Positions 1 to 64,000 of a stretch of 64,000 bases of DNA are shown one piece after another. How positions within the stretch are numbered: position 1 is the first letter of the stretch; each line of letters begins with the position of its first letter. Source of the stretch: Natribaculum luteum. Its GTDB lineage: Archaea > Halobacteriota > Halobacteria > Halobacteriales > Natrialbaceae. Made by a program: the position numbers and the translations under genes. The notes beneath the pieces are model-generated. The model worked only from the letters and a program-made list of their open reading frames with translations. It did not search any database and was not told where the DNA came from. The DNA is taken from assembly GCF_023008545.1 (NCBI RefSeq), contig NZ_CP095397.1, positions 3,337,199 to 3,401,198 on the forward strand. Direction: 5' to 3'.

Positions 1-71
1 TCATCTGTCACCCATCGTCCTTGCTCTGCGTTGCAGGCTTTTTTCTCTGTCGGCGTTTCACCGGCAACACA

Positions 72-406
72 TCAGAACAAGATGATATTACCGTAGAGAA
101 CCGCCGAGACGGTCGACTGCAGCAGACTCTCGACGAAATCGTTCCGGCTACGGCCGCGCCTGTACGTACCGCGGCCGTACGAACGGATATCCGCATCCTC
201 GAGTCGGGACTCGAACACAGAGAGCATCGCCATTTCGAACTCCTCGCGCTGTTCGATCGACGCTTGTCCGGAGCGCTGCCCGCCTTCCCGACGACGCACA
301 GACCGACGACGTCGACGTCAGTGAATCGATCGGCGACGGCGCCACCCGTCCGGACCGCGTCCTCACAGTTTGCAACCAGAACGAGGATCCTGTCGTAGCG
401 GAAGTC
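72..406 (-). pseudogene. Decayed UspA-like gene
   Basis: On the minus strand one frame reads an N-terminal UspA-like stretch (YDRILVLVANCEDA, then AVADRFTDVDVVGLCVVGKA). Around 260-275 the similarity moves to another frame that reads EEFEMAMLSVFESRLEDADI and continues to a stop near 72. The beta-strand start (YDRILV), the VVGLCVVGKA strand and the later helix with ESRLEDADI resemble universal stress proteins. The first frame has a stop directly upstream and no start codon, so the gene lacks its beginning and carries at least one frameshift. Assignment to UspA is by pattern only; a sequencing error at the shift cannot be excluded. Confidence 0.45.
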
Positions 407-544
407 ACTCGTCCGACTTCACATCTCGGACATCGAAATCATCTCGAGTGAGATGCCGTCGGGTCAACACGAGCAGTAGCCGGAATTATAACGTCCTATT
501 TTCCCGATTCCGGATCGGATTCCAGACAGTCGCCCAAAAGGTCT

Positions 545-550
545 CTATAC
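545..550 (+). promoter_or_regulatory. TATA-like box for the amphi-Trp gene
   Basis: A CTATAC element lies about 25 nt before the ATG at 572, the spacing expected for a leaderless haloarchaeal transcript. This favours the ATG at 572 over the upstream in-frame ATG at 551, which would overlap the promoter. Confidence 0.4.
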
Positions 551-571
551 GTGAACGACGTAGGACGTCAC

Positions 572-862
572 ATGCCGGAAGAAGTCCTCTTCAGATTCGA
601 ACAGTCGATGGACCGCTCGGAAATCGCAGCGTACCTGCGGACCGTCGCCGACCGACTCGAGGCCGGTGACGACCTCTCCCTCGAGGCGGACGGCCAGGAC
701 GTCGCACTCTCTCCGCCGGGCCGACCGACGTTCGAGATCAAAGCCGAACGCGAAACCTCGAGCAGCGGCGGCCCCCCGGAGCTCAGCGTCGAGTTCGAAC
801 TCGAGTGGACGGAAGGCGACGAGAGTCAGGGTGGCGGAGGCGGCGGTCTGACGATCGAGTGA
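572..862 (+). CDS. amphi-Trp domain protein
   Basis: This 96-residue acidic protein begins MPEEVLFRFEQSMDRSEIA and has the short alpha/beta layout of the amphi-Trp family: a helix with AAYLRTVADRLEAG, a strand pair around GQDVALSPPG and a C-terminal strand ELSVEFELEW, then a glycine-rich tail. The family is small, widespread in haloarchaea and bacteria, and without a proven function. Start at 572 is chosen because a TATA-like box lies 25 nt upstream. It is convergent with the permease gene, with only 4 nt between stop codons. Confidence 0.75.
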   Translation: MPEEVLFRFEQSMDRSEIAAYLRTVADRLEAGDDLSLEADGQDVALSPPGRPTFEIKAERETSSSGGPPELSVEFELEWTEGDESQGGGGGGLTIE

Positions 863-866
863 ACGT

Positions 867-3110
867 TCACTCGCGCCAGCCGAACAGCCGTTCCCGGAGC
901 GTCCGGGCCCGCTTCTTCTCCGCGAGCAGAACCGAACACTCGACCTCTTCGACGACGTCCATGATCAGCGAGTCACGAAGCAGTCGCGTGAGCAGTCCGC
1001 GTTCGGTCGCACCGACGACCAGCATCGTGTGCTCGTCGGCGGCTCGTTCGATCGCCCGTTCGACGTCGCCGGACTCGACCAGCAACGTCGCGTCCTCGAG
1101 GTCGTTTTCCGCTCCCCACTCCTCGAGGAATCGCTCCGCGTCTGCCTGAGATTCGTCCTCGTCGCGGACGTACAGTAACGACACGTCGGCGTCGAACTCC
1201 GACTGGAGCAGCCCCGCGACGGTCGCCCCGAGTTCGGAGTCTGGACCGCCGGCAGTCGGGACGAGAATCCTCGAGGCATCGAATCCACGATCTTTGAGGA
1301 CGAGGACGTCACACGGCAGCTCCTGCGTGAGTTCGTCCATCCGGCTCTCGGCTCGGCCGTGAGAGTGTGGCCCCCAGCCCATCACGAGAAGGTCCGCGTC
1401 GTTCGTCCGTGCGGCGTCGAACACCTCCTCGAACGACCGATGCGAGAGGATCGTCCGCGTTTCGACGTCGACGCCGAGCGTTTCGGCGTCCTCGCGGGCG
1501 GACTCGAGCAGTTCGGCCGACTCCGCGTCGAGTTGCTCGACGTGCTCGGCCCCCTTCTCGAGGGGCGTCTGGTCTGGCACCTGAACGATGTGCGTCGCGA
1601 GGACGGACCCGCCTCGCTGTTTCGCGATGGCGCTGGCGAGCGTGATCAGCTCTTTCTCGTGGGCGGGATTTGCGAGTGGCACCATCACTCGGTACGCACC
1701 GCCGTCGGGCTTGACGCTCGTGGCGGCAGTCACTGCAGGTTCGGGCATCCGGTCGGCACGTCGCAGAATGTATTCCGAGAGGACGCCCTGTTTTTCCGTC
1801 TCTCCGCGGGCGTACAGCAGGTACCAGAGCGCCCCGACGACCACGAGTCCGACACCGATGGCGATGACAGCCGGTTCGAAGAACACGATGAGGGCAAACG
1901 AGAGAACCGCCCCCAGAACCGGCGTCGCCGGATAGAACGGGACGCGATAGGAGGGTGTGTACTCGTCGGGGTCAGCCTCGCGCATGACGATCAACGCGAC
2001 GTTCAACAGCCCGTAGATGACCAGGTGTAACACGCTGCCGGCTTTCGCGAGCGTCTGGATGTCACCGAACAGGAGAAAGAGCACGATGAACGCGCCCGTC
2101 AGCGCGATCGAGCGGTACGGCGTCCCGAAGCGTGGGTGGATCTCGTTGAGTTCCGGGCTGACGATCTTGTCACGTCCCATCGCGAAGTTGATCCGCGAGG
2201 ACGCCAGGATCGAAGCGTTCGCGCTCGAGGCCGTCGCAAGGAGGCCACCGAGCAAGAGGGCGCCGGCACCGATTGGTCCGATGAGTAGCCTGGCGACGTC
2301 GACGACCGCCGTGTCGTTGCCGGCGACGAGTTCGTTGGGGACCGCAGCGAGGACGGCGAGTAACACGAGTGCGTAGATCGCAGTGACGATCACGACGCTG
2401 CCGATGACCGCCCGTGGGAGGTTCTTGCCCGGTTCTTTGATCTCCTCGGCGACCGACGTAATCTGGACGAATCCGAGATAGGAGACGAAGATCAGGCCAG
2501 TCACCGGTAACAGCGGCGAGTACCCCTTGTCGGGGGGGACGATGGGTCGCAGCGTCGAGATGTCGGCGTTCAGGATGCCGAACGCGGTGAACACCGCAAG
2601 GATGCCGACGAGGACGATCACGATGATGTTCTGGAGACGGCCCGTCTCCTTGGCACCGACGTAGTTGACGGTGATAAACAGGATCGCCGCGACGAGGCCG
2701 ATTAGCTGCGCCGCAGACAGCGAGACCACGTAGAGATCGAGCGGGCCGAACGTGGTGTTGGCCATGCGAGAGATGTACTCGCCGAAGCCGAACACGTAGA
2801 ACGCCGAAGCGAAGGCCAGCCCGATCCAGTTTCCCAGGCCCGCGATCGAACCAAAAAGCGGCCCGAGCGCTCGATTGACGTAAAAGTACGCACCACCCGA
2901 CTTGGGCATCGCCGTCCCGAGTTCGCTCGCCGAAAGCGCCGTCAGGAGGGCGATTCCGCCCCCGAGGACGAACGCGACCGCCGTCAGCGGGCCCGCCTCG
3001 GCGACGGCCTCGCCCGGCAGGACGAAGATACCGGCACCGATCATCGTTCCGATGCCGATCGTCAGCGCAGCCAGCGGCCCGAGGTCTTTCGCCAGTTCTT
3101 CGTCGCTCAT
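867..3110 (-). CDS. APC-family amino acid permease fused to two UspA domains
   Basis: The protein of 747 residues starts MSDEELAKDLGPLAALTIGI. Residues about 10-450 form a 12-helix APC-type transporter, with the helix-1 signature GIGTMIGAGIFVLPG that lines the substrate site in this superfamily. After a short linker two UspA-like domains follow (about 465-600 and 610-745); the second carries a VVGATERG nucleotide-loop-like segment, the first VMGWGPHSHG. Such transporter-Usp fusions are known in haloarchaea and are presumed to regulate transport through nucleotide binding. The substrate is unknown, probably an amino acid or polyamine. The ATG at 3110 is preferred because upstream codons encode a basic, non-family extension. 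Confidence 0.88.
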   Translation of the reverse strand: MSDEELAKDLGPLAALTIGIGTMIGAGIFVLPGEAVAEAGPLTAVAFVLGGGIALLTALSASELGTAMPKSGGAYFYVNRALGPLFGSIAGLGNWIGLAFASAFYVFGFGEYISRMANTTFGPLDLYVVSLSAAQLIGLVAAILFITVNYVGAKETGRLQNIIVIVLVGILAVFTAFGILNADISTLRPIVPPDKGYSPLLPVTGLIFVSYLGFVQITSVAEEIKEPGKNLPRAVIGSVVIVTAIYALVLLAVLAAVPNELVAGNDTAVVDVARLLIGPIGAGALLLGGLLATASSANASILASSRINFAMGRDKIVSPELNEIHPRFGTPYRSIALTGAFIVLFLLFGDIQTLAKAGSVLHLVIYGLLNVALIVMREADPDEYTPSYRVPFYPATPVLGAVLSFALIVFFEPAVIAIGVGLVVVGALWYLLYARGETEKQGVLSEYILRRADRMPEPAVTAATSVKPDGGAYRVMVPLANPAHEKELITLASAIAKQRGGSVLATHIVQVPDQTPLEKGAEHVEQLDAESAELLESAREDAETLGVDVETRTILSHRSFEEVFDAARTNDADLLVMGWGPHSHGRAESRMDELTQELPCDVLVLKDRGFDASRILVPTAGGPDSELGATVAGLLQSEFDADVSLLYVRDEDESQADAERFLEEWGAENDLEDATLLVESGDVERAIERAADEHTMLVVGATERGLLTRLLRDSLIMDVVEEVECSVLLAEKKRARTLRERLFGWRE

Positions 3111-3362
3111 CGTCGGCCACCTACCAGTTCCCTTCGTTCGACCCCCCCACGTCCGGCGACCGTCCTGCCGGCGTTCATCCGCCACCACCCGATCGACGTC
3201 GCGTTACCTCGGGCGGGGACGACGGATTCACAGCACAGACACGCAAGTAGTCGGATCGTTTCAGCAGTTGCATATCTCGGCGTTACTGCCCGAGGTTATT
3301 ATATCACCACGATACACTCTCGAGTGAGTGATACGCTGACAGGCGCACGGATCGCGACCGAA

Positions 3363-3773
3363 TCACACGGCGACGACCCACGCCCGAAACTCCTCCGGGA
3401 GTCCGTAGACCTCTCGAAACGCCGCGTCCAGAAACTGGGCGATGCGGTTCGGATCGGCCTTCGCGCTCACGCGCACGTTGACACCGTCAGCGTCCTCGGG
3501 ACGGGTGATGTCGTCGATCTTGAACGCGGGAAACTCCGAGAGCAGCGCCTTCAGCGCCTCGAGTTCCTCGTCCGTACAGTCGAGGTTGACGATGCCATCG
3601 GCAAACTGCATCCAGGGGACGCCGAGGTCGGGATCGGGGGCGTCGTCGTCCTCGAGTCCCGTCTCGTCGACTTCGATCGTCAGGAAGGGGCTCGCGCGTT
3701 TGCGGTGGGCCGTGATGGCGTCGACGAACAGCTTTCGTCGGTCGGCGGGATCGGCAGCGTCGAAGCGAGTCAT
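3363..3773 (-). CDS. Conserved haloarchaeal protein (DUF5783-like)
   Basis: This 136-residue acidic protein starts [20 protein letters not shown] and ends [12 protein letters not shown]. It has alternating helices and strands, no membrane segment and no recognisable catalytic motif. I believe it belongs to the haloarchaea-restricted DUF5783 family but cannot confirm this here. It is divergent from adk, with 58 nt between the two start codons; both promoters must lie in that gap. Start at 3773 leaves a normal-sized family member; upstream in-frame codons run through the adk gene region and are not credible. Confidence 0.7.
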
Positions 3774-3831
3774 GGTGGTGGATTGTGCGCGATTCTTTAA
3801 GCATTTATGTACTGCTACTGAACGGGCACCT

Positions 3832-4467
3832 ATGGCACAGCCACGAATCCTGATCCTGGGTGCACCGGGTGCTGGCAAGGGGACACAGAGCGCGAACATC
3901 GTCGAGGAGTTCGACGTCGAGCACGTCACGACCGGCGACGCGCTCCGGGCGAACAAGGACATGGACATCTCCGACATGGACACGGAGTACGATACCCCAC
4001 GCGAGTACATGGATCAGGGCGAACTCGTTCCCGACGAGGTCGTCAACGCCATCGTCGACGAGGCGCTCACCCAGGCCGACGGCTTCGTCCTCGACGGCTA
4101 CCCGCGTAACCTGGAACAGGCCGAAGAACTCGAGGAGATGACCGACCTCGACGTCGTCCTCATGCTCGACGTCAGTGAAGAAGAACTCGTCCACCGGCTG
4201 ACGGGCCGCCGACTCGACCCCGAAACCGGCGAGATCTACCACGTCGAGTACAACCCGCCGGAAGACGAGGAAGTCGAAGAACGCCTCGTCCAGCGCGACG
4301 ACGACGACGAGGAGACCGTCCGCGAACGACTGCGCGTCTACCACGAGAACACCGAACCCGTCGTCGAGTACTACGAAGAAGAGGGCACCCTCGAGCGCGT
4401 CGACGGCGAGCAGACACCGGACGATGTCTGGGAGGACGTGAAAGCGACGATCGAAGACGCGGCGTAA
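3832..4467 (+). CDS. adk: Adenylate kinase
   Basis: Adenylate kinase converts ATP + AMP to 2 ADP. The 211-residue protein has the P-loop [10 protein letters not shown] near residues 9-18, the AMP-binding segment [21 protein letters not shown] with the conserved Asp-Gly-Tyr-Pro-Arg, and the LID start [16 protein letters not shown]. The LID lacks the four-cysteine zinc site, so it is the non-zinc type. The TTTAAG element at 3796-3801 sits about 33 nt before the ATG. It heads the block adk - EMC3-like - cmk - cbf5 that recurs in haloarchaea. Its stop codon abuts the stop of the convergent pilin-like gene with no spacer. Confidence 0.95.
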
Positions 4468-5916
4468 TCAGCTGTTTTTCACGTCGACTTCGTGTTTGGC
4501 GACGTTGAGGTAGGTCAACTGAGGCGGGAGTGCGTACCCCTCTGGATAGAGATCAACTTCGCTGTCCCGAAGATTCTCGTCGTATTCGAAGTCCATAGCA
4601 CTCGCGTGGGCCTGTACCGACGAGGCGATGATCGAGCCGTAGAAATCCGGATTCGAGTGGAGGCAGACCTGATAGCTGCAACTATTCCGCTTCTCCCAGT
4701 TGTCTTTATCACTTGCGGCGTAGAGCAGCCCCTCATACCGGGACTTGCCACCGGGACCGAAATCGACCTGCATCTCTGAGGTCCCGTAGAGTTGTATCAC
4801 TTTTCCGCTGACGTCCTTCCCGCACGGCTTGACACAGACGTCGCCAGTGTTACTAGCGTCGTAATCCCCCGTCGCGTAGATTTTGAGCGTGTTGTTATCT
4901 TCGTAATCCGAAATTGTTATCGTCGAGCCATCTGCTATTATATCCCCATCGACGATGAGCGTCGCATTTCCTTCCGAGAGGTTGAACTCGAGATGTCCCC
5001 CATCGATCTTGTCGGCGATGTGGGTACCATTTGAGAGGCTTTCGTACCCATCGACTGTTCCGAGGTCTCTGTCGACGTCGAGATCACCGCTTTCTGTACT
5101 ATTGACAATGTCGTAAATCACTGGGTCGAGAGGCTGGAACGAGCCCTGTTCTGCTTCGTCGATATTATCGTGCTTGTCGTTAAGATCGTCCGAATACGTC
5201 ACGCCAGAACCAAACGTCTCTTCGAGTTTTCGGTAACCGAGTTCAGCCGTCACCGTCTGGTTCTCGTGATCGACGTCCCGAATAACCGGCTCGCCCGCCT
5301 GTCGTTCGAAGTACGCCTCCCAGCCACGGTAGTACTTGCTCGTGACCGTAATACGGACCGAATCGTTTTCGACGATGCTGGCGTTCCTGACGGGATCGGT
5401 GAACTCGTGACTGATCGTGACGTCACCGGCGTTGAGTTCGGTTTCACCGCTCACCGTGACGACCGGAAACGAGAGACTCTCCGCGTCTGCGTCGTAGTGT
5501 ATCGGCGGTGCCGACACGATTCGAGTCTGGTTACCGGTTTCGCGGAAGACGGCACCGGCCTGGTAGGCGAGTCTGGTTCCGTCGTCGGCTTCGTACTCGA
5601 TGGATCCGATCGAGAGAGTCTCGTTCACGTCACCGCCTTCGATGCGGATATTTCCCGTATCTTTCTTGACGATCGCCCCCCTCTGGTCCACCGAGAGATC
5701 GATCGACTGTGACGCGTCGCTACTCGTCGACGTCGTCGCCATCCGCTGGCTCAACTCGACGAACGCCTGCTCGACGCGTTCGTTTTCGGTCTGCTGCTGG
5801 ACGCCGGACGTCGCCTGTCCCGCATAGACCATCAACCCGACGGAGCCGATGGCCACGATCCCGACGAGTAAGACGACTCCGAGAACGGCAGTCTGCCCTC
5901 GAGATGACTGGTCCAT
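4468..5916 (-). CDS. Pilin-like N-terminus surface protein (DUF7289-type)
   Basis: The 482-residue protein starts MDQSSRGQTAVLGVVLLVGI: a short polar head, then one hydrophobic helix, as in archaeal type IV pilin-like and DUF7289 proteins. The rest is a beta-rich, Asn/Thr/Asp-rich extracellular domain, with a small Cys-containing region (VCVKPCGKD near residue 370, then a further pair in CSYQVCLH). This suggests a membrane-anchored cell-surface protein. An in-frame TTG lies 6 nt upstream, but the ATG at 5916 fits better. A TATA-like ATATAAAC (plus-strand reading) at about 5975-5982 is a plausible promoter. It is inserted between adk and the rest of the cmk/cbf5 block, breaking the usual contiguity. 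Confidence 0.7.
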   Translation of the reverse strand: MDQSSRGQTAVLGVVLLVGIVAIGSVGLMVYAGQATSGVQQQTENERVEQAFVELSQRMATTSTSSDASQSIDLSVDQRGAIVKKDTGNIRIEGGDVNETLSIGSIEYEADDGTRLAYQAGAVFRETGNQTRIVSAPPIHYDADAESLSFPVVTVSGETELNAGDVTISHEFTDPVRNASIVENDSVRITVTSKYYRGWEAYFERQAGEPVIRDVDHENQTVTAELGYRKLEETFGSGVTYSDDLNDKHDNIDEAEQGSFQPLDPVIYDIVNSTESGDLDVDRDLGTVDGYESLSNGTHIADKIDGGHLEFNLSEGNATLIVDGDIIADGSTITISDYEDNNTLKIYATGDYDASNTGDVCVKPCGKDVSGKVIQLYGTSEMQVDFGPGGKSRYEGLLYAASDKDNWEKRNSCSYQVCLHSNPDFYGSIIASSVQAHASAMDFEYDENLRDSEVDLYPEGYALPPQLTYLNVAKHEVDVKNS

Positions 5917-6568
5917 TACCAATCACCACCGCCACTCCTCGCGCTCATATTTCTAGATTCGTGAATAACAGTGCATATAAACAATTCGGTCATCCAGACC
6001 GTTCAGGACCGTTCATGTGGGCCACGAAACGCCAAAATCCGAAGTGTAATCTATCATACTATATCCCTGTGACTGGCGTATCGATGACCTAAGAGCGAAC
6101 GAGGGCGAGTTCGATTTTCGACCGCCGCTTCGATGTCGTCGATCGACGAAAAACCAGCGAACGTGTTCTTCTAACGACTGCTGTGAATCCACCGATACAC
6201 CCGCGATCCACCCTGGGGATACATCGGGAATAGTCACGACATTCCGAGAAGGACGATCCCCAGTATCGGGGAGGCCCCACGATCTTCCGGCTGGCGACCT
6301 CGAGAGTTCCCGGATTTTTGGGCCATGTACTGTTGGTCATTTTGTAATTCGTATCATAAAAATATATCGTAGTATAGAACATGCAATCTAACTAATTCAA
6401 TATAGTTATATTATCCGCTGCCACCAGGAAGAAAGCGTGACGGCAGGGAAAACGTTCGTTTGATTTATCAGTGTTCACGGAAGACGTCGAATCCGATTCG
6501 GCTGGGTGGGGACGGCACGCCCACCGAAGATAAACACTTGTATACCGGACGTGACCTAGCACGACTAG
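5917..6568. other. Intergenic region without a convincing gene
   Basis: About 650 bases separate the divergent pilin-like and EMC3-like genes. The section 6340-6420 is strikingly AT-rich (TATATC, ATAGTTATATTATCC) for this genome. Short open frames exist on the minus strand (6013-6237 and 6089-6382), but they lack the acidic composition and third-position bias of real genes here. The region could be a remnant of inserted DNA; I see no terminal repeats. Confidence 0.5.
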
Positions 6569-7516
6569 ATGACGCGCACAGCGGAGAAGATCGACGCCCT
6601 CGTCCGCGAGGATTCCTCGATGGCGGACGCCCTGGAAGCCGTTCGCGAGGAGGCCGACGAAAACGGCGGTGAGATCCAGTGGGCGGACGTCAGCGACGAG
6701 CTCTCGAGTGGACAGTGGGGTCGGCTGATCGAGAAGGGTGTGCTGGTCGACGGCGAGGACGGCTTCGTCATCGCCGATCGCGAGGCGTTCGACGAGGCGC
6801 TCGACGGCGACGGCACGAGTGCGTCGGCCGACGTCGACATCGACGAGGAGGCCGCACAGTGGACCCAGTGGGACAAGATGGCGGGTGCCGGTGCCGTCCT
6901 GTTGATGGTCGGCTACTGGTCGGATTCGGTCCGTAATACGGTCGGGAGTACGCTCGACCTCGTGCTCGGCCCGCTCGATGCAGCGTTGCCGTTTTACGCG
7001 GTGATCCTCTCGGCTGCACTGCTCACTGGTCTTTACTCGACGTTGCTGCAGGCGAACCTGATGAACAGCGATCGCATCGCCAAGTACCAGGAACGGATGC
7101 AGGCGATGCAGGAGAAACGCAAGGACGTCCAGGAACGCAAGAAAGAGGCCGAAGAACGCGGTGCGAGCGAGGCCGAACTCGAGCGGCTGGAAAACGAGAT
7201 GCAACGCGTCCAGGAAGAGCAGATGGAGGCGATGGCCGACAACCTCGGCATGTTCAAAGAGCAGTTCCGGCCGATGGTCTGGATCATGCTGCTTACCATT
7301 CCGATCTTCCTGTGGATGTACTGGAAGATCCGCGACGGCCACATCGACGGGAGCGAGATGGAGGTCGTCCTTCCGATGGTCGGCGCCAAACAGTGGACCA
7401 GCGGTGTGCTCGGTCCGATGCAGGCCTGGATCGTCTGGTACTTCCTCTGCTCGATGGGCTTCACCCAGTTGCTTCGCAAGTCACTGAACATCGACATGAC
7501 GCCGTCGACGAGCTGA
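6569..7516 (+). CDS. EMC3/TMCO1-family (DUF106) membrane insertase homologue
   Basis: The 315-residue protein has an acidic cytoplasmic N-terminal domain (about 1-105) and then the DUF106 core: a first hydrophobic helix near 115, a second near 140-160, a long charged coiled coil (about 170-235, rich in Glu/Gln/Lys/Arg, with MQEKRKDVQERKKEAEER), then two further helices (VWIMLLTIPIFLWMYW and AWIVWYFLCSMGF). This is the layout of archaeal Oxa1-superfamily proteins related to EMC3, TMCO1 and Get1, which help insert membrane proteins. It is 51 nt upstream of cmk, as in other haloarchaea. Confidence 0.88.
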   Translation: MTRTAEKIDALVREDSSMADALEAVREEADENGGEIQWADVSDELSSGQWGRLIEKGVLVDGEDGFVIADREAFDEALDGDGTSASADVDIDEEAAQWTQWDKMAGAGAVLLMVGYWSDSVRNTVGSTLDLVLGPLDAALPFYAVILSAALLTGLYSTLLQANLMNSDRIAKYQERMQAMQEKRKDVQERKKEAEERGASEAELERLENEMQRVQEEQMEAMADNLGMFKEQFRPMVWIMLLTIPIFLWMYWKIRDGHIDGSEMEVVLPMVGAKQWTSGVLGPMQAWIVWYFLCSMGFTQLLRKSLNIDMTPSTS

Positions 7517-7567
7517 CGACCTCGAGCGATTCAAAACCCATTTTACCGGCCACGTCGGAGGTCGGAT

Positions 7568-8146
7568 ATGTTACTCACCGTTTCGGGCCCGCCAGGGAGC
7601 GGGAAGAGCACGACTGCGGAGTTGCTCGCCGAGGCGTTCGATCTCGAGCACGTAAGCGGCGGCGACATCTTCCGCCAGCTCGCCGACGAGCGCGGCTACA
7701 CCCCACTCGAGTTCAACAAACTGGCAGAGGAAAACGAGGATATCGACCGGGACCTGGACCGCCGATTGCGCGAGATCGCGATCGAACGAGACGATCTGGT
7801 TCTCGAATCGCGACTTGCGGGCTGGCTGGCCGGCGAACATGCCGACTTCCGGTTCTGGCTCGACGCACCGGCGGCCGTCCGCGGCGAGCGCATCGCCGAA
7901 CGGGAGGGGAAAGATCCCGACCGTGCGACGGAGGAGACGCGGGCTCGAGAGGCGAGCGAGGCGAAGCGCTACGAGGAGTACTACGGGATCGACATCCGGG
8001 ACCTGACGATCTATGATCTCTCGGTGAACACGGCTCGCTGGGAGCCCGACGCCGTCCTCGACATGCTCGTCACGGCCGTCGAGGAGTACGATCCGGCTGG
8101 CGACGAAGGAAAGACCCCAGTTACCGACGTCGAGTACGACTTCTGA
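7568..8146 (+). CDS. cmk: Cytidylate kinase
   Basis: This enzyme phosphorylates CMP/dCMP with ATP. The 192-residue protein opens [20 protein letters not shown] with the P-loop at residues 7-14, followed by [24 protein letters not shown] and the LID-like segment [10 protein letters not shown], all typical of the archaeal type 2 cytidylate kinase. The stop codon overlaps the start of cbf5 (TGATG), showing translational coupling. The gene order EMC3-like - cmk - cbf5 supports the call. Confidence 0.93.
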
Positions 8147-9051
8147 TGGTGCTGCGTGGTCCACCCGAGGAACGATCGCCCGAGGCTCTCCTCGAGTTCG
8201 GCGTCGTCAACCTCGACAAACCGCCGGGGCCGTCCTCACACCAGGTCAGCGGCTGGCTCCGCGACGCGGTCGCAGAGACGCTCGAGGCGGCGGACGCGGA
8301 CGTGACCGTCGAGAAGGCGGCCCACGCGGGGACGCTCGATCCGAAGGTGACCGGCTGTCTGCCGGTCATGCTCGGGACGGCGACCCGTCTCGCACCTGCC
8401 TTCCTCGAGGGCGAGAAGGAGTACGTGGCCGTCCTCGAGTGTCACGCGCCCGTCCCGGCCGACGTCGAGTCGGTCGTCGCGGAGTTCGAGGGGCCGATCT
8501 ACCAGAAACCGCCGCGAAAGAGCGCCGTCGCCCGGCGGCTTCGCGTCCGGGAGGTGTACGACCTCGAGGTGCTCGAGACCGACGACCGACGGGTGCTCTT
8601 GCGGATTCGCTGTGAGAGTGGCACCTACGTCCGAAAGCTCTGTCACGACCTCGGACTGGCGCTTGGCACGGGCGCGCACATGGGTGATCTGCGGCGGACG
8701 GCGACCGAGCCGTTCGACGACCGCACGCTGCACTCGGCTCACGACTTCCTCGACGCGCTCGCGTTCTGGCTCGAGGACGACGACCCCGACCCGCTCTACG
8801 AGGTGGTCGAACCCGGCGAGCGCATCCTCGAGGGCCTGCCGGGCGTGACGATCGCCGAGAGTGCTGCTGAACAGGTCGCCGAGGGCGCGCCGGTGTACGC
8901 GCCGGGCGTCCTCGAGGTGGACGACGCCGATCGGGACGACCTCGTGGCCTGTTACACATCGAACGGCGCGGCGGTCTGTCTGGGTCGACTGGTCGGCGAT
9001 CCGGATGCCGAGGAGGGGACTGTCGTCGACCTCGAGCGCGTGCTGGTCTAG
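8146..9051 (+). CDS. cbf5: H/ACA RNP pseudouridine synthase Cbf5
   Basis: Cbf5 is the catalytic subunit of archaeal H/ACA guide RNPs, working with Nop10, Gar1 and L7Ae to make pseudouridine in rRNA. The 301-residue protein contains the TruB motif HAGTLDPKVTGCLP with the catalytic Asp, the YQKPPRKSAVARR loop, RCESGTYVRKLCHDLG, and a C-terminal PUA domain (about 225-300, SAAEQVAEGAPVYAPGV). Its length is normal for haloarchaea. It shares its first base with the last base of cmk. Confidence 0.94.
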   Translation: MVLRGPPEERSPEALLEFGVVNLDKPPGPSSHQVSGWLRDAVAETLEAADADVTVEKAAHAGTLDPKVTGCLPVMLGTATRLAPAFLEGEKEYVAVLECHAPVPADVESVVAEFEGPIYQKPPRKSAVARRLRVREVYDLEVLETDDRRVLLRIRCESGTYVRKLCHDLGLALGTGAHMGDLRRTATEPFDDRTLHSAHDFLDALAFWLEDDDPDPLYEVVEPGERILEGLPGVTIAESAAEQVAEGAPVYAPGVLEVDDADRDDLVACYTSNGAAVCLGRLVGDPDAEEGTVVDLERVLV

Positions 9052-9152
9052 TGCGTCGGCGTCGCCTTTTCGGTCAGTATTCGTCTTTGGTACGCACGCG
9101 GGTTGATATACGAACGACGGGGTACTTCGTCGCACGCGACCATGTGTGTGAT

Positions 9153-9263
9153 ATGGCAACAGTAGTCGACGATTTGGTCGATCGAAGAGCGACTCGAGCG
9201 GGTGTCGCGTTCGATCGCCTCGTTGCGACTCGTCCGGGCCGCCGGCTCGCGAGGGAGGCATGA
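9153..9263 (+). CDS. Possible small coupled ORF before the acyl-CoA synthetase
   Basis: A 36-codon frame begins at the ATG at 9153 (MATVVDDLVDRRATRAG) and its TGA overlaps the ATG of the acyl-CoA synthetase (ATGA at 9260-9263). A TATA-like GATATA at about 9104-9109 would start transcription near 9130. The Shine-Dalgarno-like GGGAGG for the synthetase lies inside this frame. It may be a leader that couples translation, or chance. No family is recognised. Confidence 0.3.
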   Translation: MATVVDDLVDRRATRAGVAFDRLVATRPGRRLAREA

Positions 9264-10912
9264 ACTGGGGCGATCGCCCCTACGAGTGGGTCGGCGACTG
9301 GAGCGGTCGGCGGGCGTCGCTCTCGCCCGACCGAACCGCCATCGTCGACGAGACGAGCGGACAGGCGTACACGTACGACGTCCTCGATCGACGAGCGAAC
9401 CAAACGAGTCGGCTGCTCGAGGCCTACAGCGTCGACGCCGGCGAGCGGGTCGCGGTCGTCTCGCGGAACCGGATCGAGGTCTTCGACCTCTTTTTCGCGA
9501 CGGGGAAGACGGGCAGCGTCCTCGCGCCACTCTCCTACCGGCTTGCACCGCCGGAACTCGCGACGCTGCTCGAACTCGTCGCGCCCCGACTGCTGGTCAT
9601 CGAGTCGCCGTTCGTCGAACGGGTCGAACACGCGCTGGCGCGCGCCGACATCGACCCCGCGGTGCTCGAGTTGACGACATCCGAGCCCGCCGGCGGGTGG
9701 GGGCAGTTCGGCGACGCCGTTCCCGACGACGATTCGCCGGTCCCGTCGCGACGGCGATCGCTCGAGGACCCCCACCTCCTGTTGCACACCGGTGGGTCGA
9801 CGGGGACGCCGAAGGAGACGACAGTGACCCACGGCGCGATCTACTGGAACTCGTTCAACACAATCACTGCCTGGGGTCTCCGGCCGGACGACGTCGTGCC
9901 GATGGTGTTCCCGGCGTTTCACACCGGCGGCTGGAACGTACTGTCGATCCCGATCTTCCACATGGGTGGGACAGTGCTCGTCGACCGCGAGGTCGACCCC
10001 GGGCGGCTCCTCGAGCAGATCGAGCACCGCGAGGCAACCGTCCTCGTCGCGGTGCCGGCGGTCCTTCGGTCGATGGCCAGACACGAGGTCTGGGAAGCGA
10101 CCGACCTCTCGACGCTACGGTTCGTGAAAAGCGGCGGCGGCCCCTGCCGGGAGGCGATCGTTCGCGCCTGGCGCGAGCGCGGCGTCGACGTCTCCCAGGG
10201 GTACGGCCTCACGGAGTGTGGGCCGAACAACTTCGCGATGCCCGACGACTGGGCACCGGAGAAAGTCGCGAGCGTCGGGAAGCCAGTCCTCCACACGGAC
10301 GTTCGCGTCGTCGACGACGACGGCACGCCACTCGAGAACGACGAGGTCGGCGAACTCGAACTGGCCGGTCCTCACGCGGCACCCGAGTACTGGCGGAATC
10401 CGGAGGCGTCCGCGGAGACGTTCGGAGCTCGCCGCGGCGACGACGCGAGCGCGAACGAGAAAGCGCCCGTCGACGGGTGGGTCTCGACGGGCGACCTCGC
10501 CCGCACCGACGAGGACGGGTTCGTCCATATCGAGGGCCGGAAGAAGAACATGTTCGTCAGCGGTGGCGAGAACGTCTATCCGCCGGAGGTCGAGGACGTG
10601 ATCGCCGATCACCCGGCCGTCTCGGAGGTCGTCGTGATCGGCGTGCCTGACGAGCAGTGGGGGACGGTCGGCAAGGCGGTGGTCGAACGTGCAGAACCGC
10701 GGGCAGGGAACGACCAGCGAGGGTTCGATTCCACGACCGCTAACGACGGACGGCCGTTCACGATCGAGGAACTCGAGGCGTTTCTCGACGGCCGCCTCGC
10801 CCGGTTCAAGATCCCGAAGTACCTGACGTTCGTCGACGATCTGCCGACGAGCGGTCCGTCGAAGGTCGATCGTGCCGCGGTCGCCGACCGGTTCGGAGCC
10901 GATCCGCCATGA
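9260..10912 (+). CDS. AMP-dependent acyl-CoA synthetase/ligase
   Basis: The 550-residue protein is a class I adenylate-forming enzyme that activates a carboxylic acid to its acyl-CoA through an acyl-AMP. Motifs in order: the P-loop-like LHTGGSTGTPKETTVTH (about 175-191), QGYGLTECGP (A5), VSTGDLARTDEDGFVHIEGR (A7-A8), MFVSGGENVYPPEVE, and a C-terminal domain with SGPSKVDRAAV carrying the expected lysine. The substrate is not evident; a medium-chain or aromatic acid is plausible given the neighbouring thiolase, DUF35 and Liv importer. Variable insertions near 395 and 495 are typical low-complexity halophilic loops. Confidence 0.9.
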   Translation: MNWGDRPYEWVGDWSGRRASLSPDRTAIVDETSGQAYTYDVLDRRANQTSRLLEAYSVDAGERVAVVSRNRIEVFDLFFATGKTGSVLAPLSYRLAPPELATLLELVAPRLLVIESPFVERVEHALARADIDPAVLELTTSEPAGGWGQFGDAVPDDDSPVPSRRRSLEDPHLLLHTGGSTGTPKETTVTHGAIYWNSFNTITAWGLRPDDVVPMVFPAFHTGGWNVLSIPIFHMGGTVLVDREVDPGRLLEQIEHREATVLVAVPAVLRSMARHEVWEATDLSTLRFVKSGGGPCREAIVRAWRERGVDVSQGYGLTECGPNNFAMPDDWAPEKVASVGKPVLHTDVRVVDDDGTPLENDEVGELELAGPHAAPEYWRNPEASAETFGARRGDDASANEKAPVDGWVSTGDLARTDEDGFVHIEGRKKNMFVSGGENVYPPEVEDVIADHPAVSEVVVIGVPDEQWGTVGKAVVERAEPRAGNDQRGFDSTTANDGRPFTIEELEAFLDGRLARFKIPKYLTFVDDLPTSGPSKVDRAAVADRFGADPP

Positions 10913-10977
10913 GTCCACCACCGACGTTCACGAATGCTCGAGAAAGAACTATCAGGGAGTAATCACAATCCGTTGTT

Positions 10978-11688
10978 ATGTTAGATGTTACCATCGACAT
11001 GGAACAGTACGACTGTCCGTTCATCGACACGACGGACGACCACGACGTGTCCTTCACGGCCGTCCAGTGGGAGTTCGACGGCGAGCGGCGCGAACTCGAG
11101 ACGAGGATGATGATCGACGGACCCGACCGGAGCGTTCTGGAGTCGGGGCTGTCGGCGCTCCAGTCACACCCCAACATGCGCGAGTGTCGTCTATTCAAGA
11201 AACACGAGGGGACGGCACTCGTCCGAACCGTCATCGACGAGACCGACGCGATGCGGGTGATTCGTGCCAACGACGGCTACATCACCGGCCCGTTCCGGAT
11301 CGCAGACGGGAGCGAACGCTGGGAGGTCGGCTTCGACGACGCCGACGTCGCCGACGACGCGCTGGCCGACCTCGAGCGAAACAACGAGTTCGACGTCGAG
11401 TCCCAGGACGTCCTCGAGGTCGACGAACTGTACGACTTGCTCGAGAACGCCGACGCCGCCAACGAACTCATCGAGGGCTGTCGGGCGCTCTCGTCGGTCG
11501 AACGCGAGACGCTCGTCGTCGCCGCCCGGAAGGGGTACTTCGACCAGCCCCGGGGCGCGACGTTGCAGATGCTCGCAAACGAGTTCGACGTCTCGGACAC
11601 GGCGGTCTCGAAGAACGTTCGGCGCGCCGAACGGAAGATTCTCCGGCGCGTCGTCGACGCCCTCGAGTCGCTCGACGGCGTGGAGTAG
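10978..11688 (+). CDS. HTH-10 (bacterio-opsin activator type) regulator
   Basis: This 236-residue protein has an N-terminal sensor-like region of strands and helices (about 1-155) and the C-terminal HTH-10 domain: SVERETLVVAARKGYFDQPRGATLQMLANEFDVSDTAVSKNVRRAERKIL is split here as a first helix at LVVAARKGYF, the conserved P-R-G turn, and the recognition helix in DTAVSKNVRRAERK. This is the DNA-binding module of haloarchaeal Bat-like regulators. Its position between the acyl-CoA synthetase and a thiolase cluster suggests local control of acid catabolism, which is inference. Confidence 0.85.
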   Translation: MLDVTIDMEQYDCPFIDTTDDHDVSFTAVQWEFDGERRELETRMMIDGPDRSVLESGLSALQSHPNMRECRLFKKHEGTALVRTVIDETDAMRVIRANDGYITGPFRIADGSERWEVGFDDADVADDALADLERNNEFDVESQDVLEVDELYDLLENADAANELIEGCRALSSVERETLVVAARKGYFDQPRGATLQMLANEFDVSDTAVSKNVRRAERKILRRVVDALESLDGVE

Positions 11689-11847
11689 TCCTCGAGTTAC
11701 GCGACGAGAGAGGGTGGCAGTCTCGAGCGACGGATGCGCGTTCGTACTCGCGGTGCTGGTCAGTTCCGTCACCACCACGGGTGACGTCCGATCGTCGTCG
11801 GGTTTATGGAGATAATAAGAATTGACGCCCCGGCTGTCCGTTCGGGT

Positions 11848-12360
11848 ATGAATCGGAGACACTACCTCGCGGGAACGGGGTCGCTGGTCGCAGCCGGCAC
11901 CGCCGGCGGCTACCTGACCGGTCGCACGCACCGAGACGACGCCGAAGAGCCCGACGAGCAGGCTGACGACGAGCAGACGGATAACGACCAGACGGGCGAC
12001 GGGCAGGTACCGCCCGTCCGAACGCTCTTGCACCTCTCGAGTGGCGACGCGTCGGACCAGGGGACGGCACTGCGGAACGCGCAGAACCTTTTGGCGGACT
12101 CGACGGTCGACAACGAGGTGGTTCGATTCGTCGCCAACTCGAGGGGAATCTTCGTCTACGTCGACGGGGAGTCCCAGCACGCCGACCTCGTTCGATCCCT
12201 CTCGGAGTCGGGCGTCGAGTTCGTGGCGTGTGAAAACTCCATGGCGGGACTCGGCGTCTCGGAGTCCGACCTCCTTCCCGGCGTCGGTACGGTCCCCTCC
12301 GCGGTCGGCGACCTCGCCAAGCGCCAGGCGGAGGGGTACGGCTACATACGGGTCCCCTGA
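11848..12360 (+). CDS. Tat-signal DsrE-like protein
   Basis: The 170-residue protein begins MNRRHYLAGTGSLVAAGTAG, a twin-arginine export signal with a hydrophobic stretch. An acidic linker (about 28-55) follows, then a DsrE/F-like alpha/beta domain: RTLLHLSSGD, ALRNAQNLLADS, VRFVANSRGIFVYVDG and GVEFVACENSMAGLGVSESDLL with a Cys at the position used in DsrE-like proteins. Members of this fold take part in sulfur transfer or are uncharacterised; function here is unknown. Start at 11848 is chosen because it places the Arg pair at the N-terminus. Confidence 0.72.
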   Translation: MNRRHYLAGTGSLVAAGTAGGYLTGRTHRDDAEEPDEQADDEQTDNDQTGDGQVPPVRTLLHLSSGDASDQGTALRNAQNLLADSTVDNEVVRFVANSRGIFVYVDGESQHADLVRSLSESGVEFVACENSMAGLGVSESDLLPGVGTVPSAVGDLAKRQAEGYGYIRVP

Positions 12361-12622
12361 TACTGCCGGACAACAGTCAATGAACACTCGATCGCGTCTC
12401 ACGTCCCGTCGCCGCTGGCGACGGCCGTTCGAGTGCGATCGACGTGTGAATCGTTTTGTCCAGTAGTATGAGCGCTCCGTTTCCGTCCGGACCCGCAGCC
12501 GATCACGTCTCGGGGAGGGTGGTGTGAACGTGGGCGATAGTCGGTACACCCGCCGTTTCATCGCCGTCCCCGTTTGTTACTGTTCCACACCATTTTTCAC
12601 CTCGTATCGTTTCACTGCATGC

Positions 12623-13792
12623 ATGACAGACGCACAGATCGTCGGCGTCGGCATGACCGACTTCGGCGTTCACGAGCGACCGTTACCCGAACTCTTCGCG
12701 GACGCGGCGTTCGAGGCGTTCGACGATGCGGGCGTCGACGGCCCCGACGTCGACGCGTTCTACTTCGGGAACGCGATGGGCGGACAGACCGAAGACGACA
12801 CCCACCTCGCGCCGACGCTCGCGAGCCACGTCGGCATGGCGGGCATCCCGTGTCAGCGCTACGAGGACGCCTGTGCGACCTCCTCGAACGCGTTCAAGCA
12901 CGCGGTTCGAGCGGTCGAGGCCGGCCAGCACGACGTCGTCCTCGTCGGCGGCGTCGAGCGGTGTACGCCCGCGACGGGTCTCGAGACGCCGGCGATGACG
13001 AGCGTCTTCGCGACCGCGGCCCACCGCCAGTACGAACAGCCGACCGGGCTGACCTTCCCCGGCGTCTTCGCGCTGCTGACGAAACGCCACATGCACGACC
13101 ACGGGACGACCGAGGAGGACCTCGCTGCCGTCGCCGTGAAGAACCACCGCCACGGGACGATGAACCCCCGCGCCCAGTTCGGCAAGGAGACGACGGTCGA
13201 GGAGGTCCTCGAGGGGCCGATCGTCGCCGATCCGTTTCACCTGATGGACTGCTGTCCGTTCTCCGACGGCGCGGCGGCGGCCGTCGTCACCAGCGAGGAG
13301 GCCGCCGCGTCGCTGTCGGGGACTCCGGTTGGGGTCGCGGGCGTCGGCCACGCCACCGACGTCGTCCCCATCGCGGACAAGGCAGAACTCACCGCGACGC
13401 AGTCGGCGCGCGACGCCGCCGCCCAGGCGTACGCGGAGGCCGGAATCACGGCCGACGACGTCGACGTCGTCGAACTCCACGACTGCTTTACGGGCGCGGA
13501 GGTGCTCGCCGTCGAGGCGCTGGGACTGGTCGACGACGGCGAAGGCGGCACCGCCGCGGCGGAGGGCTGGACGGCACTCGGCGGCGAGATTCCGGTCAAC
13601 CCAAGCGGCGGCCTGAAGGCGAAGGGCCACCCCATCGGGGCGACGGGCGTCGCCCAGCTGGTCGAACTCACCGAACAGCTCCGCGGCGAGGCAGGCGACC
13701 GGCAGGTAGACGACGCGACGCACGCGCTCGCGCACAACCTGGGTGGCGACGCCGCGACGACGGTCGTCTCGGTTCTGGAGGTGATCGCATGA
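12623..13792 (+). CDS. Thiolase-family acetyl-CoA acetyltransferase (lipid-transfer type)
   Basis: The 389-residue protein starts MTDAQIVGVGMTDFGVHERP. It has the active-site cysteine region YEDACATSSNAFKHAV near residue 85-100, the ELHDCFTGAEVLA segment near 285, and the C-terminal NPSGGLKAKGHPIGATG with its catalytic His. Thiolases of this SCP-x-like subgroup are regularly encoded next to DUF35 proteins and cleave or condense acyl-CoAs as complexes. The ATG at 12623 removes an unlikely Cys/Phe-rich extension. The final codons contain a perfect Shine-Dalgarno sequence for the next start. Confidence 0.9.
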   Translation: MTDAQIVGVGMTDFGVHERPLPELFADAAFEAFDDAGVDGPDVDAFYFGNAMGGQTEDDTHLAPTLASHVGMAGIPCQRYEDACATSSNAFKHAVRAVEAGQHDVVLVGGVERCTPATGLETPAMTSVFATAAHRQYEQPTGLTFPGVFALLTKRHMHDHGTTEEDLAAVAVKNHRHGTMNPRAQFGKETTVEEVLEGPIVADPFHLMDCCPFSDGAAAAVVTSEEAAASLSGTPVGVAGVGHATDVVPIADKAELTATQSARDAAAQAYAEAGITADDVDVVELHDCFTGAEVLAVEALGLVDDGEGGTAAAEGWTALGGEIPVNPSGGLKAKGHPIGATGVAQLVELTEQLRGEAGDRQVDDATHALAHNLGGDAATTVVSVLEVIA

Positions 13793-13844
13793 GCCGTGCG
13801 AATGCGATGACGCCAGTGCTTGCTCTGGAGGTGATCGCATGAGC
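13774..13844 (+). repeat. 21-nt direct repeat, 50-bp period, carrying a Shine-Dalgarno and ATG
   Basis: Bases 13774-13794 and 13824-13844 are identical. Each contains GGAGGTGATCGCATGA, that is a perfect complement to the 16S rRNA 3' end, followed by an ATGA stop/start overlap. The duplication has inserted one extra 50-bp unit between the thiolase and the DUF35 gene. Confidence 0.9.
13789..13842 (+). CDS. 17-codon micro-ORF made by the duplicated junction
   Basis: The frame MSRANAMTPVLALEVIA begins with an ATG overlapping the thiolase stop and ends with a TGA overlapping the DUF35 ATG. Its last five residues (LEVIA) repeat the thiolase C-terminus, because the same bases were duplicated. It has a strong Shine-Dalgarno sequence, so it may be translated, but it is probably a by-product of the duplication with at most a coupling role. 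Confidence 0.35.
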   Translation: MSRANAMTPVLALEVIA

Positions 13845-14198
13845 GACGACCGCCTGACCCACGACGAGTGGGCGAGGGCTTTACACGACGGCGACCTCCT
13901 CGGCCAGCAGTGTGACGAGTGCGGTGCCGTGGTCGGCTCGCCGAAGGCGGCCTGTGTCGAGTGTGGCGCTCGAGCCCTCGAGACGGTCTCGCTGGCGACG
14001 ACGGGAACGGTCTACACCGAGACGACGATCGGCGTCGCCCCCACGGGATTCGACGGCCCCTATCGCGTCGCGGTCGTCGACCTCGGCGAGGCGCGCGTGC
14101 TCGCCCGCCTCGAGGGCGACGCGGCGATCGGCGACGCGGTCGAACTCGCCGGCGTCGTCGAGACCGACGACGGCAACCCGGCACCGCTGTTCTCGTAG
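13839..14198 (+). CDS. DUF35 / Zn-ribbon OB-fold acyl-CoA-associated protein
   Basis: The 119-residue protein has an N-terminal helix (DEWARALHDGDLLGQQC), a rubredoxin-like zinc ribbon with CDECGAVVG and CVECGAR pairs (about 26-47), and an OB fold (GTVYTETTIGV, RVAVVDLGEARVLARLEG). Such proteins bind CoA thioesters and form stable complexes with thiolases of the type encoded just upstream. The two genes form an operon through the duplicated ATGA junction. Confidence 0.88.
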   Translation: MSDDRLTHDEWARALHDGDLLGQQCDECGAVVGSPKAACVECGARALETVSLATTGTVYTETTIGVAPTGFDGPYRVAVVDLGEARVLARLEGDAAIGDAVELAGVVETDDGNPAPLFS

Positions 14199-14288
14199 CT
14201 CGAGTGGCTGCCCAGCCGCGGCCGTTCGCGGAGGTTCGGATATCAACCCGTTCTGCTTTGGAGATATAGTGACAACAGTACAGTTATT

Positions 14289-15644
14289 ATGGGAGATAAT
14301 ACCTCTCGCAGGTCGGTGTTGCGGCGAACGGGTGCGCTCGCGCTCGCGGGATCGGTCGGCGTCGCCGGCTGTCTGGGCGACGACAGCGGCGGTGGCGGAG
14401 ACGAGACGCTCCGGATCGGCGCGATCCAGCCGCTGTCGGGCGCGCTCGAGTACTACGGTCGGATCAGCTTGATGGGGTTTTACTCGGGGCTGGCGTACAA
14501 ACACGACGTCGACCCGCTCGAGGCGTTCACGTCCGGGACGTACACGATCGAACCCGACGACGGCCCGACGTACGAACTCTACCTGGAGGATACGGGATTC
14601 GACGTCGAAACGGCCGAGAACGTCGCGACGAATCTCGTCGCCGACGAGGACGTGGACCTGCTGTTCGGGGCGTCGTCGTCGGACGCGGCGCGGCGGATCA
14701 TCCCGAACGTCGTCGACGAGGCGAACGTTCCATACCTCATCGGACCGGCGGCCGACGGCGACATCACGGCCTCGAGCGAGCACTGTCACGACCTCGCCTT
14801 CCGGGCAAGCGAACACACCGCGATGGACGCTCGCGCCGGCGGTCGGTACGTCGCCCAGCAGGGCGACGTCTCGACGGTCGCGATCTTCGCTGTCGACGGC
14901 GCGTTCGGCCGCGGCGTCGCGAACAACTATCGGGAAGTCCTCGAGAACGAGGGGATCGAGGTCCTCGAGCCACGGTACGTCGAACAGGGATACAGCGAAT
15001 TCGGCGGGCTGTTCGACGAGGCGGTCGCCGACGGTGCAGACGGCGTCGTCGGCGGCTTTACGTTCCTGACGTTGCCGAACTTCCTCGAGACGGGGATGGA
15101 CTACGACGTCCAGATCTTCGGGGGATTCGCCGAACTCGTCACGACTCAGGAGGTAAGCAGCGCGGTCGAGAACGTCTTCGACGGCGAGGAGTTCACCGGC
15201 GAAGACATCCAGGAGGTCGGCCTCGGGCCGTTCACGACGCGATACCACTGGAACCAGTACGACAACGAAATCAACGACGAGTTCGTCGACCTCCACGTCG
15301 AGGCCTACGACGTGGTCCCCGACCTGTTCAGTGCGGGAACGTTCGTCGCCGCGTCGGCGCTCTCGCAGGCGATCGACGAGGCCGGTTCGACCGACGGCGA
15401 GGAGATCGCCGACGCCATGCGCGGGATGACCGTCACCGACACGCCGAAAGGCGAAGACGGCTACACGTTCCAGGAGCACAACAATCAGGCCGCCTCGGCG
15501 ATGACCGTCGCGTGGCCGGTTCCTACCAGCGAGGAGTACCAGGACACCTGGGATGCGTCGATCATGCCCGGCGAACCGATCGAGACGCTCGAGTCGGACG
15601 AAGTGATGGTTCCGGCCGAGGAGGCGAGCTGTGACCTCAGCTGA
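14289..15644 (+). CDS. Liv-type ABC transporter substrate-binding lipoprotein
   Basis: The 451-residue protein carries a Tat-lipoprotein signal: TSRRSVLRRTG, a hydrophobic core, then the lipobox-like VAGC (Cys near residue 35) and a Gly/Asp linker. The mature part follows the LivJ/LivK fold: TLRIGAIQPLSGALEYYGR, DTGFDVETAENVATNLVADEDVDLLFG, and hinge-forming segments with VAIFAVDGAFGRGVANNYREV. It would capture a branched-chain amino acid, amide or aromatic acid outside the membrane. It is the first gene of a livK-G-F-H-M operon; the ATP-binding gene starts 14 nt before its stop. Confidence 0.9.
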   Translation: MGDNTSRRSVLRRTGALALAGSVGVAGCLGDDSGGGGDETLRIGAIQPLSGALEYYGRISLMGFYSGLAYKHDVDPLEAFTSGTYTIEPDDGPTYELYLEDTGFDVETAENVATNLVADEDVDLLFGASSSDAARRIIPNVVDEANVPYLIGPAADGDITASSEHCHDLAFRASEHTAMDARAGGRYVAQQGDVSTVAIFAVDGAFGRGVANNYREVLENEGIEVLEPRYVEQGYSEFGGLFDEAVADGADGVVGGFTFLTLPNFLETGMDYDVQIFGGFAELVTTQEVSSAVENVFDGEEFTGEDIQEVGLGPFTTRYHWNQYDNEINDEFVDLHVEAYDVVPDLFSAGTFVAASALSQAIDEAGSTDGEEIADAMRGMTVTDTPKGEDGYTFQEHNNQAASAMTVAWPVPTSEEYQDTWDASIMPGEPIETLESDEVMVPAEEASCDLS

Positions 15645-16449
15645 GCCGCTGCTCGCGACGTCCGGGCTCACCCGGGAGTTCGGCGGGATCACCGCCGTCG
15701 ACGACGTCGACTTCGCGCTTGCAGACGGCGAGCTCTGTTCAGTCATCGGACCGAACGGGGCCGGAAAGACGACGTTTTTCAACCTGCTGACCGGCGTCCT
15801 CGAGCCGACGCGTGGCACCGTCGAGTTCTCGCCGTCCGATCGCGACGGTCGGGTCGACGTCACCGACGCCTCGCCTCACGAGACGGCGCTGCTGGGTCTC
15901 CACCGGTCGTACCAGATCACGAACGTCTTCCCGACCGTCTCGGTCCTCGAGAACGTCCGCATCGCCGTCCAGGCTCACCGCGGTAACGACACGTGGCGGT
16001 TCTGGCGGAACGTCCACGCGTTCGACGATCACTTCGTCGAGGCCGAACGTATCCTCGAGCGGATCGGCCTCGCTGAATCGGCCGATCGGCCCGCCGAGAC
16101 CCTGAGCCACGGAGAGAAACGCAGCCTCGAGATCGGCATCGCGCTCGCTGGCGATCCCGACCTGCTGTTGCTCGACGAGCCCACGGCAGGCGTCTCGAGC
16201 GAGGACGTGGCCCAGGTGACGGCCCTCATCGAGGACGTCGCCGCCGACCACGCGATCATGCTGATCGAACACAACATGGACGTCGTCATGGGGATCAGCG
16301 ACCGCGTCGTCGTTCTCGACCGGGGCGAACTGATCGCCGACAGCGATCCCGCGACGGTCCGCGAGAGCGAGGCCGTCCAGCGTGCGTACCTCGGCGGCTA
16401 CGAGGACGACGGGGCTAGCGACGCGGGAGCGGGGGTGACCGCCGGATGA
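15631..16449 (+). CDS. livG: Liv-type ABC transporter ATP-binding protein (LivG)
   Basis: The 272-residue ATPase has Walker A GPNGAGKTTFF (near 37-47), signature LSHGEKRSLEIGIAL, Walker B LLLLDEPTAGVSSEDV and the switch His in LIEHNMDVVM, as in LivG of branched-chain amino acid importers. The signature has LSHGE rather than LSGGQ, usual for this subfamily. Start is GTG at 15631, preceded by GAGGAGG at 15619-15625 and overlapping the substrate-binding gene. Confidence 0.92.
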   Translation: MTSAEPLLATSGLTREFGGITAVDDVDFALADGELCSVIGPNGAGKTTFFNLLTGVLEPTRGTVEFSPSDRDGRVDVTDASPHETALLGLHRSYQITNVFPTVSVLENVRIAVQAHRGNDTWRFWRNVHAFDDHFVEAERILERIGLAESADRPAETLSHGEKRSLEIGIALAGDPDLLLLDEPTAGVSSEDVAQVTALIEDVAADHAIMLIEHNMDVVMGISDRVVVLDRGELIADSDPATVRESEAVQRAYLGGYEDDGASDAGAGVTAG

Positions 16450-16517
16450 GGACGACGATCGACGATGCGAGGACGAGCGTGCGAACGCGAGTGCGAGCGG
16501 AGGTGGACGATCCGTGA
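16446..16517 (+). CDS. 23-codon micro-ORF coupling livG and livF
   Basis: The frame MRTTIDDARTSVRTRVRAEV (then DDP) starts with an ATG overlapping the livG TGA and ends with a TGA overlapping the livF GTG. The Shine-Dalgarno sequence of livF (GGAGGTG, 16499-16505) lies inside it. It therefore fills the 64-nt livG-livF gap without leaving untranslated RNA. No homologue is known to me. Confidence 0.35.
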   Translation: MRTTIDDARTSVRTRVRAEVDDP

Positions 16518-17212
16518 CGCTGCTCGAACTCGAGGGCGTCCACACCTACTACGACGAGAGTCACGTCCTGCAGGGAGTCGACCTCGCAGTCGAGGAGGGC
16601 GAGATCGTCGCACTCGTCGGTCGCAACGGCGTCGGCAAGACGACGACGCTGCGGTCGATCCTGCAGTTGACGCCGCCGCGGGAGGGCGTCGTTCGCTTCC
16701 GCGGCGAGGACGTCATCGGCGAACACACCCACGAGGTCGCCGACCGCGGCGTCGGCTGGGTACCAGAAGAGCGACGGACGTTCGGCTACCTCACCGTCGA
16801 GGAGAACGTCCGCGTCGCCGTCCGGCCCGACCAGGACTTCGACGCGCTCCGGGAGTACGTCTTCGAACTCTTTCCCGCCCTCGAGCGCTTTCGCGAGAAA
16901 GAGGCGCGGAACTTGAGCGGCGGCCAGCAGCAGATGCTCGCGATCGCCCGCGGCATGGTCGGCGACAACGACCTCCTGCTCGTCGACGAACCCAGCGAGG
17001 GGCTGGCACCGATGATCGTCGACCAGGTCGTCGAGGCGCTGCGCGAGGCGTCGGCAGAGACCACGATGATCCTCGTCGAGCAGAACTTCCCGCTGGCGAT
17101 GGACCTCGCGGATCGCTTCTATCTGCTCGATCACGGGACGGTCGTCGAGTCGGGGTCGACAGCGGACGTAAGCGCCGACGACGAACGCATCCGGAGGTAT
17201 CTGTCGGCATGA
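16514..17212 (+). CDS. livF: Liv-type ABC transporter ATP-binding protein (LivF)
   Basis: The 232-residue ATPase shows Walker A GRNGVGKTTTL (about 36-46), signature LSGGQQQMLAIARGM, Walker B LLLVDEPSEGLAPMIV and switch VEQNFPLAMDLAD, the LivF pattern. Start is GTG at 16514 with GGAGGTG 8 nt before it. The TGA overlaps the ATG of the permease gene livH. It pairs with LivG to power uptake. Confidence 0.92.
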   Translation: MTLLELEGVHTYYDESHVLQGVDLAVEEGEIVALVGRNGVGKTTTLRSILQLTPPREGVVRFRGEDVIGEHTHEVADRGVGWVPEERRTFGYLTVEENVRVAVRPDQDFDALREYVFELFPALERFREKEARNLSGGQQQMLAIARGMVGDNDLLLVDEPSEGLAPMIVDQVVEALREASAETTMILVEQNFPLAMDLADRFYLLDHGTVVESGSTADVSADDERIRRYLSA

Positions 17213-18249
17213 CGGGTGACGTCGTCGCGCTGGCGGCCGCCGTCCCCGACGTGGCGTTGCTAACCGACGCCCTCGGACGGTTCTTCCAGCCGAGTACGTT
17301 CGCCCGACTCGTCGTCGAGGGACTCGGCAAGGCCGCCGTGTACTTTATCATCGCCGTCGGCCTGACGCTCGTGTTCGGGCTGATGGGCGTGCTCAACTTC
17401 GCCCACGGCGCGTTCGCGATGCTCGGTTCCTACCTCGGCGGCATCCTCGTGGTCCTCGCGCTGGCCGGCGGTGCCGGCCCGATCACGTCGATCGCCTTCT
17501 TCGTCGTCGTCGCGGCGGTCGTCTTCGCCGTCATGACCGTCGTCGGTGGCGCACTCGAGGTGACGCTCGTGCGTCCGATCTACGACCGGACGCCGACCTA
17601 CCAGATCCTGATGACGTTCGGTATCGGACTGATCCTGGAGGAAGGAACGCGAATCGCCGCCACGCTTCGGGGCGTCCAGCCCGAGCCGCCGTGGCTGAAA
17701 GCGCGAGGAACGCTCCCGGGATTCCTGGAGACCCAGTACGACGTCCTCGGCGCGAACGTCAGGGGGTTCTACGTCTTCGAGATCGTCCTCGGCGTCCTGG
17801 TCGCGGTCGCAGTCTGGCTCTTTCTCACGCGGACGCTCTACGGGCTGTACATCCGCGCGGGCAGCGAGGACTCGGAGATGGTCGAGGCACTCGGTATCGA
17901 CGTTCGGAAGGCGTTCACCGTCGTCTTCGGGCTCGGCACTGGGCTCGCGGCCGTCGGCGGCGTCTTGCTCATGTGGGACCCGCTGTGGGGAGCGAGCGTG
18001 CTCTTGAACATCGACGTGTTGCTCTACGCTTTCGTCGTCGTCATCATCGGTGGTCTCGGCTCGTTCAAGGGAACGCTCGTGGCTGCCGTCGTCGTCGGTG
18101 TCGCCGACTCGTTTACCACGTGGCTGTTCAACACCGGTATCGTCACCTTCTCCGGCCTGCCCGAAGTGACGGTCTTCCTCCTGCTCGTGGTCGTGCTGAT
18201 CGTCCGTCCGCAGGGACTGTACGGCGTCGAGGAGGTGGGCGGCCATTAG
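17209..18249 (+). CDS. livH: Liv-type ABC transporter permease (LivH)
   Basis: The 346-residue membrane protein has about eight hydrophobic segments and the LivH family signature FGLMGVLNFAHGAFAMLGSY (near 58-77), then RAGSEDSEMVEALGIDVRKAF, the cytoplasmic coupling loop, and GGLGSFKGTLVAAVVVG near the end. It starts at the ATG at 17209 overlapping livF; GGAGGT lies 11 nt upstream. It forms the transmembrane channel with LivM. Confidence 0.92.
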   Translation: MTGDVVALAAAVPDVALLTDALGRFFQPSTFARLVVEGLGKAAVYFIIAVGLTLVFGLMGVLNFAHGAFAMLGSYLGGILVVLALAGGAGPITSIAFFVVVAAVVFAVMTVVGGALEVTLVRPIYDRTPTYQILMTFGIGLILEEGTRIAATLRGVQPEPPWLKARGTLPGFLETQYDVLGANVRGFYVFEIVLGVLVAVAVWLFLTRTLYGLYIRAGSEDSEMVEALGIDVRKAFTVVFGLGTGLAAVGGVLLMWDPLWGASVLLNIDVLLYAFVVVIIGGLGSFKGTLVAAVVVGVADSFTTWLFNTGIVTFSGLPEVTVFLLLVVVLIVRPQGLYGVEEVGGH

Positions 18250-18304
18250 CTCGAGTCGCGACGGGACGGGAACGCCCGGGGAAACCGACGGCGGCACCGA
18301 CGCG

Positions 18305-19606
18305 GTGGCCGACTCGAGCGAGCGGCCGCTCGAGGTCGAGGAGACCGACCAGAGCGACCGGACGCGAACCGACGAGGGCTGGCTCTACGACTACGCCCGC
18401 GACCACGTCGCCCACGGCCTCGTGATCGTCGCCTTCCTCGTCTATCCCGTCGTCTACGACCTCCTGGGTCGATCGCCGCTCGCCTCGGAGGCCGCGGCGT
18501 TCCTGCCCGGACTGACGTTTATGATCGCGGTCCTGTACCTCGGTCTGTTCGCGATGAGCTTCGACTTCGTCAGCGGCTACACCGGTTATCTCTCGTTCGG
18601 CCACGCCGCCTTCTACGGGACGGGCGCGTACGCCGTCGTGCTCGCGACGAACGGCAAGATTCCGGGCGTCCCCGCCGACATGCCGTTCGTCCTCACGATG
18701 CTGCTCGGTGCGGTCCTCGCGGGCGTCCTCGCACTCGCCATGGGTGCCGTCTCGTTCCGGCTGACCGGCGTCTACTTCGCGATGATCACGCTCGGGTTCG
18801 CGCAGGTGCTGTACGAACTCGTGCGCAACTGGGGGTACGTCAGCCCGAACCCGAGCGAGGGCGCGACCGTCGACGGCGGGGCCCTCGAGATCGGCGTCCC
18901 CTACGTCGACTCGCTCGGCCTCGCGGTCGGTCGTCTCACCGGCGACAGCTTCGAGAACGTTCTCGGGACCGGTTTCGACGTCTCCGCGACGATGACCTCC
19001 TACTACGCGCTCGCGCTCGTGGTCGTCGTCTGTTACTTCGCGATGCAGCGGATCATCCACTCGCCGTTCGGCAAGGCGATGATCGCCGTCCGAGAGAACG
19101 AAGAACGCGCCGAAGCCGTCGGCTACGACGTCTTCCGGATCAAGATGGGTGCGTTCGCCATGAGCGCCTTCTTCGCCGGCATCGCGGGAGCGCTGTTCGC
19201 CGGCTACTCGCGCTCGGTCTCCCCCGAGAGCACGTACTTCTTCCTCGTGACGGCGGACGCCCTGATCGTCACGATCGTCGGCGGCATCGGCACTCTCGCC
19301 GGACCGCTGTACGGCACCGTCTTCCACGAGTGGCTCGGCGACGTCCTCTCGACGGAAGACGACGGGATCGCGACCTATCTCCGGGAGACGGTTCCCGAAG
19401 GCCTGCTGACGACCGACGTCGGCGGCGTCACGTTCGCCGACGTGATCAACTCGGTCGTCGACGGCCGCGCCCCGCTGTACCTCGGAATCGTCTTCGTGCT
19501 GTTCGTGCTGTTCGTCCCCAACGGCCTGCTCGGGACCGTCCGGGACCGACTGGGCGGCACCGTCGCCGAGCGCACGGGTGACGTCCTCGAGCGATATCGT
19601 CGGTGA
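18305..19606 (+). CDS. livM: Liv-type ABC transporter permease (LivM)
   Basis: The protein of 433 residues from the GTG at 18305 has an acidic cytoplasmic head, then 8-9 membrane helices with the LivM signature FVSGYTGYLSFGHAAFYGTG and the coupling loop AVRENEERAEAVGYDVFRIK. GGIGTLAGPLYGTVF lies near the C-terminus. The GTG lacks a Shine-Dalgarno sequence. The frame is open upstream to an ATT at 18245 that overlaps the livH stop (ATTAG) and sits 7 nt after GGAGGTG (18231-18237), so the true start may be that ATT, adding 20 residues. Confidence 0.92.
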   Translation: MADSSERPLEVEETDQSDRTRTDEGWLYDYARDHVAHGLVIVAFLVYPVVYDLLGRSPLASEAAAFLPGLTFMIAVLYLGLFAMSFDFVSGYTGYLSFGHAAFYGTGAYAVVLATNGKIPGVPADMPFVLTMLLGAVLAGVLALAMGAVSFRLTGVYFAMITLGFAQVLYELVRNWGYVSPNPSEGATVDGGALEIGVPYVDSLGLAVGRLTGDSFENVLGTGFDVSATMTSYYALALVVVVCYFAMQRIIHSPFGKAMIAVRENEERAEAVGYDVFRIKMGAFAMSAFFAGIAGALFAGYSRSVSPESTYFFLVTADALIVTIVGGIGTLAGPLYGTVFHEWLGDVLSTEDDGIATYLRETVPEGLLTTDVGGVTFADVINSVVDGRAPLYLGIVFVLFVLFVPNGLLGTVRDRLGGTVAERTGDVLERYRR

Positions 19607-19641
19607 TCGGGAACTCGAGTTCTCGCGTGTGAGTTTCGTCG

Positions 19642-19731
19642 CTACTCTTCGACGACTTCGATCTCGTATCCGCGCTCTTCGTCGTCCGTCGTGTCGAAAA
19701 TTCGGTCGAGCAGGTCGTCGATGACGTTCAT
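19642..19731 (-). CDS. Possible 29-residue acidic protein
   Basis: A minus-strand frame from the ATG at 19731 encodes MNVIDDLLDRIFDTTDDEER plus nine residues, acidic as expected for a haloarchaeal protein. An AT-rich segment with a TATA-like TTATATATTG lies about 45 nt upstream (19772-19781). No family is recognised; it could be a small regulator or a gene fragment between livM and the phosphoesterase gene. Confidence 0.35.
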   Translation of the reverse strand: MNVIDDLLDRIFDTTDDEERGYEIEVVEE

Positions 19732-19842
19732 ATCCGATGGTGATACCGAGCGACAATATATTTTTCCATACAATATATAAGCGTATTGAAAACTATTTTG
19801 ATAGAATTGCGGCTGGCGAAGAGCCACTCGGCACGGGCGAGG

Positions 19843-21174
19843 TCACTCGAGTGCGTCGACCGTGGGTCGGTTCACCTCGTCTGCGACGACCGCTCGGTCG
19901 GGGAGTTCGGGCGTCGGTTCCCGACCGAGGGTGAGCAGTCGTTCGGTGAGGGTGAGTTCGTCCGCGACCGGACTCGATTTCTCGATCTCTTCGTACTCGA
20001 CCACGACGCCCTCGTCGTTCGACGCGATGCGGACGACACACAGCTGATACGACGGGTAGTAGACCGGCGGGAGTCGTCCGGCGACGACGTTTCGACGGTG
20101 GAGACGCTTCAGCCAGGTGCCCGTGTTGACGAGCAGTCTGTCGTCGACTTCCAGTTCCTTCGGACGGTGCGTGTGTCCGTAGCAAAAGATCGCCGTCTCC
20201 GGACGATCGGCAAAGACCTCGCGGGCGGCTTCCCTGTACGGCTCGTCGGGATCGACCGTGAGGTTCGTCTCGCCGATCCCGAACCGATCGATCGTCTCCC
20301 TGATGTCGCGGAGGAAAAACGACAGCGGGATCGCGACGAGCACCAACAGCCCGACGATCGCCACGTTGATCGTGAGCAGCAGGTGGACGGCCGCCCCGGC
20401 CAGGCCGAACCTGGCGAGGAACGCGTCGGCCGTCTCGACCGGCATCGACCAGATCCCGGCCAGATCGAGCCCCGCGAGAACGGCGAAGACGACGCTGACA
20501 TTGAATAGAAACAGGAACGGGACCGTTGCGTACCGCAGGAAGGGGTTCATCTCGCGGTAGAAGTACTTCGAGACGAGCCAGTTGGGCATTCGCTCGGTGG
20601 GCGTCACCGCCTGTACGTCTTTCAGCCAGTTGTACCGCCCCCGGTCGGACAGCCGGCCCGCTCGACTCGTCACTTCCGTGTTGTAGAAGTACCCAAGCGG
20701 CGTCGCGTGTGGATTGCCGAAGTCCTCGATCCGGTTGTTGGGGTCTCGCTGGTGGCCGTGTTCGAACCAGATCGTGCGGTCGCCCACCAGCCGGGTGATC
20801 GACTCGGCCTGGACGAGGTCGACGTTGTACTCGGCGAACCGGTCGACGTACTCGTCGTAGGCAGCGAGTTCGTGATCGTGGTTGCCCGGCAGCAACGTGA
20901 TCGGGATCGACTCGCCCGTCGCACGGAACTGGTCGAACAGCCTCCCGTACTTCTCGACCAGGACGTCGAACTTCTCTAACCCCTCGAGTTCGGTAAACTC
21001 CCAGAGGCCGAACGCGTCGCCGTTGATGATCAGTTCCGCGTCTTCGTCGGTCGCTTCCAGCCGCTCGAGAAACTCGAGTAACTCCTCTATGAAGTCGACG
21101 CGCTCGAGTTGCTCGTCGCCGCCGATGTGGAGATCGCTGATCACGTAGTAGACCGAATCGTCGGCGCCGGTCAT
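19843..21174 (-). CDS. Membrane-anchored calcineurin-like metallophosphoesterase
   Basis: The 443-residue protein has the full metallophosphoesterase metal set in order: SDLHIGG (residues 13-19), INGDAF, LLPGNHDHE, FEHGHQ and FCYGHTHRP. Between the fourth and fifth motifs, at about 210-290, lie two to three hydrophobic helices (FLFLFNVSVVFAVLAGLDLAG; LLLTINVAIVGLLVLVAIPL), so the catalytic domain is interrupted by membrane segments. This suggests a phosphoesterase held at the membrane, perhaps acting on lipid or cyclic-nucleotide substrates; the substrate is unknown. Confidence 0.85.
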   Translation of the reverse strand: MTGADDSVYYVISDLHIGGDEQLERVDFIEELLEFLERLEATDEDAELIINGDAFGLWEFTELEGLEKFDVLVEKYGRLFDQFRATGESIPITLLPGNHDHELAAYDEYVDRFAEYNVDLVQAESITRLVGDRTIWFEHGHQRDPNNRIEDFGNPHATPLGYFYNTEVTSRAGRLSDRGRYNWLKDVQAVTPTERMPNWLVSKYFYREMNPFLRYATVPFLFLFNVSVVFAVLAGLDLAGIWSMPVETADAFLARFGLAGAAVHLLLTINVAIVGLLVLVAIPLSFFLRDIRETIDRFGIGETNLTVDPDEPYREAAREVFADRPETAIFCYGHTHRPKELEVDDRLLVNTGTWLKRLHRRNVVAGRLPPVYYPSYQLCVVRIASNDEGVVVEYEEIEKSSPVADELTLTERLLTLGREPTPELPDRAVVADEVNRPTVDALE

Positions 21175-21625
21175 TCACTCAGACGTCCGTGTCCACCACC
21201 AAAGGTGTTCCTGGCAGGATGTGGGACGTCTCACTCACGACACGCCGGTCGATCCGGCGCAACCGAGCAGCTCCGTGCGGGCGATTCCGTCACTGCTCGA
21301 GCGATCGATCCACCCCTGGCGACCTGATCGGCTTCGACTAACGCGTCGAGACGACGACTGCAGAGTACGAGTTTACCACGACCGACAGTACGAGACGGAC
21401 GCCGAGTCGGCGGACGCCGCAGCAGCGACGTCGTCGCCAGCGACCATCACGGCCGCAACCTGCGCGCTCGTCACTCGATCTGCGACGCATTCCACTCCAC
21501 TCGAATTCGTCGGCACTGTCGGTGCGGGTTCCCCGGCGGTACGTTTCGGTGTCTGCTGATCGGTCTGATCTTCCTCGCTCTAGGGACGGTGGTCGACGCA
21601 GTATCCGGTTTGCTGGGCGATACCG
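21175..21625. other. Gene-poor gap between phosphoesterase and PNPOx-like gene
   Basis: About 450 bases upstream of the phosphoesterase and downstream of the PNPOx-like gene. Open frames on the plus strand (for example 21221-21559) are rich in Ser/Thr/Arg and do not look coding. A minus-strand stretch with AQVAAVMVAGDDVAAAASAD might be a decayed coding fragment, but I cannot name it. Confidence 0.4.
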
Positions 21626-22144
21626 CTAGACGTTGTCAGTCGGCGTGAACACCTCGTCTTCGAACCCGTTTTTCGGGCGGTGGTCGAGTACGACGTCCTC
21701 GTCGCCGCTCGTTCGCTTTCGCCCGCTAACGTCGTCGATCTCGAGTGCGTACCATCTGGTCTTCGGCCCGGTCGACGATCGACGGACGCTCGCGTCCGCA
21801 TCAGCGGCCTGGCTGAAAAACACCGCGGCGGCTCGCTTCGCGACTGCCTCGTCCGAGAGGGGACGTAGTGAGCCGGTGACGACGGCGCTTTGCCACTGGT
21901 CGTCCTCGTCGAAGTCGTAGCTCGTGATGGTGACGGCCTGGCTCGCCTCGACGAACGCCTGCTTTCGGGAGTCATCCGCCATCGCGAGGTGGACGATATA
22001 GCGCGACTGCTCGGCGTCGTAGGCGACCGAAATCGGGAAACCGTAGCCATCGTTCTCTCTGGCCAGCGAGAGGACGCCGTGGCCCTGTCTGGCGAGGAAG
22101 TTGACCGCCTCCGTCTTCGAGATAGACCCCGCGATACCTGACAT
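21626..22144 (-). CDS. Pyridoxamine 5'-phosphate oxidase-like flavin-binding protein
   Basis: The 172-residue protein from the ATG at 22144 fits the split-barrel flavin-binding family: VNFLARQGHGVLSLARENDGYGFPISVAYD, IVHLAMADDSRKQAFVEAS and QAVTITSYDFD, ending in a polar tail. Haloarchaeal members are annotated as PNPOx-family; true pyridoxamine oxidase activity is unlikely. A TATA-like box (ACATATTG, about 22172-22180) places the transcript start near 22149, which favours this ATG over the one at 22159. Confidence 0.78.
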   Translation of the reverse strand: MSGIAGSISKTEAVNFLARQGHGVLSLARENDGYGFPISVAYDAEQSRYIVHLAMADDSRKQAFVEASQAVTITSYDFDEDDQWQSAVVTGSLRPLSDEAVAKRAAAVFFSQAADADASVRRSSTGPKTRWYALEIDDVSGRKRTSGDEDVVLDHRPKNGFEDEVFTPTDNV

Positions 22145-22253
22145 CCCCCGGGCGTACATCGTGCATCGTCATCAATATGTCGGACACCCAACTTGTGTGC
22201 GTTCGGCCCGGCTCGCCGTGGAGGTCCACGAGAGCGTGTCTCGGAGAGGCCAG

Positions 22254-22943
22254 TCAATCGTCGTCTCCCTTCGCGTTCCGGTCGTCCACCACGTCGATCG
22301 AAACACCAGCATCGATCTGCCGATTTCGTTCGACGTCGCCGAAACCACCGCTCAGAACGCGAGTCAGCGCCTCTTCGACGGTCTCGTCGAGTTCGGTCAT
22401 CTCGTCGGACTCGACGGCGACGACGAATCCCGACGAGATATTCGGCGAGGTCGGCAAGAAGAGCAATTCCTGACCGTCCTCGGTCTGCCTGCCAGTTTTG
22501 AATGCCGTCATGCGAAGTCCCTCCCACGTTTCGATTTTGACTGGCTCTTGTAGCGACTCCTGGTCGCCCAAAGCGGTCTTGGTAGCCATCTTCGAGGCGT
22601 TGTAGACCACGCGCAAGCCGGGGATGCTGTTCGCGATGTCGTCGAAGACACGCTCGAGGAGGTCGCCGATCGTCGTCCGCATGAGATACCCCATCGAGAG
22701 CGTGAGACTGGTGAAGACGGTCAGCGTCACCACGACGCGGAGAAACTGCGTGACCTGCTCGCGGGTCCGTATGGCCCGTTCGCTCTCGCCCGAGATCAAC
22801 GGTTCGAGCGCGTCGGGGTTCATGATGAGTCCCGGAGCGAGACCAGCGACGAGGGCATAGAGCCTGTAGATCACGTAGAGTGAGACGAGAATGGGGCCGA
22901 GGACGACGACTCCCCTGGCCAAATCTCGCTTCCACGAGGTCAT
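22254..22943 (-). CDS. DUF502 membrane protein
   Basis: The 229-residue protein starts MTSWKRDLARGVVVLGPILV with one N-terminal hydrophobic segment, a second at about 65-90 (FLRVVVTLTVFTSLTLSMGYLM), and a conserved DUF502 region with IPGLRVVYNASKMATKTALG and LFLPTSPNISSGFVVAVESDEM. The family is widespread in bacteria and archaea; its function is unknown. The C-terminal tail is charged and variable. Confidence 0.88.
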   Translation of the reverse strand: MTSWKRDLARGVVVLGPILVSLYVIYRLYALVAGLAPGLIMNPDALEPLISGESERAIRTREQVTQFLRVVVTLTVFTSLTLSMGYLMRTTIGDLLERVFDDIANSIPGLRVVYNASKMATKTALGDQESLQEPVKIETWEGLRMTAFKTGRQTEDGQELLFLPTSPNISSGFVVAVESDEMTELDETVEEALTRVLSGGFGDVERNRQIDAGVSIDVVDDRNAKGDDD

Positions 22944-23110
22944 ATACAGACGCTGTCACCATCGGATTATGAACCCTTCTTTTCACGGCCTACCACGGCC
23001 CGAGACCGGCACCGCACTCCACCGACGATCGTCGCGACCGCACGGCGTTTGGCTACGGGAACGAATCCAGAGAGGGGATTTCCAGCCGCTCCCTCCGGAA
23101 CGTACTGCCG

Positions 23111-24265
23111 TCAGGAGCTCCCCACCGCGACCAGTTCCTCGAGACGTGCGATCGGGCCGACGCCGGCGAGCACGACCAGCGCGAACACGGCGTCGTCGTC
23201 CGGTCTCGGCGCATCGCCGCCGAGGACCTGAGTCGATCCGATCGTCGACTCGAGATCGCGCCGGCCGTCGGCGATCGCCTGCCGGTTGAGCCACGCCGGC
23301 GGTCCGCCGACGACCAGCAGCGCCCGGTCGGCGTTCTCGGGTTCGCGCTCGAGCGTGTGTTTGCCGTGGGCGGCTTTCCGGATCGCGGTCTCGACGGCGC
23401 GAATCGCCGTCGTCCGGTCGACGCTCGGTTCGTCGCTTGACTTCGACGAGAAGAGTCGGGCCTTGAGTCGCGAGCCGACGTCGGTCTCGTCGTCGCCGTC
23501 AGTTTCGACGTGCTGTTCCGCGAAGCCGAGGGTGACGACGTCGGTCTCGGCCCCAAGGATGCGCTCGAGGTCGTTCGTGTCGATTGCAGTCTCGGCCGTC
23601 GCCTCGCCATCGTCGCCGACGATAGTGAACAGGGTCGCGACGTGCGTGGCGAGGGCCTGGTTTAGTCGCGTGCGACCCTCGGCCAGTGACTCGCCAGTGC
23701 GAAGCCACGCTGCGTTGTCGAAACAGATGACGGCAGTCGCGAGCCCGTCGAGCAACTCCAGTGTCCGGGTTGCGTTCGCCATCACGGGGGACGGAGACTC
23801 ACTGGAGTCGAACTCACGCGACTCGTCGGTCGCCAGTGGTGCGCTGGGGTCGCTGTCCGTGTCGGTCGCAGGCAGCGTCGCGAGGACGTAGACCGGCGCG
23901 TCGTAGAGGATCTGCAGTTCCCTGACGAGTGCGGGGGCTGCCCCGCCGCCGGTCGCGCCACCGAGGCCGACGACGACGAGAAACGCGTCTGCGAGCGACG
24001 GCTGTCCCCGGACGAGTTTGTTGCTCAATTCTTCGGCGTACTGCTTGCCGAGTTCGACGCCCCGACCGAGGTCACCGTAGAGACCGCCGTCGCGGTCTGC
24101 GTACTGGTACCGGTGATCTGCTGGAATGGCGGTGCACTCGCGCAGGCTTTTGGAATCGGTGTCGAACGCGAATGCCTCGACGGCCGACCCATCCCACGTG
24201 TCGCTGTAGATCGCGTCGACGATGCGACAGCCCGCACCCCCGACACCGATCACCTCGAGTTGCAT
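23111..24265 (-). CDS. Divergent tubulin/FtsZ-superfamily protein
   Basis: The 384-residue protein starts MQLEVIGVGGAGCRIVDAIY. It has the N-terminal GTPase fold of the tubulin/FtsZ superfamily: VGGAGCRIVD (T1), VVGLGGATGGGAAP at about 112-125 in place of the canonical GGTGTG loop (T4), and IDTNDLERILG at about 215-225 in place of the T7 catalytic NxDxxD (here AIDTND, both acidic residues kept, the Asn replaced). It is neither standard FtsZ1/FtsZ2 nor an obvious CetZ. A cytoskeletal or cell-shape role is likely but unproven; altered loops could mean weak GTPase activity. Confidence 0.75.
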   Translation of the reverse strand: MQLEVIGVGGAGCRIVDAIYSDTWDGSAVEAFAFDTDSKSLRECTAIPADHRYQYADRDGGLYGDLGRGVELGKQYAEELSNKLVRGQPSLADAFLVVVGLGGATGGGAAPALVRELQILYDAPVYVLATLPATDTDSDPSAPLATDESREFDSSESPSPVMANATRTLELLDGLATAVICFDNAAWLRTGESLAEGRTRLNQALATHVATLFTIVGDDGEATAETAIDTNDLERILGAETDVVTLGFAEQHVETDGDDETDVGSRLKARLFSSKSSDEPSVDRTTAIRAVETAIRKAAHGKHTLEREPENADRALLVVGGPPAWLNRQAIADGRRDLESTIGSTQVLGGDAPRPDDDAVFALVVLAGVGPIARLEELVAVGSS

Positions 24266-24468
24266 ACCCAACCGTATTAGTTTCGACCACTTTCACACTT
24301 TCTTTTATTTTCTAAGAGGTTTCTCTTTCTGTCGTAGGCGGACAGCTGATCTCCAGTCGGTGACGGCGTTTGCGACCGCTCTCTCGAGTGCTGGCTCAGA
24401 CTCGGACGTATCGAACGAGAGAATCCCCGATCGACCGAAACCGTCGAGACGAACGGGATGACGGGTCG

Positions 24469-24960
24469 TTACGAGACGACGTCTCGCACGAGAGGATAGC
24501 CACCGCCGAGCAGGAGACCGAACAGGACGGCACCAAGCAGTACGATCCAGTCGACAGACGGAAGCGACCACGACCCCCCGTCGATCACAGCCGTCGCGAC
24601 CGGAGGCGCGAGTTCGACGACGCCGAGCCAGACGACGAACGAGAACAGGCCACCCCAGATTGCGCCGGCGATCGGATCGTGAAAGTCGATGTTGAGCGCG
24701 GCGAGGAGTCCATCGTCGGCACGGCCCACGAATAGCAGCATTGCGGCGTACAACACGCCGAGGGTGAGACTGTATGTGACGACGACCAGCCAGCTGGCGA
24801 CGACGCCCTCGAGAGAGTACACCTGTGCCACCGCCTCGATTCGGTCAGTCGCGTAGAGCACCGCGCCGAAGACGAGCGTGCCGACGAGCAGTCCGGGGGC
24901 GACGCTGAAGACCAGCTCGAGTCCGAGCGTCGCCCGTGGACGCCACCGACTGACTGCCAT
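24469..24960 (-). CDS. Small four-helix membrane protein of unknown function
   Basis: The 163-residue protein has four hydrophobic segments: about 12-36, 47-75 (ASWLVVVTYSLTLGVLYAAMLLF), 95-115 (AGAIWGGLFSFVVWLGVVEL) and 133-155 (IVLLGAVLFGLLLGGGYPL). A short motif, LAALNIDFHDPIAGAIWGG, sits between helices two and three. I do not recognise the family. It stands alone, transcribed from an AT-rich upstream stretch. Confidence 0.7.
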   Translation of the reverse strand: MAVSRWRPRATLGLELVFSVAPGLLVGTLVFGAVLYATDRIEAVAQVYSLEGVVASWLVVVTYSLTLGVLYAAMLLFVGRADDGLLAALNIDFHDPIAGAIWGGLFSFVVWLGVVELAPPVATAVIDGGSWSLPSVDWIVLLGAVLFGLLLGGGYPLVRDVVS

Positions 24961-25089
24961 ACGTTCCTGTTTTACTCACAGTAATAAATAAGTATACGAT
25001 CACAGCTCCCTGAAGATCCGTCTCGAGAGAGTACGAATTGCAACTGAATTGTAACGCGTGTCGTCCAGTACGCGCGTCGTCCAGTAGTA

Positions 25090-25263
25090 TCACCGCATGT
25101 CTTCTAGCGTTCGAACGGTGTCCGACATGATCCACGCCGTCTCACTGCCCGGCTCTTCGAGACAGATCGCAAAGAACGAGTCGCGGCCCTCGTCGACGGT
25201 AATCCGGTATCCACGGCTTATCAACGCTTCACCGTCCTCGGAGAGAGATTCGGAGGTAGTCAC
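25090..25263 (-). CDS. Small conserved-looking haloarchaeal protein
   Basis: A frame of 57 residues from the GTG at 25263 reads a strand-rich small domain: SRGYRITVDEGRDSFFAICL, then ETAWIMSDTVRTLEDMR. Length and composition resemble DUF7331-like haloarchaeal miniproteins, which I cannot verify. An earlier TTG/ATG-like start would add seven residues. Function unknown. Confidence 0.5.
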   Translation of the reverse strand: MTTSESLSEDGEALISRGYRITVDEGRDSFFAICLEEPGSETAWIMSDTVRTLEDMR

Positions 25264-25468
25264 ACCCGTCTTCGGGGACAACAACAGATAACGGATACGA
25301 TTCGACTCTCGGTCGGAAACCGTGAGTATCGATCGCGGAACTCGTCGGTCGAGACGCCCGCCGATCCCGTCGACGTCCTCGAGTTCGCGGGCCGTGGCGG
25401 GTCGTAGCCGTCGTGGCCGGACCAGTTTGCGACCCTGAACGAGGACGACGGGGCCGACGCACCCGCCC

Positions 25469-26455
25469 TCACTCCTGGACGAGGACGTCGTTGGCCACTG
25501 GATCGACGCCGGCGATCTGGCCGTCCGGCGTCACCCTCACCAGGTCACACACGGTGGCGATCGGGCCGTCGTACTCCCGGCGTACGCGTTCCATCTCGGC
25601 TTCGATCGCGGCGTCGTCGTCCTGGCTGACGTGTGAGAGGACGAGCGCACCGGCGTCGGCCGCGCTCGCACTCGCGCCGATGTCCTCGGCGTACGAGTGG
25701 AGGGCCGTTTTCGGTTCGTCGGGATCGGCGTGGGCGTCGATGATCCGGTTGTGCACGAGGAGGTCCGTTCCCGACGCGAGCCGCCGGAGGTTCCCCGTCT
25801 CGAGTGACGTGTCGCCGCTGAAAGTGATCGACGTTCCGTCGTAGTCGAACCGATAGGCGAGCGTCGGTATCTCACCGTGGGTTTCGGGAATCGCCTCGAC
25901 AGTGACGTCCCCGTCGTATATCTGGGACGCCTCGTCGTGCTTGCCGATCGTCGCGTCGACCTCGTTCGGTTCGACCGCCAGCTGACTTCCCTTGTAGCGA
26001 TCGAGAAAGCTCTCGAGGTAGTTGTACGCGCCCGATTCGGGATCGAACAGCCGCGAGACGAACGTCTCGACGCCGGGGTAGTCGTCGGTTCCCGTCGGAC
26101 CGTAGACCGACAGCGGGCGGTCGCGTCCCTGCTGGTAGGTCGCCTTGACGACCGCCGGGAGGTCTGCGGTGTGGTCGATGTGCAGGTGGCCGATAAACAC
26201 GGCTTCGAGAGCCGTCAGATCGATGCCAGCCTCGGCGAGTCGAGCGCCGATTCCGCCGCCTGCGTCCAGCAGGAACCGCGGGTCGCCGTCGACGTGGACG
26301 ACGTGGCCGGCGTTCGCCCGGCCGTTCCCGAACGACGACGCTCCAGACCCGAGGACGGTGATCGAAAGCGGGGCGGAGCGGTCGCGTTCGGTCGACAGGT
26401 CGAAACCGGATCGCGATTCGGTGTCGCTGATCGTCGTGTCACGATTTCCGGACAT
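25469..26455 (-). CDS. MBL-fold metallohydrolase (RNase Z/arylsulfatase-like)
   Basis: The 328-residue protein has a full metallo-beta-lactamase metal set: HLHIDHT (the HxHxDH motif, near 88-94), THGEIPT, FSGDTSLET with the bridging Asp, and LSHVSQ with the last His. It opens with SITVLGSGASSFGNGRANAG, and the layout is that of the RNase Z-like/arylsulfatase branch that acts on phospho- or sulfo-esters. It is too divergent in the recognition region to call tRNase Z. The ATG at 26455 is chosen because upstream codons are not halophilic in composition. Confidence 0.82.
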   Translation of the reverse strand: MSGNRDTTISDTESRSGFDLSTERDRSAPLSITVLGSGASSFGNGRANAGHVVHVDGDPRFLLDAGGGIGARLAEAGIDLTALEAVFIGHLHIDHTADLPAVVKATYQQGRDRPLSVYGPTGTDDYPGVETFVSRLFDPESGAYNYLESFLDRYKGSQLAVEPNEVDATIGKHDEASQIYDGDVTVEAIPETHGEIPTLAYRFDYDGTSITFSGDTSLETGNLRRLASGTDLLVHNRIIDAHADPDEPKTALHSYAEDIGASASAADAGALVLSHVSQDDDAAIEAEMERVRREYDGPIATVCDLVRVTPDGQIAGVDPVANDVLVQE

Positions 26456-26587
26456 TACAGCCACTTGCTCATCACTGAGTATTATAAAGACTATCCGGGA
26501 AGGAAAAGGGTAGTCGCTGCTCGAGGCGTCCACCAGCACGTGTCCAGCACGAGGGAAGTCGTTCGAGGCGATGGCTCGAGCGGCCGA

Positions 26588-26731
26588 CTACCGTCGACCC
26601 ACGAACACCGCGATTCCCACCAGCAAGAGTCCGATACCCCACCACATCGAATCGCCCGGGAGGTACGCGAGAAGGAGCGTGACGATACCCGAGGTGATGA
26701 GCGACCACCCAACAGTCGTTTGATACGTCAT
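26588..26731 (-). CDS. 47-residue two-helix membrane protein
   Basis: The minus-strand frame from the ATG at 26731 reads MTYQTTVGWSLITSGIVTLL and continues with a PGDSMWWGIG turn and a second helix GLLLVGIAVFVGRR before the stop. Two membrane helices joined by a short turn, with a positively charged end, form a coherent small membrane protein. Function unknown. Confidence 0.6.
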   Translation of the reverse strand: MTYQTTVGWSLITSGIVTLLLAYLPGDSMWWGIGLLLVGIAVFVGRR

Positions 26732-26847
26732 ATGGTTACGTCGTCCTGGAGCCAGTTGGGTTCGGTGCTGGTATTTTCAACACGTCGGTCGGCCCGACTC
26801 GTGGTCGAGCAGTCGCGAGACGCGATCTGTGGCCGCCAATCAGGTAC

Positions 26848-26853
26848 TTTAAA
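26848..26853 (+). promoter_or_regulatory. TATA-like box for the Nmad3-like gene
   Basis: TTTAAA is centred about 27 nt before the ATG at 26878, so the transcript is probably leaderless. Confidence 0.5.
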
Positions 26854-26877
26854 TCAGGTCCACCGACGAGTACACGC

Positions 26878-27669
26878 ATGACGGTCGTCCTCGCCGGAAT
26901 CGGTGCCGACAGCACCAACGTCGGTGCGCTCGCACCGCTGTACGACGACGGCACCTTCGAGTACGTCCCGATTCCGGAGAAGACCCGCGAGACTCGAGAG
27001 ACCGAGACGCTGGGGTCGTGGTCGCTTCGGTACGACGACGGCGTCGCTGCCGACCTGACGACCCGGATCAGTCCACAGCCGATCCACGACGGCGAGACGA
27101 CGCTTACGGGTGAGGCCCTCGAGTCCTGGCCGCTCCACCACGATCCGAACTTCGAGGCGCTGACCTACGGCGAGCATCGAACGAGCGGCTACGTCTCCCG
27201 ACTGCGCGAACTCGAATCCGGCGACGTCGTCGGCTTCTACGCGGGACTGCGTCGGCAGGGTGGCGACCGGGCACACCGGTACCTGATTGGCTACTTCACC
27301 GTCGCCGAGGTAGCGACGATCACGCCGGAGACGCCGCGAGCCGATCGCGAACGAATTCTCGAGCGCCACGCAGAGAACGCCCACGCAAAGCGCGCTCGAG
27401 ACGGACGGCTGTACCTCGAGGACAAGACGGTCGTCATCGTCGACGGGACGGAACCGGGAGGGCTGTTCGATCGCGATCCGATTCGGCTCAGCGAGTACTA
27501 CGTCAGAGAAGGGAACGAGCGGGCACAGTACTACCTCCGGGACGACGTGGCGTCGGCCTGGTCGGTCCGGGAGGGCGGTGCGAACATGATGTTCAAACCG
27601 GCCTACCGGTGTGCGATGTCGGGTCCAGCGTTCGTCGACCGTGTCGGCGTCCCTGGCGAGCGAGCGTGA
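26878..27669 (+). CDS. Nmad3-like protein (nucleotide-modification-associated domain 3)
   Basis: The 263-residue protein begins MTVVLAGIGADSTNVGALAP, continues YVPIPEKTRETRET and contains HHDPNFEALTYGEHRTSGYV, GDVVGFYAGLRR and YLIGYFTVAEV. These blocks match what I remember of the Nmad3 family, found beside DNA-modification genes in phages and as stand-alone genes in haloarchaea. No modification genes are adjacent, so a role in base modification or sensing is only a possibility. Confidence 0.6.
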   Translation: MTVVLAGIGADSTNVGALAPLYDDGTFEYVPIPEKTRETRETETLGSWSLRYDDGVAADLTTRISPQPIHDGETTLTGEALESWPLHHDPNFEALTYGEHRTSGYVSRLRELESGDVVGFYAGLRRQGGDRAHRYLIGYFTVAEVATITPETPRADRERILERHAENAHAKRARDGRLYLEDKTVVIVDGTEPGGLFDRDPIRLSEYYVREGNERAQYYLRDDVASAWSVREGGANMMFKPAYRCAMSGPAFVDRVGVPGERA

Positions 27670-27822
27670 CGGCTCGGTGAACTCGAGCGGCGACTACTGG
27701 CAGGTGCGAACGTGGGATGGTCGTGTGCGGGCTGGCAAATTCGGCTGCTACCAGCCAGGACACGTTCTGGCGCTACGAAATATACGTGGCACTCAAGAGA
27801 CTCGCTCTCGTACTCGAGAGCA

Positions 27823-28479
27823 GTGAGTCAGGACTTCGTCGCGATCCTATTTGGCGACCCATTCGCGATTATGAACACGATCGGCCTGGTTGCGTTCGCA
27901 CTCGTCGGCTCGTCGAAGGCGGTCCGTGAGGAGTTCGACGTATTCGGGATTACTATCGTCGGACTGTCGATGGCGTTTGCCGGTGGAGCAACCCGCGATC
28001 TACTCGTGACACGAGTTCCGTTAGCACTCCAGTCTCCGATTGAAATCAGTCTGGGGCTATTCGGAGTTGGTTTAGCGATCGCACTAAGCGTCGGGTTGTC
28101 GTCTCCAGATACACATCCAATCACGCTTGTCGCGGACGCTATCGGACTGGCTGCCTTCGCTACGACTGGTGCTATCGTCGCAACGGAAGCAGGTGTGTCA
28201 GCATTTGGTGTCGTTGCGATTGCGACGATCAACGCCGTCGGAGGGGGTGCGTTTGCAGATATTCTTCTCGATCGAGCCCCGTTCATCCTCTTCGAGGATT
28301 TTTATGCGAGTTGTGCGGTCCTCGGTGGGAGTGCATACTGGGTAGTGGGAACGCTGGGTGCGGCTGAGAGCACGGCTGCTGTCGTGTGTGCGGTAGTGAC
28401 TGTCGTGACTCGATTAACCGCGGTTACGTACAACTGGAATCTCCCGACAGTACAGAATTCAGGGCCACTAAACGACTAG
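27823..28479 (+). CDS. TRIC/UPF0126-family membrane channel
   Basis: The 218-residue protein from the GTG at 27823 (an ATG at 27871 is an alternative) has two repeats of the TRIC family: a first with IGLVAFALVGSSKAVREEFDVFG and FAGGATRDLL, a second with AIGLAAFATTGAIVA and INAVGGGAFADILLDR. Bacterial and archaeal TRIC homologues are trimeric cation channels; some UPF0126 members are linked to glycine export. The gene has noticeably lower GC and more A/T third positions than its neighbours, which suggests acquisition from elsewhere. Confidence 0.85.
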   Translation: MSQDFVAILFGDPFAIMNTIGLVAFALVGSSKAVREEFDVFGITIVGLSMAFAGGATRDLLVTRVPLALQSPIEISLGLFGVGLAIALSVGLSSPDTHPITLVADAIGLAAFATTGAIVATEAGVSAFGVVAIATINAVGGGAFADILLDRAPFILFEDFYASCAVLGGSAYWVVGTLGAAESTAAVVCAVVTVVTRLTAVTYNWNLPTVQNSGPLND

Positions 28480-28594
28480 TGCGAACAAAGCCACGTTTGT
28501 CGATTCTGTCGCTGGTTCGACCGCCGCCCACTGATCGAAGTCCCATCTATCGACCGAGCGCGGCGTCCACAGCGATTCGAAAACGCAGCGAGAC

Positions 28595-30322
28595 CTAGTC
28601 TCGTTTCACGCCGGGATTCGTCACAGCCCCGTTGGCCGCCGAGTCGAAGTCACGGCCGTACTTCGCGAGGACGCCGCTCTCGTACGCCGGTTCGGGTTCG
28701 TCCCACTCCTCGCGGCGTGCCTCGAGTTCGTCGTCGTCGACGTCGACCTCGAGCGTCCGCTCGGGAACGTCGACCGTGATCGTGTCGCCGTCCTCAAGCA
28801 GTCCGATCGGACCGCCGACGAACGCTTCGGGGGCGACGTGGCCGATCATCGGACCGCGGGTCCCGCCAGAGAAGCGGCCGTCGGTGATCAGTGCGACGTC
28901 GTCCTCGTGGCCGGCACCGACCACTGCGGCGGTGACGCCGAGCATCTCGCGCATACCGGGGCCGCCCCGTGGGCCTTCGTTGCGGATGACGATGACGTCG
29001 CCGCTCTCGATGTGTCCCTCCTGGACGTAGCGCATCGCGGTTTCCTCGTTCTCGAAGATCCGTGCCGGGCCTTCGTGGTAGAACTTGTCGTCGCCAGTGA
29101 CCTTGAGGACCGCGCCGTCGGGTGCGAGGTTGCCCGAGAGGATCTTGATCGCACCCTCCTCCTCTTTCGGGTCGTCGACGGGATAGAGGAAGTCGGCCTC
29201 GATCTCCTCGTTGTCGGGGAGGTCGAGCGTCTCGAGTTCCTCCTCGAGCGTTCGGCCCGTCACGGTCATCGCGTCACCGTGGAGCAGGTCGGCCTCGAGC
29301 AGTCGCCGGATCACGACGGGCACACCGCCGACCTCGTGGAGGTCGTTCATCACGTGGCTGCCGCCGGGCGAGAGGTGGGCGATCTTGGGCGTCCGGCGGG
29401 AGACCTCGTCGAAGTCCTCGATCTCGAGGTCGACGTCTGCCTCGCGAGCGAGTGCGAGCAGGTGGAGCACCGCGTTGGTCGAACCACCGATGGCAGTCTG
29501 GAGCGCGATCGCGTTCTCGAAGGATTTCCGGGTGAGGATGTCCGAGGGACGCCGATCCGCTTCGACGACCTCGACGGCGAGTTCGCCGGCCCGGCGGGCG
29601 ACCTCGTAACGCTCCTCGTCTACGGCAGGGGGGGAGGCGCTCCCCAGCGGGGCAAGCCCCAGCGCCTCGGCGATCGAAGACATCGTGTTCGCAGTGAACA
29701 TCCCGCCACACGAGCCCGGGCCGGGACAGGCGTTGCGCTCGAGTTCGTCGAGTTCCTCGGCGGCCATCTCGCCAGTGCCGTAGGAGCCGACGCCCTCGAA
29801 GACGTCGACGATCGTGACGTCCTCTCCCTCGTACTGGCCGGGCATGATCGAGCCGCCATAGAGGAAGACGCTGGGGAGGTCCGTCCGGATCGAAGCCATC
29901 ATCATTCCGGGCATGTTCTTGTCACAGCCGCCGATAGTGACCAGCCCGTCCATACGCTCGCCAAAGGAGACCAGTTCGACGGAGTCGGCGATCAACTCCC
30001 GGGAGATCAGCGAGGCCTTCATCCCCTCGGTCCCCATCGAAATGGCATCGGAGATAGTGATCGTCCCGAACTCGATTGGCATCCCGCCAGCCCCGTTGAT
30101 CCCATCGACCGCGGGCTCGGCGACGTCGTCCAGGTGGACGTTACACGGTGTGATGTCGGCTGCCGGGTTCGAAACGCCGATCATCGGCGAGCCGAAGTCC
30201 TCGTCGTCGAAATCCATCGCCCGGAACATCGCCCGGTGTGGTGCCTTCTCGGCCCCTTCCGTGACCTCGCGGCTCCGCAAGCGGTCCTCTTTTCCGTAAT
30301 CGAACTGCTCGTCTTCGCTCAT
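28595..30322 (-). CDS. ilvD: Dihydroxy-acid dehydratase
   Basis: IlvD dehydrates 2,3-dihydroxy-isovalerate and -methylvalerate in valine, isoleucine and leucine synthesis. The 575-residue protein has all expected iron-sulfur ligands: the TPCNVH segment, [16 protein letters not shown] and [16 protein letters not shown]. It also has the C-terminal [20 protein letters not shown]. Its length is normal. It is a single gene with its own upstream region shared divergently with the RFAP-synthase-like gene; no ilvBNC genes are in the window. Confidence 0.95.
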
Positions 30323-30455
30323 AGTCAGTTGTTCGCTCGAGTCGGTATAAGTTGCTCCACCGGGTCAAGCGTTGCGATGGGACGGCGGCGTGATCGACGT
30401 CGTCGTTCGTTGCCACCGTCGAAATCCCCTTGCCGTCCGATCCCCAACGCCGCGT

Positions 30456-31442
30456 ATGGCGATCGTCAGCGCGGGCGCGCGACTCCACTTCGGCTTCCAG
30501 AACCTCTCGCTGGCCCGCGAACGACTCTACGGCGGCATCGGCGTCGGCCTCGAGGAGCCTCGGGTGACCGTCGTCGCCGAACCCGCAGACAGCGTCACCG
30601 CCGACGACCCGCTCGCCCGCGAGTACGCACGACGGGCGGTCGACATCCTCGAGGTGTCGGGCGTCGGCCTCTCGCTCGAGCGACAGCTTCCGCGTCACGT
30701 CGGTCTCGGCAGCGGGACGCAACTCGCGCTCGCGGTTCTCGCCGCGACCGCCCACGCGCACGGACTCGAGGCCCGTGTTCGCGAACGTGCACCCGCCCTC
30801 GGACGCGGCGGTCGAAGCGGCGTCGGCGTCGCGACGTTCGAAGCGGGCGGGTTCGTCGTCGACGCGGGCCACCCGACGGGACGGTTCACGACCGACCGGC
30901 CGGCCGACGGTGACTGGACGGTGCCGGCGGTCGTCGCCCGCCACGACCTGCCCGACGAGTGGCGATTTCTCGTCGTGATCCCGGACGCCGAACCCGGCCG
31001 GAGCGGCGACGACGAGGACGCGAGCATCCGGTCGGTGATCGAACGCGCCGACCCCACCGTCGCTGACGAGATCGCGGGCGTGCTCACGCGCAACCTCCTG
31101 CCGGCGGCCGCCGAGGGCCGACTCGAGGCGTTCGGCGACGCGATCGGCGAGATCGGCCGAAAGAACGGCGTCTGGTACACCGACGCCCAGGGTGGCGTGT
31201 TCCGCCCGCCCGCGGGCGAACTCGTCGAGTACCTCGAGCACTGCCCCGTCCTCTGTGGCGTCGGCCAGTCCTCGTGGGGGCCGGCAGTCTACGGCGTGAC
31301 CGACGTGGCCCACGCCGAGGAAGCGCGCGCGATGGCCCGGTCGGCACTCGAGTCGTGCGGACTCGAGGGCGAGATCATCCTCTCGCCGCCGGCTACTGAT
31401 GGTGTTTGCGTCGGTCGCCCAGCAGGTCACGACGGCAGATAG
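30456..31442 (+). CDS. Beta-ribofuranosylaminobenzene 5'-phosphate synthase-like protein
   Basis: The 328-residue protein starts MAIVSAGARLHFGFQNLSLA and belongs to the GHMP-kinase superfamily: the glycine-rich LERQLPRHVGLGSGTQLALA (about 70-90), RGGRSGVGVATFEAGGFVVDAGH, and the C-terminal GVGQSSWGPAVYG. In methanogens this enzyme joins PRPP and 4-hydroxybenzoate/4-aminobenzoate in methanopterin synthesis. Haloarchaea do not use methanopterin, so the reaction here may serve another C1 carrier or cofactor. Confidence 0.82.
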   Translation: MAIVSAGARLHFGFQNLSLARERLYGGIGVGLEEPRVTVVAEPADSVTADDPLAREYARRAVDILEVSGVGLSLERQLPRHVGLGSGTQLALAVLAATAHAHGLEARVRERAPALGRGGRSGVGVATFEAGGFVVDAGHPTGRFTTDRPADGDWTVPAVVARHDLPDEWRFLVVIPDAEPGRSGDDEDASIRSVIERADPTVADEIAGVLTRNLLPAAAEGRLEAFGDAIGEIGRKNGVWYTDAQGGVFRPPAGELVEYLEHCPVLCGVGQSSWGPAVYGVTDVAHAEEARAMARSALESCGLEGEIILSPPATDGVCVGRPAGHDGR

Positions 31443-31525
31443 GATCGAATCCGGTGGGACGCGACGGTTCCGGGAGCCGAAACCGAAGCCGGGCGCTTTT
31501 GACCACCGACGCCCTACCTCGAGAT

Positions 31526-31855
31526 ATGCAGTTTTGCGACGAATGCGGTTCGATGATGAAAGCCGAGGGGGACCGCATGGTCTGTACGAACGCCGACTGC
31601 GGTGCCTCGATCGAGCGCGATCGCGATCGCGAGGCCGACTTCGTCACCACGGAAGAACAGAGCGAGGACGACGTAATCGAGTCGGACGAAGACGCGAACT
31701 TCGAGGGGAAGCCGAAAGCGACGGACGTCCGCTGTGAGGAGTGTGGCAACGAAGAGGCGTGGTACACGCTCAAGCAGACGGCCTCCGCCGACGAGCCGCC
31801 GACGCGGTTTTTCAAGTGTACCGAGTGCGGTCACCGCTGGCGGGAGTACAACTAA
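31526..31855 (+). CDS. tfs: Transcription factor S (TFS/RPB9-like)
   Basis: TFS restarts backtracked archaeal RNA polymerase by stimulating transcript cleavage. The 109-residue protein has an N-terminal zinc ribbon (CDECGSMM with the second pair in CTNADCG) and a C-terminal ribbon with CEECGNEEAWYTLKQTASADEP and FFKCTECGHRWREYN. The acidic pair usually required for cleavage (DE) appears as ADEPPT, as in active family members. Confidence 0.92.
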   Translation: MQFCDECGSMMKAEGDRMVCTNADCGASIERDRDREADFVTTEEQSEDDVIESDEDANFEGKPKATDVRCEECGNEEAWYTLKQTASADEPPTRFFKCTECGHRWREYN

Positions 31856-32043
31856 CTGCCATCTAGCGCTCGCCAACCGACGCCGGTTTCGACCGTCGAC
31901 GCAGCGCCGACGAGTTCGTCCTGGGCGATTCTGCCCGATGGACTTGCTCGCTTCGCGCTCGAGTCTCTCACGGACGATCATGAGTGTGGCAAACATTCGG
32001 GGGTGTGCGGGGATTTTTGAGGTGCGGGGCGAAGGTGCGTGGT

Positions 32044-34785
32044 ATGGAACTGCACAACAGGGAGGTGCGCCAGGACGTCCGCGAACTCGGGGCGTTGCTG
32101 GGTAACGTCCTCGAGGCACAGACGTCCAGCCAGGCGTTCGAGACGGTCGAATCCTGTCGGACGGCGGCGATCGACTACCGGGCGGGCGACCTCGAGTCGC
32201 GCGAGCCGCTGATCTCGGAACTCGAGAACCTGTCTCCTCACCGCCAGCGGGTCGTCGCGCGAGCGTTTACGACCTACTTCGAACTCATCAACCTCGCCGA
32301 AGAACGCGAGCGGGTGCGGGCGATCCGCCAGAGCTCCCAGGAAGGAACGCTCGAGGACAGCCTCGAGGCAGCCGCCGAGGAGCTCGCGGCGGCCGATCAC
32401 GCGACCGTCCAGCAGATTCTCGAGGACGTGCTGATCGAACCGACGTTCACCGCACACCCGACGGAGGCTCGCCGGAAGACGGTCAAGGCGAAGCTTCGGG
32501 AGGTGGCGACCCACCTCGAGACGCTCGACGAGCGGCTGTTGACCGACAAGGAGGCGGGACAGGTCTGGCGCGACGTCGACGCCGAGGTGACGAGCCTCTG
32601 GCAGACGCCGCAGGTCCGCAAGCGCCAGCCCGAACCCGAAGACGAGGCGCGAAACGTCCAGTGGTACCTCGAAAATACGCTGTTCGACGTGGTCGGCGAG
32701 GTCTACGACGAACTCGCCGACGCCCTCGAGGACGAGATCGACGCCCCGCTCGATCTGCCCAAACTGTTCGAGTTCCGCTCGTGGGCCGGCAGCGACCGCG
32801 ACGGCAACCCGTACGTCACGCCCGACGTGACTGCAACCACCCTGGAGCGCCAGCGCGAGGTCATCCTCGAGCGCTACCGCGAGGAACTCAAACGGCTCTC
32901 GGGCGTGCTCAGCCAGGACGGGAGTCGGATCGACGTCGGTCCGGCGTTCGAGGCCGCACTCGAGGCCGACCGCGAGCGGTTGCCGGGCAGCGCCCGCACC
33001 GCCGAGGAACGGTATCCGGGCGAGCCCTACCGCCAGAAGCTCAAACTCATGCGGGACCGACTCGAGCGCGTCGGCGGTGTCCGGCCCGGCGGCTACGACG
33101 ACGTCGACGAACTGGTCGCCGACCTCGAGGTGATCGCCGACAGTCTCCGGGACAACGGCGCGGAGACGGTCGCCGAGGCCCACGTCGATCCGCTCCGTCG
33201 CCAGGTCGCGACGTTCGGCTTCTCGCTGGCCAGCCTCGACCTGCGCGATCACCGGCAGAAACACACCGACGCCATCGCGCAGGCGCTCGAGCGCGAGGGC
33301 ATCGACTACGCCGCGTTCGACGAAGACGAGCGCGTCGAGTGGCTCACCGACGCGATCTTGCAGGACGAACCGGTGCTCGACCTCGCCGACGCCGACGACC
33401 TCTCCGAGGACGCCGCGCGCGTCCTGACGCTGTTCGACCGCCTCGCCGACTGGCAGGCCGAGTACGGCATCGAGGCGATCGACACCTACTGCATCTCGAT
33501 GACCGAGGAGCCGAGCCACGTCCTCGAGGTCCTCTTTCTCGCCGACCAGGCCGGGGTCGTCTCCCTCCCGGAGCACTCGGGACTCGACGTCGTCCCGCTG
33601 CTCGAGACCGAGTCCGCCCTCTCCGGGGCTCGCCGGATCATGGGGACGCTGTTCGAGAACGAGGCCTACGCGCAGGCACTCGACGCCCGCGGACGCACCC
33701 AGGAGATCATGCTCGGCTACTCGGACTCGAACAAGGAAAACGGCTTCCTGGCGGCGAACTGGTCGCTGTACCGGAACCAACGCCGGCTGGCGTCGATCTG
33801 TGACGACTACGACGTGACGATGCGGCTGTTCCACGGGCGTGGCGGCTCGATCTCTCGCGGCGGCGGCCCGATGAACGAGGCGATGCTCGCGCTGCCAAAC
33901 AGCAGCGTGACGGGACAGATCAAGTTCACCGAGCAGGGCGAGGCGATCGCCGAGAAGTACGCCAACCCGCGAATCGCCGAGCGCAACATCGAGCAGATGC
34001 TCAACGCACAGCTCCGGTCGCGCAAGCAGGCACTCGAGCAGCCCCGCGAGAACGTCGCCGACGAGTGGCTCGACGCCATGGAGACGATGGCCGACGCCGC
34101 CCGCGAGGAGTACCGCGACCTCCTGGAGAGCGAGGGGTTCGTCCGGTACTTCGAGCAGGCGACGCCGATCACGGTCATCGAAGACCTCGACCTCGGCTCT
34201 CGCCCCGCCTCCCGGTCGGGCGAACGGACCGTCGAGGACCTGCGGGCGATCCCGTGGGTGTTCTCCTGGACCCAGTCGCGATGTATCCTGCCGGGCTGGT
34301 ACGCGCTCGCGGCGGGGATCGACGCCTACCTGGAGAGCGAGGAGCCACGCTCCTCGTCAACTTCGAGCGGTGATGAGCCGCGAGACGACGGCGGCTCGAT
34401 GGAGACGCTCCAGGAGATGTACGCCGAGTGGCCGTTCTTCCGAACTACGCTCGACAACGCCGCCCTCTCGCTGTCTCGGACCGAACTCGAGATCGCCGCC
34501 GAGTACGCGGATCTCGCTGATTCGGACCTCCGCGAGCGCTTTTTCCCTCGCGTGACCGACGAGTACGACCGGGCCGTCGACCTGATCACGACGATCGGAC
34601 AGCGAGACACCCTCCACACGCGCGACTGGCTGGGCGAGAACCTCGAGCGGCGAAACCCCTACGTCGACCCGCTGAACCTGTTGCAGACGCACCTGCTCGC
34701 ACAGCGCCACCGCACCGACGTCGAAGAGCGAACGCTACGGCTGACTGTCAAGGGGATCGCGGCGGGCATGAAAAACACCGGGTGA
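32044..34785 (+). CDS. ppc: Phosphoenolpyruvate carboxylase
   Basis: PEPC makes oxaloacetate from PEP and bicarbonate to refill the TCA cycle. The 913-residue protein is the full-length bacterial type: FTAHPTEARRKT near 137-148 with the catalytic His, GSDRDGNPYVT, LGYSDSNKENGFLAANW near 557-573, FHGRGGSISRGGGP near 597-610, and the C-terminal RLTVKGIAAGMKNTG. A short acidic insertion near 770-790 (with many Ser/Asp) looks like a halophilic loop. The ATG at 32044 is the first that gives a family-like N-terminus. Confidence 0.95.
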   Translation: MELHNREVRQDVRELGALLGNVLEAQTSSQAFETVESCRTAAIDYRAGDLESREPLISELENLSPHRQRVVARAFTTYFELINLAEERERVRAIRQSSQEGTLEDSLEAAAEELAAADHATVQQILEDVLIEPTFTAHPTEARRKTVKAKLREVATHLETLDERLLTDKEAGQVWRDVDAEVTSLWQTPQVRKRQPEPEDEARNVQWYLENTLFDVVGEVYDELADALEDEIDAPLDLPKLFEFRSWAGSDRDGNPYVTPDVTATTLERQREVILERYREELKRLSGVLSQDGSRIDVGPAFEAALEADRERLPGSARTAEERYPGEPYRQKLKLMRDRLERVGGVRPGGYDDVDELVADLEVIADSLRDNGAETVAEAHVDPLRRQVATFGFSLASLDLRDHRQKHTDAIAQALEREGIDYAAFDEDERVEWLTDAILQDEPVLDLADADDLSEDAARVLTLFDRLADWQAEYGIEAIDTYCISMTEEPSHVLEVLFLADQAGVVSLPEHSGLDVVPLLETESALSGARRIMGTLFENEAYAQALDARGRTQEIMLGYSDSNKENGFLAANWSLYRNQRRLASICDDYDVTMRLFHGRGGSISRGGGPMNEAMLALPNSSVTGQIKFTEQGEAIAEKYANPRIAERNIEQMLNAQLRSRKQALEQPRENVADEWLDAMETMADAAREEYRDLLESEGFVRYFEQATPITVIEDLDLGSRPASRSGERTVEDLRAIPWVFSWTQSRCILPGWYALAAGIDAYLESEEPRSSSTSSGDEPRDDGGSMETLQEMYAEWPFFRTTLDNAALSLSRTELEIAAEYADLADSDLRERFFPRVTDEYDRAVDLITTIGQRDTLHTRDWLGENLERRNPYVDPLNLLQTHLLAQRHRTDVEERTLRLTVKGIAAGMKNTG

Positions 34786-34794
34786 GCGCCGTCG

Positions 34795-35745
34795 TCACTC
34801 GACCGTCGGCACCGGCACCGACTCGAGGACGCTCTCGACGATCTGGGCCTTCTCGACCTCGTTGACCGTCGCGTCGGGCGTCAGGACGAGCCGGTGGGCC
34901 ATGACTGGCTGGGCGACGCGTTTGACGTCGTCCGGCGTGACGTACTCGCGGCCGGAGATCGCCGCGTACGCCCGGGCGGCCTCGAACAGTCGCTGCGTTC
35001 CGCGGGGCGAGACGCCGACCTCGACGCGACCGTCGGTCCGCGTTCGGCGAGCGAGCGCCGCGACGTACTCGAGGACGTCCTCGTCGACGCGGATCGTCTC
35101 CGGGACCTGCCGGAGGCGAGCGACGCGGTCGGGTTCCAGGACTGCGTCGACTGCTGGGCTCATCGTCTCGCGGTCGACGCGACGCTGGAGGAGTTCGACC
35201 TCGCCTTCCTCGTCGGGATAGCCCATCGCGGTCTTGACGAGAAAGCGGTCGACCTGGGCTTCGGGCAGCGGAAACGTCCCCTCCTGTTCGACCGGGTTCT
35301 GCGTCGCGATGACGAAAAACGGCTGCGGCAGCGTCCTGGTCTCCCCGTCGACGGTGACCTGTCCTTCCTCCATCGCCTCGAGCAGTGCGGCCTGGGTCTT
35401 CGGCGGCGCGCGATTGATCTCGTCGGCGAGGACGACGTTGCCGAAGATCGGCCCCTCCCTGAACTCGAACGTCCGATCCCGCTCGTCGAAGACGTGGGTC
35501 CCGGTCACGTCGGTCGGCAACAGATCGGGCGTAAACTGGATTCGTGAAAAGGAGAGGCCGAGCGCGCTGGCGACGCTGCGAGCGGTGAGCGTCTTGCCGG
35601 TCCCTGGAACGTCCTCGATGAGGACGTGGCCGCGGCCGACGACGCCCACGAGGACCGTCTCGAGGAACTCGCGGTCACAGACGACGGCGTCGCCGACCGC
35701 CTCGAGGACGGCCGCACACTCCTCGCTCGCCTGGGTTACGTCCAT
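34795..35745 (-). CDS. MoxR-family AAA+ ATPase
   Basis: The 316-residue ATPase starts MDVTQASEECAAVLEAVGDA. It has Walker A EDVPGTGKTLTAR (GTGK at 48-51), the MoxR block RIQFTPDLLPTDVTGTHVFD, Walker B VVLADEINRAPPKTQAALLEAMEE, and sensor 1 FVIATQNP. MoxR proteins are chaperone-like and usually sit with a DUF58/VWA protein, which is absent here. Convergent with ppc, 9 nt between stops. Confidence 0.9.
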   Translation of the reverse strand: MDVTQASEECAAVLEAVGDAVVCDREFLETVLVGVVGRGHVLIEDVPGTGKTLTARSVASALGLSFSRIQFTPDLLPTDVTGTHVFDERDRTFEFREGPIFGNVVLADEINRAPPKTQAALLEAMEEGQVTVDGETRTLPQPFFVIATQNPVEQEGTFPLPEAQVDRFLVKTAMGYPDEEGEVELLQRRVDRETMSPAVDAVLEPDRVARLRQVPETIRVDEDVLEYVAALARRTRTDGRVEVGVSPRGTQRLFEAARAYAAISGREYVTPDDVKRVAQPVMAHRLVLTPDATVNEVEKAQIVESVLESVPVPTVE

Positions 35746-35870
35746 GGGCGTGCTACTCGTCGCCTCGTCTATATGTCTTCCGTCGATCCGACAGACGCGG
35801 GCGTGGGTCGTTCGCACGCGGAGAGACGAATCGAAACCAATAAAATCGTCTGCCGGGTAGGTATAGGTGA

Positions 35871-35955
35871 GCCGAGATAGCCTAGCCCGGCCAAGGCGGC
35901 AGATTCGAAATCTGCTGTCCTCACGGACTCGGGAGTTCAAATCTCCCTCTCGGCG
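35871..35955 (+). tRNA. tRNA-Ser(CGA)
   Basis: A perfect 7-bp acceptor stem pairs GCCGAGA (35871-35877) with TCTCGGC (35948-35954). The anticodon arm GCAGA-TTCGAAA-TCTGC gives anticodon CGA. A long variable arm (TGTCCTCACGGACTC region) marks a class II tRNA, here serine. The T arm contains GTTCAAATC. CCA is not encoded. Confidence 0.95.
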
Positions 35956-36035
35956 CTTTTCCAACCTCACTTTCCACGAACAGCGTGCCGACTGCGAGTA
36001 CGCGAAGACCAGAGAAGGGACACAGGAGATTTGAA
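35935..36035 (+). repeat. 101-bp direct repeat, copy 1 (starts in the tRNA-Ser 3' end)
   Basis: Bases 35935-36035 recur at 36063-36163 (offset 128). The repeat begins at the tRNA T-loop (GTTCAAATCTCC), includes the acceptor 3' strand and runs into flanking DNA, ending GGAGATTTGAA, which is the reverse complement of its own beginning (TTCAAATCTCC). Confidence 0.9.
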
Positions 36036-36062
36036 TCAGGGAGCAGCTTCGCTGCGACCGTG

Positions 36063-36163
36063 GTTCAAATCTCCCTCTCGGCGCTTTTCCAACCTCACTT
36101 TCCACGAACAGCGTGCCGACTGCGAGTACGCGAAGACCAGAGAAGGGACACAGGAGATTTGAA
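36063..36163 (+). repeat. 101-bp direct repeat, copy 2
   Basis: Second copy of the tRNA-Ser 3'-end repeat. The tRNA 5' half is absent here, so this is not a tRNA gene. The 27 bases between the copies form a hairpin base with the flanking GGAGATTTGAA / TTCAAATCTCC arms. Confidence 0.9.
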
Positions 36164-36222
36164 CGAGACGAGACGCAGCCCGGGAAGCGAACGACGTGAG
36201 CGACCCGGACCGTCTTGGCGTT

Positions 36223-36248
36223 GTTCAAATCTCCCTCTTGGCGGTTTT
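36223..36248 (+). repeat. Partial third copy of the tRNA-Ser 3'-end repeat
   Basis: GTTCAAATCTCCCTCTTGGC followed by GGTTTTCC matches the start of the repeat with two or three substitutions and then diverges. It pairs as an inverted repeat with GGAGATTTGAA at 36153-36163. Confidence 0.75.
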
Positions 36249-36303
36249 CCCGACACAACGTGGCGAGCGGTGCGTGGCGCTATGCGTCGCTGAAATACCG
36301 GTT

Positions 36304-36480
36304 TCAGTCCTCGAGTTCGCCGTTCACCGTATCGCCTTGCCCCGAAGACGCATCGAAGAACGCGTTCAGCGCCATCGTTACGCCGAGGTACGTCCCGATG
36401 GCGATAACGACGATCTGGAGCATCATCGAGAACAGTATTCCCTCGAGACTGCCTCCAAGCTGCTGAAAGAGGAGCGTCAT
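36304..36480 (-). CDS. Small single- or two-helix membrane protein
   Basis: The 58-residue protein starts MTLLFQQLGGSLEGILFSMM, continues through a hydrophobic stretch LQIVVIAIGTYLGVTMALNAFF and ends with an acidic tail. The pattern is that of small haloarchaeal membrane peptides. Function unknown; it sits just outside the tRNA-derived repeats. Confidence 0.55.
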   Translation of the reverse strand: MTLLFQQLGGSLEGILFSMMLQIVVIAIGTYLGVTMALNAFFDASSGQGDTVNGELED

Positions 36481-36595
36481 ATTCCGAATGAAGACTGCAG
36501 AATAAAAGCACGTTCGGTCACGGGTGCTCGAGCGGTCGCTAACGCGAGTCACGGTTTTCAGCTACTCGAGGGGCGAAAACACTACCCTCGAGCGG

Positions 36596-38299
36596 TCAGA
36601 CCTCGAATCCCCAGTTAAAGTCGCCCTTCCAGTCTGACCGCACGCCGGCGAAGTTCGTCTCGCCGTAGTGGCGGTTGCCGGTCCACAGGACGTTCGAGAG
36701 GGTCGCGTCGGCGTCGCTCGTCACGAGCGCCCGGAAGATCGACTGGTCGACGGTGTGATCCACACCGCCGTCGGAAAACCGGAGACTCGCAACGTCGGCG
36801 TCGACCTCACAGTTGTCGAGGACGAGTTGATCGACGGCGTCGCCTCGAGCGTCGACGAAGATTCCGTTGCGACTCGCGTCGGACTGCGAGGTGTGGTCGA
36901 ACGAACAGTCCCGGAAGACGACGTTCGACGAGCGGACGTACACCGCGTAGTCGGAGACCGTCGGACTCGAGCGGTCGGTGATCGTACAGTTCTCGAACGT
37001 CGTTCGCGTCGCGGCGTCGTCGCTGACGCGGATCGCCCGTCCGTCGCCGCCGTCGTCGGTGATGTGGACGTTCGACAGTCTGGCCGGGCCGGCCTGCGTA
37101 CAGCGGACGATCTCGGTGTTCTTCCGGACGTGATTGATGCAGTGTAGGCCATCGACGACCTGTCCGCCACCGGAAATTTCACCGTCGAGCCAGAGTCCAG
37201 CCCACGGCTGGCCCGGGTGTTCGTCCATTACGATCTTGGTGTTGAGCACGACGTCGTTCGGACCGACGCGAACGTTCGCGCCGGCATTGTTGTGCGCACG
37301 ACAACCGACGACGAGGTTCCGTCCGGAGTTGTTCGAGACGTAGATCCCGTTGTCGAGGAACCCCGAAACCTGGCATTGTTCCCAGATGTTCGTTCCCCTG
37401 TGGTAGATTTCGGCGGCGAAGGGGATCGCGTGACCGACGCCCGTGTCTCGCGACTCGTAATTCGTATCGCCGTGGGTGAATCGAACGTTTCTGATCGCGT
37501 TCGTCGCCTCGGGGCGGATACCGTCGACTTTCAGGGTGTGTCGGTCGCCGCCGTACTCGGGGTTGAGCCTGTCGCGTCGCCCGCGGAGTTCGACGTTCTC
37601 GACGTGGCCGTACCCGTAGGTGTGCCACCGTCCGATACCGGTGTCGTACTCGCCGCGAATGTCGACGCGGAGGTTCTTCATCACCGTCCGCTGGGCGTGC
37701 GGGAGCGACTCGTCGATCGTCCCGACGGTCATCATGCGGTCGACGTCCTGGTCGGTGACCTCGAGGACGGCGAACGGTTCACCGACGACGCCGAAGTACT
37801 CGTGTGCGAACAGTTCGATGTCGTCGGTCTCGACGTACCACGTTCCCGACGGAATCACGTACTCGTGACAGCGGTCGGTCGGGTCGTCGAACGACGAGTA
37901 GTGGTCGTAGATCGCACCCCAGACGTCGTCCTGTTCGGGCTCGACGCCCAGGTCGTCGCTCACGTCGACGACGTGCGGATTCGTCGCGGAATCGCCGTCG
38001 GCGTCGATTCGCACGCCGGCTTCGCTCTCGACGGCCGAGAGCCCGTCGGCGAAGTCGAGGTGGGAAACGCCGTCGGCGACGGTCGTTCCCGAATCCGCGA
38101 CCGTCAGTCGTCGCGGATCGGCCCGCTCGTCTTGCTGTGCGGCGACGACGCCCGATCGGTCACTGGTCGCGTACGCGCTAACGAGTCCGGCACCACCGAG
38201 TGCCCCGAGCACTCGCAGGTACGATCGTCGCGGGACGCCGCCACTGTCGCCGTTGCTACTGTCGCTGGTCTGCCGTCGGCTCCGTTGATTGTCGGCCAT
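36596..38299 (-). CDS. Tat-exported right-handed beta-helix protein
   Basis: The 567-residue protein has a Tat signal (PRRSYLRVLGALGGAGLVSA at about 23-42). The mature part consists of repeating short strands with N/D-rich turns (for example VVGCRAHNNAGANVRVGPND, FENCTITDRSSPTVSDYAVY, LDNCEVDADVASLRFSDGG), the pattern of parallel beta-helix proteins such as pectate lyases or polysaccharide-binding proteins. No catalytic site can be assigned. Likely secreted or surface-associated carbohydrate-related protein. Confidence 0.8.
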   Translation of the reverse strand: MADNQRSRRQTSDSSNGDSGGVPRRSYLRVLGALGGAGLVSAYATSDRSGVVAAQQDERADPRRLTVADSGTTVADGVSHLDFADGLSAVESEAGVRIDADGDSATNPHVVDVSDDLGVEPEQDDVWGAIYDHYSSFDDPTDRCHEYVIPSGTWYVETDDIELFAHEYFGVVGEPFAVLEVTDQDVDRMMTVGTIDESLPHAQRTVMKNLRVDIRGEYDTGIGRWHTYGYGHVENVELRGRRDRLNPEYGGDRHTLKVDGIRPEATNAIRNVRFTHGDTNYESRDTGVGHAIPFAAEIYHRGTNIWEQCQVSGFLDNGIYVSNNSGRNLVVGCRAHNNAGANVRVGPNDVVLNTKIVMDEHPGQPWAGLWLDGEISGGGQVVDGLHCINHVRKNTEIVRCTQAGPARLSNVHITDDGGDGRAIRVSDDAATRTTFENCTITDRSSPTVSDYAVYVRSSNVVFRDCSFDHTSQSDASRNGIFVDARGDAVDQLVLDNCEVDADVASLRFSDGGVDHTVDQSIFRALVTSDADATLSNVLWTGNRHYGETNFAGVRSDWKGDFNWGFEV

Positions 38300-38559
38300 T
38301 GGCAGTCAAGTCGGATGACTGTCACACGATTTGTTATATACGGATTGCGACCGATAGCCGGTCGGTACGGCCGTCATACGTCCACGACGGTTCCGTTGCG
38401 AAAGAACACACGGACGAAACGATCCGGTAACAGCCGGATTACAAATACGCCGCGTCGCCACTCACCTCTCGCCCGCTCAGCGAGAATCGCGGGCGATTCC
38501 CACCCCCTCACCACCTCCCGACCCGGATCTTTTCATACGCTGCGTCTCCAACCCCGGTT

Positions 38560-38766
38560 ATGGAGTTTCGACAGCGACTGGTCGTCGGTGCGCTCTGGAT
38601 CGCAGTCGCGGCCGTGATGGTGAGTACGCTCGAGCCGACAGTTCCGTCCTCGGCAAACGCAGCCGCCCGGCTGTTCGTCGTGATCGTGGCGCTGTTTCTG
38701 GCGGGCGTCTACCTGCTGGATCCGAAAAACGTGATCAGTCAGGGGCCGTTCTCCGGCGACGGGTAG
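38560..38766 (+). CDS. Small two-helix membrane protein
   Basis: The 68-residue protein starts MEFRQRLVVGALWIAVAAVM and has a second helix LFVVIVALFLAGVYLLDPKN. Hydrophobic helices, a charged loop between them and high third-position GC support a real gene. Function unknown. Confidence 0.6.
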   Translation: MEFRQRLVVGALWIAVAAVMVSTLEPTVPSSANAAARLFVVIVALFLAGVYLLDPKNVISQGPFSGDG

Positions 38767-38856
38767 CGAGCGCTAGTACCCTCCCGAGCGTCGACTGCAC
38801 GGTCGAATCGACCCACACCACCGGATTCGACCCTGCAGTGCAGGCTCGAGACGCCA

Positions 38857-40383
38857 CTAGTCGTCTGCCGGCACCGTCAGGTCCCGCTCGTTCTCGAGTA
38901 AGCGGTCGAGCGCGTCGACCATCGCCTGGACGCTCGCGCGGGTGATGTCGCCTTCGCTTCTGGCAACGGTGACGCTGCGATCGTCGCGAGACATCGTCAC
39001 CTCGACGGTGACGACGGCGTCGGTGCCGCCGGTGACGGCGTCGACGTGGTACGAGTCGAGTTCGGCGTCGGCGGCCGAGCCGAGCGCCTCGCGAACGGCG
39101 GAGACGGCCGCGTCGACGGGGCCGGAACCGGTTCCGGCGGCGACGCGTTCCTCGCCGGCGACGTCGAGTCTGACGCTGGCGGTCGGGACCGCACCGCCGC
39201 TGGTCGCGGTGAGATCGCGCAGTTCGACGGTTCGCTCGCGGTCGTCACCGGTGACGTCCTCTGCGATCGCGAGCAGGTCGGCGTCGGTGACCCGACGGCC
39301 GCGGTCGCCGAGTTCCGTGACTCGAGTGGCGATTTCGGCGACCTCGTCGTCGGTCGCCTCGACGCCGTGTTCCTCGAGCGTGGCCTCGACGCCAGCACGG
39401 CCGGTGTGTTTGCCGAGGGCGAGCCGTCGCTCCCGGCCGACGGTCTCGGGAGCGTAGGGCTCGTACATCTTCTCGTCTTTGAGCGTGCCGTCGGTGTGGA
39501 TGCCGCTCTCGTGGGTGAAGGCGTTCTCGCCGATGACCGCTTTGTTCGGGGGGAGCGCGACGCCGGTCGTTCGCGAGACGATCTGTGCGAGGTCGTACAC
39601 CTCCTCGAGTTCGAGCGTCTCGACGCCGTAAACGTGCGAGAGGGCGATCGCGACCTCCTCCAGGGCGACGTTGCCGGCGCGCTCGCCCAGCCCGTTGACG
39701 GTACAGTGGACCATGTCCGCACCGGCGGCGATCGCGGCGAGCGCGTTGGTCACGCCGAGTCCGAGGTCGTCGTGGGTGTGGGCGCTTACGGGCCCGAGTT
39801 CCGCCAGTCGCGAGACGGCCTCGTAGGTCCGTTCGGGACCCGTGTGGCCGACCGTGTCGGCGAAACAGATTCGATCTGCGCCGGCCTCGAGTGCCGTCTC
39901 CATCAGCTCCTCGAGGTAGTCGAGGTCGGCCCGCGAGCCGTCCTCGCCGATGACCTCGACCCAGAGATCGTTGTCTTTCGCGTACGCGACGAGTTCCGCG
40001 GTCGTCTCGAGGTTGCTCTCGCGGGTGCTACCGACTTTCCCCTCGACGTGGCGGTCGCTCGCCGGAACGACGAGGTGGATGCCGTCGACGTCACAGTCGA
40101 GTGCGAGGTCGACGTCGTTTTTCAGTCCACGACAGAAGCTCGTCACTCGAGCGTCCAGGTCGAGGTCGGTCACGCGGGAGATGCCCTGGCGTTCGCCGGG
40201 GCCGGTGCAGGCGCTGCCGGCTTCGATCACGTCGACGCCGGCACGCTCTAGCGCGCGGGCGATTTCGACTTTCTCGTCGGGTGACAGCGAGACGCCTGGC
40301 GCTTGCTCACCGTCACGAAGCGTCGTGTCGAGCAGTTTAACAGTCCGATCGTCGTCTCCGTCGAGTCCGTCACGGCCTACCAT
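38857..40383 (-). CDS. 2-isopropylmalate / (R)-citramalate synthase
   Basis: The 508-residue protein is a DRE-TIM enzyme that condenses acetyl-CoA with a 2-oxo acid: 2-oxoisovalerate (LeuA) or pyruvate (CimA). It has LLDTTLRDGEQAPGVSLSPDEK (about 16-37) with the RDGEQ motif, the metal ligands in VSAHTHDDLGLGVTNALA, GLGERAGN, ESGIHTDGTLKD, and a C-terminal LeuA-dimer regulatory domain (about 385-500). Sequence reading alone does not decide between leucine and isoleucine branches. The ATG at 40383 follows a short upstream ORF and lacks a Shine-Dalgarno sequence. Confidence 0.88.
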   Translation of the reverse strand: MVGRDGLDGDDDRTVKLLDTTLRDGEQAPGVSLSPDEKVEIARALERAGVDVIEAGSACTGPGERQGISRVTDLDLDARVTSFCRGLKNDVDLALDCDVDGIHLVVPASDRHVEGKVGSTRESNLETTAELVAYAKDNDLWVEVIGEDGSRADLDYLEELMETALEAGADRICFADTVGHTGPERTYEAVSRLAELGPVSAHTHDDLGLGVTNALAAIAAGADMVHCTVNGLGERAGNVALEEVAIALSHVYGVETLELEEVYDLAQIVSRTTGVALPPNKAVIGENAFTHESGIHTDGTLKDEKMYEPYAPETVGRERRLALGKHTGRAGVEATLEEHGVEATDDEVAEIATRVTELGDRGRRVTDADLLAIAEDVTGDDRERTVELRDLTATSGGAVPTASVRLDVAGEERVAAGTGSGPVDAAVSAVREALGSAADAELDSYHVDAVTGGTDAVVTVEVTMSRDDRSVTVARSEGDITRASVQAMVDALDRLLENERDLTVPADD

Positions 40384-40396
40384 GAAGGAGTGAGAA

Positions 40397-40477
40397 TCAG
40401 TTTCGGGGGCGAATTTCTCGGCCAGCCGCCTTGCGGCGACTTCCTCTATCCTCCACAGTGGGCGTATCTCGTGCCAT
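40397..40477 (-). CDS. Leaderless 26-codon upstream ORF of the leuA/cimA gene
   Basis: The frame MARDTPTVEDRGSRRKAAGR (then EIRPRN) stops 13 nt before the leuA/cimA ATG. A TATA box (plus-strand TATAAA, 40504-40509) is centred about 29 nt before its ATG, so it probably begins at the transcript 5' end. It contains a GCCGC-AAG-GCGGC hairpin and seven arginine codons but no leucine or isoleucine-rich run. It could act as a leader peptide or re-initiation control. Confidence 0.45.
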   Translation of the reverse strand: MARDTPTVEDRGSRRKAAGREIRPRN

Positions 40478-40503
40478 GTGTAAGGCGACGTTGTACCGTC
40501 TCC

Positions 40504-40509
40504 TATAAA
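40504..40509 (-). promoter_or_regulatory. TATA box of the leuA/cimA transcript
   Basis: Read on the minus strand this is TTTATA within CCGTTTTATAGGA, about 29 nt upstream of the leader ORF start and about 120 nt upstream of the enzyme start. Confidence 0.55.
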
Positions 40510-40589
40510 ACGGCGTTGGCTAGACAGATATTTGCCGACCACGGGAGCGGAACATCCATCCCCGATCCCGTCGTATCGTCGTCACGAGT

Positions 40590-41150
40590 ATGGACAGGAA
40601 GCTCCGGCCGCTCGCACGTTCACTTCGCGACGCACCCGTCGTCGGTCGAGACGGATACGAGTACTTCGTCCACGGCGTGACCGACGGCATCCCGCCGGTC
40701 GAGCCAGCCGTCATGAACGCCGTCGTCGACGGCATTCGAGAGCGAGTCGACCTCGACGACGTCGAGAAGATCGTCGCCCCCGAGGCGATGGCGATTCACC
40801 ACGCGACGGCGCTCTCGCTCGAGACCGAGATCCCGTTCGTCGTCGTTCGCAAGCGGTCGTACGGCTTCCCCGACGAGGTGGCAGTCCACCAGGAGACGAG
40901 CTACGGTGAGAGCGACCTACATCTCAACGGCGTCGAAGCCGGTGACAGGGTCTTGCTCGTAGACGACGTACTCTCTTCGGGCGGGACGATCAGGGCGGTC
41001 TGTGCGGCGCTCGAGGAAGCCGGCGCGGAACTGGTCGACGTCGTGGTCGTCTTGCGTCGAGTCGACACCGATCCTGGCGAGTTGCCGGTCGAGGTGACGA
41101 ACCTGCTCGACGTAAAAGTCGAAGATGGATCGGTCGTCGTCGCCGACTGA
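40590..41150 (+). CDS. hpt: Hypoxanthine/guanine phosphoribosyltransferase-like protein
   Basis: The 186-residue purine phosphoribosyltransferase has the PRPP-binding loop VLLVDDVLSSGGTIRA (about 122-137), EAMAIHHATALSLETEIPFVVVRKRSYG and an N-terminal hood with YEYFVHGVTDGIPPVEP. This is the archaeal/halophilic Hpt-like group that resembles adenine phosphoribosyltransferase; exact base preference is uncertain. It is divergent from leuA/cimA. Confidence 0.85.
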   Translation: MDRKLRPLARSLRDAPVVGRDGYEYFVHGVTDGIPPVEPAVMNAVVDGIRERVDLDDVEKIVAPEAMAIHHATALSLETEIPFVVVRKRSYGFPDEVAVHQETSYGESDLHLNGVEAGDRVLLVDDVLSSGGTIRAVCAALEEAGAELVDVVVVLRRVDTDPGELPVEVTNLLDVKVEDGSVVVAD

Positions 41151-41173
41151 TCCGTACCGCCGGGTGGACGATA

Positions 41174-41521
41174 TCACTCCTCGAGGACGAGTCGGTCGCC
41201 GACGTCGACGGTCGCTGCCGCACCCGCAGGAAGTTCGACGATCAGGTCTGCCTCCTCGCGGGCGTAGCCGCGCCAGGGGCGGAGCCGTTCGACCCGGCGG
41301 ACGACGCCGTCGACGACCCAGACGACGTCGATCGGAACGAAGACGAACAGCATGTGGACGTCGCGCGTTCTGGCCGTCGCGAAGCGAAATGCCAGCGCGT
41401 AGTCGTCGGGGATCGATCGCCGGAACGTCAGGCCACGGACCTGGCTCGCGAGCGAGTCGGCCGTCTCGACGTCCGTCGCCAGCACCTCGCGGTCGCCGCC
41501 CGGATCGAAGACGAGTCGCAC
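41174..41521 (-). CDS. DUF192 protein
   Basis: The 115-residue protein has the DUF192 pattern: SLASQVRGLTFRRSIPDDYALAF, then MLFVFVPIDVVWVVDGVV, RLRPWRGYAREEADLIVELPAG and the closing VGDRLVL. The start is GTG. The family is small, all-beta and of unknown function. Convergent with hpt. Confidence 0.85.
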   Translation of the reverse strand: MRLVFDPGGDREVLATDVETADSLASQVRGLTFRRSIPDDYALAFRFATARTRDVHMLFVFVPIDVVWVVDGVVRRVERLRPWRGYAREEADLIVELPAGAAATVDVGDRLVLEE

Positions 41522-41719
41522 GGTCTCGGGTCAGTGCGGGCAAGTAAAAACGTTCCCGTCGGAGGGACCCTCACCGTGCCCGCTACGTTAGGCTAGACGT
41601 GTATCAGTTCTCGGTAATCCTAGTCCGTTTTTCAACACCTTATGATGAAAGAAACCCTCGAAAATTTCGACGTCCGACATCTTCGAAGGTTATTGTATAG
41701 ATTCAACATTATAGATCAC

Positions 41720-41953
41720 CTATTCGTCACAAATTGCCCCCCGAAGCTCTTTGTACAAATCAGGGTGGTATTCCTCTAGAATTTCGGCATCTTCCTCCAG
41801 TTCCTCAATTCTCTTTCGGATCCGACTCGCAGCCTCGTACCGCTTGCTGTCCGGCACGTCGGCTTCGCCAGTAATTCGTTCACGATCTGTCGCCGTCATG
41901 ACGGCTCTGTATTGTCCCATATCTGGGTTTACGGGAACCACACACTTGGACAT
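41720..41953 (-). CDS. Small helical protein divergent from the HRAMP-like operon
   Basis: The 77-residue protein starts MSKCVVPVNPDMGQYRAVMT and contains TDRERITGEADVPDSKRYEAASRIRKRIEELEED followed by helix EILEEYHPDLYKELRG. Here the motif is TDRERITGEADVPDSKRYEA with downstream RKRI. It resembles a small haloarchaeal family (pattern ReRIlsGeadv..nyRy) often found near plasmid and defence genes, probably DNA-binding or antitoxin-like. It is transcribed away from the RAMP operon across a repeat-rich region, which suggests a regulator. Confidence 0.6.
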   Translation of the reverse strand: MSKCVVPVNPDMGQYRAVMTATDRERITGEADVPDSKRYEAASRIRKRIEELEEDAEILEEYHPDLYKELRGAICDE

Positions 41954-41982
41954 TAGCACCTATGGCCATGAGATTGGCTATG

Positions 41983-42040
41983 TAGCTAATGTTAGCTATA
42001 AAGCTAACTTTTATGTGATGTGGTGAGCATAGTAGCTAAT
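41983..42040. promoter_or_regulatory. Operator-like region with four AGCTAA hexamers
   Basis: AGCTAA occurs at 41984-41989, 42002-42007 and 42034-42039, and its complement TTAGCT at 41992-41997. The middle two form a perfect 7-bp inverted repeat GTTAGCT-ATAA-AGCTAAC (41991-42008). The element overlaps TATA-like sequence (CTATAAAG) between the divergent small gene and the six-gene operon. Confidence 0.6.
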
Positions 42041-42117
42041 GTGGGGCGTGGGATACCGGTCAGAAGTTGGCCGGAGCGTGCTGGAGCACGCCCGACCGCG
42101 CTTCCAGACAAGGAAGC

Positions 42118-42330
42118 ATGCCAATGAAGACATCCGGCGGACTTCAGCGTTCCGCCACGACGGACGAATCGACCGACAGATCCTGGGCCAAAGGTCTCAC
42201 TCCCAAGTTCGGCAAGCACGGGAATACGACGGGCCACGACTACTTCCGCTGCACCAGTTGTGGCGTCGAAGCGATGCGCCGCCTTGGTCCCCGCGACAAT
42301 GGATGTAACTGCGGCGAGGCACCACAATGA
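42118..42330 (+). CDS. HRAMP-operon gene 1: small zinc-finger protein
   Basis: The 70-residue protein (ATG at 42118, or 42124) has a basic, Ser/Thr-rich N-terminal half and a compact Cys motif: HDYFRCTSCGVEAMRRLGPR then GCNCGE, likely one zinc ribbon. Its TGA overlaps the ATG of the next gene (ATGA). It may bind nucleic acid or be an adaptor for the complex. No family is recognised. Confidence 0.65.
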   Translation: MPMKTSGGLQRSATTDESTDRSWAKGLTPKFGKHGNTTGHDYFRCTSCGVEAMRRLGPRDNGCNCGEAPQ

Positions 42331-42641
42331 GTCTCCCCGAGCCGACGGACGTGATCGCGCCTCGTGAGGACGTCCCGTACTCGACGTTCGACTTCCTCAC
42401 GCAAATGATGGAGGGCGCGTATCCCCACGGTATCGCTCTCGAGTACCATGATTTGGTGCTGATCAGCCAGGTCGACGACGCCCAAATGACGAACGTCTGG
42501 TGCGTCCACGCGGAGGACGGGTCGATGATCGAGTCACTGAATCTCGACGCCTTCCGGACGGCCACCGAACTCGAGGAGACGCTCGACGAGAGCGTGGCCT
42601 ACGATCCAGCTGACCGTGAGGAGTGGGTGAACAGCCGATGA
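42327..42641 (+). CDS. HRAMP-operon gene 2: unknown 104-residue protein
   Basis: The 104-residue acidic protein (starts MSLPEPTDVIAPREDVPYST) has a helix at FDFLTQMMEGAYPHG, strands at IALEYHDLVLISQVDD and MTNVWCVHAEDGSMIESLNL, and a C-terminal helix ATELEETLDESV. No catalytic motif is seen. It overlaps its neighbours on both sides by 4 nt (ATGA), so its product is co-translated with the nuclease. Confidence 0.65.
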   Translation: MSLPEPTDVIAPREDVPYSTFDFLTQMMEGAYPHGIALEYHDLVLISQVDDAQMTNVWCVHAEDGSMIESLNLDAFRTATELEETLDESVAYDPADREEWVNSR

Positions 42642-43297
42642 GCAGCACACCGCTCCCCGCGACGACTTCCCGAGACCGAACACTGGAACCCACGCCGGTC
42701 GGTGTGGATGTCGGGGTGAAGAATCTCGTCGCTGCGGCCCCAACAAACGGCGACTTGGAGGCGGCGCTGGTGATCGAGGGCGACCACGTTCGGAAGCGTC
42801 ACGAAACCCTCGTCGAGGCGATGCAAGCACTCCAAGGCGCGAAATTCGACACCGCAGACGGGCAGACTCAGCTGTTCGCGGCACTCTGGCACCAGATCCG
42901 ACCGCAGGTCTACGATGCCGCTGTCCGCGTCGTTCGCTACGCTCAGGGATTCTCCGCGCCAACGCTCGTGCTCGAGGACCTATCGTTCTGCGAGGCGACA
43001 CTGTGGGAACGTCGGACGGCCGACGATGTCGGGACGTGGTTGCTCCCGGCCCTCCAGCACGCGATTGCACTGAAAGCACAGGAGGTCGGAATTCCCGTGA
43101 CGTATGTCAATCCGAAGTACACGACCCAGCAGTGCCACGTCTGTGGCTGTCTCGGTCGCCTCGAGAACGACACGCTGGAGTGTACAACTGAGGATTGCCC
43201 CGTCGGCACCGTGTGCCGCGACCGAAGTGCCGCTGTGAGTATCGCCCAGCGAGTTGACCGCGAAGGGATGACCGAGGTGATCGGTCATCATGATTGA
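42638..43297 (+). CDS. Miniature TnpB/Cas12-type RuvC nuclease
   Basis: The 219-residue protein contains the split RuvC domain of TnpB/Cas12: RuvC-I VGVDVGVKNL (Asp24), RuvC-II LVLEDLSF (Glu113), a zinc finger with C166/C169 and C182/C187, and RuvC-III CRDRSAAVSIA (Asp195). All three catalytic acidic residues are present. TnpB is normally about 370-410 residues; here the N-terminal wedge and REC region is missing and RuvC-I begins at residue 21. It is embedded in an operon with RAMP-like genes by ATGA overlaps, without TnpA or terminal repeats, so it looks domesticated as a nuclease subunit. The next gene starts inside its last codons, after GGTGATC. Confidence 0.85.
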   Translation: MSSTPLPATTSRDRTLEPTPVGVDVGVKNLVAAAPTNGDLEAALVIEGDHVRKRHETLVEAMQALQGAKFDTADGQTQLFAALWHQIRPQVYDAAVRVVRYAQGFSAPTLVLEDLSFCEATLWERRTADDVGTWLLPALQHAIALKAQEVGIPVTYVNPKYTTQQCHVCGCLGRLENDTLECTTEDCPVGTVCRDRSAAVSIAQRVDREGMTEVIGHHD

Positions 43298-44153
43298 GGA
43301 CATCGACCGCGACGTGTTCGTCCGGATTCAGACCGATCTACTTGTGGTCGGCGACAGTATCATGACCGATCGACATCACGCCAGCAACGGTAATTACGGG
43401 GACGACGACCCACAGAACCAGATCGGCGGGATCATTCCGGCGTTCCCGCTCTCTGGCTGGCTACGCCATGGGATGGAAGAGATCGTCCAGGAGTACGGCG
43501 GCACCGCCTGCCATCCCGGTGAGGCGAACGCGAACTTTCGCAAGGATGGCGTCTACGGTCGCGATCTCGAGGCTGGCTACCACGAGAAGGGCGCGTGTAC
43601 CGACGATCCGAAGGAAGACGACGGGTGTGTCATCTTCGATCTCTTCGGTGGCTTCGGCGGCGTTCCCGGCAAGGTGATGCGCCGTCCGATCAAGTTCAAT
43701 CCAGTCCGCAACAGCGTGGACTACACGCGCGGGCAAGCTGAAGGCCACTACCGACGGCTGAATCGGAACGTCGTCTCCCGCAACCGGGAGGATAACCGCG
43801 AACCGCTGCGGAACGCCGAGATCGACGCTGTGGCCAATCTCGACGGGTGCTGGCACCTCTCGTTTAGGGAGACGAAACCAGAGTTCCTGGGCCTGCTGGC
43901 CGAGAGCATTGACTTCCTCGATGCCCACAAGACCGACTTCATGCACCAGCTGGGCGGTGCCCGCAACTTCGGCGCGGGGATCGTCGACTGTGAACTCATC
44001 AACCCGCTCTACGAGGAGCGCGAGTTGAAGCGGGTCTTCGACCGCGGAAAAGGCAACACGAACAAGATGGACGAGAAGGACGATCGCTGGGAAGCAGAGT
44101 ACCGCCCGGCGTTCGTCGACGCGCTCGAGGAGCGTATCGAGGAGGGGCCATAG
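43290..44153 (+). CDS. HRAMP-like Cas7-type RAMP protein
   Basis: The 287-residue protein opens with a strand-rich RAMP-like start (FVRIQTDLLVVGDS), then GGIIPAFPLSGWLRHGMEEI (46-65), the segment that in Cas7/Csm3/Csf2 proteins reads as a conserved Pro-x-Ser/Gly-Leu-Arg backbone-binding motif. Next come VIFDLFGGFGGVPGKVM and a glycine-rich loop LGGARNFGAG at about 220-229. Cas7 proteins polymerise along a guide RNA. I infer the same here; the family matches the derived Cas7 homologue described for the haloarchaeal HRAMP system. Its stop abuts the next ATG. Confidence 0.72.
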   Translation: MIEDIDRDVFVRIQTDLLVVGDSIMTDRHHASNGNYGDDDPQNQIGGIIPAFPLSGWLRHGMEEIVQEYGGTACHPGEANANFRKDGVYGRDLEAGYHEKGACTDDPKEDDGCVIFDLFGGFGGVPGKVMRRPIKFNPVRNSVDYTRGQAEGHYRRLNRNVVSRNREDNREPLRNAEIDAVANLDGCWHLSFRETKPEFLGLLAESIDFLDAHKTDFMHQLGGARNFGAGIVDCELINPLYEERELKRVFDRGKGNTNKMDEKDDRWEAEYRPAFVDALEERIEEGP

Positions 44154-44936
44154 ATGGGCGAGAATGCTATCCTCGACGAGTTTCAGGGTGACGGCGACCA
44201 AGATGTGATGGTTACGGCCTACCGGCACGACGCCCACAAGATGAACGGTCAGCCCCACGATTACGCTCCCGAGACGTTCGCCAGGGTGTCCGTGAACCAG
44301 ACGGTGCCTCACTGTGCGGACGGCGATGCGTCGGCACTCTCGCGCCCTAACGGCCAACCCGAGCAGACTGTGGACGCCCACGAGACGCACTACCGACTCT
44401 CGCTGTTGACCGGCGAGAGTCACTACGACCCTGACGAGTTCTCACGGGCACGTCTCTCTGAAGCCATCAGTGACCTACTGACAGGCTCCGATCCCGAGGC
44501 GATGCATCGAGCGTGGCTCACGTCGGACGTAGCGAGCGGATTCAACGAGAGTATCTACTACTCGTACACCTCGCTGAAGTACCACACGCTGCTCGTAGCG
44601 GCGTTGCTCAACAACTACCGCGCCGGTAACGAGTTCGAAGACCTGCTGTTGGTTGTGGACGACGCGGGGGAGATTGTGCCCCACCGAACGGTCTACGCGG
44701 GCGATCGCTTTGCACTCCGGATCGACGAGAGTGCAGGTGGGAATCCGTGGGCGCGCCTTGGAAGCCGTCCGTGGCGATCGTGGGCGTCCACCTGGACACG
44801 GCTCACTGAGCATCCGCTTGACGTCAATCACGATAAGCACGATATGGTACTCGATGCGAACCTTCGCCGGATCTGGAGTTGGAGTACCGCACTCCAGTAC
44901 ATCGAGGACTTCGAAAGCCAAGAGGAGAACCCATGA
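44154..44936 (+). CDS. HRAMP-operon uncharacterised 260-residue protein
   Basis: The protein starts MGENAILDEFQGDGDQDVMV. It has strands VMVTAYRHDAHKMNG and PETFARVSVNQTVPH, a helical middle (SEAISDLLTGSDPEAMHRAW; YYSYTSLKYHTLLVAALLNN), and a C-terminal Trp-rich part (RPWRSWASTWTRL, RRIWSWSTALQYI). No known domain is evident. Its fixed position between the Cas7-like and Cas5-like genes agrees with the uncharacterised conserved third component of HRAMP loci. It could be a large-subunit or adaptor protein. Confidence 0.65.
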   Translation: MGENAILDEFQGDGDQDVMVTAYRHDAHKMNGQPHDYAPETFARVSVNQTVPHCADGDASALSRPNGQPEQTVDAHETHYRLSLLTGESHYDPDEFSRARLSEAISDLLTGSDPEAMHRAWLTSDVASGFNESIYYSYTSLKYHTLLVAALLNNYRAGNEFEDLLLVVDDAGEIVPHRTVYAGDRFALRIDESAGGNPWARLGSRPWRSWASTWTRLTEHPLDVNHDKHDMVLDANLRRIWSWSTALQYIEDFESQEENP

Positions 44937-45919
44937 CCCGCATACAGCAAGTACACTGGGAACTCGAGATGGACTACCTGGGTCACCCGTACTACGTCTC
45001 AGGGAACGCAATCTACCACGCGCTCGGGATGCAGCTTGACCACGATGTCCATCAGCACATTAACGCCAGTCACGGGATGTTCGTCCCTGGTCAGTTTGGG
45101 ACGTTCCCAGAGGAACATAGCGAGTCGGGTATCCGCCCCTACATGGGGTCGTCGCTCCCAGATGTGGAGAGCTACGATGATCTCTTCCTCTTCCGGCATC
45201 CTGGTCACCCGTGGCTGCTGGATTCTCGCCCCAGGGACGGACTTAACGCCCACGATGTTCGCATCCAGAGCGGAATGCCCGCGCTGTCCCACGAGACGAT
45301 CACGGGGCGGCCAGAGGACGCGAGGAAGCAGCAACAGACCACGAAGTGGTACATTAACGCCTACCTGCACGCCGATGATCCCGACACACTGCCACTGGGC
45401 GAGGACGTGCTCGATGGGCTGCAGTTCGGCGGAAAGCGCAACTACGGCTATGGGACAACCACGCTGAAAGACACGCAGGTCGTGAATCTCGACGACTTGG
45501 ACTACTCGCGGCTCAAAGATGGCGATGCGTTCATCCTCGAGCTCGTGACGCCATTCGTACTCCGGTCGGAGTACCCGGCGGCGAACAACGTGGACGTACC
45601 ATGGTGGTGGAGTGTTGACGACGAAGCTCAGCTGCGGCACCGACTGGAGAACGTCGTCGAAGGTGGCGATGTCTACGAGTTGGAAACAGTCGATCACGGG
45701 GTGGTCGTCGGCTACGAAGGTGATCGTCCGGTCGAGACCGCGAAGAACGGCCTCACTCGAGTCGGCAACCACTCGAAGTACGGCTTCGGCGAACTCCGGG
45801 TCAAATCGGTTCCGAAACGAGAGGTGAGTCAGAAATGTGATGAGAAACGAAAGAACGGTCAGGTTGGTGATAGTAAGACACAAACGAGTCCTGGAACAGA
45901 CCAGTCCTCTCCGAGGTGA
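44933..45919 (+). CDS. HRAMP-like Cas5-type RAMP protein
   Basis: The 328-residue protein starts MTRIQQVHWELEMDYLGHPY at an ATGA overlap. It carries two glycine-rich loops typical of RAMP ferredoxin-like folds: LQFGGKRNYGYGTTTL near 162-177 and RVGNHSKYGFGELRVKS near 277-293. The first shares GGxRN[FY]GxG with the Cas7-like protein. Strand-helix segments such as YYVSGNAIYHALG precede them. Cas5 caps the guide RNA 5' handle in class 1 complexes; an equivalent role is inferred. The last 35 residues are polar and probably disordered. Confidence 0.68.
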   Translation: MTRIQQVHWELEMDYLGHPYYVSGNAIYHALGMQLDHDVHQHINASHGMFVPGQFGTFPEEHSESGIRPYMGSSLPDVESYDDLFLFRHPGHPWLLDSRPRDGLNAHDVRIQSGMPALSHETITGRPEDARKQQQTTKWYINAYLHADDPDTLPLGEDVLDGLQFGGKRNYGYGTTTLKDTQVVNLDDLDYSRLKDGDAFILELVTPFVLRSEYPAANNVDVPWWWSVDDEAQLRHRLENVVEGGDVYELETVDHGVVVGYEGDRPVETAKNGLTRVGNHSKYGFGELRVKSVPKREVSQKCDEKRKNGQVGDSKTQTSPGTDQSSPR

Positions 45920-46033
45920 CCACGGGCTTAGTTTCAACAGAACGGATTAATAAAGATAATCGGATTACCGAGAACTGGTATTACGTCTCGAGACGTACGC
46001 TCTGTATCGAGGTGCGCACTCTCGAGGGAAACG

Positions 46034-47767
46034 ATGACAGAGGTAACGATCCTCGGCGGCGGCGTCGCCGGACTCTCGGCGGCGCAGGAACTCGCCGAAC
46101 GCGGCTTCGAGGTGACGGTCTACGAGCGCAACCGCCGATTCGGCGGCAAAGCCAGGAGCTTTCCCGGTCCAGGAATCGACGACGGCACCTCCCTGCCGGC
46201 GGAGCACGGCTTCCGGTTTTTTCCGGGGTTCTACCGGCACGTGATCGATACGATGGAGCGGACGCCCGTTGAATCGGGCCCTGACGCGTCCCGGTCCGTC
46301 GCGGACAACCTCGTGCCGACGACGCAGATGCTCCAGGCGGTAACGGAGGGTACCTCGAGGGTCATGACCACGGAACGGCCGCGGACCATAGAGGAGTGGC
46401 GTGATCGGTTGGCGTCGATCTTCGGCGGTGGACAGGTTCCACCGGACGAGTCGGCGTTCTTCGTCGATCGGCTGCTGGTGTTGCTGACGAGTTGCCAGCA
46501 GCGGTTCGACGAGGAGTACGAGCAGATGCCCTGGTGGGAGTTCGTCAACGCCGACGCGATGTCGTCGGCGTACCAGAAGTACCTCGCCTACGGCGTCACC
46601 CAGTCGCTGGTCGCGATGCGCCCAGAAGTCTCGAGCACCCGCACCATCGGGCGGATCTACCTCCAGATGATGCGCGGGCTGTTCGACGATTCGGTTCACG
46701 CCGATCGTCTGCTCAACGGACCGACCAACGACGCGTGGATCGATCCCTGGGTCGACTACCTCGAGGACCTCGGCGTCACGCTCGTTCCGGAGACGACGGC
46801 GACGGCACTCGAGTGCGAAAACGGCCGCGCCACCGGTGTCCGACTCCGTCGCGACGGGGCCGACGAGCGCGTCGAGTCAGACTACTACGTCGCCGCAGTT
46901 CCCGTGGAGGTGATGCGAGAGCTGACGACGGCCGAACTCGAGTCGGCGGCACCGTCGCTCCGGGACCTCGAGCGGATCGACACCGCGTGGATGAACGGCG
47001 TCCAGTTTTACCTCACCAGGGACGTGTCGACGGTCGAAGGTCACGGGATCTACTACGACTCGCCGTGGGCCCTGACGTCGATCTCCCAGCGGCAGTTCTG
47101 GGAGGAGTTCGACCGCTACGACGGCGACGGTGCGGTCGGCGGCGTTCTCTCGGTCATCGTCTCCGAGTGGGACCGCCCGGGCATCGTCTACGGGAAGCCG
47201 GCACGCGAGTGTACGCCCACGGAACTCGCGACGGAGGTCTGGGAACAGTTGAAAGCCCATCTGAACCACAAGCGCACTCGAGGCGGCCACAAAACGTCTG
47301 TTCTCGAGGACGAGAACCTGCTCGAGTGGTTCGTCGATCCCGCTCTCAGCTACGACGAGGACGCCGGCGTGCTCTCGAACGCCGAACCGCTGCTGATCAA
47401 CACCGTCGACACGCTGCAGTATCGCCCGCCGGCCGACGTCGAAATCCCGAACCTCGTCATCGCAGCCGACTACGTCCGGACCCACACGGACCTCGCGAGT
47501 ATGGAGTCGGCCAACGAGGCCGCGAGGCGGGCCGTGAACGCGATCCTCCGGCGAGAGGACCACGCCGCGTCGCGTTGTCGACTGTGGGAATTCGAGTACC
47601 CGAACCTGTTCGAACCCGCCCGACGACACGACGAATTCCAGTGGGAACTCAACCTCCCTCACCCCGGTACGGCTGCACCGATTCTCTGGGAGGGATACCG
47701 ACGGGCGATCAGGGACCCTCTGACGGGGATCGAAGCAGTCACTCGCATGTTTAGCCGTCGGGACTGA
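46034..47767 (+). CDS. FAD-dependent phytoene desaturase-like oxidoreductase
   Basis: The 577-residue enzyme begins MTEVTILGGGVAGLSAAQEL with the dinucleotide-binding GxGxxG, then VYERNRRFGGKA, and ends its core with IPNLVIAADYVRTHTDLASMESANEAARRAV, the FAD-closing motif of the carotenoid desaturase / amine oxidase superfamily. A long middle domain is typical of 15-cis-phytoene desaturase and hydroxysqualene dehydroxylase relatives. The substrate is probably an isoprenoid; the exact reaction cannot be fixed. Confidence 0.82.
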   Translation: MTEVTILGGGVAGLSAAQELAERGFEVTVYERNRRFGGKARSFPGPGIDDGTSLPAEHGFRFFPGFYRHVIDTMERTPVESGPDASRSVADNLVPTTQMLQAVTEGTSRVMTTERPRTIEEWRDRLASIFGGGQVPPDESAFFVDRLLVLLTSCQQRFDEEYEQMPWWEFVNADAMSSAYQKYLAYGVTQSLVAMRPEVSSTRTIGRIYLQMMRGLFDDSVHADRLLNGPTNDAWIDPWVDYLEDLGVTLVPETTATALECENGRATGVRLRRDGADERVESDYYVAAVPVEVMRELTTAELESAAPSLRDLERIDTAWMNGVQFYLTRDVSTVEGHGIYYDSPWALTSISQRQFWEEFDRYDGDGAVGGVLSVIVSEWDRPGIVYGKPARECTPTELATEVWEQLKAHLNHKRTRGGHKTSVLEDENLLEWFVDPALSYDEDAGVLSNAEPLLINTVDTLQYRPPADVEIPNLVIAADYVRTHTDLASMESANEAARRAVNAILRREDHAASRCRLWEFEYPNLFEPARRHDEFQWELNLPHPGTAAPILWEGYRRAIRDPLTGIEAVTRMFSRRD

Positions 47768-47846
47768 TACGGTCTGCTGTACCGATGTACCGGTGCAACC
47801 GCGACCGCCCTGCGGTTGCATCGGAAATGACGTACAGCAGTCCGTA
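47768..47846. repeat. Palindromic intergenic element, copy A
   Basis: TACGGTCTGCTGTA (47768-47781) pairs with TACAGCAGTCCGTA (47833-47846) with one mismatch. An inner part pairs CCGATG...CAACCGC with GCGGTTGCATCGG. It begins one base after the stop codon of the FAD enzyme, so it may act as a terminator or be a mobile palindromic repeat. A related element lies at 51485-51555. Confidence 0.75.
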
Positions 47847-48022
47847 CGAGTGGCCGTTCCCGCTCTCGAGAAAGCCGCCCCAGATGGAATCGACAGACGT
47901 TCTCTCATTGTGCAATTCAGTGTCACAGGACGGGCGAAACAGAGGATTGATGAGCGAACACCTCCGACCGGTCGATACGGACAGAACTCGAGTCCCCTGC
48001 CCTGCCCCCATCGATCCAATAT

Positions 48023-48187
48023 ATGCCCTCCGATCAGCTACTCGTCGACAAGTGCCCCGTCTGTGAAACGTACTTCGTCGTCGGCTCGGCCGCCGACCTG
48101 CAACGCCGGATGAACGCCCACGAACTCGAGGCCCACGGCAAGGTTCGGCCGACGAGGACGGATCACGGCGCAACTGACTACCAGTGA
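48023..48187 (+). CDS. 54-residue C2H2-like zinc-finger protein
   Basis: The frame from the ATG at 48023 reads MPSDQLLVDKCPVCETYFVV and continues to HELEAHGKVRPTRTDHG. A CPVC pair and the HELEAH pair 25 residues later form a single zinc-binding site. Such small haloarchaeal zinc fingers are common and of unknown or regulatory function. An ATATG context and acidic/basic balance support translation. Confidence 0.65.
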   Translation: MPSDQLLVDKCPVCETYFVVGSAADLQRRMNAHELEAHGKVRPTRTDHGATDYQ

Positions 48188-48189
48188 CA

Positions 48190-48226
48190 TCATCTCCGCC
48201 CTAAAGGCGGGATTTCCTGTTCCCAC
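48190..48226 (+). mobile_element. Orphan IS200/IS605-like right end
   Basis: CATCTCCGCCCTAAAGGCGG followed by GATTTCCTG contains the hairpin CCGCC-CTAAA-GGCGG (48196-48210) plus a GGATTTCC-like tail. This is the look of right ends downstream of haloarchaeal tnpB genes, where the end also forms the 3' part of omega RNA. No tnpB precedes it; instead the small zinc-finger gene ends 2 nt upstream. It is probably a remnant. Confidence 0.4.
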
Positions 48227-48354
48227 GACACGCTTATAGAGCAGCGCGACAGACGTGTTTTGCCTCAGCTGTCTCGATCATAGCGGAGATGAGAGCCAGA
48301 GCAAAACGCGCCTCCGCGAGATTCGGCAACGGCCGTTCACGCCGAGGGAGGAAA

Positions 48355-50619
48355 TTACTTATCGGCGAACTCGACATTCGTAATCTCGAATCGTGCGCCG
48401 CTACGAGATCCCTCCGTCACGCGAATCCCCCAGTCGTGAGCCTCGACGACCCGCGTGACGATACCTAGTCCGAGGCCGGTTCCATCCTCTGACGTCGAGT
48501 ACCGGTTCTTGAACACGTCCGCGCGCGCCTCCTCGGGAATGCCGGGACCGTCGTCCTCGACGTAGAAACCGTCGTCAAGTTCGCCCACGGTGACCGTCAC
48601 GTCACCGCCGTGTTCGACCGCGTTCCGCATGAGGTTCTCCAGGAGCTGCTGGAGACGACTTCGATCGGCCTGGATTTCCCGCGTGGTTTCCGTAGTGAGT
48701 GTCGCGTCGGCCGTGTCGACGTTCTGCCAGCAGTTCACGCTCAACTCCTCGAGGTGGACTACTTCTCTGTCACTGGCGTGAGCACCTTCGCGTGCGAGTG
48801 TGAGAAGATCGTCGATCAACGTGACCATCCGCTCGTGTGCACGTGCTACGTGATCGAGGTGCTCGCTCTCGCACTCTTCCATAGCTAATTCTAGCCGTCC
48901 GTGAGCTACGTTTAGCGGATTCCGAAGGTCGTGACTCACGACACTCGCGAATTCGTCTAAGCGGTTGTTCTGGCGTTCTAACTCGTGTTCGCGCTCTCGA
49001 AGGAGCGTCTCACGTTTCGCTCGATCCAGCGCGGCCGTGAGTAAAGCGATCAAGATTTCGACGAGCGTCGTGTCCGTGTCGTCGAAAGCGTGCGGTTCCA
49101 TTGCCGAGATGATGAACACGCCGTGGTCGTCCAGCGGATAGATGAATCCGCTTCGGGCGGGTGTCTCGGCCGCTATCCGACCATGCTCACGAGTGTCTTC
49201 GATCACGAGTGGGTCACCGCTCTCGAAGAGATCCCAGACGATCGTCGAGATCGGATCGGAGTCAGCCCCCCTCTCGTAGGCCGGGGCTGCCTCAAAGGCG
49301 CCCGTCGTATCAGCGAAGGCGATCGGTTCGAGTACGTGGTTATCGTCGTTCACGAGATGGAAGCCGCTCGTCGGCGCTCCAAGGATCTCCTGGGCGGCAT
49401 CGACGGCGACCTGAGCCGTCTCCTCCGTAGTGGAGGTGTGCATCAGCGTTCGTGTCCGCTGGTAGAGTTGCTCGAGTCGCTCTTGGTAGTGTTCTTGCTC
49501 CGAAATCCCACGGTACACCCAGAGATTCCCCTCCCCGTCAGGGAGGTCGATCGGTTCGTGGCTTCGGGCGAGTACCCGGCTGTCCTGAAGTACCAGCTCT
49601 TCGTCGTGGACTGGTTCGGGCTCGTCTGCCAGCTCGTCGATCCGTTCGATGAACTCGTCCGGATCGGTGACCATGTCGCTGACTTCCTCGACCATGCGTT
49701 CGCAATCTTCGCCGATGACCTCGTCCGGTGTTTCTGGTATCTCGAATAGTTCGACCATCTGTTGGTTGACTGCCAGGACAGTGCGTGACTCGTCTTCAGC
49801 GAGTACACCAGCAGGTAGCGCCTCGAAGAGCGTCGAGAGTAAGGCGTTCGAGCGTTGGAGTTTGTGTTTGCACTCCTGGTGCTCGGTGACGTCCCGGATC
49901 GTGCAGACGAATTCGCCCTCGTCGGTCAGCGCGAGGGAGTGGTCTTCGACGAAGGTACTGCCATCGGCACGAAGACCGATCGTCTCTCCTCGCCAGAACC
50001 CAGTTTCCTCCACGGTTGGGAGAATTTCTTCTCGAATCTCCTGGATTTCGTCGTCAGGATAGGTCAATTCCCAGGAGTGACCGATCATCTCGTCGGGATC
50101 GTACCCGTACAGATCCGCGTACGCCTCGTTGACGTAGACGAAGTGTCCCTCGACGTCGAGGATACTGATCCTTTCCCTGGCAGTCTCGATTGCGTTGCGG
50201 TGGCGCTTTCGTTCGCGCTGTGCGCGAGTCCGTTCGACGTGAGTCAGTATTCGATTTGCCAGCAATTCGTATTGTTCCGTGTTGACTCCCTTCTGAAGAT
50301 AGTCGGAGACGCCGGCGGAGATTGCCTCACTGGCGACCTCCTCGCTTCCCTTGCCAGTAAAGAGGATAAACGGGAGTTCGGGATCTTCCTCGCGGACGGT
50401 CTCGAGAAACTCGATGCCGTTGTGCACAGGCATGTCGTAATCGGACACGATACAGTCGAAGTCGTCGGCGTCGAGTTGGTCTACCCCCTCACTCGCGCTG
50501 GTCGCCGTCTCGACAGTAAATCGATCGTCTTCACGTTCGAGGAAGTCCGCCGTCAACTCCGCGACGGCGGGGTCGTCGTCGACGTGAAGGATCCGAATCG
50601 TACCAGTTGTCGTGCCCAT
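48355..50619 (-). CDS. REC-PAS-PAS-GAF histidine kinase
   Basis: The 754-residue protein starts with a receiver domain (1-130) whose phospho-acceptor Asp is in CIVSDYDMPVHNG. It then has a PAS domain (about 140-255, ISILDVEGHFVYVNEAYADLYGYDPDEMIGHS region), a second PAS (about 265-380) and a GAF-like domain (about 390-535, with FHLVNDDNHVLEPIAF). HisKA follows with VVSHDLRNPLNVAHGRLELA (His near 565), then HATPase with N-box ENLMRNAVEHGGD, DDGPGIP and TGLGLGI. No membrane segment: a soluble cytoplasmic sensor. No partner regulator gene is adjacent. Confidence 0.92.
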   Translation of the reverse strand: MGTTTGTIRILHVDDDPAVAELTADFLEREDDRFTVETATSASEGVDQLDADDFDCIVSDYDMPVHNGIEFLETVREEDPELPFILFTGKGSEEVASEAISAGVSDYLQKGVNTEQYELLANRILTHVERTRAQRERKRHRNAIETARERISILDVEGHFVYVNEAYADLYGYDPDEMIGHSWELTYPDDEIQEIREEILPTVEETGFWRGETIGLRADGSTFVEDHSLALTDEGEFVCTIRDVTEHQECKHKLQRSNALLSTLFEALPAGVLAEDESRTVLAVNQQMVELFEIPETPDEVIGEDCERMVEEVSDMVTDPDEFIERIDELADEPEPVHDEELVLQDSRVLARSHEPIDLPDGEGNLWVYRGISEQEHYQERLEQLYQRTRTLMHTSTTEETAQVAVDAAQEILGAPTSGFHLVNDDNHVLEPIAFADTTGAFEAAPAYERGADSDPISTIVWDLFESGDPLVIEDTREHGRIAAETPARSGFIYPLDDHGVFIISAMEPHAFDDTDTTLVEILIALLTAALDRAKRETLLREREHELERQNNRLDEFASVVSHDLRNPLNVAHGRLELAMEECESEHLDHVARAHERMVTLIDDLLTLAREGAHASDREVVHLEELSVNCWQNVDTADATLTTETTREIQADRSRLQQLLENLMRNAVEHGGDVTVTVGELDDGFYVEDDGPGIPEEARADVFKNRYSTSEDGTGLGLGIVTRVVEAHDWGIRVTEGSRSGARFEITNVEFADK

Positions 50620-50954
50620 AGGCCGATGTCAGATACTCCACGTTCACATGACGGGGTAATAAGTGTGGAAGTTGGAACGACAGAGAGTGGGTCAGTTCAG
50701 GTCGCGTGTAGTCTTTCGCCGGTTTTCTCTCCGACCGGCTCGTTCGTGGCTCGAGACGCCAGAGTCGTCCCGTCACTGAACCGGAGTGAACCTCCCGCGG
50801 GATCCGCGAACCCAACGAGTTCGCTCGACGATCTGTCGAACGACGCTGCTCACGCCTCGTGGACGGAAGCCCCACCTCGAGTTGTCCTGAGTACGACCAG
50901 AGTGGGTGACAGAGCATTCAAATCCGTTCCGGCCGAATCAGCGGACGACCGAAG
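50620..50954. other. Intergenic region between kinase and HNH-like gene
   Basis: About 335 bases. An open plus-strand frame from 50626 is Ser/Thr/Arg-rich and not convincing as a gene. An AT-rich patch near 50655-50670 (GGGGTAATAAG) may hold the kinase promoter. No repeats were seen. Confidence 0.4.
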
Positions 50955-51482
50955 ATGGAGAAAACGCCTCGAGGAACCTCCGTCGGCGTCGACGATCCCT
51001 ACGAGTTCGCCGGCGTCTGCGATCACCTCACGGGCGAGGGGACGTGTCGGTACGCCTTCGACCACTACGAGCACGACCCCGAGTTCGCCCGCGAGCGCGC
51101 CGCCGCCGACTACGAGTGTCCCGTCGTCGATCCCGAAAACGAGCAGTCGTGGGCGGATTGCCCGCACTTCCGCTCGCGCAACCGCGATCGCGAGTGCATC
51201 CGCTGTGGACTCGAGGAGCGACGGATGGGCCACTCGAGCGAGCGCCCGCTGCTCGAGGAACACCACCTTTCGTATCAGTCCGACGGCGAGACGCTCTCCC
51301 ACGAGATCACGGTCTACCTCTGTCGGTGGTGTCACGCCAAGGTCCACGATTCGTGGGCGCGGATCACCGACGACGTCGCGCCCGATCCGGCGGCGATCGC
51401 CGCGCTCGAGGAGCGGCGCGGTCGCGAACTGGACGAACTGGGGTTCGAGTCGGCCGCAGAGCGCTACGGAGACGGGCGCTGA
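50955..51482 (+). CDS. Haloarchaeal HNH-like zinc protein (DUF7097-like)
   Basis: The 175-residue protein has an N-terminal Cys pair region (AGVCDHLTGEGTCRYAFDHYEH, YECPVVD, ADCPHF). It then has CIRCGLEERR, LLEEHHLSY and LCRWCHAKVHDSW: two zinc-ribbon knuckles around a His-His and a C-x2-CH-x3-H ending. This is the arrangement of an HNH endonuclease-like fold. I associate it with DUF7097 from memory. Whether it cleaves DNA is unknown. Confidence 0.68.
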   Translation: MEKTPRGTSVGVDDPYEFAGVCDHLTGEGTCRYAFDHYEHDPEFARERAAADYECPVVDPENEQSWADCPHFRSRNRDRECIRCGLEERRMGHSSERPLLEEHHLSYQSDGETLSHEITVYLCRWCHAKVHDSWARITDDVAPDPAAIAALEERRGRELDELGFESAAERYGDGR

Positions 51483-51484
51483 TC

Positions 51485-51555
51485 AGACCGTCTGCTGTCG
51501 GTCAGTGCTGGCGCACCCGCCAGAGGGTCGCGGATGCGCCGGCAAACGGTACCAG
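51485..51555. repeat. Palindromic intergenic element, copy B
   Basis: GACCGTCTGCTGTCGGTCAG with its continuation GCTGGCGCACCCGC pairs imperfectly with GCGGATGCGCC and ACCAGTAGACAGTA on the far side. The outer arm (GTCTGCTGT) matches that of the element at 47768-47846. It follows the stop of the HNH-like gene by two bases and lies between convergent genes. Confidence 0.65.
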
Positions 51556-51564
51556 TAGACAGTA

Positions 51565-51762
51565 TCAGTCGAGGATGTCGCCGACTCGCCGCGGTTCGCC
51601 CTGTAGCGTCGGCTGTTTCGCGACGATCTTCAGCACCTCGTGGTCGGTCACGTCGTAGTAGGATTTGCCGATCGCTTCCTCGACGAGTTCTCGCTCGAGG
51701 CGGAACTCCGTTCCTTCGTATACGACGTCGACGCCGTCCTCGTCGAACGCGAGAGTCGTCAT
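51565..51762 (-). CDS. DUF5800-like small protein
   Basis: The 65-residue acidic protein starts MTTLAFDEDGVDVVYEGTEF and continues ELVEEAIGKSYYDVTDHEVLKIV to a basic-hydrophobic end VGDILD. It matches my memory of haloarchaeal DUF5800. Function unknown. It is divergent from the bactofilin-like gene. Confidence 0.65.
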   Translation of the reverse strand: MTTLAFDEDGVDVVYEGTEFRLERELVEEAIGKSYYDVTDHEVLKIVAKQPTLQGEPRRVGDILD

Positions 51763-51885
51763 GGACTCCCGTATGAGATGCGCGGTCAAAAAGGAGTGGA
51801 TCCACGGGCAATCTCGCCGTTCCGTCTGACGGACGGCAGACGTTCGCGCGAAGTTTATTACAGAAGCATCACGTTGGGTGAGAGT

Positions 51886-52743
51886 GTGGCGTTCAGTACA
51901 GATCCGCTCACCGAACTCGTCGTGCCGGCAGGGACGGAAGCACAGGAGCGCGACCTCGTGACCGACGGGGACGTGCTCGTCGGGAGCCGGTCGACCGTCG
52001 AGTTCGGGGTACGCGGGCAGAACGTCCTCGCGGGAGAAGGGGTCCGATTCGACGGCGACATCGAGGCCGAGGGCGACTGCCGACTCGACATGTGGTGTGA
52101 CGTCGATGGGAACGTCCTCGTCGGCGAGGACGCCTACCTCGGCGAGCGGGTCCACGTCGCCGGCGAGTTGAAGGTCGCGGGCGACCTGGATATCGGTGAC
52201 GACGTCGACGTCGAGGAGGGGTTCGAGGCCAACGGCTGGATCGTCATCCGCAACCCGATGCCGACGATCGTCTTTCTATTCGTCTACCTCAAACACTTGC
52301 TTCTCATCGGCGAGGACGACACCGCACAGGCGCTCGTCTCCGAACTCCTCGAGGACGAAGACGACGAACCCGCCGCCGACCCGCTCGTGATTCCCCGGAA
52401 CGCGACGGTCAGCGACGACGTCTGGCGCGTCTCGACGCCCGCGACGATCGGTGCGGACTGCCGTCTCTACGGGAACGTGCGCGCCGAGACGATCGACGTC
52501 GGCTCGGAGTGTAACGTCTTCGGGAGCCTGCGCGCTCGTGGCGACGTCACCGTCGGCTCCGGCACTCGCATCCACGGCGACGTGACGACCCGCGACGGCT
52601 CGGTCACGCTCGCCGAGAACGCTCGTGTCCTCGGTGACGTCTCCTGTGAAGACCTCGAACTCGGCCCCGGCGCGGAGGTCGACGGGACGATGCGCGCAAG
52701 CGGCGAGATTACGATGCAGACGACCGAGCGCGACCTCGAGTGA
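51886..52743 (+). CDS. Bactofilin-like polymer-forming protein
   Basis: The 285-residue protein from the GTG at 51886 consists of two blocks of short beta repeats with G/D/V turns (GDVLVGSRSTVEFGVRGQNV; GDVTVGSGTRIHGDVTTRDG; LGDVSCEDLELGPGAEVDGT), separated by a loop with a hydrophobic stretch (PTIVFLFVYLKHLLLIGEDD). Repeats of the G-x-V type build the bactofilin/beta-helix fold of polymer-forming cytoskeletal proteins. The middle helix may touch the membrane. A TTTATTA box about 30 nt upstream supports a leaderless GTG start. Confidence 0.75.
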   Translation: MAFSTDPLTELVVPAGTEAQERDLVTDGDVLVGSRSTVEFGVRGQNVLAGEGVRFDGDIEAEGDCRLDMWCDVDGNVLVGEDAYLGERVHVAGELKVAGDLDIGDDVDVEEGFEANGWIVIRNPMPTIVFLFVYLKHLLLIGEDDTAQALVSELLEDEDDEPAADPLVIPRNATVSDDVWRVSTPATIGADCRLYGNVRAETIDVGSECNVFGSLRARGDVTVGSGTRIHGDVTTRDGSVTLAENARVLGDVSCEDLELGPGAEVDGTMRASGEITMQTTERDLE

Positions 52744-52886
52744 CGCGACACATATCTCTTTCGATCTCGACGCCAATCCGTCCAGAATCGCCCGCAGGCA
52801 GCCTGACGAGGGGGGCGACGGCCGTCCTGTCTGTTGAGTAACACCCACATTCTTAATAGTCATACTTGCGATAGAGTGAGGTGAGT

Positions 52887-52937
52887 ATGCGAAGAGAAAA
52901 CACACCGCGGAGGGAGGTATGCGTTCCGCCGTTCTGA
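52887..52937 (+). CDS. Possible leaderless micro-ORF overlapping the fixA start
   Basis: A 16-codon frame MRRENTPRREVCVPPF begins at an ATG about 30 nt after a TTAATA box (52853-52858) and runs through the fixA start in another frame, stopping at 52937. It may initiate at the transcript 5' end and influence fixA translation, or be chance. Confidence 0.25.
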   Translation: MRRENTPRREVCVPPF

Positions 52938-53782
52938 CGAAAGGCGTCCCCGACTTCTCCGAGGGAGCCGTCTCGTTCGACGAGGATGGCCACCTCGAGC
53001 GGGGGAAGACGCCAACGGTGATGAATCCGAACGACGCGTTCGCACTCGAGGCCGCCTTGCAGACGAAAGTCCGCCACGGCGGTCACGTGAGCGTGATGAG
53101 CATGGGGCCGCCGGGATACGAGAGTGTCCTGCAGGAGGCGATGGCGTCCGTCTACGCCGACGACCTCTACTTGCTCTCCGATCGCGAGTGTGCGGCCGCG
53201 GACACCTGGGCGACTGCGATCACGCTCTGTTCTGCACTCGAGAAGTACCAGGCGGAGGTTCGCGAACTGGATCTCGTCTTTGCGGGCTTCAAAACGGCAG
53301 ACGGCGAGACCGGTCAGACCGGCCCCCAGACCTGCTGGGGACTCGAGTGGCCGATCGTCACGCACGCGATCGCACTCGATGTCGATCCCGACGAACGGAC
53401 GCTTCGTGCGAAACGGCTCGTCGAGGGCGACGTCGACGAGATCGAGACGGTCGAAGCGCCGCTGCCCTGCGTCGTCGTCACCGATCCGGAGTTCGAGCCG
53501 ACCTACCGGAAGGCCTCGCACCGACTCGAGCACAAGCGGCTTCGCGCCGAGACCGAAGCGCGCGCCGAGAGCTACGACGAGCACCTGACGACCTGGGATC
53601 ACGTGGACATGAACCTCGATCCCGACTACATCGGGCTGGACGGGTCGCCGACGATCGTCTCGTCGGTCGACCCGATCCCCAAGGCACCGTCGGAACGCGA
53701 GGCGACGATGATCGAGCCCGACGATCGAGACGGCATGGAACGACTCCTCGAGGAGATGCAACCGTTTGCTGCGGGTGATTGA
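52919..53782 (+). CDS. fixA: Electron transfer flavoprotein beta subunit (FixA type)
   Basis: The 287-residue subunit starts MRSAVLTKGVPDFSEGAVSF. It contains NPNDAFALEAALQTK, the AMP/FAD-contacting strand with VSVMSMGPPGYESVL, YLLSDRECAAADTWATA, DLVFAGFKTADGETGQTGPQ and the PCVVVTDPEF region. FixA and FixB form an ETF that passes electrons from acyl-CoA or other dehydrogenases (and in bifurcating forms NADH) to FixC. The order fixA-fixB-fixC with 3-nt and 1-nt junctions defines the operon. Confidence 0.9.
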   Translation: MRSAVLTKGVPDFSEGAVSFDEDGHLERGKTPTVMNPNDAFALEAALQTKVRHGGHVSVMSMGPPGYESVLQEAMASVYADDLYLLSDRECAAADTWATAITLCSALEKYQAEVRELDLVFAGFKTADGETGQTGPQTCWGLEWPIVTHAIALDVDPDERTLRAKRLVEGDVDEIETVEAPLPCVVVTDPEFEPTYRKASHRLEHKRLRAETEARAESYDEHLTTWDHVDMNLDPDYIGLDGSPTIVSSVDPIPKAPSEREATMIEPDDRDGMERLLEEMQPFAAGD

Positions 53783-53785
53783 ATC

Positions 53786-55336
53786 ATGGTAGACCCCGAC
53801 GAACACACGGTCGACGAGCTGATCGAGGAACTGGACACGATCGAGGACGAGGCGAAACTGAACGCGATCCTGGAGGCCGAGCGGGGCGGACGGGATCGCA
53901 AGACGGCCCGCGAGGCGATCGAAGAACGCATCGCGTCCGTCGGCGGCGAGGGCGACGAGACCGAAGGCGAGTACGAGGAGACCGCACAGACGGTTGGTGA
54001 GGAGACGGGCGGCGGGGAGGCGGACGACGAGGAACTCGAGGAAGAGGAAGCCGGGGACGAGTCCACGGCGGCTGAAGAACCCGAGGAGGAAGACGAGGAC
54101 GACGAACTCTCCCACCCGACGCGAGACAAACGCCACGTCCGGGCGCTCGAGGGCGGCCACTACGAGGACGTGTGGGTCTACTGCGAGACCCAGGAGGGCG
54201 AGTTGCTCGACGTCTCGAAGGAGATGCTCGGGAAGGCCCGCGAGTTGATGGACGATTACGCCGCGGAGTTCGGCGAGGAGGAACACGTCGTGGCGGTCCT
54301 GATCGGCGACGACGTGGAGGAACTCGCCGAGGAGTGCATCGCCTACGGAGCCGACGTCGCCGTCTACCACGAGGACCCGCGACTCGAGCGGTTCCTGCAC
54401 AAGCCCTACACCGAGATCACCGCACACATGGCTCGCGGGCAGGGAAGCATCGAGAGTACGGACTGGCGCGAGTACGACGAGCCCCGCTACTTCCTGTACC
54501 CGGCGACGAACAACGGCCGGGACCTCTCGGCACAGACACAGGCCGAACTCGACTCCGGGCTCGCCTCGGACTGTTCCGGACTCTTCATCGAGGAAGAGGA
54601 GGTCGCGAACCCGGTCAAGACTGGCGAACCCGGCGTCAGGAAGACCTTCGAGCGCGTCTTACACATGAAACGACCCGACTTCTCGGGGTTCGAGTACTCG
54701 ACGATCCTCTGTCTGGACAACCCGGGCCGGGACTTCCACCCACAGGGGTGTTCGGTCATTCCGGGCAGTTTCGAGCCGATGGATCCTGACCCCGAGCGCG
54801 AGGGGCAGGTCGTCGAACACGAGATGGACCTCGCCGAGGACTGGTTCCGCGTCGAGATCACCGAACACGACCGACTCGAGGCCGGCGTCGACCTGACCGG
54901 CCACGAGGTGATCGTCTGTCTCGGACGCGGGATCGGCGACGATCCGACGCAGGGAATCGAACTCGGACTGGACCTCGTCGACGCCTTCGAGGACGCCGCC
55001 CTCGGCATCACTCGCGGGATCGTCACCTCCTCCTACCAGTTCGAGGGTCACGTCGAGGAGTACACGAAAGAGGAGCGCCAGATCGGCGAGACGGGCCAGG
55101 TCGTCGCGCCGGACCTCTACGTCGCGGCCGGCGTCTCGGGTGCCGTCCAGCACAAAGTCGGGATGGACGAATCCGACACGATCGTCGCGATCAACACCGA
55201 CCCCGACGCACGGATCAGGGACTTCAGCGACTACTTCGTCGAGGGCGATCTCTTCGAGGTCCTCCCGCGACTGGTCGAGGCGATCGAAGCCGGCGAACTC
55301 CGCCTCGAGGCCGTCGCAGACGGGGGTGACGACTGA
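53786..55336 (+). CDS. fixB: Electron transfer flavoprotein alpha subunit (FixB type) with N-terminal extension
   Basis: The 516-residue subunit is longer than usual (about 320). Residues 1-55 form a Rho_N/SAP-like helical motif (TVDELIEELDTIEDEAKLNA, then GGRDRKTAREAIEERI), followed by a very acidic linker to about 110. The ETF-alpha core follows: HVRALEGGHYEDVWVYCE, then the FAD-binding C-terminal domain with YVAAGVSGAVQHKVGMDESD and VAINTDPDARI. A loop near 270-380 is a halophile-specific insertion containing Cys residues (TILCLDNPGRDFHPQGCSVI). It overlaps fixC by one base. Confidence 0.88.
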   Translation: MVDPDEHTVDELIEELDTIEDEAKLNAILEAERGGRDRKTAREAIEERIASVGGEGDETEGEYEETAQTVGEETGGGEADDEELEEEEAGDESTAAEEPEEEDEDDELSHPTRDKRHVRALEGGHYEDVWVYCETQEGELLDVSKEMLGKARELMDDYAAEFGEEEHVVAVLIGDDVEELAEECIAYGADVAVYHEDPRLERFLHKPYTEITAHMARGQGSIESTDWREYDEPRYFLYPATNNGRDLSAQTQAELDSGLASDCSGLFIEEEEVANPVKTGEPGVRKTFERVLHMKRPDFSGFEYSTILCLDNPGRDFHPQGCSVIPGSFEPMDPDPEREGQVVEHEMDLAEDWFRVEITEHDRLEAGVDLTGHEVIVCLGRGIGDDPTQGIELGLDLVDAFEDAALGITRGIVTSSYQFEGHVEEYTKEERQIGETGQVVAPDLYVAAGVSGAVQHKVGMDESDTIVAINTDPDARIRDFSDYFVEGDLFEVLPRLVEAIEAGELRLEAVADGGDD

Positions 55337-57012
55337 TGGCCGACGACGGGTACGAACATTACGAGGCGATCGTCGTCGGCTGTGGACCCGGCGGCGCGGC
55401 CGCCGCGTCCCGACTCGCCGATCACGGTATCGAGACGCTGGTACTCGAGCGGGGCGTCGAAGCCGGCTCGAAGAACGTCTCCGGCGGGCTGATCTACGCC
55501 GAGGAGTCCGCGCCGTACACGATCGACGAACTGTTCCCCGGCATTCGGGAGGAAGCCACCGAACGCCCGGTCACCGATTACTACATCCACAACGTCTCGG
55601 GACGAAAGGTCAAGACCTACGACCTCACCGACCTCCACGAGCACGACACCGACTGGTGTGACGCCGTCCTCCGCCGAACGATGGACGGCTGGCTCGAAGA
55701 GCGCGTCCACGAGAAGACGAGCGAGACGGGCGGGGGCGTTCTCACCGACGTCAGGGTCAACGGACTCCTCCGGGAGAACGGCCGGATCGTCGGCGTTACC
55801 TGCGACGAACTGGACCCGATCACGGCGGACTTCGTCGTCGCCGCCGATGGCGTCAACTCCGAACTCGCCCGCGACGCGGGACTGATGGACTGGGAGGAAC
55901 CCGACGAGTGGTTCCAGGGCGTCAAGGCAGTCGTCGACGTCGATCCCGACGCGATCGACAGCCGGTTCTCGATCGGCGACGACGAGGGCGTCGCACACCT
56001 GTTCTCGGGCGACCTCTTCGAGGACGTCCGCGGCGGCGGCTTCCTCTACACGAACGCGGACTCGCTGTCGATCGGGACCGTCTTCCACCTCGACAGCCTC
56101 GTCGAGCAGCAGGCCGAACCGCACGAACTGCTCGATGCCCTGCTCACGCACCCGCTGCTCGCGGGATGGCTCGGCGACGAGTACCACGAGCGCGAGTACG
56201 CCGCCAAACTGGTGCCGGACTCCAAGAAGGTCGCCCACCGCGAACCCTACCGCGACCGACTCGTCCTCGTCGGCGACGCCGCCGGGCAGATGCAGGCCCA
56301 GGGGCCGATCATCAAGGGCATGAACCACGCCGTCACCGCAGGCGCGCTCGCGGCTGACGCGTTCGCGGTCACGCGAGGCAACGCCGACCCCGAAGCCGCC
56401 GGCCGACGCTACGCGACGATGCTCGAGGACTCGGGCACGATGGAGAAACTCCGGCCCCGTCGATACGACCTCGCCCGGACGGTGGGCGAACGTGAGGCCG
56501 TCACGAACGCCGTCGAGGCCGTCCTCGACTCGAGGGTCGGCAGCGCCGCGCTCGGAAATCCCATCGCCGATCGGCTACTGAAGCGGGCGTACAACTCGCC
56601 GCTGCTCGTCTCGATGCTCCCCGACACCAGGACGGGGTACGTCACGATTCCGGCGGTTGTCGGCGAGGAACTCGGCCGGACGATCCACTGGGAGAGCGAG
56701 ATCGAACCGCCGAGCCTCGAGGAGCGCATCGGCGACCTCACCTACGATACGGACGTGGGCAACCCCCACATTCGGCTGCGCGACGAGTCCGTCGAGGAAA
56801 GCGGCGCGGCGGTCTACGCCTGCCCGGTGAGCGCCGAGGACTTCGGCGGCGGCTGTTACCGCGCGGAGACGGTGAAGACGAACGGCACCGAAGAGACGCT
56901 CGTCAGCCTCGATACGCAACCCTGCGTGGAGTGTGGAACCTGCGCCGTCGTCGCCGACACCGAGTGGGAACACCCGCGTGGCGGCAAGGGCGTCGAGTTC
57001 CGCCAGGGGTAG
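55336..57012 (+). CDS. fixC: FixC-FixX fusion: ETF-quinone oxidoreductase with ferredoxin domain
   Basis: The 558-residue protein has a FixC flavoprotein domain: AIVVGCGPGGAAAASRLADHG at about 9-29, LERGVEAGSKNVSGGLIY, and RLVLVGDAAGQMQAQGPIIKGMNHAV near 304. The C-terminal 80 residues are FixX-like, with ACPVSAEDF and CVECGTCAVVADTEWEHPRG providing [4Fe-4S] cysteines (only three or four ligands visible). In bacteria FixC and FixX are separate genes. The enzyme moves electrons from ETF to menaquinone at the membrane. Confidence 0.88.
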   Translation: MADDGYEHYEAIVVGCGPGGAAAASRLADHGIETLVLERGVEAGSKNVSGGLIYAEESAPYTIDELFPGIREEATERPVTDYYIHNVSGRKVKTYDLTDLHEHDTDWCDAVLRRTMDGWLEERVHEKTSETGGGVLTDVRVNGLLRENGRIVGVTCDELDPITADFVVAADGVNSELARDAGLMDWEEPDEWFQGVKAVVDVDPDAIDSRFSIGDDEGVAHLFSGDLFEDVRGGGFLYTNADSLSIGTVFHLDSLVEQQAEPHELLDALLTHPLLAGWLGDEYHEREYAAKLVPDSKKVAHREPYRDRLVLVGDAAGQMQAQGPIIKGMNHAVTAGALAADAFAVTRGNADPEAAGRRYATMLEDSGTMEKLRPRRYDLARTVGEREAVTNAVEAVLDSRVGSAALGNPIADRLLKRAYNSPLLVSMLPDTRTGYVTIPAVVGEELGRTIHWESEIEPPSLEERIGDLTYDTDVGNPHIRLRDESVEESGAAVYACPVSAEDFGGGCYRAETVKTNGTEETLVSLDTQPCVECGTCAVVADTEWEHPRGGKGVEFRQG

Positions 57013-57013
57013 G

Positions 57014-57376
57014 ATGAGCCGCTACGGACCCAGAATCGCCGCGCTCGAGCGTCGCGCCGAGCGCGACCGCGAGTCGTTCGATCCGGACGTCACGCCGGAG
57101 CGAGCTGCGGCCGACTACCTCCGCGAAGGCGCAGGGCAGGCGATCTGGCTCTACGTCGAGGCCCGGACCGGCGGCCGGCTGGTCCCGTTCTCCGAGGCCG
57201 AGCTCACTGCCCTCCGCGAGTCGATGAACACCTGGCTCGAACTGTACGCCCGGAGCTACGGCGTCTCCCTCGAGGCCGAGTTTACGGTTCGCGAGGCGGC
57301 CGAGTTGTTGCTCGAGACGAGAAACGTCCACGACGTGGCACAGTTGCTCACGGACGTCCCCGAGCGGCGTCCGTGA
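57014..57376 (+). CDS. Unknown 120-residue protein of the fix operon
   Basis: The protein starts MSRYGPRIAALERRAERDRE one nt after the fixC stop. It is helical, with AAADYLREGAGQAIWLYVEA, SEAELTALRESMNTWLELYA and REAAELLLETRNVHDVAQLL. No motif is recognised; its coupling to fixC suggests an accessory or assembly role in this electron-transfer module. Confidence 0.65.
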   Translation: MSRYGPRIAALERRAERDRESFDPDVTPERAAADYLREGAGQAIWLYVEARTGGRLVPFSEAELTALRESMNTWLELYARSYGVSLEAEFTVREAAELLLETRNVHDVAQLLTDVPERRP

Positions 57377-57399
57377 CCGACGAGTCGGTGACGCGGTGG

Positions 57400-57882
57400 C
57401 TACCGGGTGGCGTCCGCCTCGAGGGCGCAATGTGCGTAGAAGGCGACCGAGAAGTCCTGCGGGCTGGGAACCGCACAGGCGAGCCAGCCGATCGCTGCAG
57501 CTGTCACGACGAGTCCGTCGGACCCGGGCAGGTAGCCGCCCAGTCCGAGTGCGAAGACGGGGAGGGCGAGCGAGAGCGGCATCAGCGCGGCGATCCGGAG
57601 GACCCACGGCGGCTCGTCCCCGGTCGGACGCGGCCGGACCACGGCCCACCGACCGCTCGCGAGGGCGGTGACGACGCCGTCCGTTCGATCTGGACTGTAC
57701 TCGAGGGAGTAGTCGATACCGGCGAGTCGGAGCACCGCCGCGTGGGCGTACTCGTGAGCGACCAGTCCACCCGCCACGGCGAGCGCGAGGACGACAACGG
57801 CGGCGATCACGTCGAATCCGATCACGTACTCGAGTAGCCGAACCGCGGTCGGAAACCGCGCCGGCTTCACCTGTCGTCGCAT
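57400..57882 (-). CDS. Membrane protein with HExxH metalloprotease-like motif
   Basis: The 160-residue protein has a membrane helix at about 18-40 running into VAHEYAHAAVLRLAG, whose HEYAH (HExxH) resembles the zinc site of M50/site-2-type or DUF3267 proteases. A second hydrophobic region at about 95-130 (IAALMPLSLALPVFALGLGG) follows. The second zinc ligand is not obvious. An ATG further up would add 14 residues, but the ATG at 57882 is preferred. Convergent with the fix operon. Confidence 0.68.
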   Translation of the reverse strand: MRRQVKPARFPTAVRLLEYVIGFDVIAAVVVLALAVAGGLVAHEYAHAAVLRLAGIDYSLEYSPDRTDGVVTALASGRWAVVRPRPTGDEPPWVLRIAALMPLSLALPVFALGLGGYLPGSDGLVVTAAAIGWLACAVPSPQDFSVAFYAHCALEADATR

Positions 57883-57956
57883 TAAATCAGCAGCGGTCGC
57901 CCGACGCAGTGGCTGGCGAGCCAATCGTTAAGTATCGATGAGTGGTACCACTACCC

Positions 57957-58688
57957 ATGTCATTCAGTGAAGAACTCGAATTTGGCCACGAGGACCGCAA
58001 ACGGATCTACGAATACGTCGAACGGCACGGAGCCGTCGATCCCGACGAGGCCCAGGAACGCCTCCGAATCGACCCGGGGGGGTTCCGCCACCACGTCGCG
58101 ATCCTCAAACGCGACGGTCGACTCGAGGAAGTAGAAGGCAAACTCAGGGTCACGATCGACGCCGGGGCCGAAGAGGAGTACGCCACGGACGGCCTCGAGT
58201 TCCATATCCGGCCGGCAAGACAGGAAGACCTCTCGGGGATCGTCGGCGCGATCAGACAGGTAGCCGAAGAGAAGACGTACATCGTCGCCGAGAGCGTCGC
58301 CGACGAGATCGACCACGAGGACGCCCTGCTCCGGCACAACGAACTCGAGGCGCGGATGTTCTTCGTCGCGACGGTCGGCGACGATGTCGTCGGCTGGGTC
58401 CACCTCCACGCGCCCGAACTCGACAAACTGAGCCACACCGCCGAACTCACCGTCGGCGTCATCGAGGAGTACCGCGGCCACGGCATCGGGTCACACCTCC
58501 TCTCGCGCGGGCTCGAGTGGGCCGCCTCGAACGGCTACGAGAAAGTCTACAACAGCGTCCCCTCGACGAACGAGGACGCAATCGCCTTCCTCGAACACCA
58601 CGGCTGGGAGACCGAGGCCGTCCGCGAGGACCACTACAAGCTCAACGGCCACTACGTCGACGAAGTGATGATGGCCCTCGAGTTGTAG
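57957..58688 (+). CDS. GNAT acetyltransferase with N-terminal winged-helix-like domain
   Basis: The 243-residue protein has residues 1-65 resembling a helix-turn-helix (KRIYEYVERHGAVDPDEAQERL, then DPGGFRHHVAILKRDGRLEE). The GNAT domain (about 80-235) carries VGWVHLHAPELDKLSHTAEL, the acetyl-CoA motif A GVIEEYRGHGIGSHLLSRGL, and FLEHHGWETEAV. It could acetylate itself, a protein or a metabolite while binding DNA. The start follows a TATA/AT stretch. Confidence 0.83.
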   Translation: MSFSEELEFGHEDRKRIYEYVERHGAVDPDEAQERLRIDPGGFRHHVAILKRDGRLEEVEGKLRVTIDAGAEEEYATDGLEFHIRPARQEDLSGIVGAIRQVAEEKTYIVAESVADEIDHEDALLRHNELEARMFFVATVGDDVVGWVHLHAPELDKLSHTAELTVGVIEEYRGHGIGSHLLSRGLEWAASNGYEKVYNSVPSTNEDAIAFLEHHGWETEAVREDHYKLNGHYVDEVMMALEL

Positions 58689-58990
58689 GAGACGACCGCT
58701 CCGACGGCGTCGAGTTCGTTCGTTTTCTCACCGGGGCTCTCCTCGGCCTCCACGATCTCGAAGCGGTCCGCGTCCCCTTCGCCGTCCGGAAGCTGATTCT
58801 GGACGTCCTCGAGTGCGCCGCCGGAAGTCGCCTCCGCGGCGACGTCGAGGGCAACCTGCGCGTTGAAGACCCTCTCGGTCGGCGCTTCGTCGCCGAGTTC
58901 CTCGCGCTCGGCGACGCGTCGACGAACCCGTCGAAGCCGACGAGTTCGGACCCTTCAGACGAGAGCGACGGCGCAGCCGGGCGAGGTGCC
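58652..58990 (-). pseudogene. Frameshifted DUF2267-like remnant
   Basis: On the minus strand one frame gives RVAEREELGDEAPTERVFNA then QVALDVAAEATSGGALEDVQ and NQLPDGEGDADRF, closely like the second half of DUF2267 proteins. The preceding bases fit in the next frame as GSELVGFDGFVD, and the junction (near 58916-58920) is consistent with loss of one C from a GACCGCGTC-type sequence (FVD|RVAER). The N-terminal half is gone and the 3' end runs into the GNAT gene. It is a decayed gene between GNAT and ychF. Confidence 0.55.
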
Positions 58991-59045
58991 CGTGGATACC
59001 CGGGGAATCGAAAGACAGTTTTCCCGCACGAGGCTACCTCGTGGC

Positions 59046-60224
59046 ATGCTCTCGATCGCGCTTGCCGGAAAACCGAACGCCGGCAAGTCAACGTTCTACA
59101 CCGCGGCGACGATGGCGGAGGTAGACGTCGCCAACTACCCCTTCACCACCATCGACGCCAACCGCGGCGTGAGTCACGTCCGCACCGAGTGTCCCTGCCT
59201 CGAGCGCGACGAGCGGTGCAACAGCGAGAACTGCCGGGACGGCAAGCGGTACGTCCCGATCGAACTGCTCGACGTCGCCGGACTGGTGCCGGGCGCTCAC
59301 GAGGGGAAAGGACTGGGCAACCAGTTTCTCGACGAACTCACCAACGCCGACGTCATCGTCAACGTGATCGACGCCTCCGGGGCGACGAACGAGAAGGGCG
59401 AACCCGTCGAGGTCGGCGAACACGACCCGCTCGAGGACATCGACTTCGTCGAGGAGGAGATGGACATGTGGCTGGCGGGCATCGTCGAGCGAAACTGGGA
59501 ATCGGTCGAACGCAAGTCGCGCTCGCCGGATTTCGACATCGACGACGCGCTCGCGGACATGCTCTCGGGCTTCGGTGCCTCGCCGGCCCAGATCGCGATC
59601 GTCCTGCGGGACCTCGAGTACCCCGACGACCCCATCCAGTGGGACGACGAACACCGCGAGGCGCTCGCCCGCGACGTCCGCCAGCGGACCAAACCGATCG
59701 TCGTCGCGGCGAACAAGATCGACGTCGCCCCCGAGGAGAACGTCGAACGGCTGCTCGAGCTCGACAAACCCGTGATCCCGACCACGGCCGAGGGCGAACT
59801 CGCACTCCGTCGGGCGGCCGAGAACGGCCTCGTCGACTACGACCCGGGCGACGAGTCGATGGAGATCAAAGGCGAGGTGAGCGACGCCCAGCGCGAGGCC
59901 CTGGAGGGACTCGGCGAGACGATGGAACGGTGGGACGGCACCGGCGTCCAGGACGCGCTCGACTACGCCGTCTACGACCTGCTCGATCACGTCACCGCCT
60001 ACCCCGTCGAGGACGCCTCGAAGTGGTCCGACGGCAGCGGCAACGTGCTGCCAGACGCCTTCCTCCTGCCGCGGGGATCGACGCCCGTCGACCTCGCCTA
60101 CGCCGTCCACTCCGACATCGGCGACGGCTACCTCCACGCCGTCGACGCCAGGTCCGCTCGCGAAGTGAGCGAGAGCTACGAACTCGAGGAGGGAGACGTG
60201 ATCAAGATTGTGAGTACGAACTGA
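59046..60224 (+). CDS. ychF: YchF/OLA1-family ATPase
   Basis: The 392-residue protein starts MLSIALAGKPNAGKSTFYTA with the P-loop at 8-15. It has DVAGLVPGAHEGKGLGNQFL as G3, VVAANKIDVAPEENV as G4 (NKxD, although YchF prefers ATP), and a C-terminal TGS domain ending ESYELEEGDVIKIVSTN. The archaeal insertion between G2 and G3 contains ECPCLERDERCNSENC. It binds ribosomes. Its 3' end has been copied several times in the following 3.5 kb. Confidence 0.94.
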   Translation: MLSIALAGKPNAGKSTFYTAATMAEVDVANYPFTTIDANRGVSHVRTECPCLERDERCNSENCRDGKRYVPIELLDVAGLVPGAHEGKGLGNQFLDELTNADVIVNVIDASGATNEKGEPVEVGEHDPLEDIDFVEEEMDMWLAGIVERNWESVERKSRSPDFDIDDALADMLSGFGASPAQIAIVLRDLEYPDDPIQWDDEHREALARDVRQRTKPIVVAANKIDVAPEENVERLLELDKPVIPTTAEGELALRRAAENGLVDYDPGDESMEIKGEVSDAQREALEGLGETMERWDGTGVQDALDYAVYDLLDHVTAYPVEDASKWSDGSGNVLPDAFLLPRGSTPVDLAYAVHSDIGDGYLHAVDARSAREVSESYELEEGDVIKIVSTN

Positions 60225-60245
60225 TAAAACAGGAGTCGTAGTGCG

Positions 60246-60386
60246 TTACTCGTTTTCGAGCGCGTCGTAGATGTCCCGATTCGCGTCCCGGTCAGCTGCT
60301 GCTACCCGCCGGACGATCTCACCTCGGATATCCTCCATCACTTCATCGAGGGGGGTCTCGGACTCCGAACTTTCCTTGGTCGCCAT
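60246..60386 (-). CDS. 46-residue toxin-associated small protein, copy 1
   Basis: The protein starts MATKESSESETPLDEVMEDI, and its last 20 residues RVAAADRDANRDIYDALENE are identical to those of the copy at 61040-61180. It lies 25 nt downstream of the Doc gene on the same strand and convergent to ychF. A helical, acidic small protein, probably the antitoxin partner or a decoy copy. Confidence 0.65.
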   Translation of the reverse strand: MATKESSESETPLDEVMEDIRGEIVRRVAAADRDANRDIYDALENE

Positions 60387-60411
60387 AGTTGCTGTATCGT
60401 CGCGATTGCGG

Positions 60412-60900
60412 TTAATCGTTCGGGTTAGACGAGTCGCCGGTTAGTTCGTCCAGTCCGTACCGGATGAGGTCGTCCCGCCACTGTTCAATCTCACCTGCGA
60501 GGTCGATTTCTTCGGTGTGGTATCGAAAGTATTCGAGGGTTTCCGTTTCGTCAACAGTTGCCTGATCCGTGCCGAACTGCTTGAGGATCGTCCTGATTTC
60601 GTCGTCGTACGTGAACCGATACCCGTTGAGGAAATAGAATACGACCGTCGTGTTGAGCGCGGTGCGTTTGTTTGCATCGACGAACGGATGATTTGCAACC
60701 AGCAGTCGGAGGAGGTGAAACGCTTTCTCGTGAATCGTTTCGGGTACCGTCCCGAAATTCCCGCTCTCGATATAGTTCAGGGCAAACTCGATATCTCCAC
60801 GATTCTGGACGCCAGAGTGCGTGTCAGAGTACTCTGAGACGATGTCGTCGTGGATGGCGAGAACATCGCCCACTGACGGATACCAGAACGAGTCTGCCAT
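60412..60900 (-). CDS. doc: Fic/Doc-family toxin
   Basis: The 162-residue protein has the Fic core motif HPFVDANKRTALNTTVVFYF (His near 91), close to the canonical HPFxDGNKRT, with Ala in place of the Gly. It starts MADSFWYPSVGDVLAIHDDI, as other Doc toxins. Doc phosphorylates EF-Tu in bacteria; the archaeal target is unknown. It is flanked on both sides by copies of a 46-residue gene, which supports a toxin-antitoxin module. Confidence 0.88.
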   Translation of the reverse strand: MADSFWYPSVGDVLAIHDDIVSEYSDTHSGVQNRGDIEFALNYIESGNFGTVPETIHEKAFHLLRLLVANHPFVDANKRTALNTTVVFYFLNGYRFTYDDEIRTILKQFGTDQATVDETETLEYFRYHTEEIDLAGEIEQWRDDLIRYGLDELTGDSSNPND

Positions 60901-60992
60901 TCGTTCGTTTACTCAGACTGCACCCGAGGTAATCCTTGCTATTGCAGCTCACGGAGTCTGGCCGTATTTATCCGTTGTGTACTCAGAAGTAC

Positions 60993-61018
60993 TGATCAAG
61001 ATCGTGAGTACGAACTGA
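60993..61018 (+). repeat. Copy of the ychF 3' terminus (26 nt)
   Basis: Matches 60199-60224 (codons VIKIVSTN and stop) with one mismatch. Together with the small-gene copies that follow each, it defines a direct duplication flanking the Doc gene. Confidence 0.85.
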
Positions 61019-61039
61019 CAAGGGTGGAACCGGAGCCTG

Positions 61040-61180
61040 CTACTCGTTTTCGAGCGCGTCGTAGATATCTCGATTCGCATCTCGGTCAGCCGCTGCCACC
61101 CGCTGGACGAGTTCTCGTCGGACGTCGTCCATCACTTCATCGAGCGGGGAACCGGACGCTGAACCGTCCTCGGTCGCCAT
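61040..61180 (-). CDS. 46-residue toxin-associated small protein, copy 2
   Basis: The protein starts MATEDGSASGSPLDEVMDDV and ends with the same 20 residues as copy 1. It is upstream of doc by 139 nt on the same strand, the usual antitoxin position. Divergence in the N-terminal half suggests the duplication is not recent or that this part evolves fast. Confidence 0.65.
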   Translation of the reverse strand: MATEDGSASGSPLDEVMDDVRRELVQRVAAADRDANRDIYDALENE

Positions 61181-61188
61181 ACGTGGAG

Positions 61189-61395
61189 TATCGTCCCGAC
61201 TGCGGTGGATCGTTCTTGGCCGCGAAGACGATGTAGAACATCTCTTCGAGCTCGAAGCGACGCTGACCGAAGATCGTGTTCGTGAGGCCGCTGGAATCGG
61301 TCTCACACGCCTCGTACCAGTACCGTTGGCGTCTTTACCGGTCGTCTCGAGGCAGCACACCTTCGGCGTGGTCAACGCGACCGAACGGTCGTCCA
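61189..61395 (-). pseudogene. Frameshifted gene remnant of unknown family
   Basis: One minus frame reads RSVALTTPKVCCLETTGKDA, then the coding look passes to another frame: RYWYEACETDSSGLTNTIFG followed by QRRFELEEMFYIVFAAKNDP. The two halves adjoin near 61330-61340 and would form one protein if a base were changed. Neither half has a start or matching stop. I do not recognise the family. Confidence 0.45.
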
Positions 61396-61406
61396 GTCGC
61401 GACCGT

Positions 61407-62735
61407 TCAGTCCTTGTTCTCGGGCACCCAGTTGTGGAGCGAATCGCGGAAGATTTCCGCCACGTCCTCTTTCGTGACCGGACGCGGATTACAGCGAAGC
61501 AGCCGCTGCTGGTTCTCGACCGTCTGCGTGGCGAGCCAGTCGATCTCCTCTTCCGAAACGTCGGCGAGTTCGGCCAGCCCACTCGGAAGAACGTTCAGGT
61601 CCCGTTGCAGGTGGACGAACTCCTTTCTGGCCTCGTCGGCCGCCTCGCGAGTGCTCTTGCCCGACGTATCCGCTCCGAGCAACTCCGCGACCTCGACGAA
61701 TCGTTCGGGGTCGCTGGCGACGTTGTAGCCGAGCGTGCTCGCCGGAGTGAGGGCCGCGATGGTCTGGCCGTGGTAGGTGTGATAGCGATTCCCGACGGGG
61801 TAGGCCATCGCGTGACAGAGGCTCGCGCCTGCGGTTAGCCCCGATATGGCCCCGAACAGCGCTCCCTTGAGCATGTTCGCCCGTGCCTCGAGGTCGTCGC
61901 CGTTGTTGACGACCCGGCGGACGTTCCCGGAGAGCAATCGGATCGCCTTCCGGGAGAACATCTCGGTGAGATCGGTTCGGCCGGCGTACACCGGTCGCTC
62001 GCGCGGGTCGGTCGCCCGCAGAAGGTCGTCGAAGCGATGGGTGGTGTAGCCCTCGATCGCGTGACCGAGGGCGTCCATCGCCGTCTCCGCGGTCAGGTCC
62101 GGCGGCAGCGTCGTCGTGAACGTCGGGTCGAGGACCGCCGCGTCCGCGCGGACGTAGTTGCTCGAGATGCCCTCCTTGGTCTCTTTCTCCTCGACTGCGA
62201 AGATGGCCACCGGCGAGATCTCGGAGCCAGTGCCGGCCGTCGTCGGCATGAGGATCAGCGGCGGGCCGGCCTCGGTCAACGCCTCGCCCTCTCCGGTGGG
62301 TTCGGCGATGTAATCGAGCACCTCGCCGCCGTTGGCGATGATCGCCCGGGTCCCCTTCGCGATGTCGAGACAGCTCCCGCCGCCGAAGCCGACGTAGAAG
62401 TCGTAGCCCGCCTCGCCCTCGTTCTCGCGGACGAACGAGAGACACTCGTCGACGACCGCAGTCGAGGGCTCGCGCTCTGCGCCGTCCCAGACGGTGACGT
62501 CGTAGTCGGCCTCCTCGAGGTGCGCTTCGATGCGGTCGACGTGGCCGAGTTCGACGAGGTCCTCGTCGGTGACGAGCAGGCCGTGGGAACCCTCCTCGAC
62601 CCCGAGGTCCTCGAGCTGGTAGCCCAGCTCTTCGACGGCGTGAGGACCGAAGCGAATCTGTGGCATCTGGATGTTCCAGACGGTTTCGGGCGTCAACGCG
62701 TGGGACTCAGCCGAGACGGATCGCTCGTAGCTCAC
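61407..62735 (-). CDS. Iron-containing alcohol dehydrogenase (HOT/ADHFE1-like)
   Basis: The 442-residue enzyme starts at the GTG at 62735 (VSYERSVSAESHALTPETVW region). It has the GGGSCLDIAKG nucleotide motif, MPTTAGTGSEISPVAIFA, DALGHAIEGYTTHRFDD and the metal-binding His in LCHAMAYPVGNRYHTYHGQT. Length and the long insertion fit the hydroxyacid-oxoacid transhydrogenase branch. The GTG overlaps the stop of the MBL gene (GTGA), so the two are one operon. Confidence 0.86.
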   Translation of the reverse strand: MSYERSVSAESHALTPETVWNIQMPQIRFGPHAVEELGYQLEDLGVEEGSHGLLVTDEDLVELGHVDRIEAHLEEADYDVTVWDGAEREPSTAVVDECLSFVRENEGEAGYDFYVGFGGGSCLDIAKGTRAIIANGGEVLDYIAEPTGEGEALTEAGPPLILMPTTAGTGSEISPVAIFAVEEKETKEGISSNYVRADAAVLDPTFTTTLPPDLTAETAMDALGHAIEGYTTHRFDDLLRATDPRERPVYAGRTDLTEMFSRKAIRLLSGNVRRVVNNGDDLEARANMLKGALFGAISGLTAGASLCHAMAYPVGNRYHTYHGQTIAALTPASTLGYNVASDPERFVEVAELLGADTSGKSTREAADEARKEFVHLQRDLNVLPSGLAELADVSEEEIDWLATQTVENQQRLLRCNPRPVTKEDVAEIFRDSLHNWVPENKD

Positions 62736-63538
62736 TGCCCCCACCCCTCGCGAATCTCCTCGAACTGGTCGGCGTCGTGGCCCAGCACGACCTCGGCGTC
62801 GTGGCGCCGTTCGAGCGAGCGAATCAGCTCGAGGCTCTCGCGCCACTGAGTCTTGTCCCACACCAGCGGTCCACCGAGAGGGATCCCCTCCTCGTAGTTC
62901 GGCATCTGATAGAGCTGGTCGCCGGCGAAGACGATCGTTCCCTCGTCGTCGAGATGGATCATCGTCCCCGTGAGCCCCGGTGTGTGACCCGGGAGGTGGA
63001 CGAACTCCACGTCCTCGAAGTGCCGTTCGCGGTCGCGATGGAGGACGTGCCAGTTGAGGTCGTGATCGAAGTCTTCGAGGACGTAGGCGGCGCTCCCCTC
63101 GTCGCTCTTGGCGCTGTAGTAGGCGAACTTGAGCTCCTCTTCATGGACGAACACCGGAACGTCGGTGCCGTCGAAGAACTCGAGGCCGCCGGCGTGGTCG
63201 AGGTGGAGGTGCGTCTGGAAGACGTAGTCGATGTCCTCGATTCCGTAGCCCGCTCGCTCGAGGTCGTCGTCGAGGCGGTGCTCGTGGGCGTCGTGCGGGT
63301 AAAAGGCCTGGTAGAGCCCCTCTGGCCAGTGTCCCTCGAGGGCGTCGTGGTGGGAGCCAGTGTCCCAGAGAATCGTCCCCTCCGGATGGTCGATGACGAG
63401 ACTCCAGACGGGAATCTCGCCGTAGTCGACGTCGGGATTCCGTTCGTCGTGCGTCCCCAGAACCTTCCCCTCGACCATGTAATTCTGGTCGCATTTCAGT
63501 CCACCGCGATACAGAACGTCGATAGTTGCGTCTACCAT
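62732..63538 (-). CDS. MBL-fold lactonase-like hydrolase (AHL-lactonase family)
   Basis: The 268-residue protein has THLHLDHAGG (HxHxDH), LPGHTPGLTGTM, FAGDQLYQ and LGHDADQFEE, giving a complete dinuclear zinc set. It also has the N-terminal block WSLVIDHPEGTILWDTGSHH typical of N-acyl-homoserine-lactone lactonase-like proteins. Co-transcription with the alcohol dehydrogenase suggests it opens a lactone or thioester made or used by that enzyme; true quorum quenching is unproven. Confidence 0.84.
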   Translation of the reverse strand: MVDATIDVLYRGGLKCDQNYMVEGKVLGTHDERNPDVDYGEIPVWSLVIDHPEGTILWDTGSHHDALEGHWPEGLYQAFYPHDAHEHRLDDDLERAGYGIEDIDYVFQTHLHLDHAGGLEFFDGTDVPVFVHEEELKFAYYSAKSDEGSAAYVLEDFDHDLNWHVLHRDRERHFEDVEFVHLPGHTPGLTGTMIHLDDEGTIVFAGDQLYQMPNYEEGIPLGGPLVWDKTQWRESLELIRSLERRHDAEVVLGHDADQFEEIREGWGQ

Positions 63539-63619
63539 CGGTCGAACCTCGAAGGAGTGCCTACACCATTCTCCGTGAAAAGTATTTGCGTGTTGTTAAC
63601 ATGCATATTCTCGGCCGGT

Positions 63620-63642
63620 GAGAGCTACGAACTCGAGGAGGG
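63620..63642 (+). repeat. Copy of an internal ychF 3' segment (23 nt)
   Basis: Identical to 60171-60193, which encodes ESYELEEG near the ychF C-terminus. It lies in otherwise non-coding DNA before the DUF5518-like gene and marks a third trace of ychF-derived sequence. Confidence 0.75.
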
Positions 63643-63667
63643 GACGGCACTAACTGATCGACCCGTG

Positions 63668-64000
63668 TTAATTACTGGCGTGTCGAATACGAGGACCGTT
63701 CGCGACGATCCACTCGGCGACGATCGCACCGGCCATCGCGACCAGGAGGGAGAGTCCAACACCGACGGCGGCAACGACAGGTGTGAGGGCGGTAACCACG
63801 ACGGTGATCTCCAGAGACAAAGTCCGCACGATGGACGTCAGATAAGACAGTTGCCACAGGACGACTCCGATAGACGCCACAGCGCCCGCTCGTCTGCCAG
63901 CGCGGCGACTCGCCGTCGGCCGTTTGCTGTAGACGTATCCGACGACCAGGCCGGCGAACAGGAGGGGTGCCCCCGCGATGGCGTGCGGTTCTGACTCACC
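63668..64000 (-). CDS. Partial DUF5518-like membrane protein (runs off the window)
   Basis: The minus frame is open to the window edge. It reads HAIAGAPLLFAGLVVGYVYS, KRPTASRRAGRRAGAVASIG, then two further hydrophobic stretches ending IVANGPRIRHASN. Glycine-zipper-like membrane segments around a KRPT-R-AG motif resemble haloarchaeal DUF5518 proteins. The start codon lies beyond base 64000. Confidence 0.6.
   Translation of the reverse strand, partial: GESEPHAIAGAPLLFAGLVVGYVYSKRPTASRRAGRRAGAVASIGVVLWQLSYLTSIVRTLSLEITVVVTALTPVVAAVGVGLSLLVAMAGAIVAEWIVANGPRIRHASN

Follow-up and report, generated by a model that had tools for sequence, protein, structure and literature searches.

Tandem repeat units built on tRNA 3′ ends and strand-polar hairpins downstream of tRNA genes in Halobacteria

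The repeat array at tRNA-Ser(CGA) and its architecture

The window, 64,000 nucleotides of the main contig of haloarchaeal genome G000, bears a tRNA-Ser(CGA) gene at 35871–35956 on the plus strand (ARAGORN; Rfam tRNA score 56.9 bits) that anchors two repeat units. Each unit consists of a tail, an inverted T-arm (X′), a hairpin, and a direct copy of the tRNA 3′ end (X). The stretch copied downstream is the native tRNA 3′ end, X0 (35936–35956, plus strand), which runs from T54 to the discriminator, boundaries drawn from 156 first copies. Reading outwards from the tRNA, X0 is followed by tail 1 (35957–36024, plus strand), comprising TTTT and the 3′ flank, then by X′1 (GGAGATTTGAA; 36025–36035, minus strand), a 28-nt hairpin of type A (TCAGGGAGCAGCTTCGCTGCGACCGTGG; 36036–36063, plus strand), and X1 (36064–36084, plus strand), an exact direct copy of the tRNA-Ser 3′ end. 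The second unit repeats this order with an identical tail 2 (36085–36152, plus strand) and X′2 (36153–36163, minus strand), but its spacer is a different hairpin, the 60-nt type B (CGAGACGAGACGCAGCCCGGG...CCCGGACCGTCTTGGCGTTG; 36164–36223, plus strand), and it ends in X2 (36224–36244, plus strand), a distal and diverged copy of the tRNA 3′ end.

The original prediction had described a duplicated 101-bp unit that begins in the tRNA T-loop, ends in the reverse complement of its own start, and leaves spacers able to form stems. The duplication is indeed an exact direct repeat (35935–36035 and 36063–36163), with a third, partial copy from 36223, and each unit closes with GGAGATTTGAA, the reverse complement of its beginning. 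Folded as RNA, the two spacers reach −32.6 and −40.0 kcal/mol (z −7.9 and −7.0), and none of 200 shuffles folded as well. The T-loop start held, but its boundary had to be refined to G53/T54, and identity to the tRNA extends exactly to the 3′ end. Altogether, the window has the 20-nt tRNA-Ser 3′ end three times (twice exactly, once with a single mismatch) against a chance expectation of 0.01. Such arrays are able to mislead annotation: a minus-strand open reading frame for a MoxR-type ATPase (34795–36258) runs upstream through the tRNA and the array, and its true start probably lies near 35745.

The same plan recurs at other loci: the tRNA 3′ end from T54, a tail, X′, and a hairpin of a common type, after which comes a further direct copy of that 3′ end. 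Units are stacked from the T-loop outwards. X and X′ match the local tRNA, so that the arms at tRNA-His, for example, are AGAATCGAA/TTCGATTCT; the hairpins belong to a few types common to different tRNAs and genera. Across the 156 first copies, identity of X to the local tRNA was 99% at G53, less further 5′, 85–96% as far as the tRNA terminus, and about 50% past it, indicating that the copied block is sharp-ended at both the T-loop and the tRNA terminus. X copies carry no CCA, which makes a retro-copy of the mature tRNA unlikely; the sequence did not suit a kink-turn or a modification guide either. The units held no genes in the loci examined, and among Rfam models only tRNA reached its gathering score, the arrays matching no known RNA family. 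Separately, many tRNA genes (e.g. L047 and L073) have 3′ flanks that fold into TTTT-stem-loop-AAAA hairpins, in which the loop, CGAACAA..TCGTGAGC, is conserved and the stem varies; these hairpins occur with an array present or absent (e.g. at tRNA-Ile, L046).

Distribution within the genome and across the class

The inverted T-loop pair ATTTGAA...TTCAAAT with a gap of 20–80 nt was found at 20 places in G000, each with a tRNA gene no more than about 0.5 kb upstream by coordinates; a non-complementary control pattern gave none. Reading all tRNA neighbourhoods of this genome placed the architecture at about 22 of its 42 tRNA genes. The original prediction proposed looking for the unit after other tRNA-Ser genes here and in relatives. 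Of 242 Halobacteria genomes, 212 carry the T-loop inverted repeat, whereas the control pattern had one match among them. Outside Halobacteria the repeat showed only a modest excess over the control. In the two congeners compared, G000 and G001, arrays follow about half of all tRNA genes, and the underlying repeat spans the class.

A scan for the type A hairpin across one genome per prokaryote species found at least 126 copies, and the matches listed came from haloarchaea and two records titled just ‘Euryarchaeota archaeon’. Under strict tRNA settings, 117 of the 126 copies listed are sense-oriented and sit downstream of a tRNA, whose 3′ end matches in 116 cases; the listed copies follow at least 28 kinds of tRNA gene across Halobacteria. 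One listed copy is inverted, and the other eight fall at locus edges (four), after a sequence gap (one, L178), or behind integrase-bearing inserted DNA (three). The inverted hairpin (L160:4118, Halomarina halobia), reversed relative to tRNA-Val(cac), perhaps reflects an inversion between X′ and X. The spread over many loci unrelated to tRNA genes that the original prediction had set against itself did not appear, and the 20 tRNA-linked places, the 212 genomes and the 117 listed hairpins together lend good support to its idea of a tRNA-derived palindromic repeat that spreads, by a mechanism as yet unproven.

Viral contigs scanned for hairpins A and B and the tRNA-Ser 3′ end gave no match, and neither did a search for the repeat in a phage collection. 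A degenerate 3′-end pattern applied to the viral contigs matched, for the most part, ordinary tRNA genes or attP-like sites that have the full T-arm. The one plasmid match was a tRNA-Ser locus, on a replicon that also encodes phosphoenolpyruvate carboxylase. Elsewhere in the two genomes we also observed dense clusters of low- to moderate-score tRNA genes (G000:C2:681274-683007, G001:C1:6995-11080 and G001:C2:586079-588480) that are unlike single chromosomal tRNA genes and possibly of virus or plasmid origin.

Strand polarity and turnover of units

Folding was better on the tRNA-sense strand in 168 of 180 units (mean −29.4 vs −23.4 kcal/mol), and the non-Watson-Crick oppositions on that strand were more often A·G than C·T (576 vs 34) and more often G·T than A·C (153 vs 82), counts that are not independent because the units are related to each other. 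The preference was strong in hairpin types A (93/96) and C (9/9), which dominate the pooled polarity, and absent or weak in types D and F. Since the arms pair equally on either strand (G·T 56, A·C 59), the polarity resides in the hairpin. Tandem G·A and G·U pairs are conserved in the hairpins, compensatory changes in type A gave a covariation score attained by none of 500 shuffles, and the sense-strand preference extends to the tails. On the sequence evidence, the acting form of the sense strand could be either RNA or single-stranded DNA.

Units range from 0 to 5 per array, in place of the constant two copies in all relatives that had been named as a sign of a fixed feature. At tRNA-Ser(CGA) of related genomes both copy number and hairpin types vary, and some loci have no units. 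Between G000 and G001, unit number is unequal at 14 of 42 tRNAs, and the differences fall at T-loop boundaries. The entire difference at Val(gac) is one unit adjoining the tRNA. Leu(caa) likewise differs by exactly one unit (0 in G000, 1 in G001), and the tail of the extra unit copies the local flank with slight divergence, suggesting that units are not simply foreign circles. At Lys(ttt), G001 has a unit otherwise found at Lys(ctt), whole and including its tail; the two tRNAs share one 3′ end. Because deletion between the X direct repeats would also explain a unit-exact difference, the direction of these changes is not proven.

Divergence is greater in the distal than in the proximal copy in 36 arrays, with the reverse in 20 (p = 0.044). 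Where the T-loop of X was mutated, X′ followed in only 2 of 23 cells and 21 remained uncompensated, suggesting that selection does not maintain the arms and that they decay, in the way a mobile element would once inserted. One of the two co-changed cases is the second unit of tRNA-Met at L003/L068, where the T-loop copy and the inverted arm changed together (TTAAAATC with GATTTTAA).

Candidate origins and likeness to known systems

We tentatively favour, at somewhat less than an even chance, the reading that the arrays are a tRNA-anchored mobile repeat whose folded sense strand serves as an attachment-like site for a recombinase acting in trans. The folded X′-hairpin-X strand would display a double-stranded, attachment-like core, with the T-loop crossover TTCAAAT and its flanking arms, and a recombinase supplied in trans, probably a tyrosine recombinase, would join this site to the tRNA T-loop. 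The unit’s own 3′ end would rebuild the tRNA as the old 3′ end is displaced downstream, after which units would be multiplied or lost through homologous recombination between X copies. The features of the arrays fit a folded-strand attachment site best, after the manner of integron attC and CTXphi attP(+). Against mobility stand the lack of an identified recombinase for the arrays, the lack of any copy in the viral or phage collections, and the gene-less units. A more far-reaching proposal, that gene-less mini cassettes insert class-wide into tRNA T-loops through a folded single-strand site, with the tRNA as a platform that is rebuilt each time, strikes us as somewhat unlikely. Should the arrays be mobile, archaea would have their own counterpart of folded-site recombination, with tRNA 3′ ends as landing platforms.

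Units could also form with no dedicated enzyme: the near-identical T-loop would allow template switching and ectopic gene conversion, unequal crossing-over between X copies would amplify or delete units, and the hairpins would persist by promoting these exchanges. The ABAB unit patterns at tRNA-Ser and tRNA-Asp of G001, a fusion between two X′ copies at Gly(gcc) in G000, the local tail copied at Leu(caa), and the weakening of X′ complementarity with distance from the loop all point this way. Sharp G53/T54 boundaries, a conserved sense polarity and a few class-wide hairpin types are not readily explained by such homology alone, and we regard it as an unlikely full account. A role as functional RNA, in which the arrays are a 3′ trailer of the tRNA transcript and their hairpins act in termination, processing or regulation, would suit the preferential folding of the sense strand in hairpins and tails, the conserved tandem pairs, the covariation, and the near-exclusive sense orientation of the listed type A copies (117/126), and would reveal an unrecognised layer of tRNA 3′ biology. 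We nevertheless consider it improbable, as units are present or absent at orthologous tRNAs of related species, 21 of 23 T-loop changes in X are uncompensated and just 2 are followed by X′, the arrays lie beyond the TTTT that succeeds the tRNA, and no RNA role is obvious for a 20-nt copy of the acceptor end.

The original prediction also raised nested scars of elements integrated at tRNA-Ser, and suggested a search for an integrase-bearing element ending in the unit. The genome has 14 matches to PF00589, only two of them near a tRNA, and none lies beside the window’s array, which in this is unlike an integron cassette array next to its integrase (IntI). In Haloterrigena salina (L119), tRNA-Val(cac) is parted from its array by an element whose integrase fragments were recognised by eye in its reading frames, and at L201 and L208 integrase genes (Pfam) lie beside a 13-nt tRNA-end copy with the array intact beyond. 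All three elements end in a tRNA copy that lacks X′ and the hairpin, and all are located between the tRNA and the array; judged by these copy ends and this position, elements and arrays are different things. The proposal is not supported in that form, since units stand at about half of the tRNA genes, hairpins are common to different tRNAs and genera, and integrase elements cut arrays off from their tRNA. That the arrays are nested attR scars of ordinary integrase-bearing elements using the tRNA 3′ end is thus very improbable, even with a classic tRNA attachment signature in the identity block from T-loop to 3′ end and a T-loop copy left by the tRNA-Val(cac) element, because scars are not expected to share a few strand-polar hairpins and uniform spacing across at least 28 kinds of tRNA gene.

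We found no description of the arrays in the open-access literature, a search that misses most subscription papers, and they differ from each of the known systems compared here. Like REP/BIME sequences (PMC2817692), they are extragenic imperfect palindromes in alternating orientation, but REP/BIME are dispersed and have neither a tRNA link nor locus-matched arms, whereas 117 of the 126 listed type A copies are at tRNA genes. A Methanopyrus kandleri palindrome (PMC5217627) also sits directly downstream of many tRNA genes in an archaeon; it is, however, a short fixed CGTTA-N9-TAACG in single copy with no copy of the tRNA 3′ end. The small mobile repeats and palindrome-associated elements of Haloquadratum (PMC3119063) are similarly very short, transposase-free and inverted at their ends, with mobilisation unexplained, but they target IS605-type elements, and no match between their ends and the host locus is described.

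The copied block from T-loop to tRNA 3′ end resembles phage Ms6 T-loop attachment sites (PMC1762012) and archaeal tRNA integration (PMC8371274), and the arrays share with attachment scars an identity block from crossover to tRNA 3′ end. Unlike the arrays, the Ms6 core takes in the 5′ T-stem too (PMC1762012), and tRNA-integrating elements have integrase genes and no inverted T-arm or hairpin (PMC1762012; PMC8371274). The folded attP(+) of CTXphi, integrated by host Xer recombinases (PMC3089051), likewise places two inverted cores around a hairpin; its site is exposed only when one strand folds, as may hold for the arrays. Its target is dif, whereas that of the arrays would be a tRNA, and the arrays have no phage genome. 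Integron cassette arrays, whose attC sites fold as single strands (PMC8946536), differ in having a linked integrase gene; the haloarchaeal units are gene-less and archaeal, use a tRNA T-loop as platform, contain the local tRNA 3′ end, and keep an orientation fixed to the tRNA. Both systems nonetheless consist of short tandem units that appear at one fixed end, and attC (PMC8946536) is also an imperfect palindrome with mismatches, a variable terminal part and strong strand polarity; the array sites, too, fold as one specific strand, strongly so in types A and C and weakly in types D and F.
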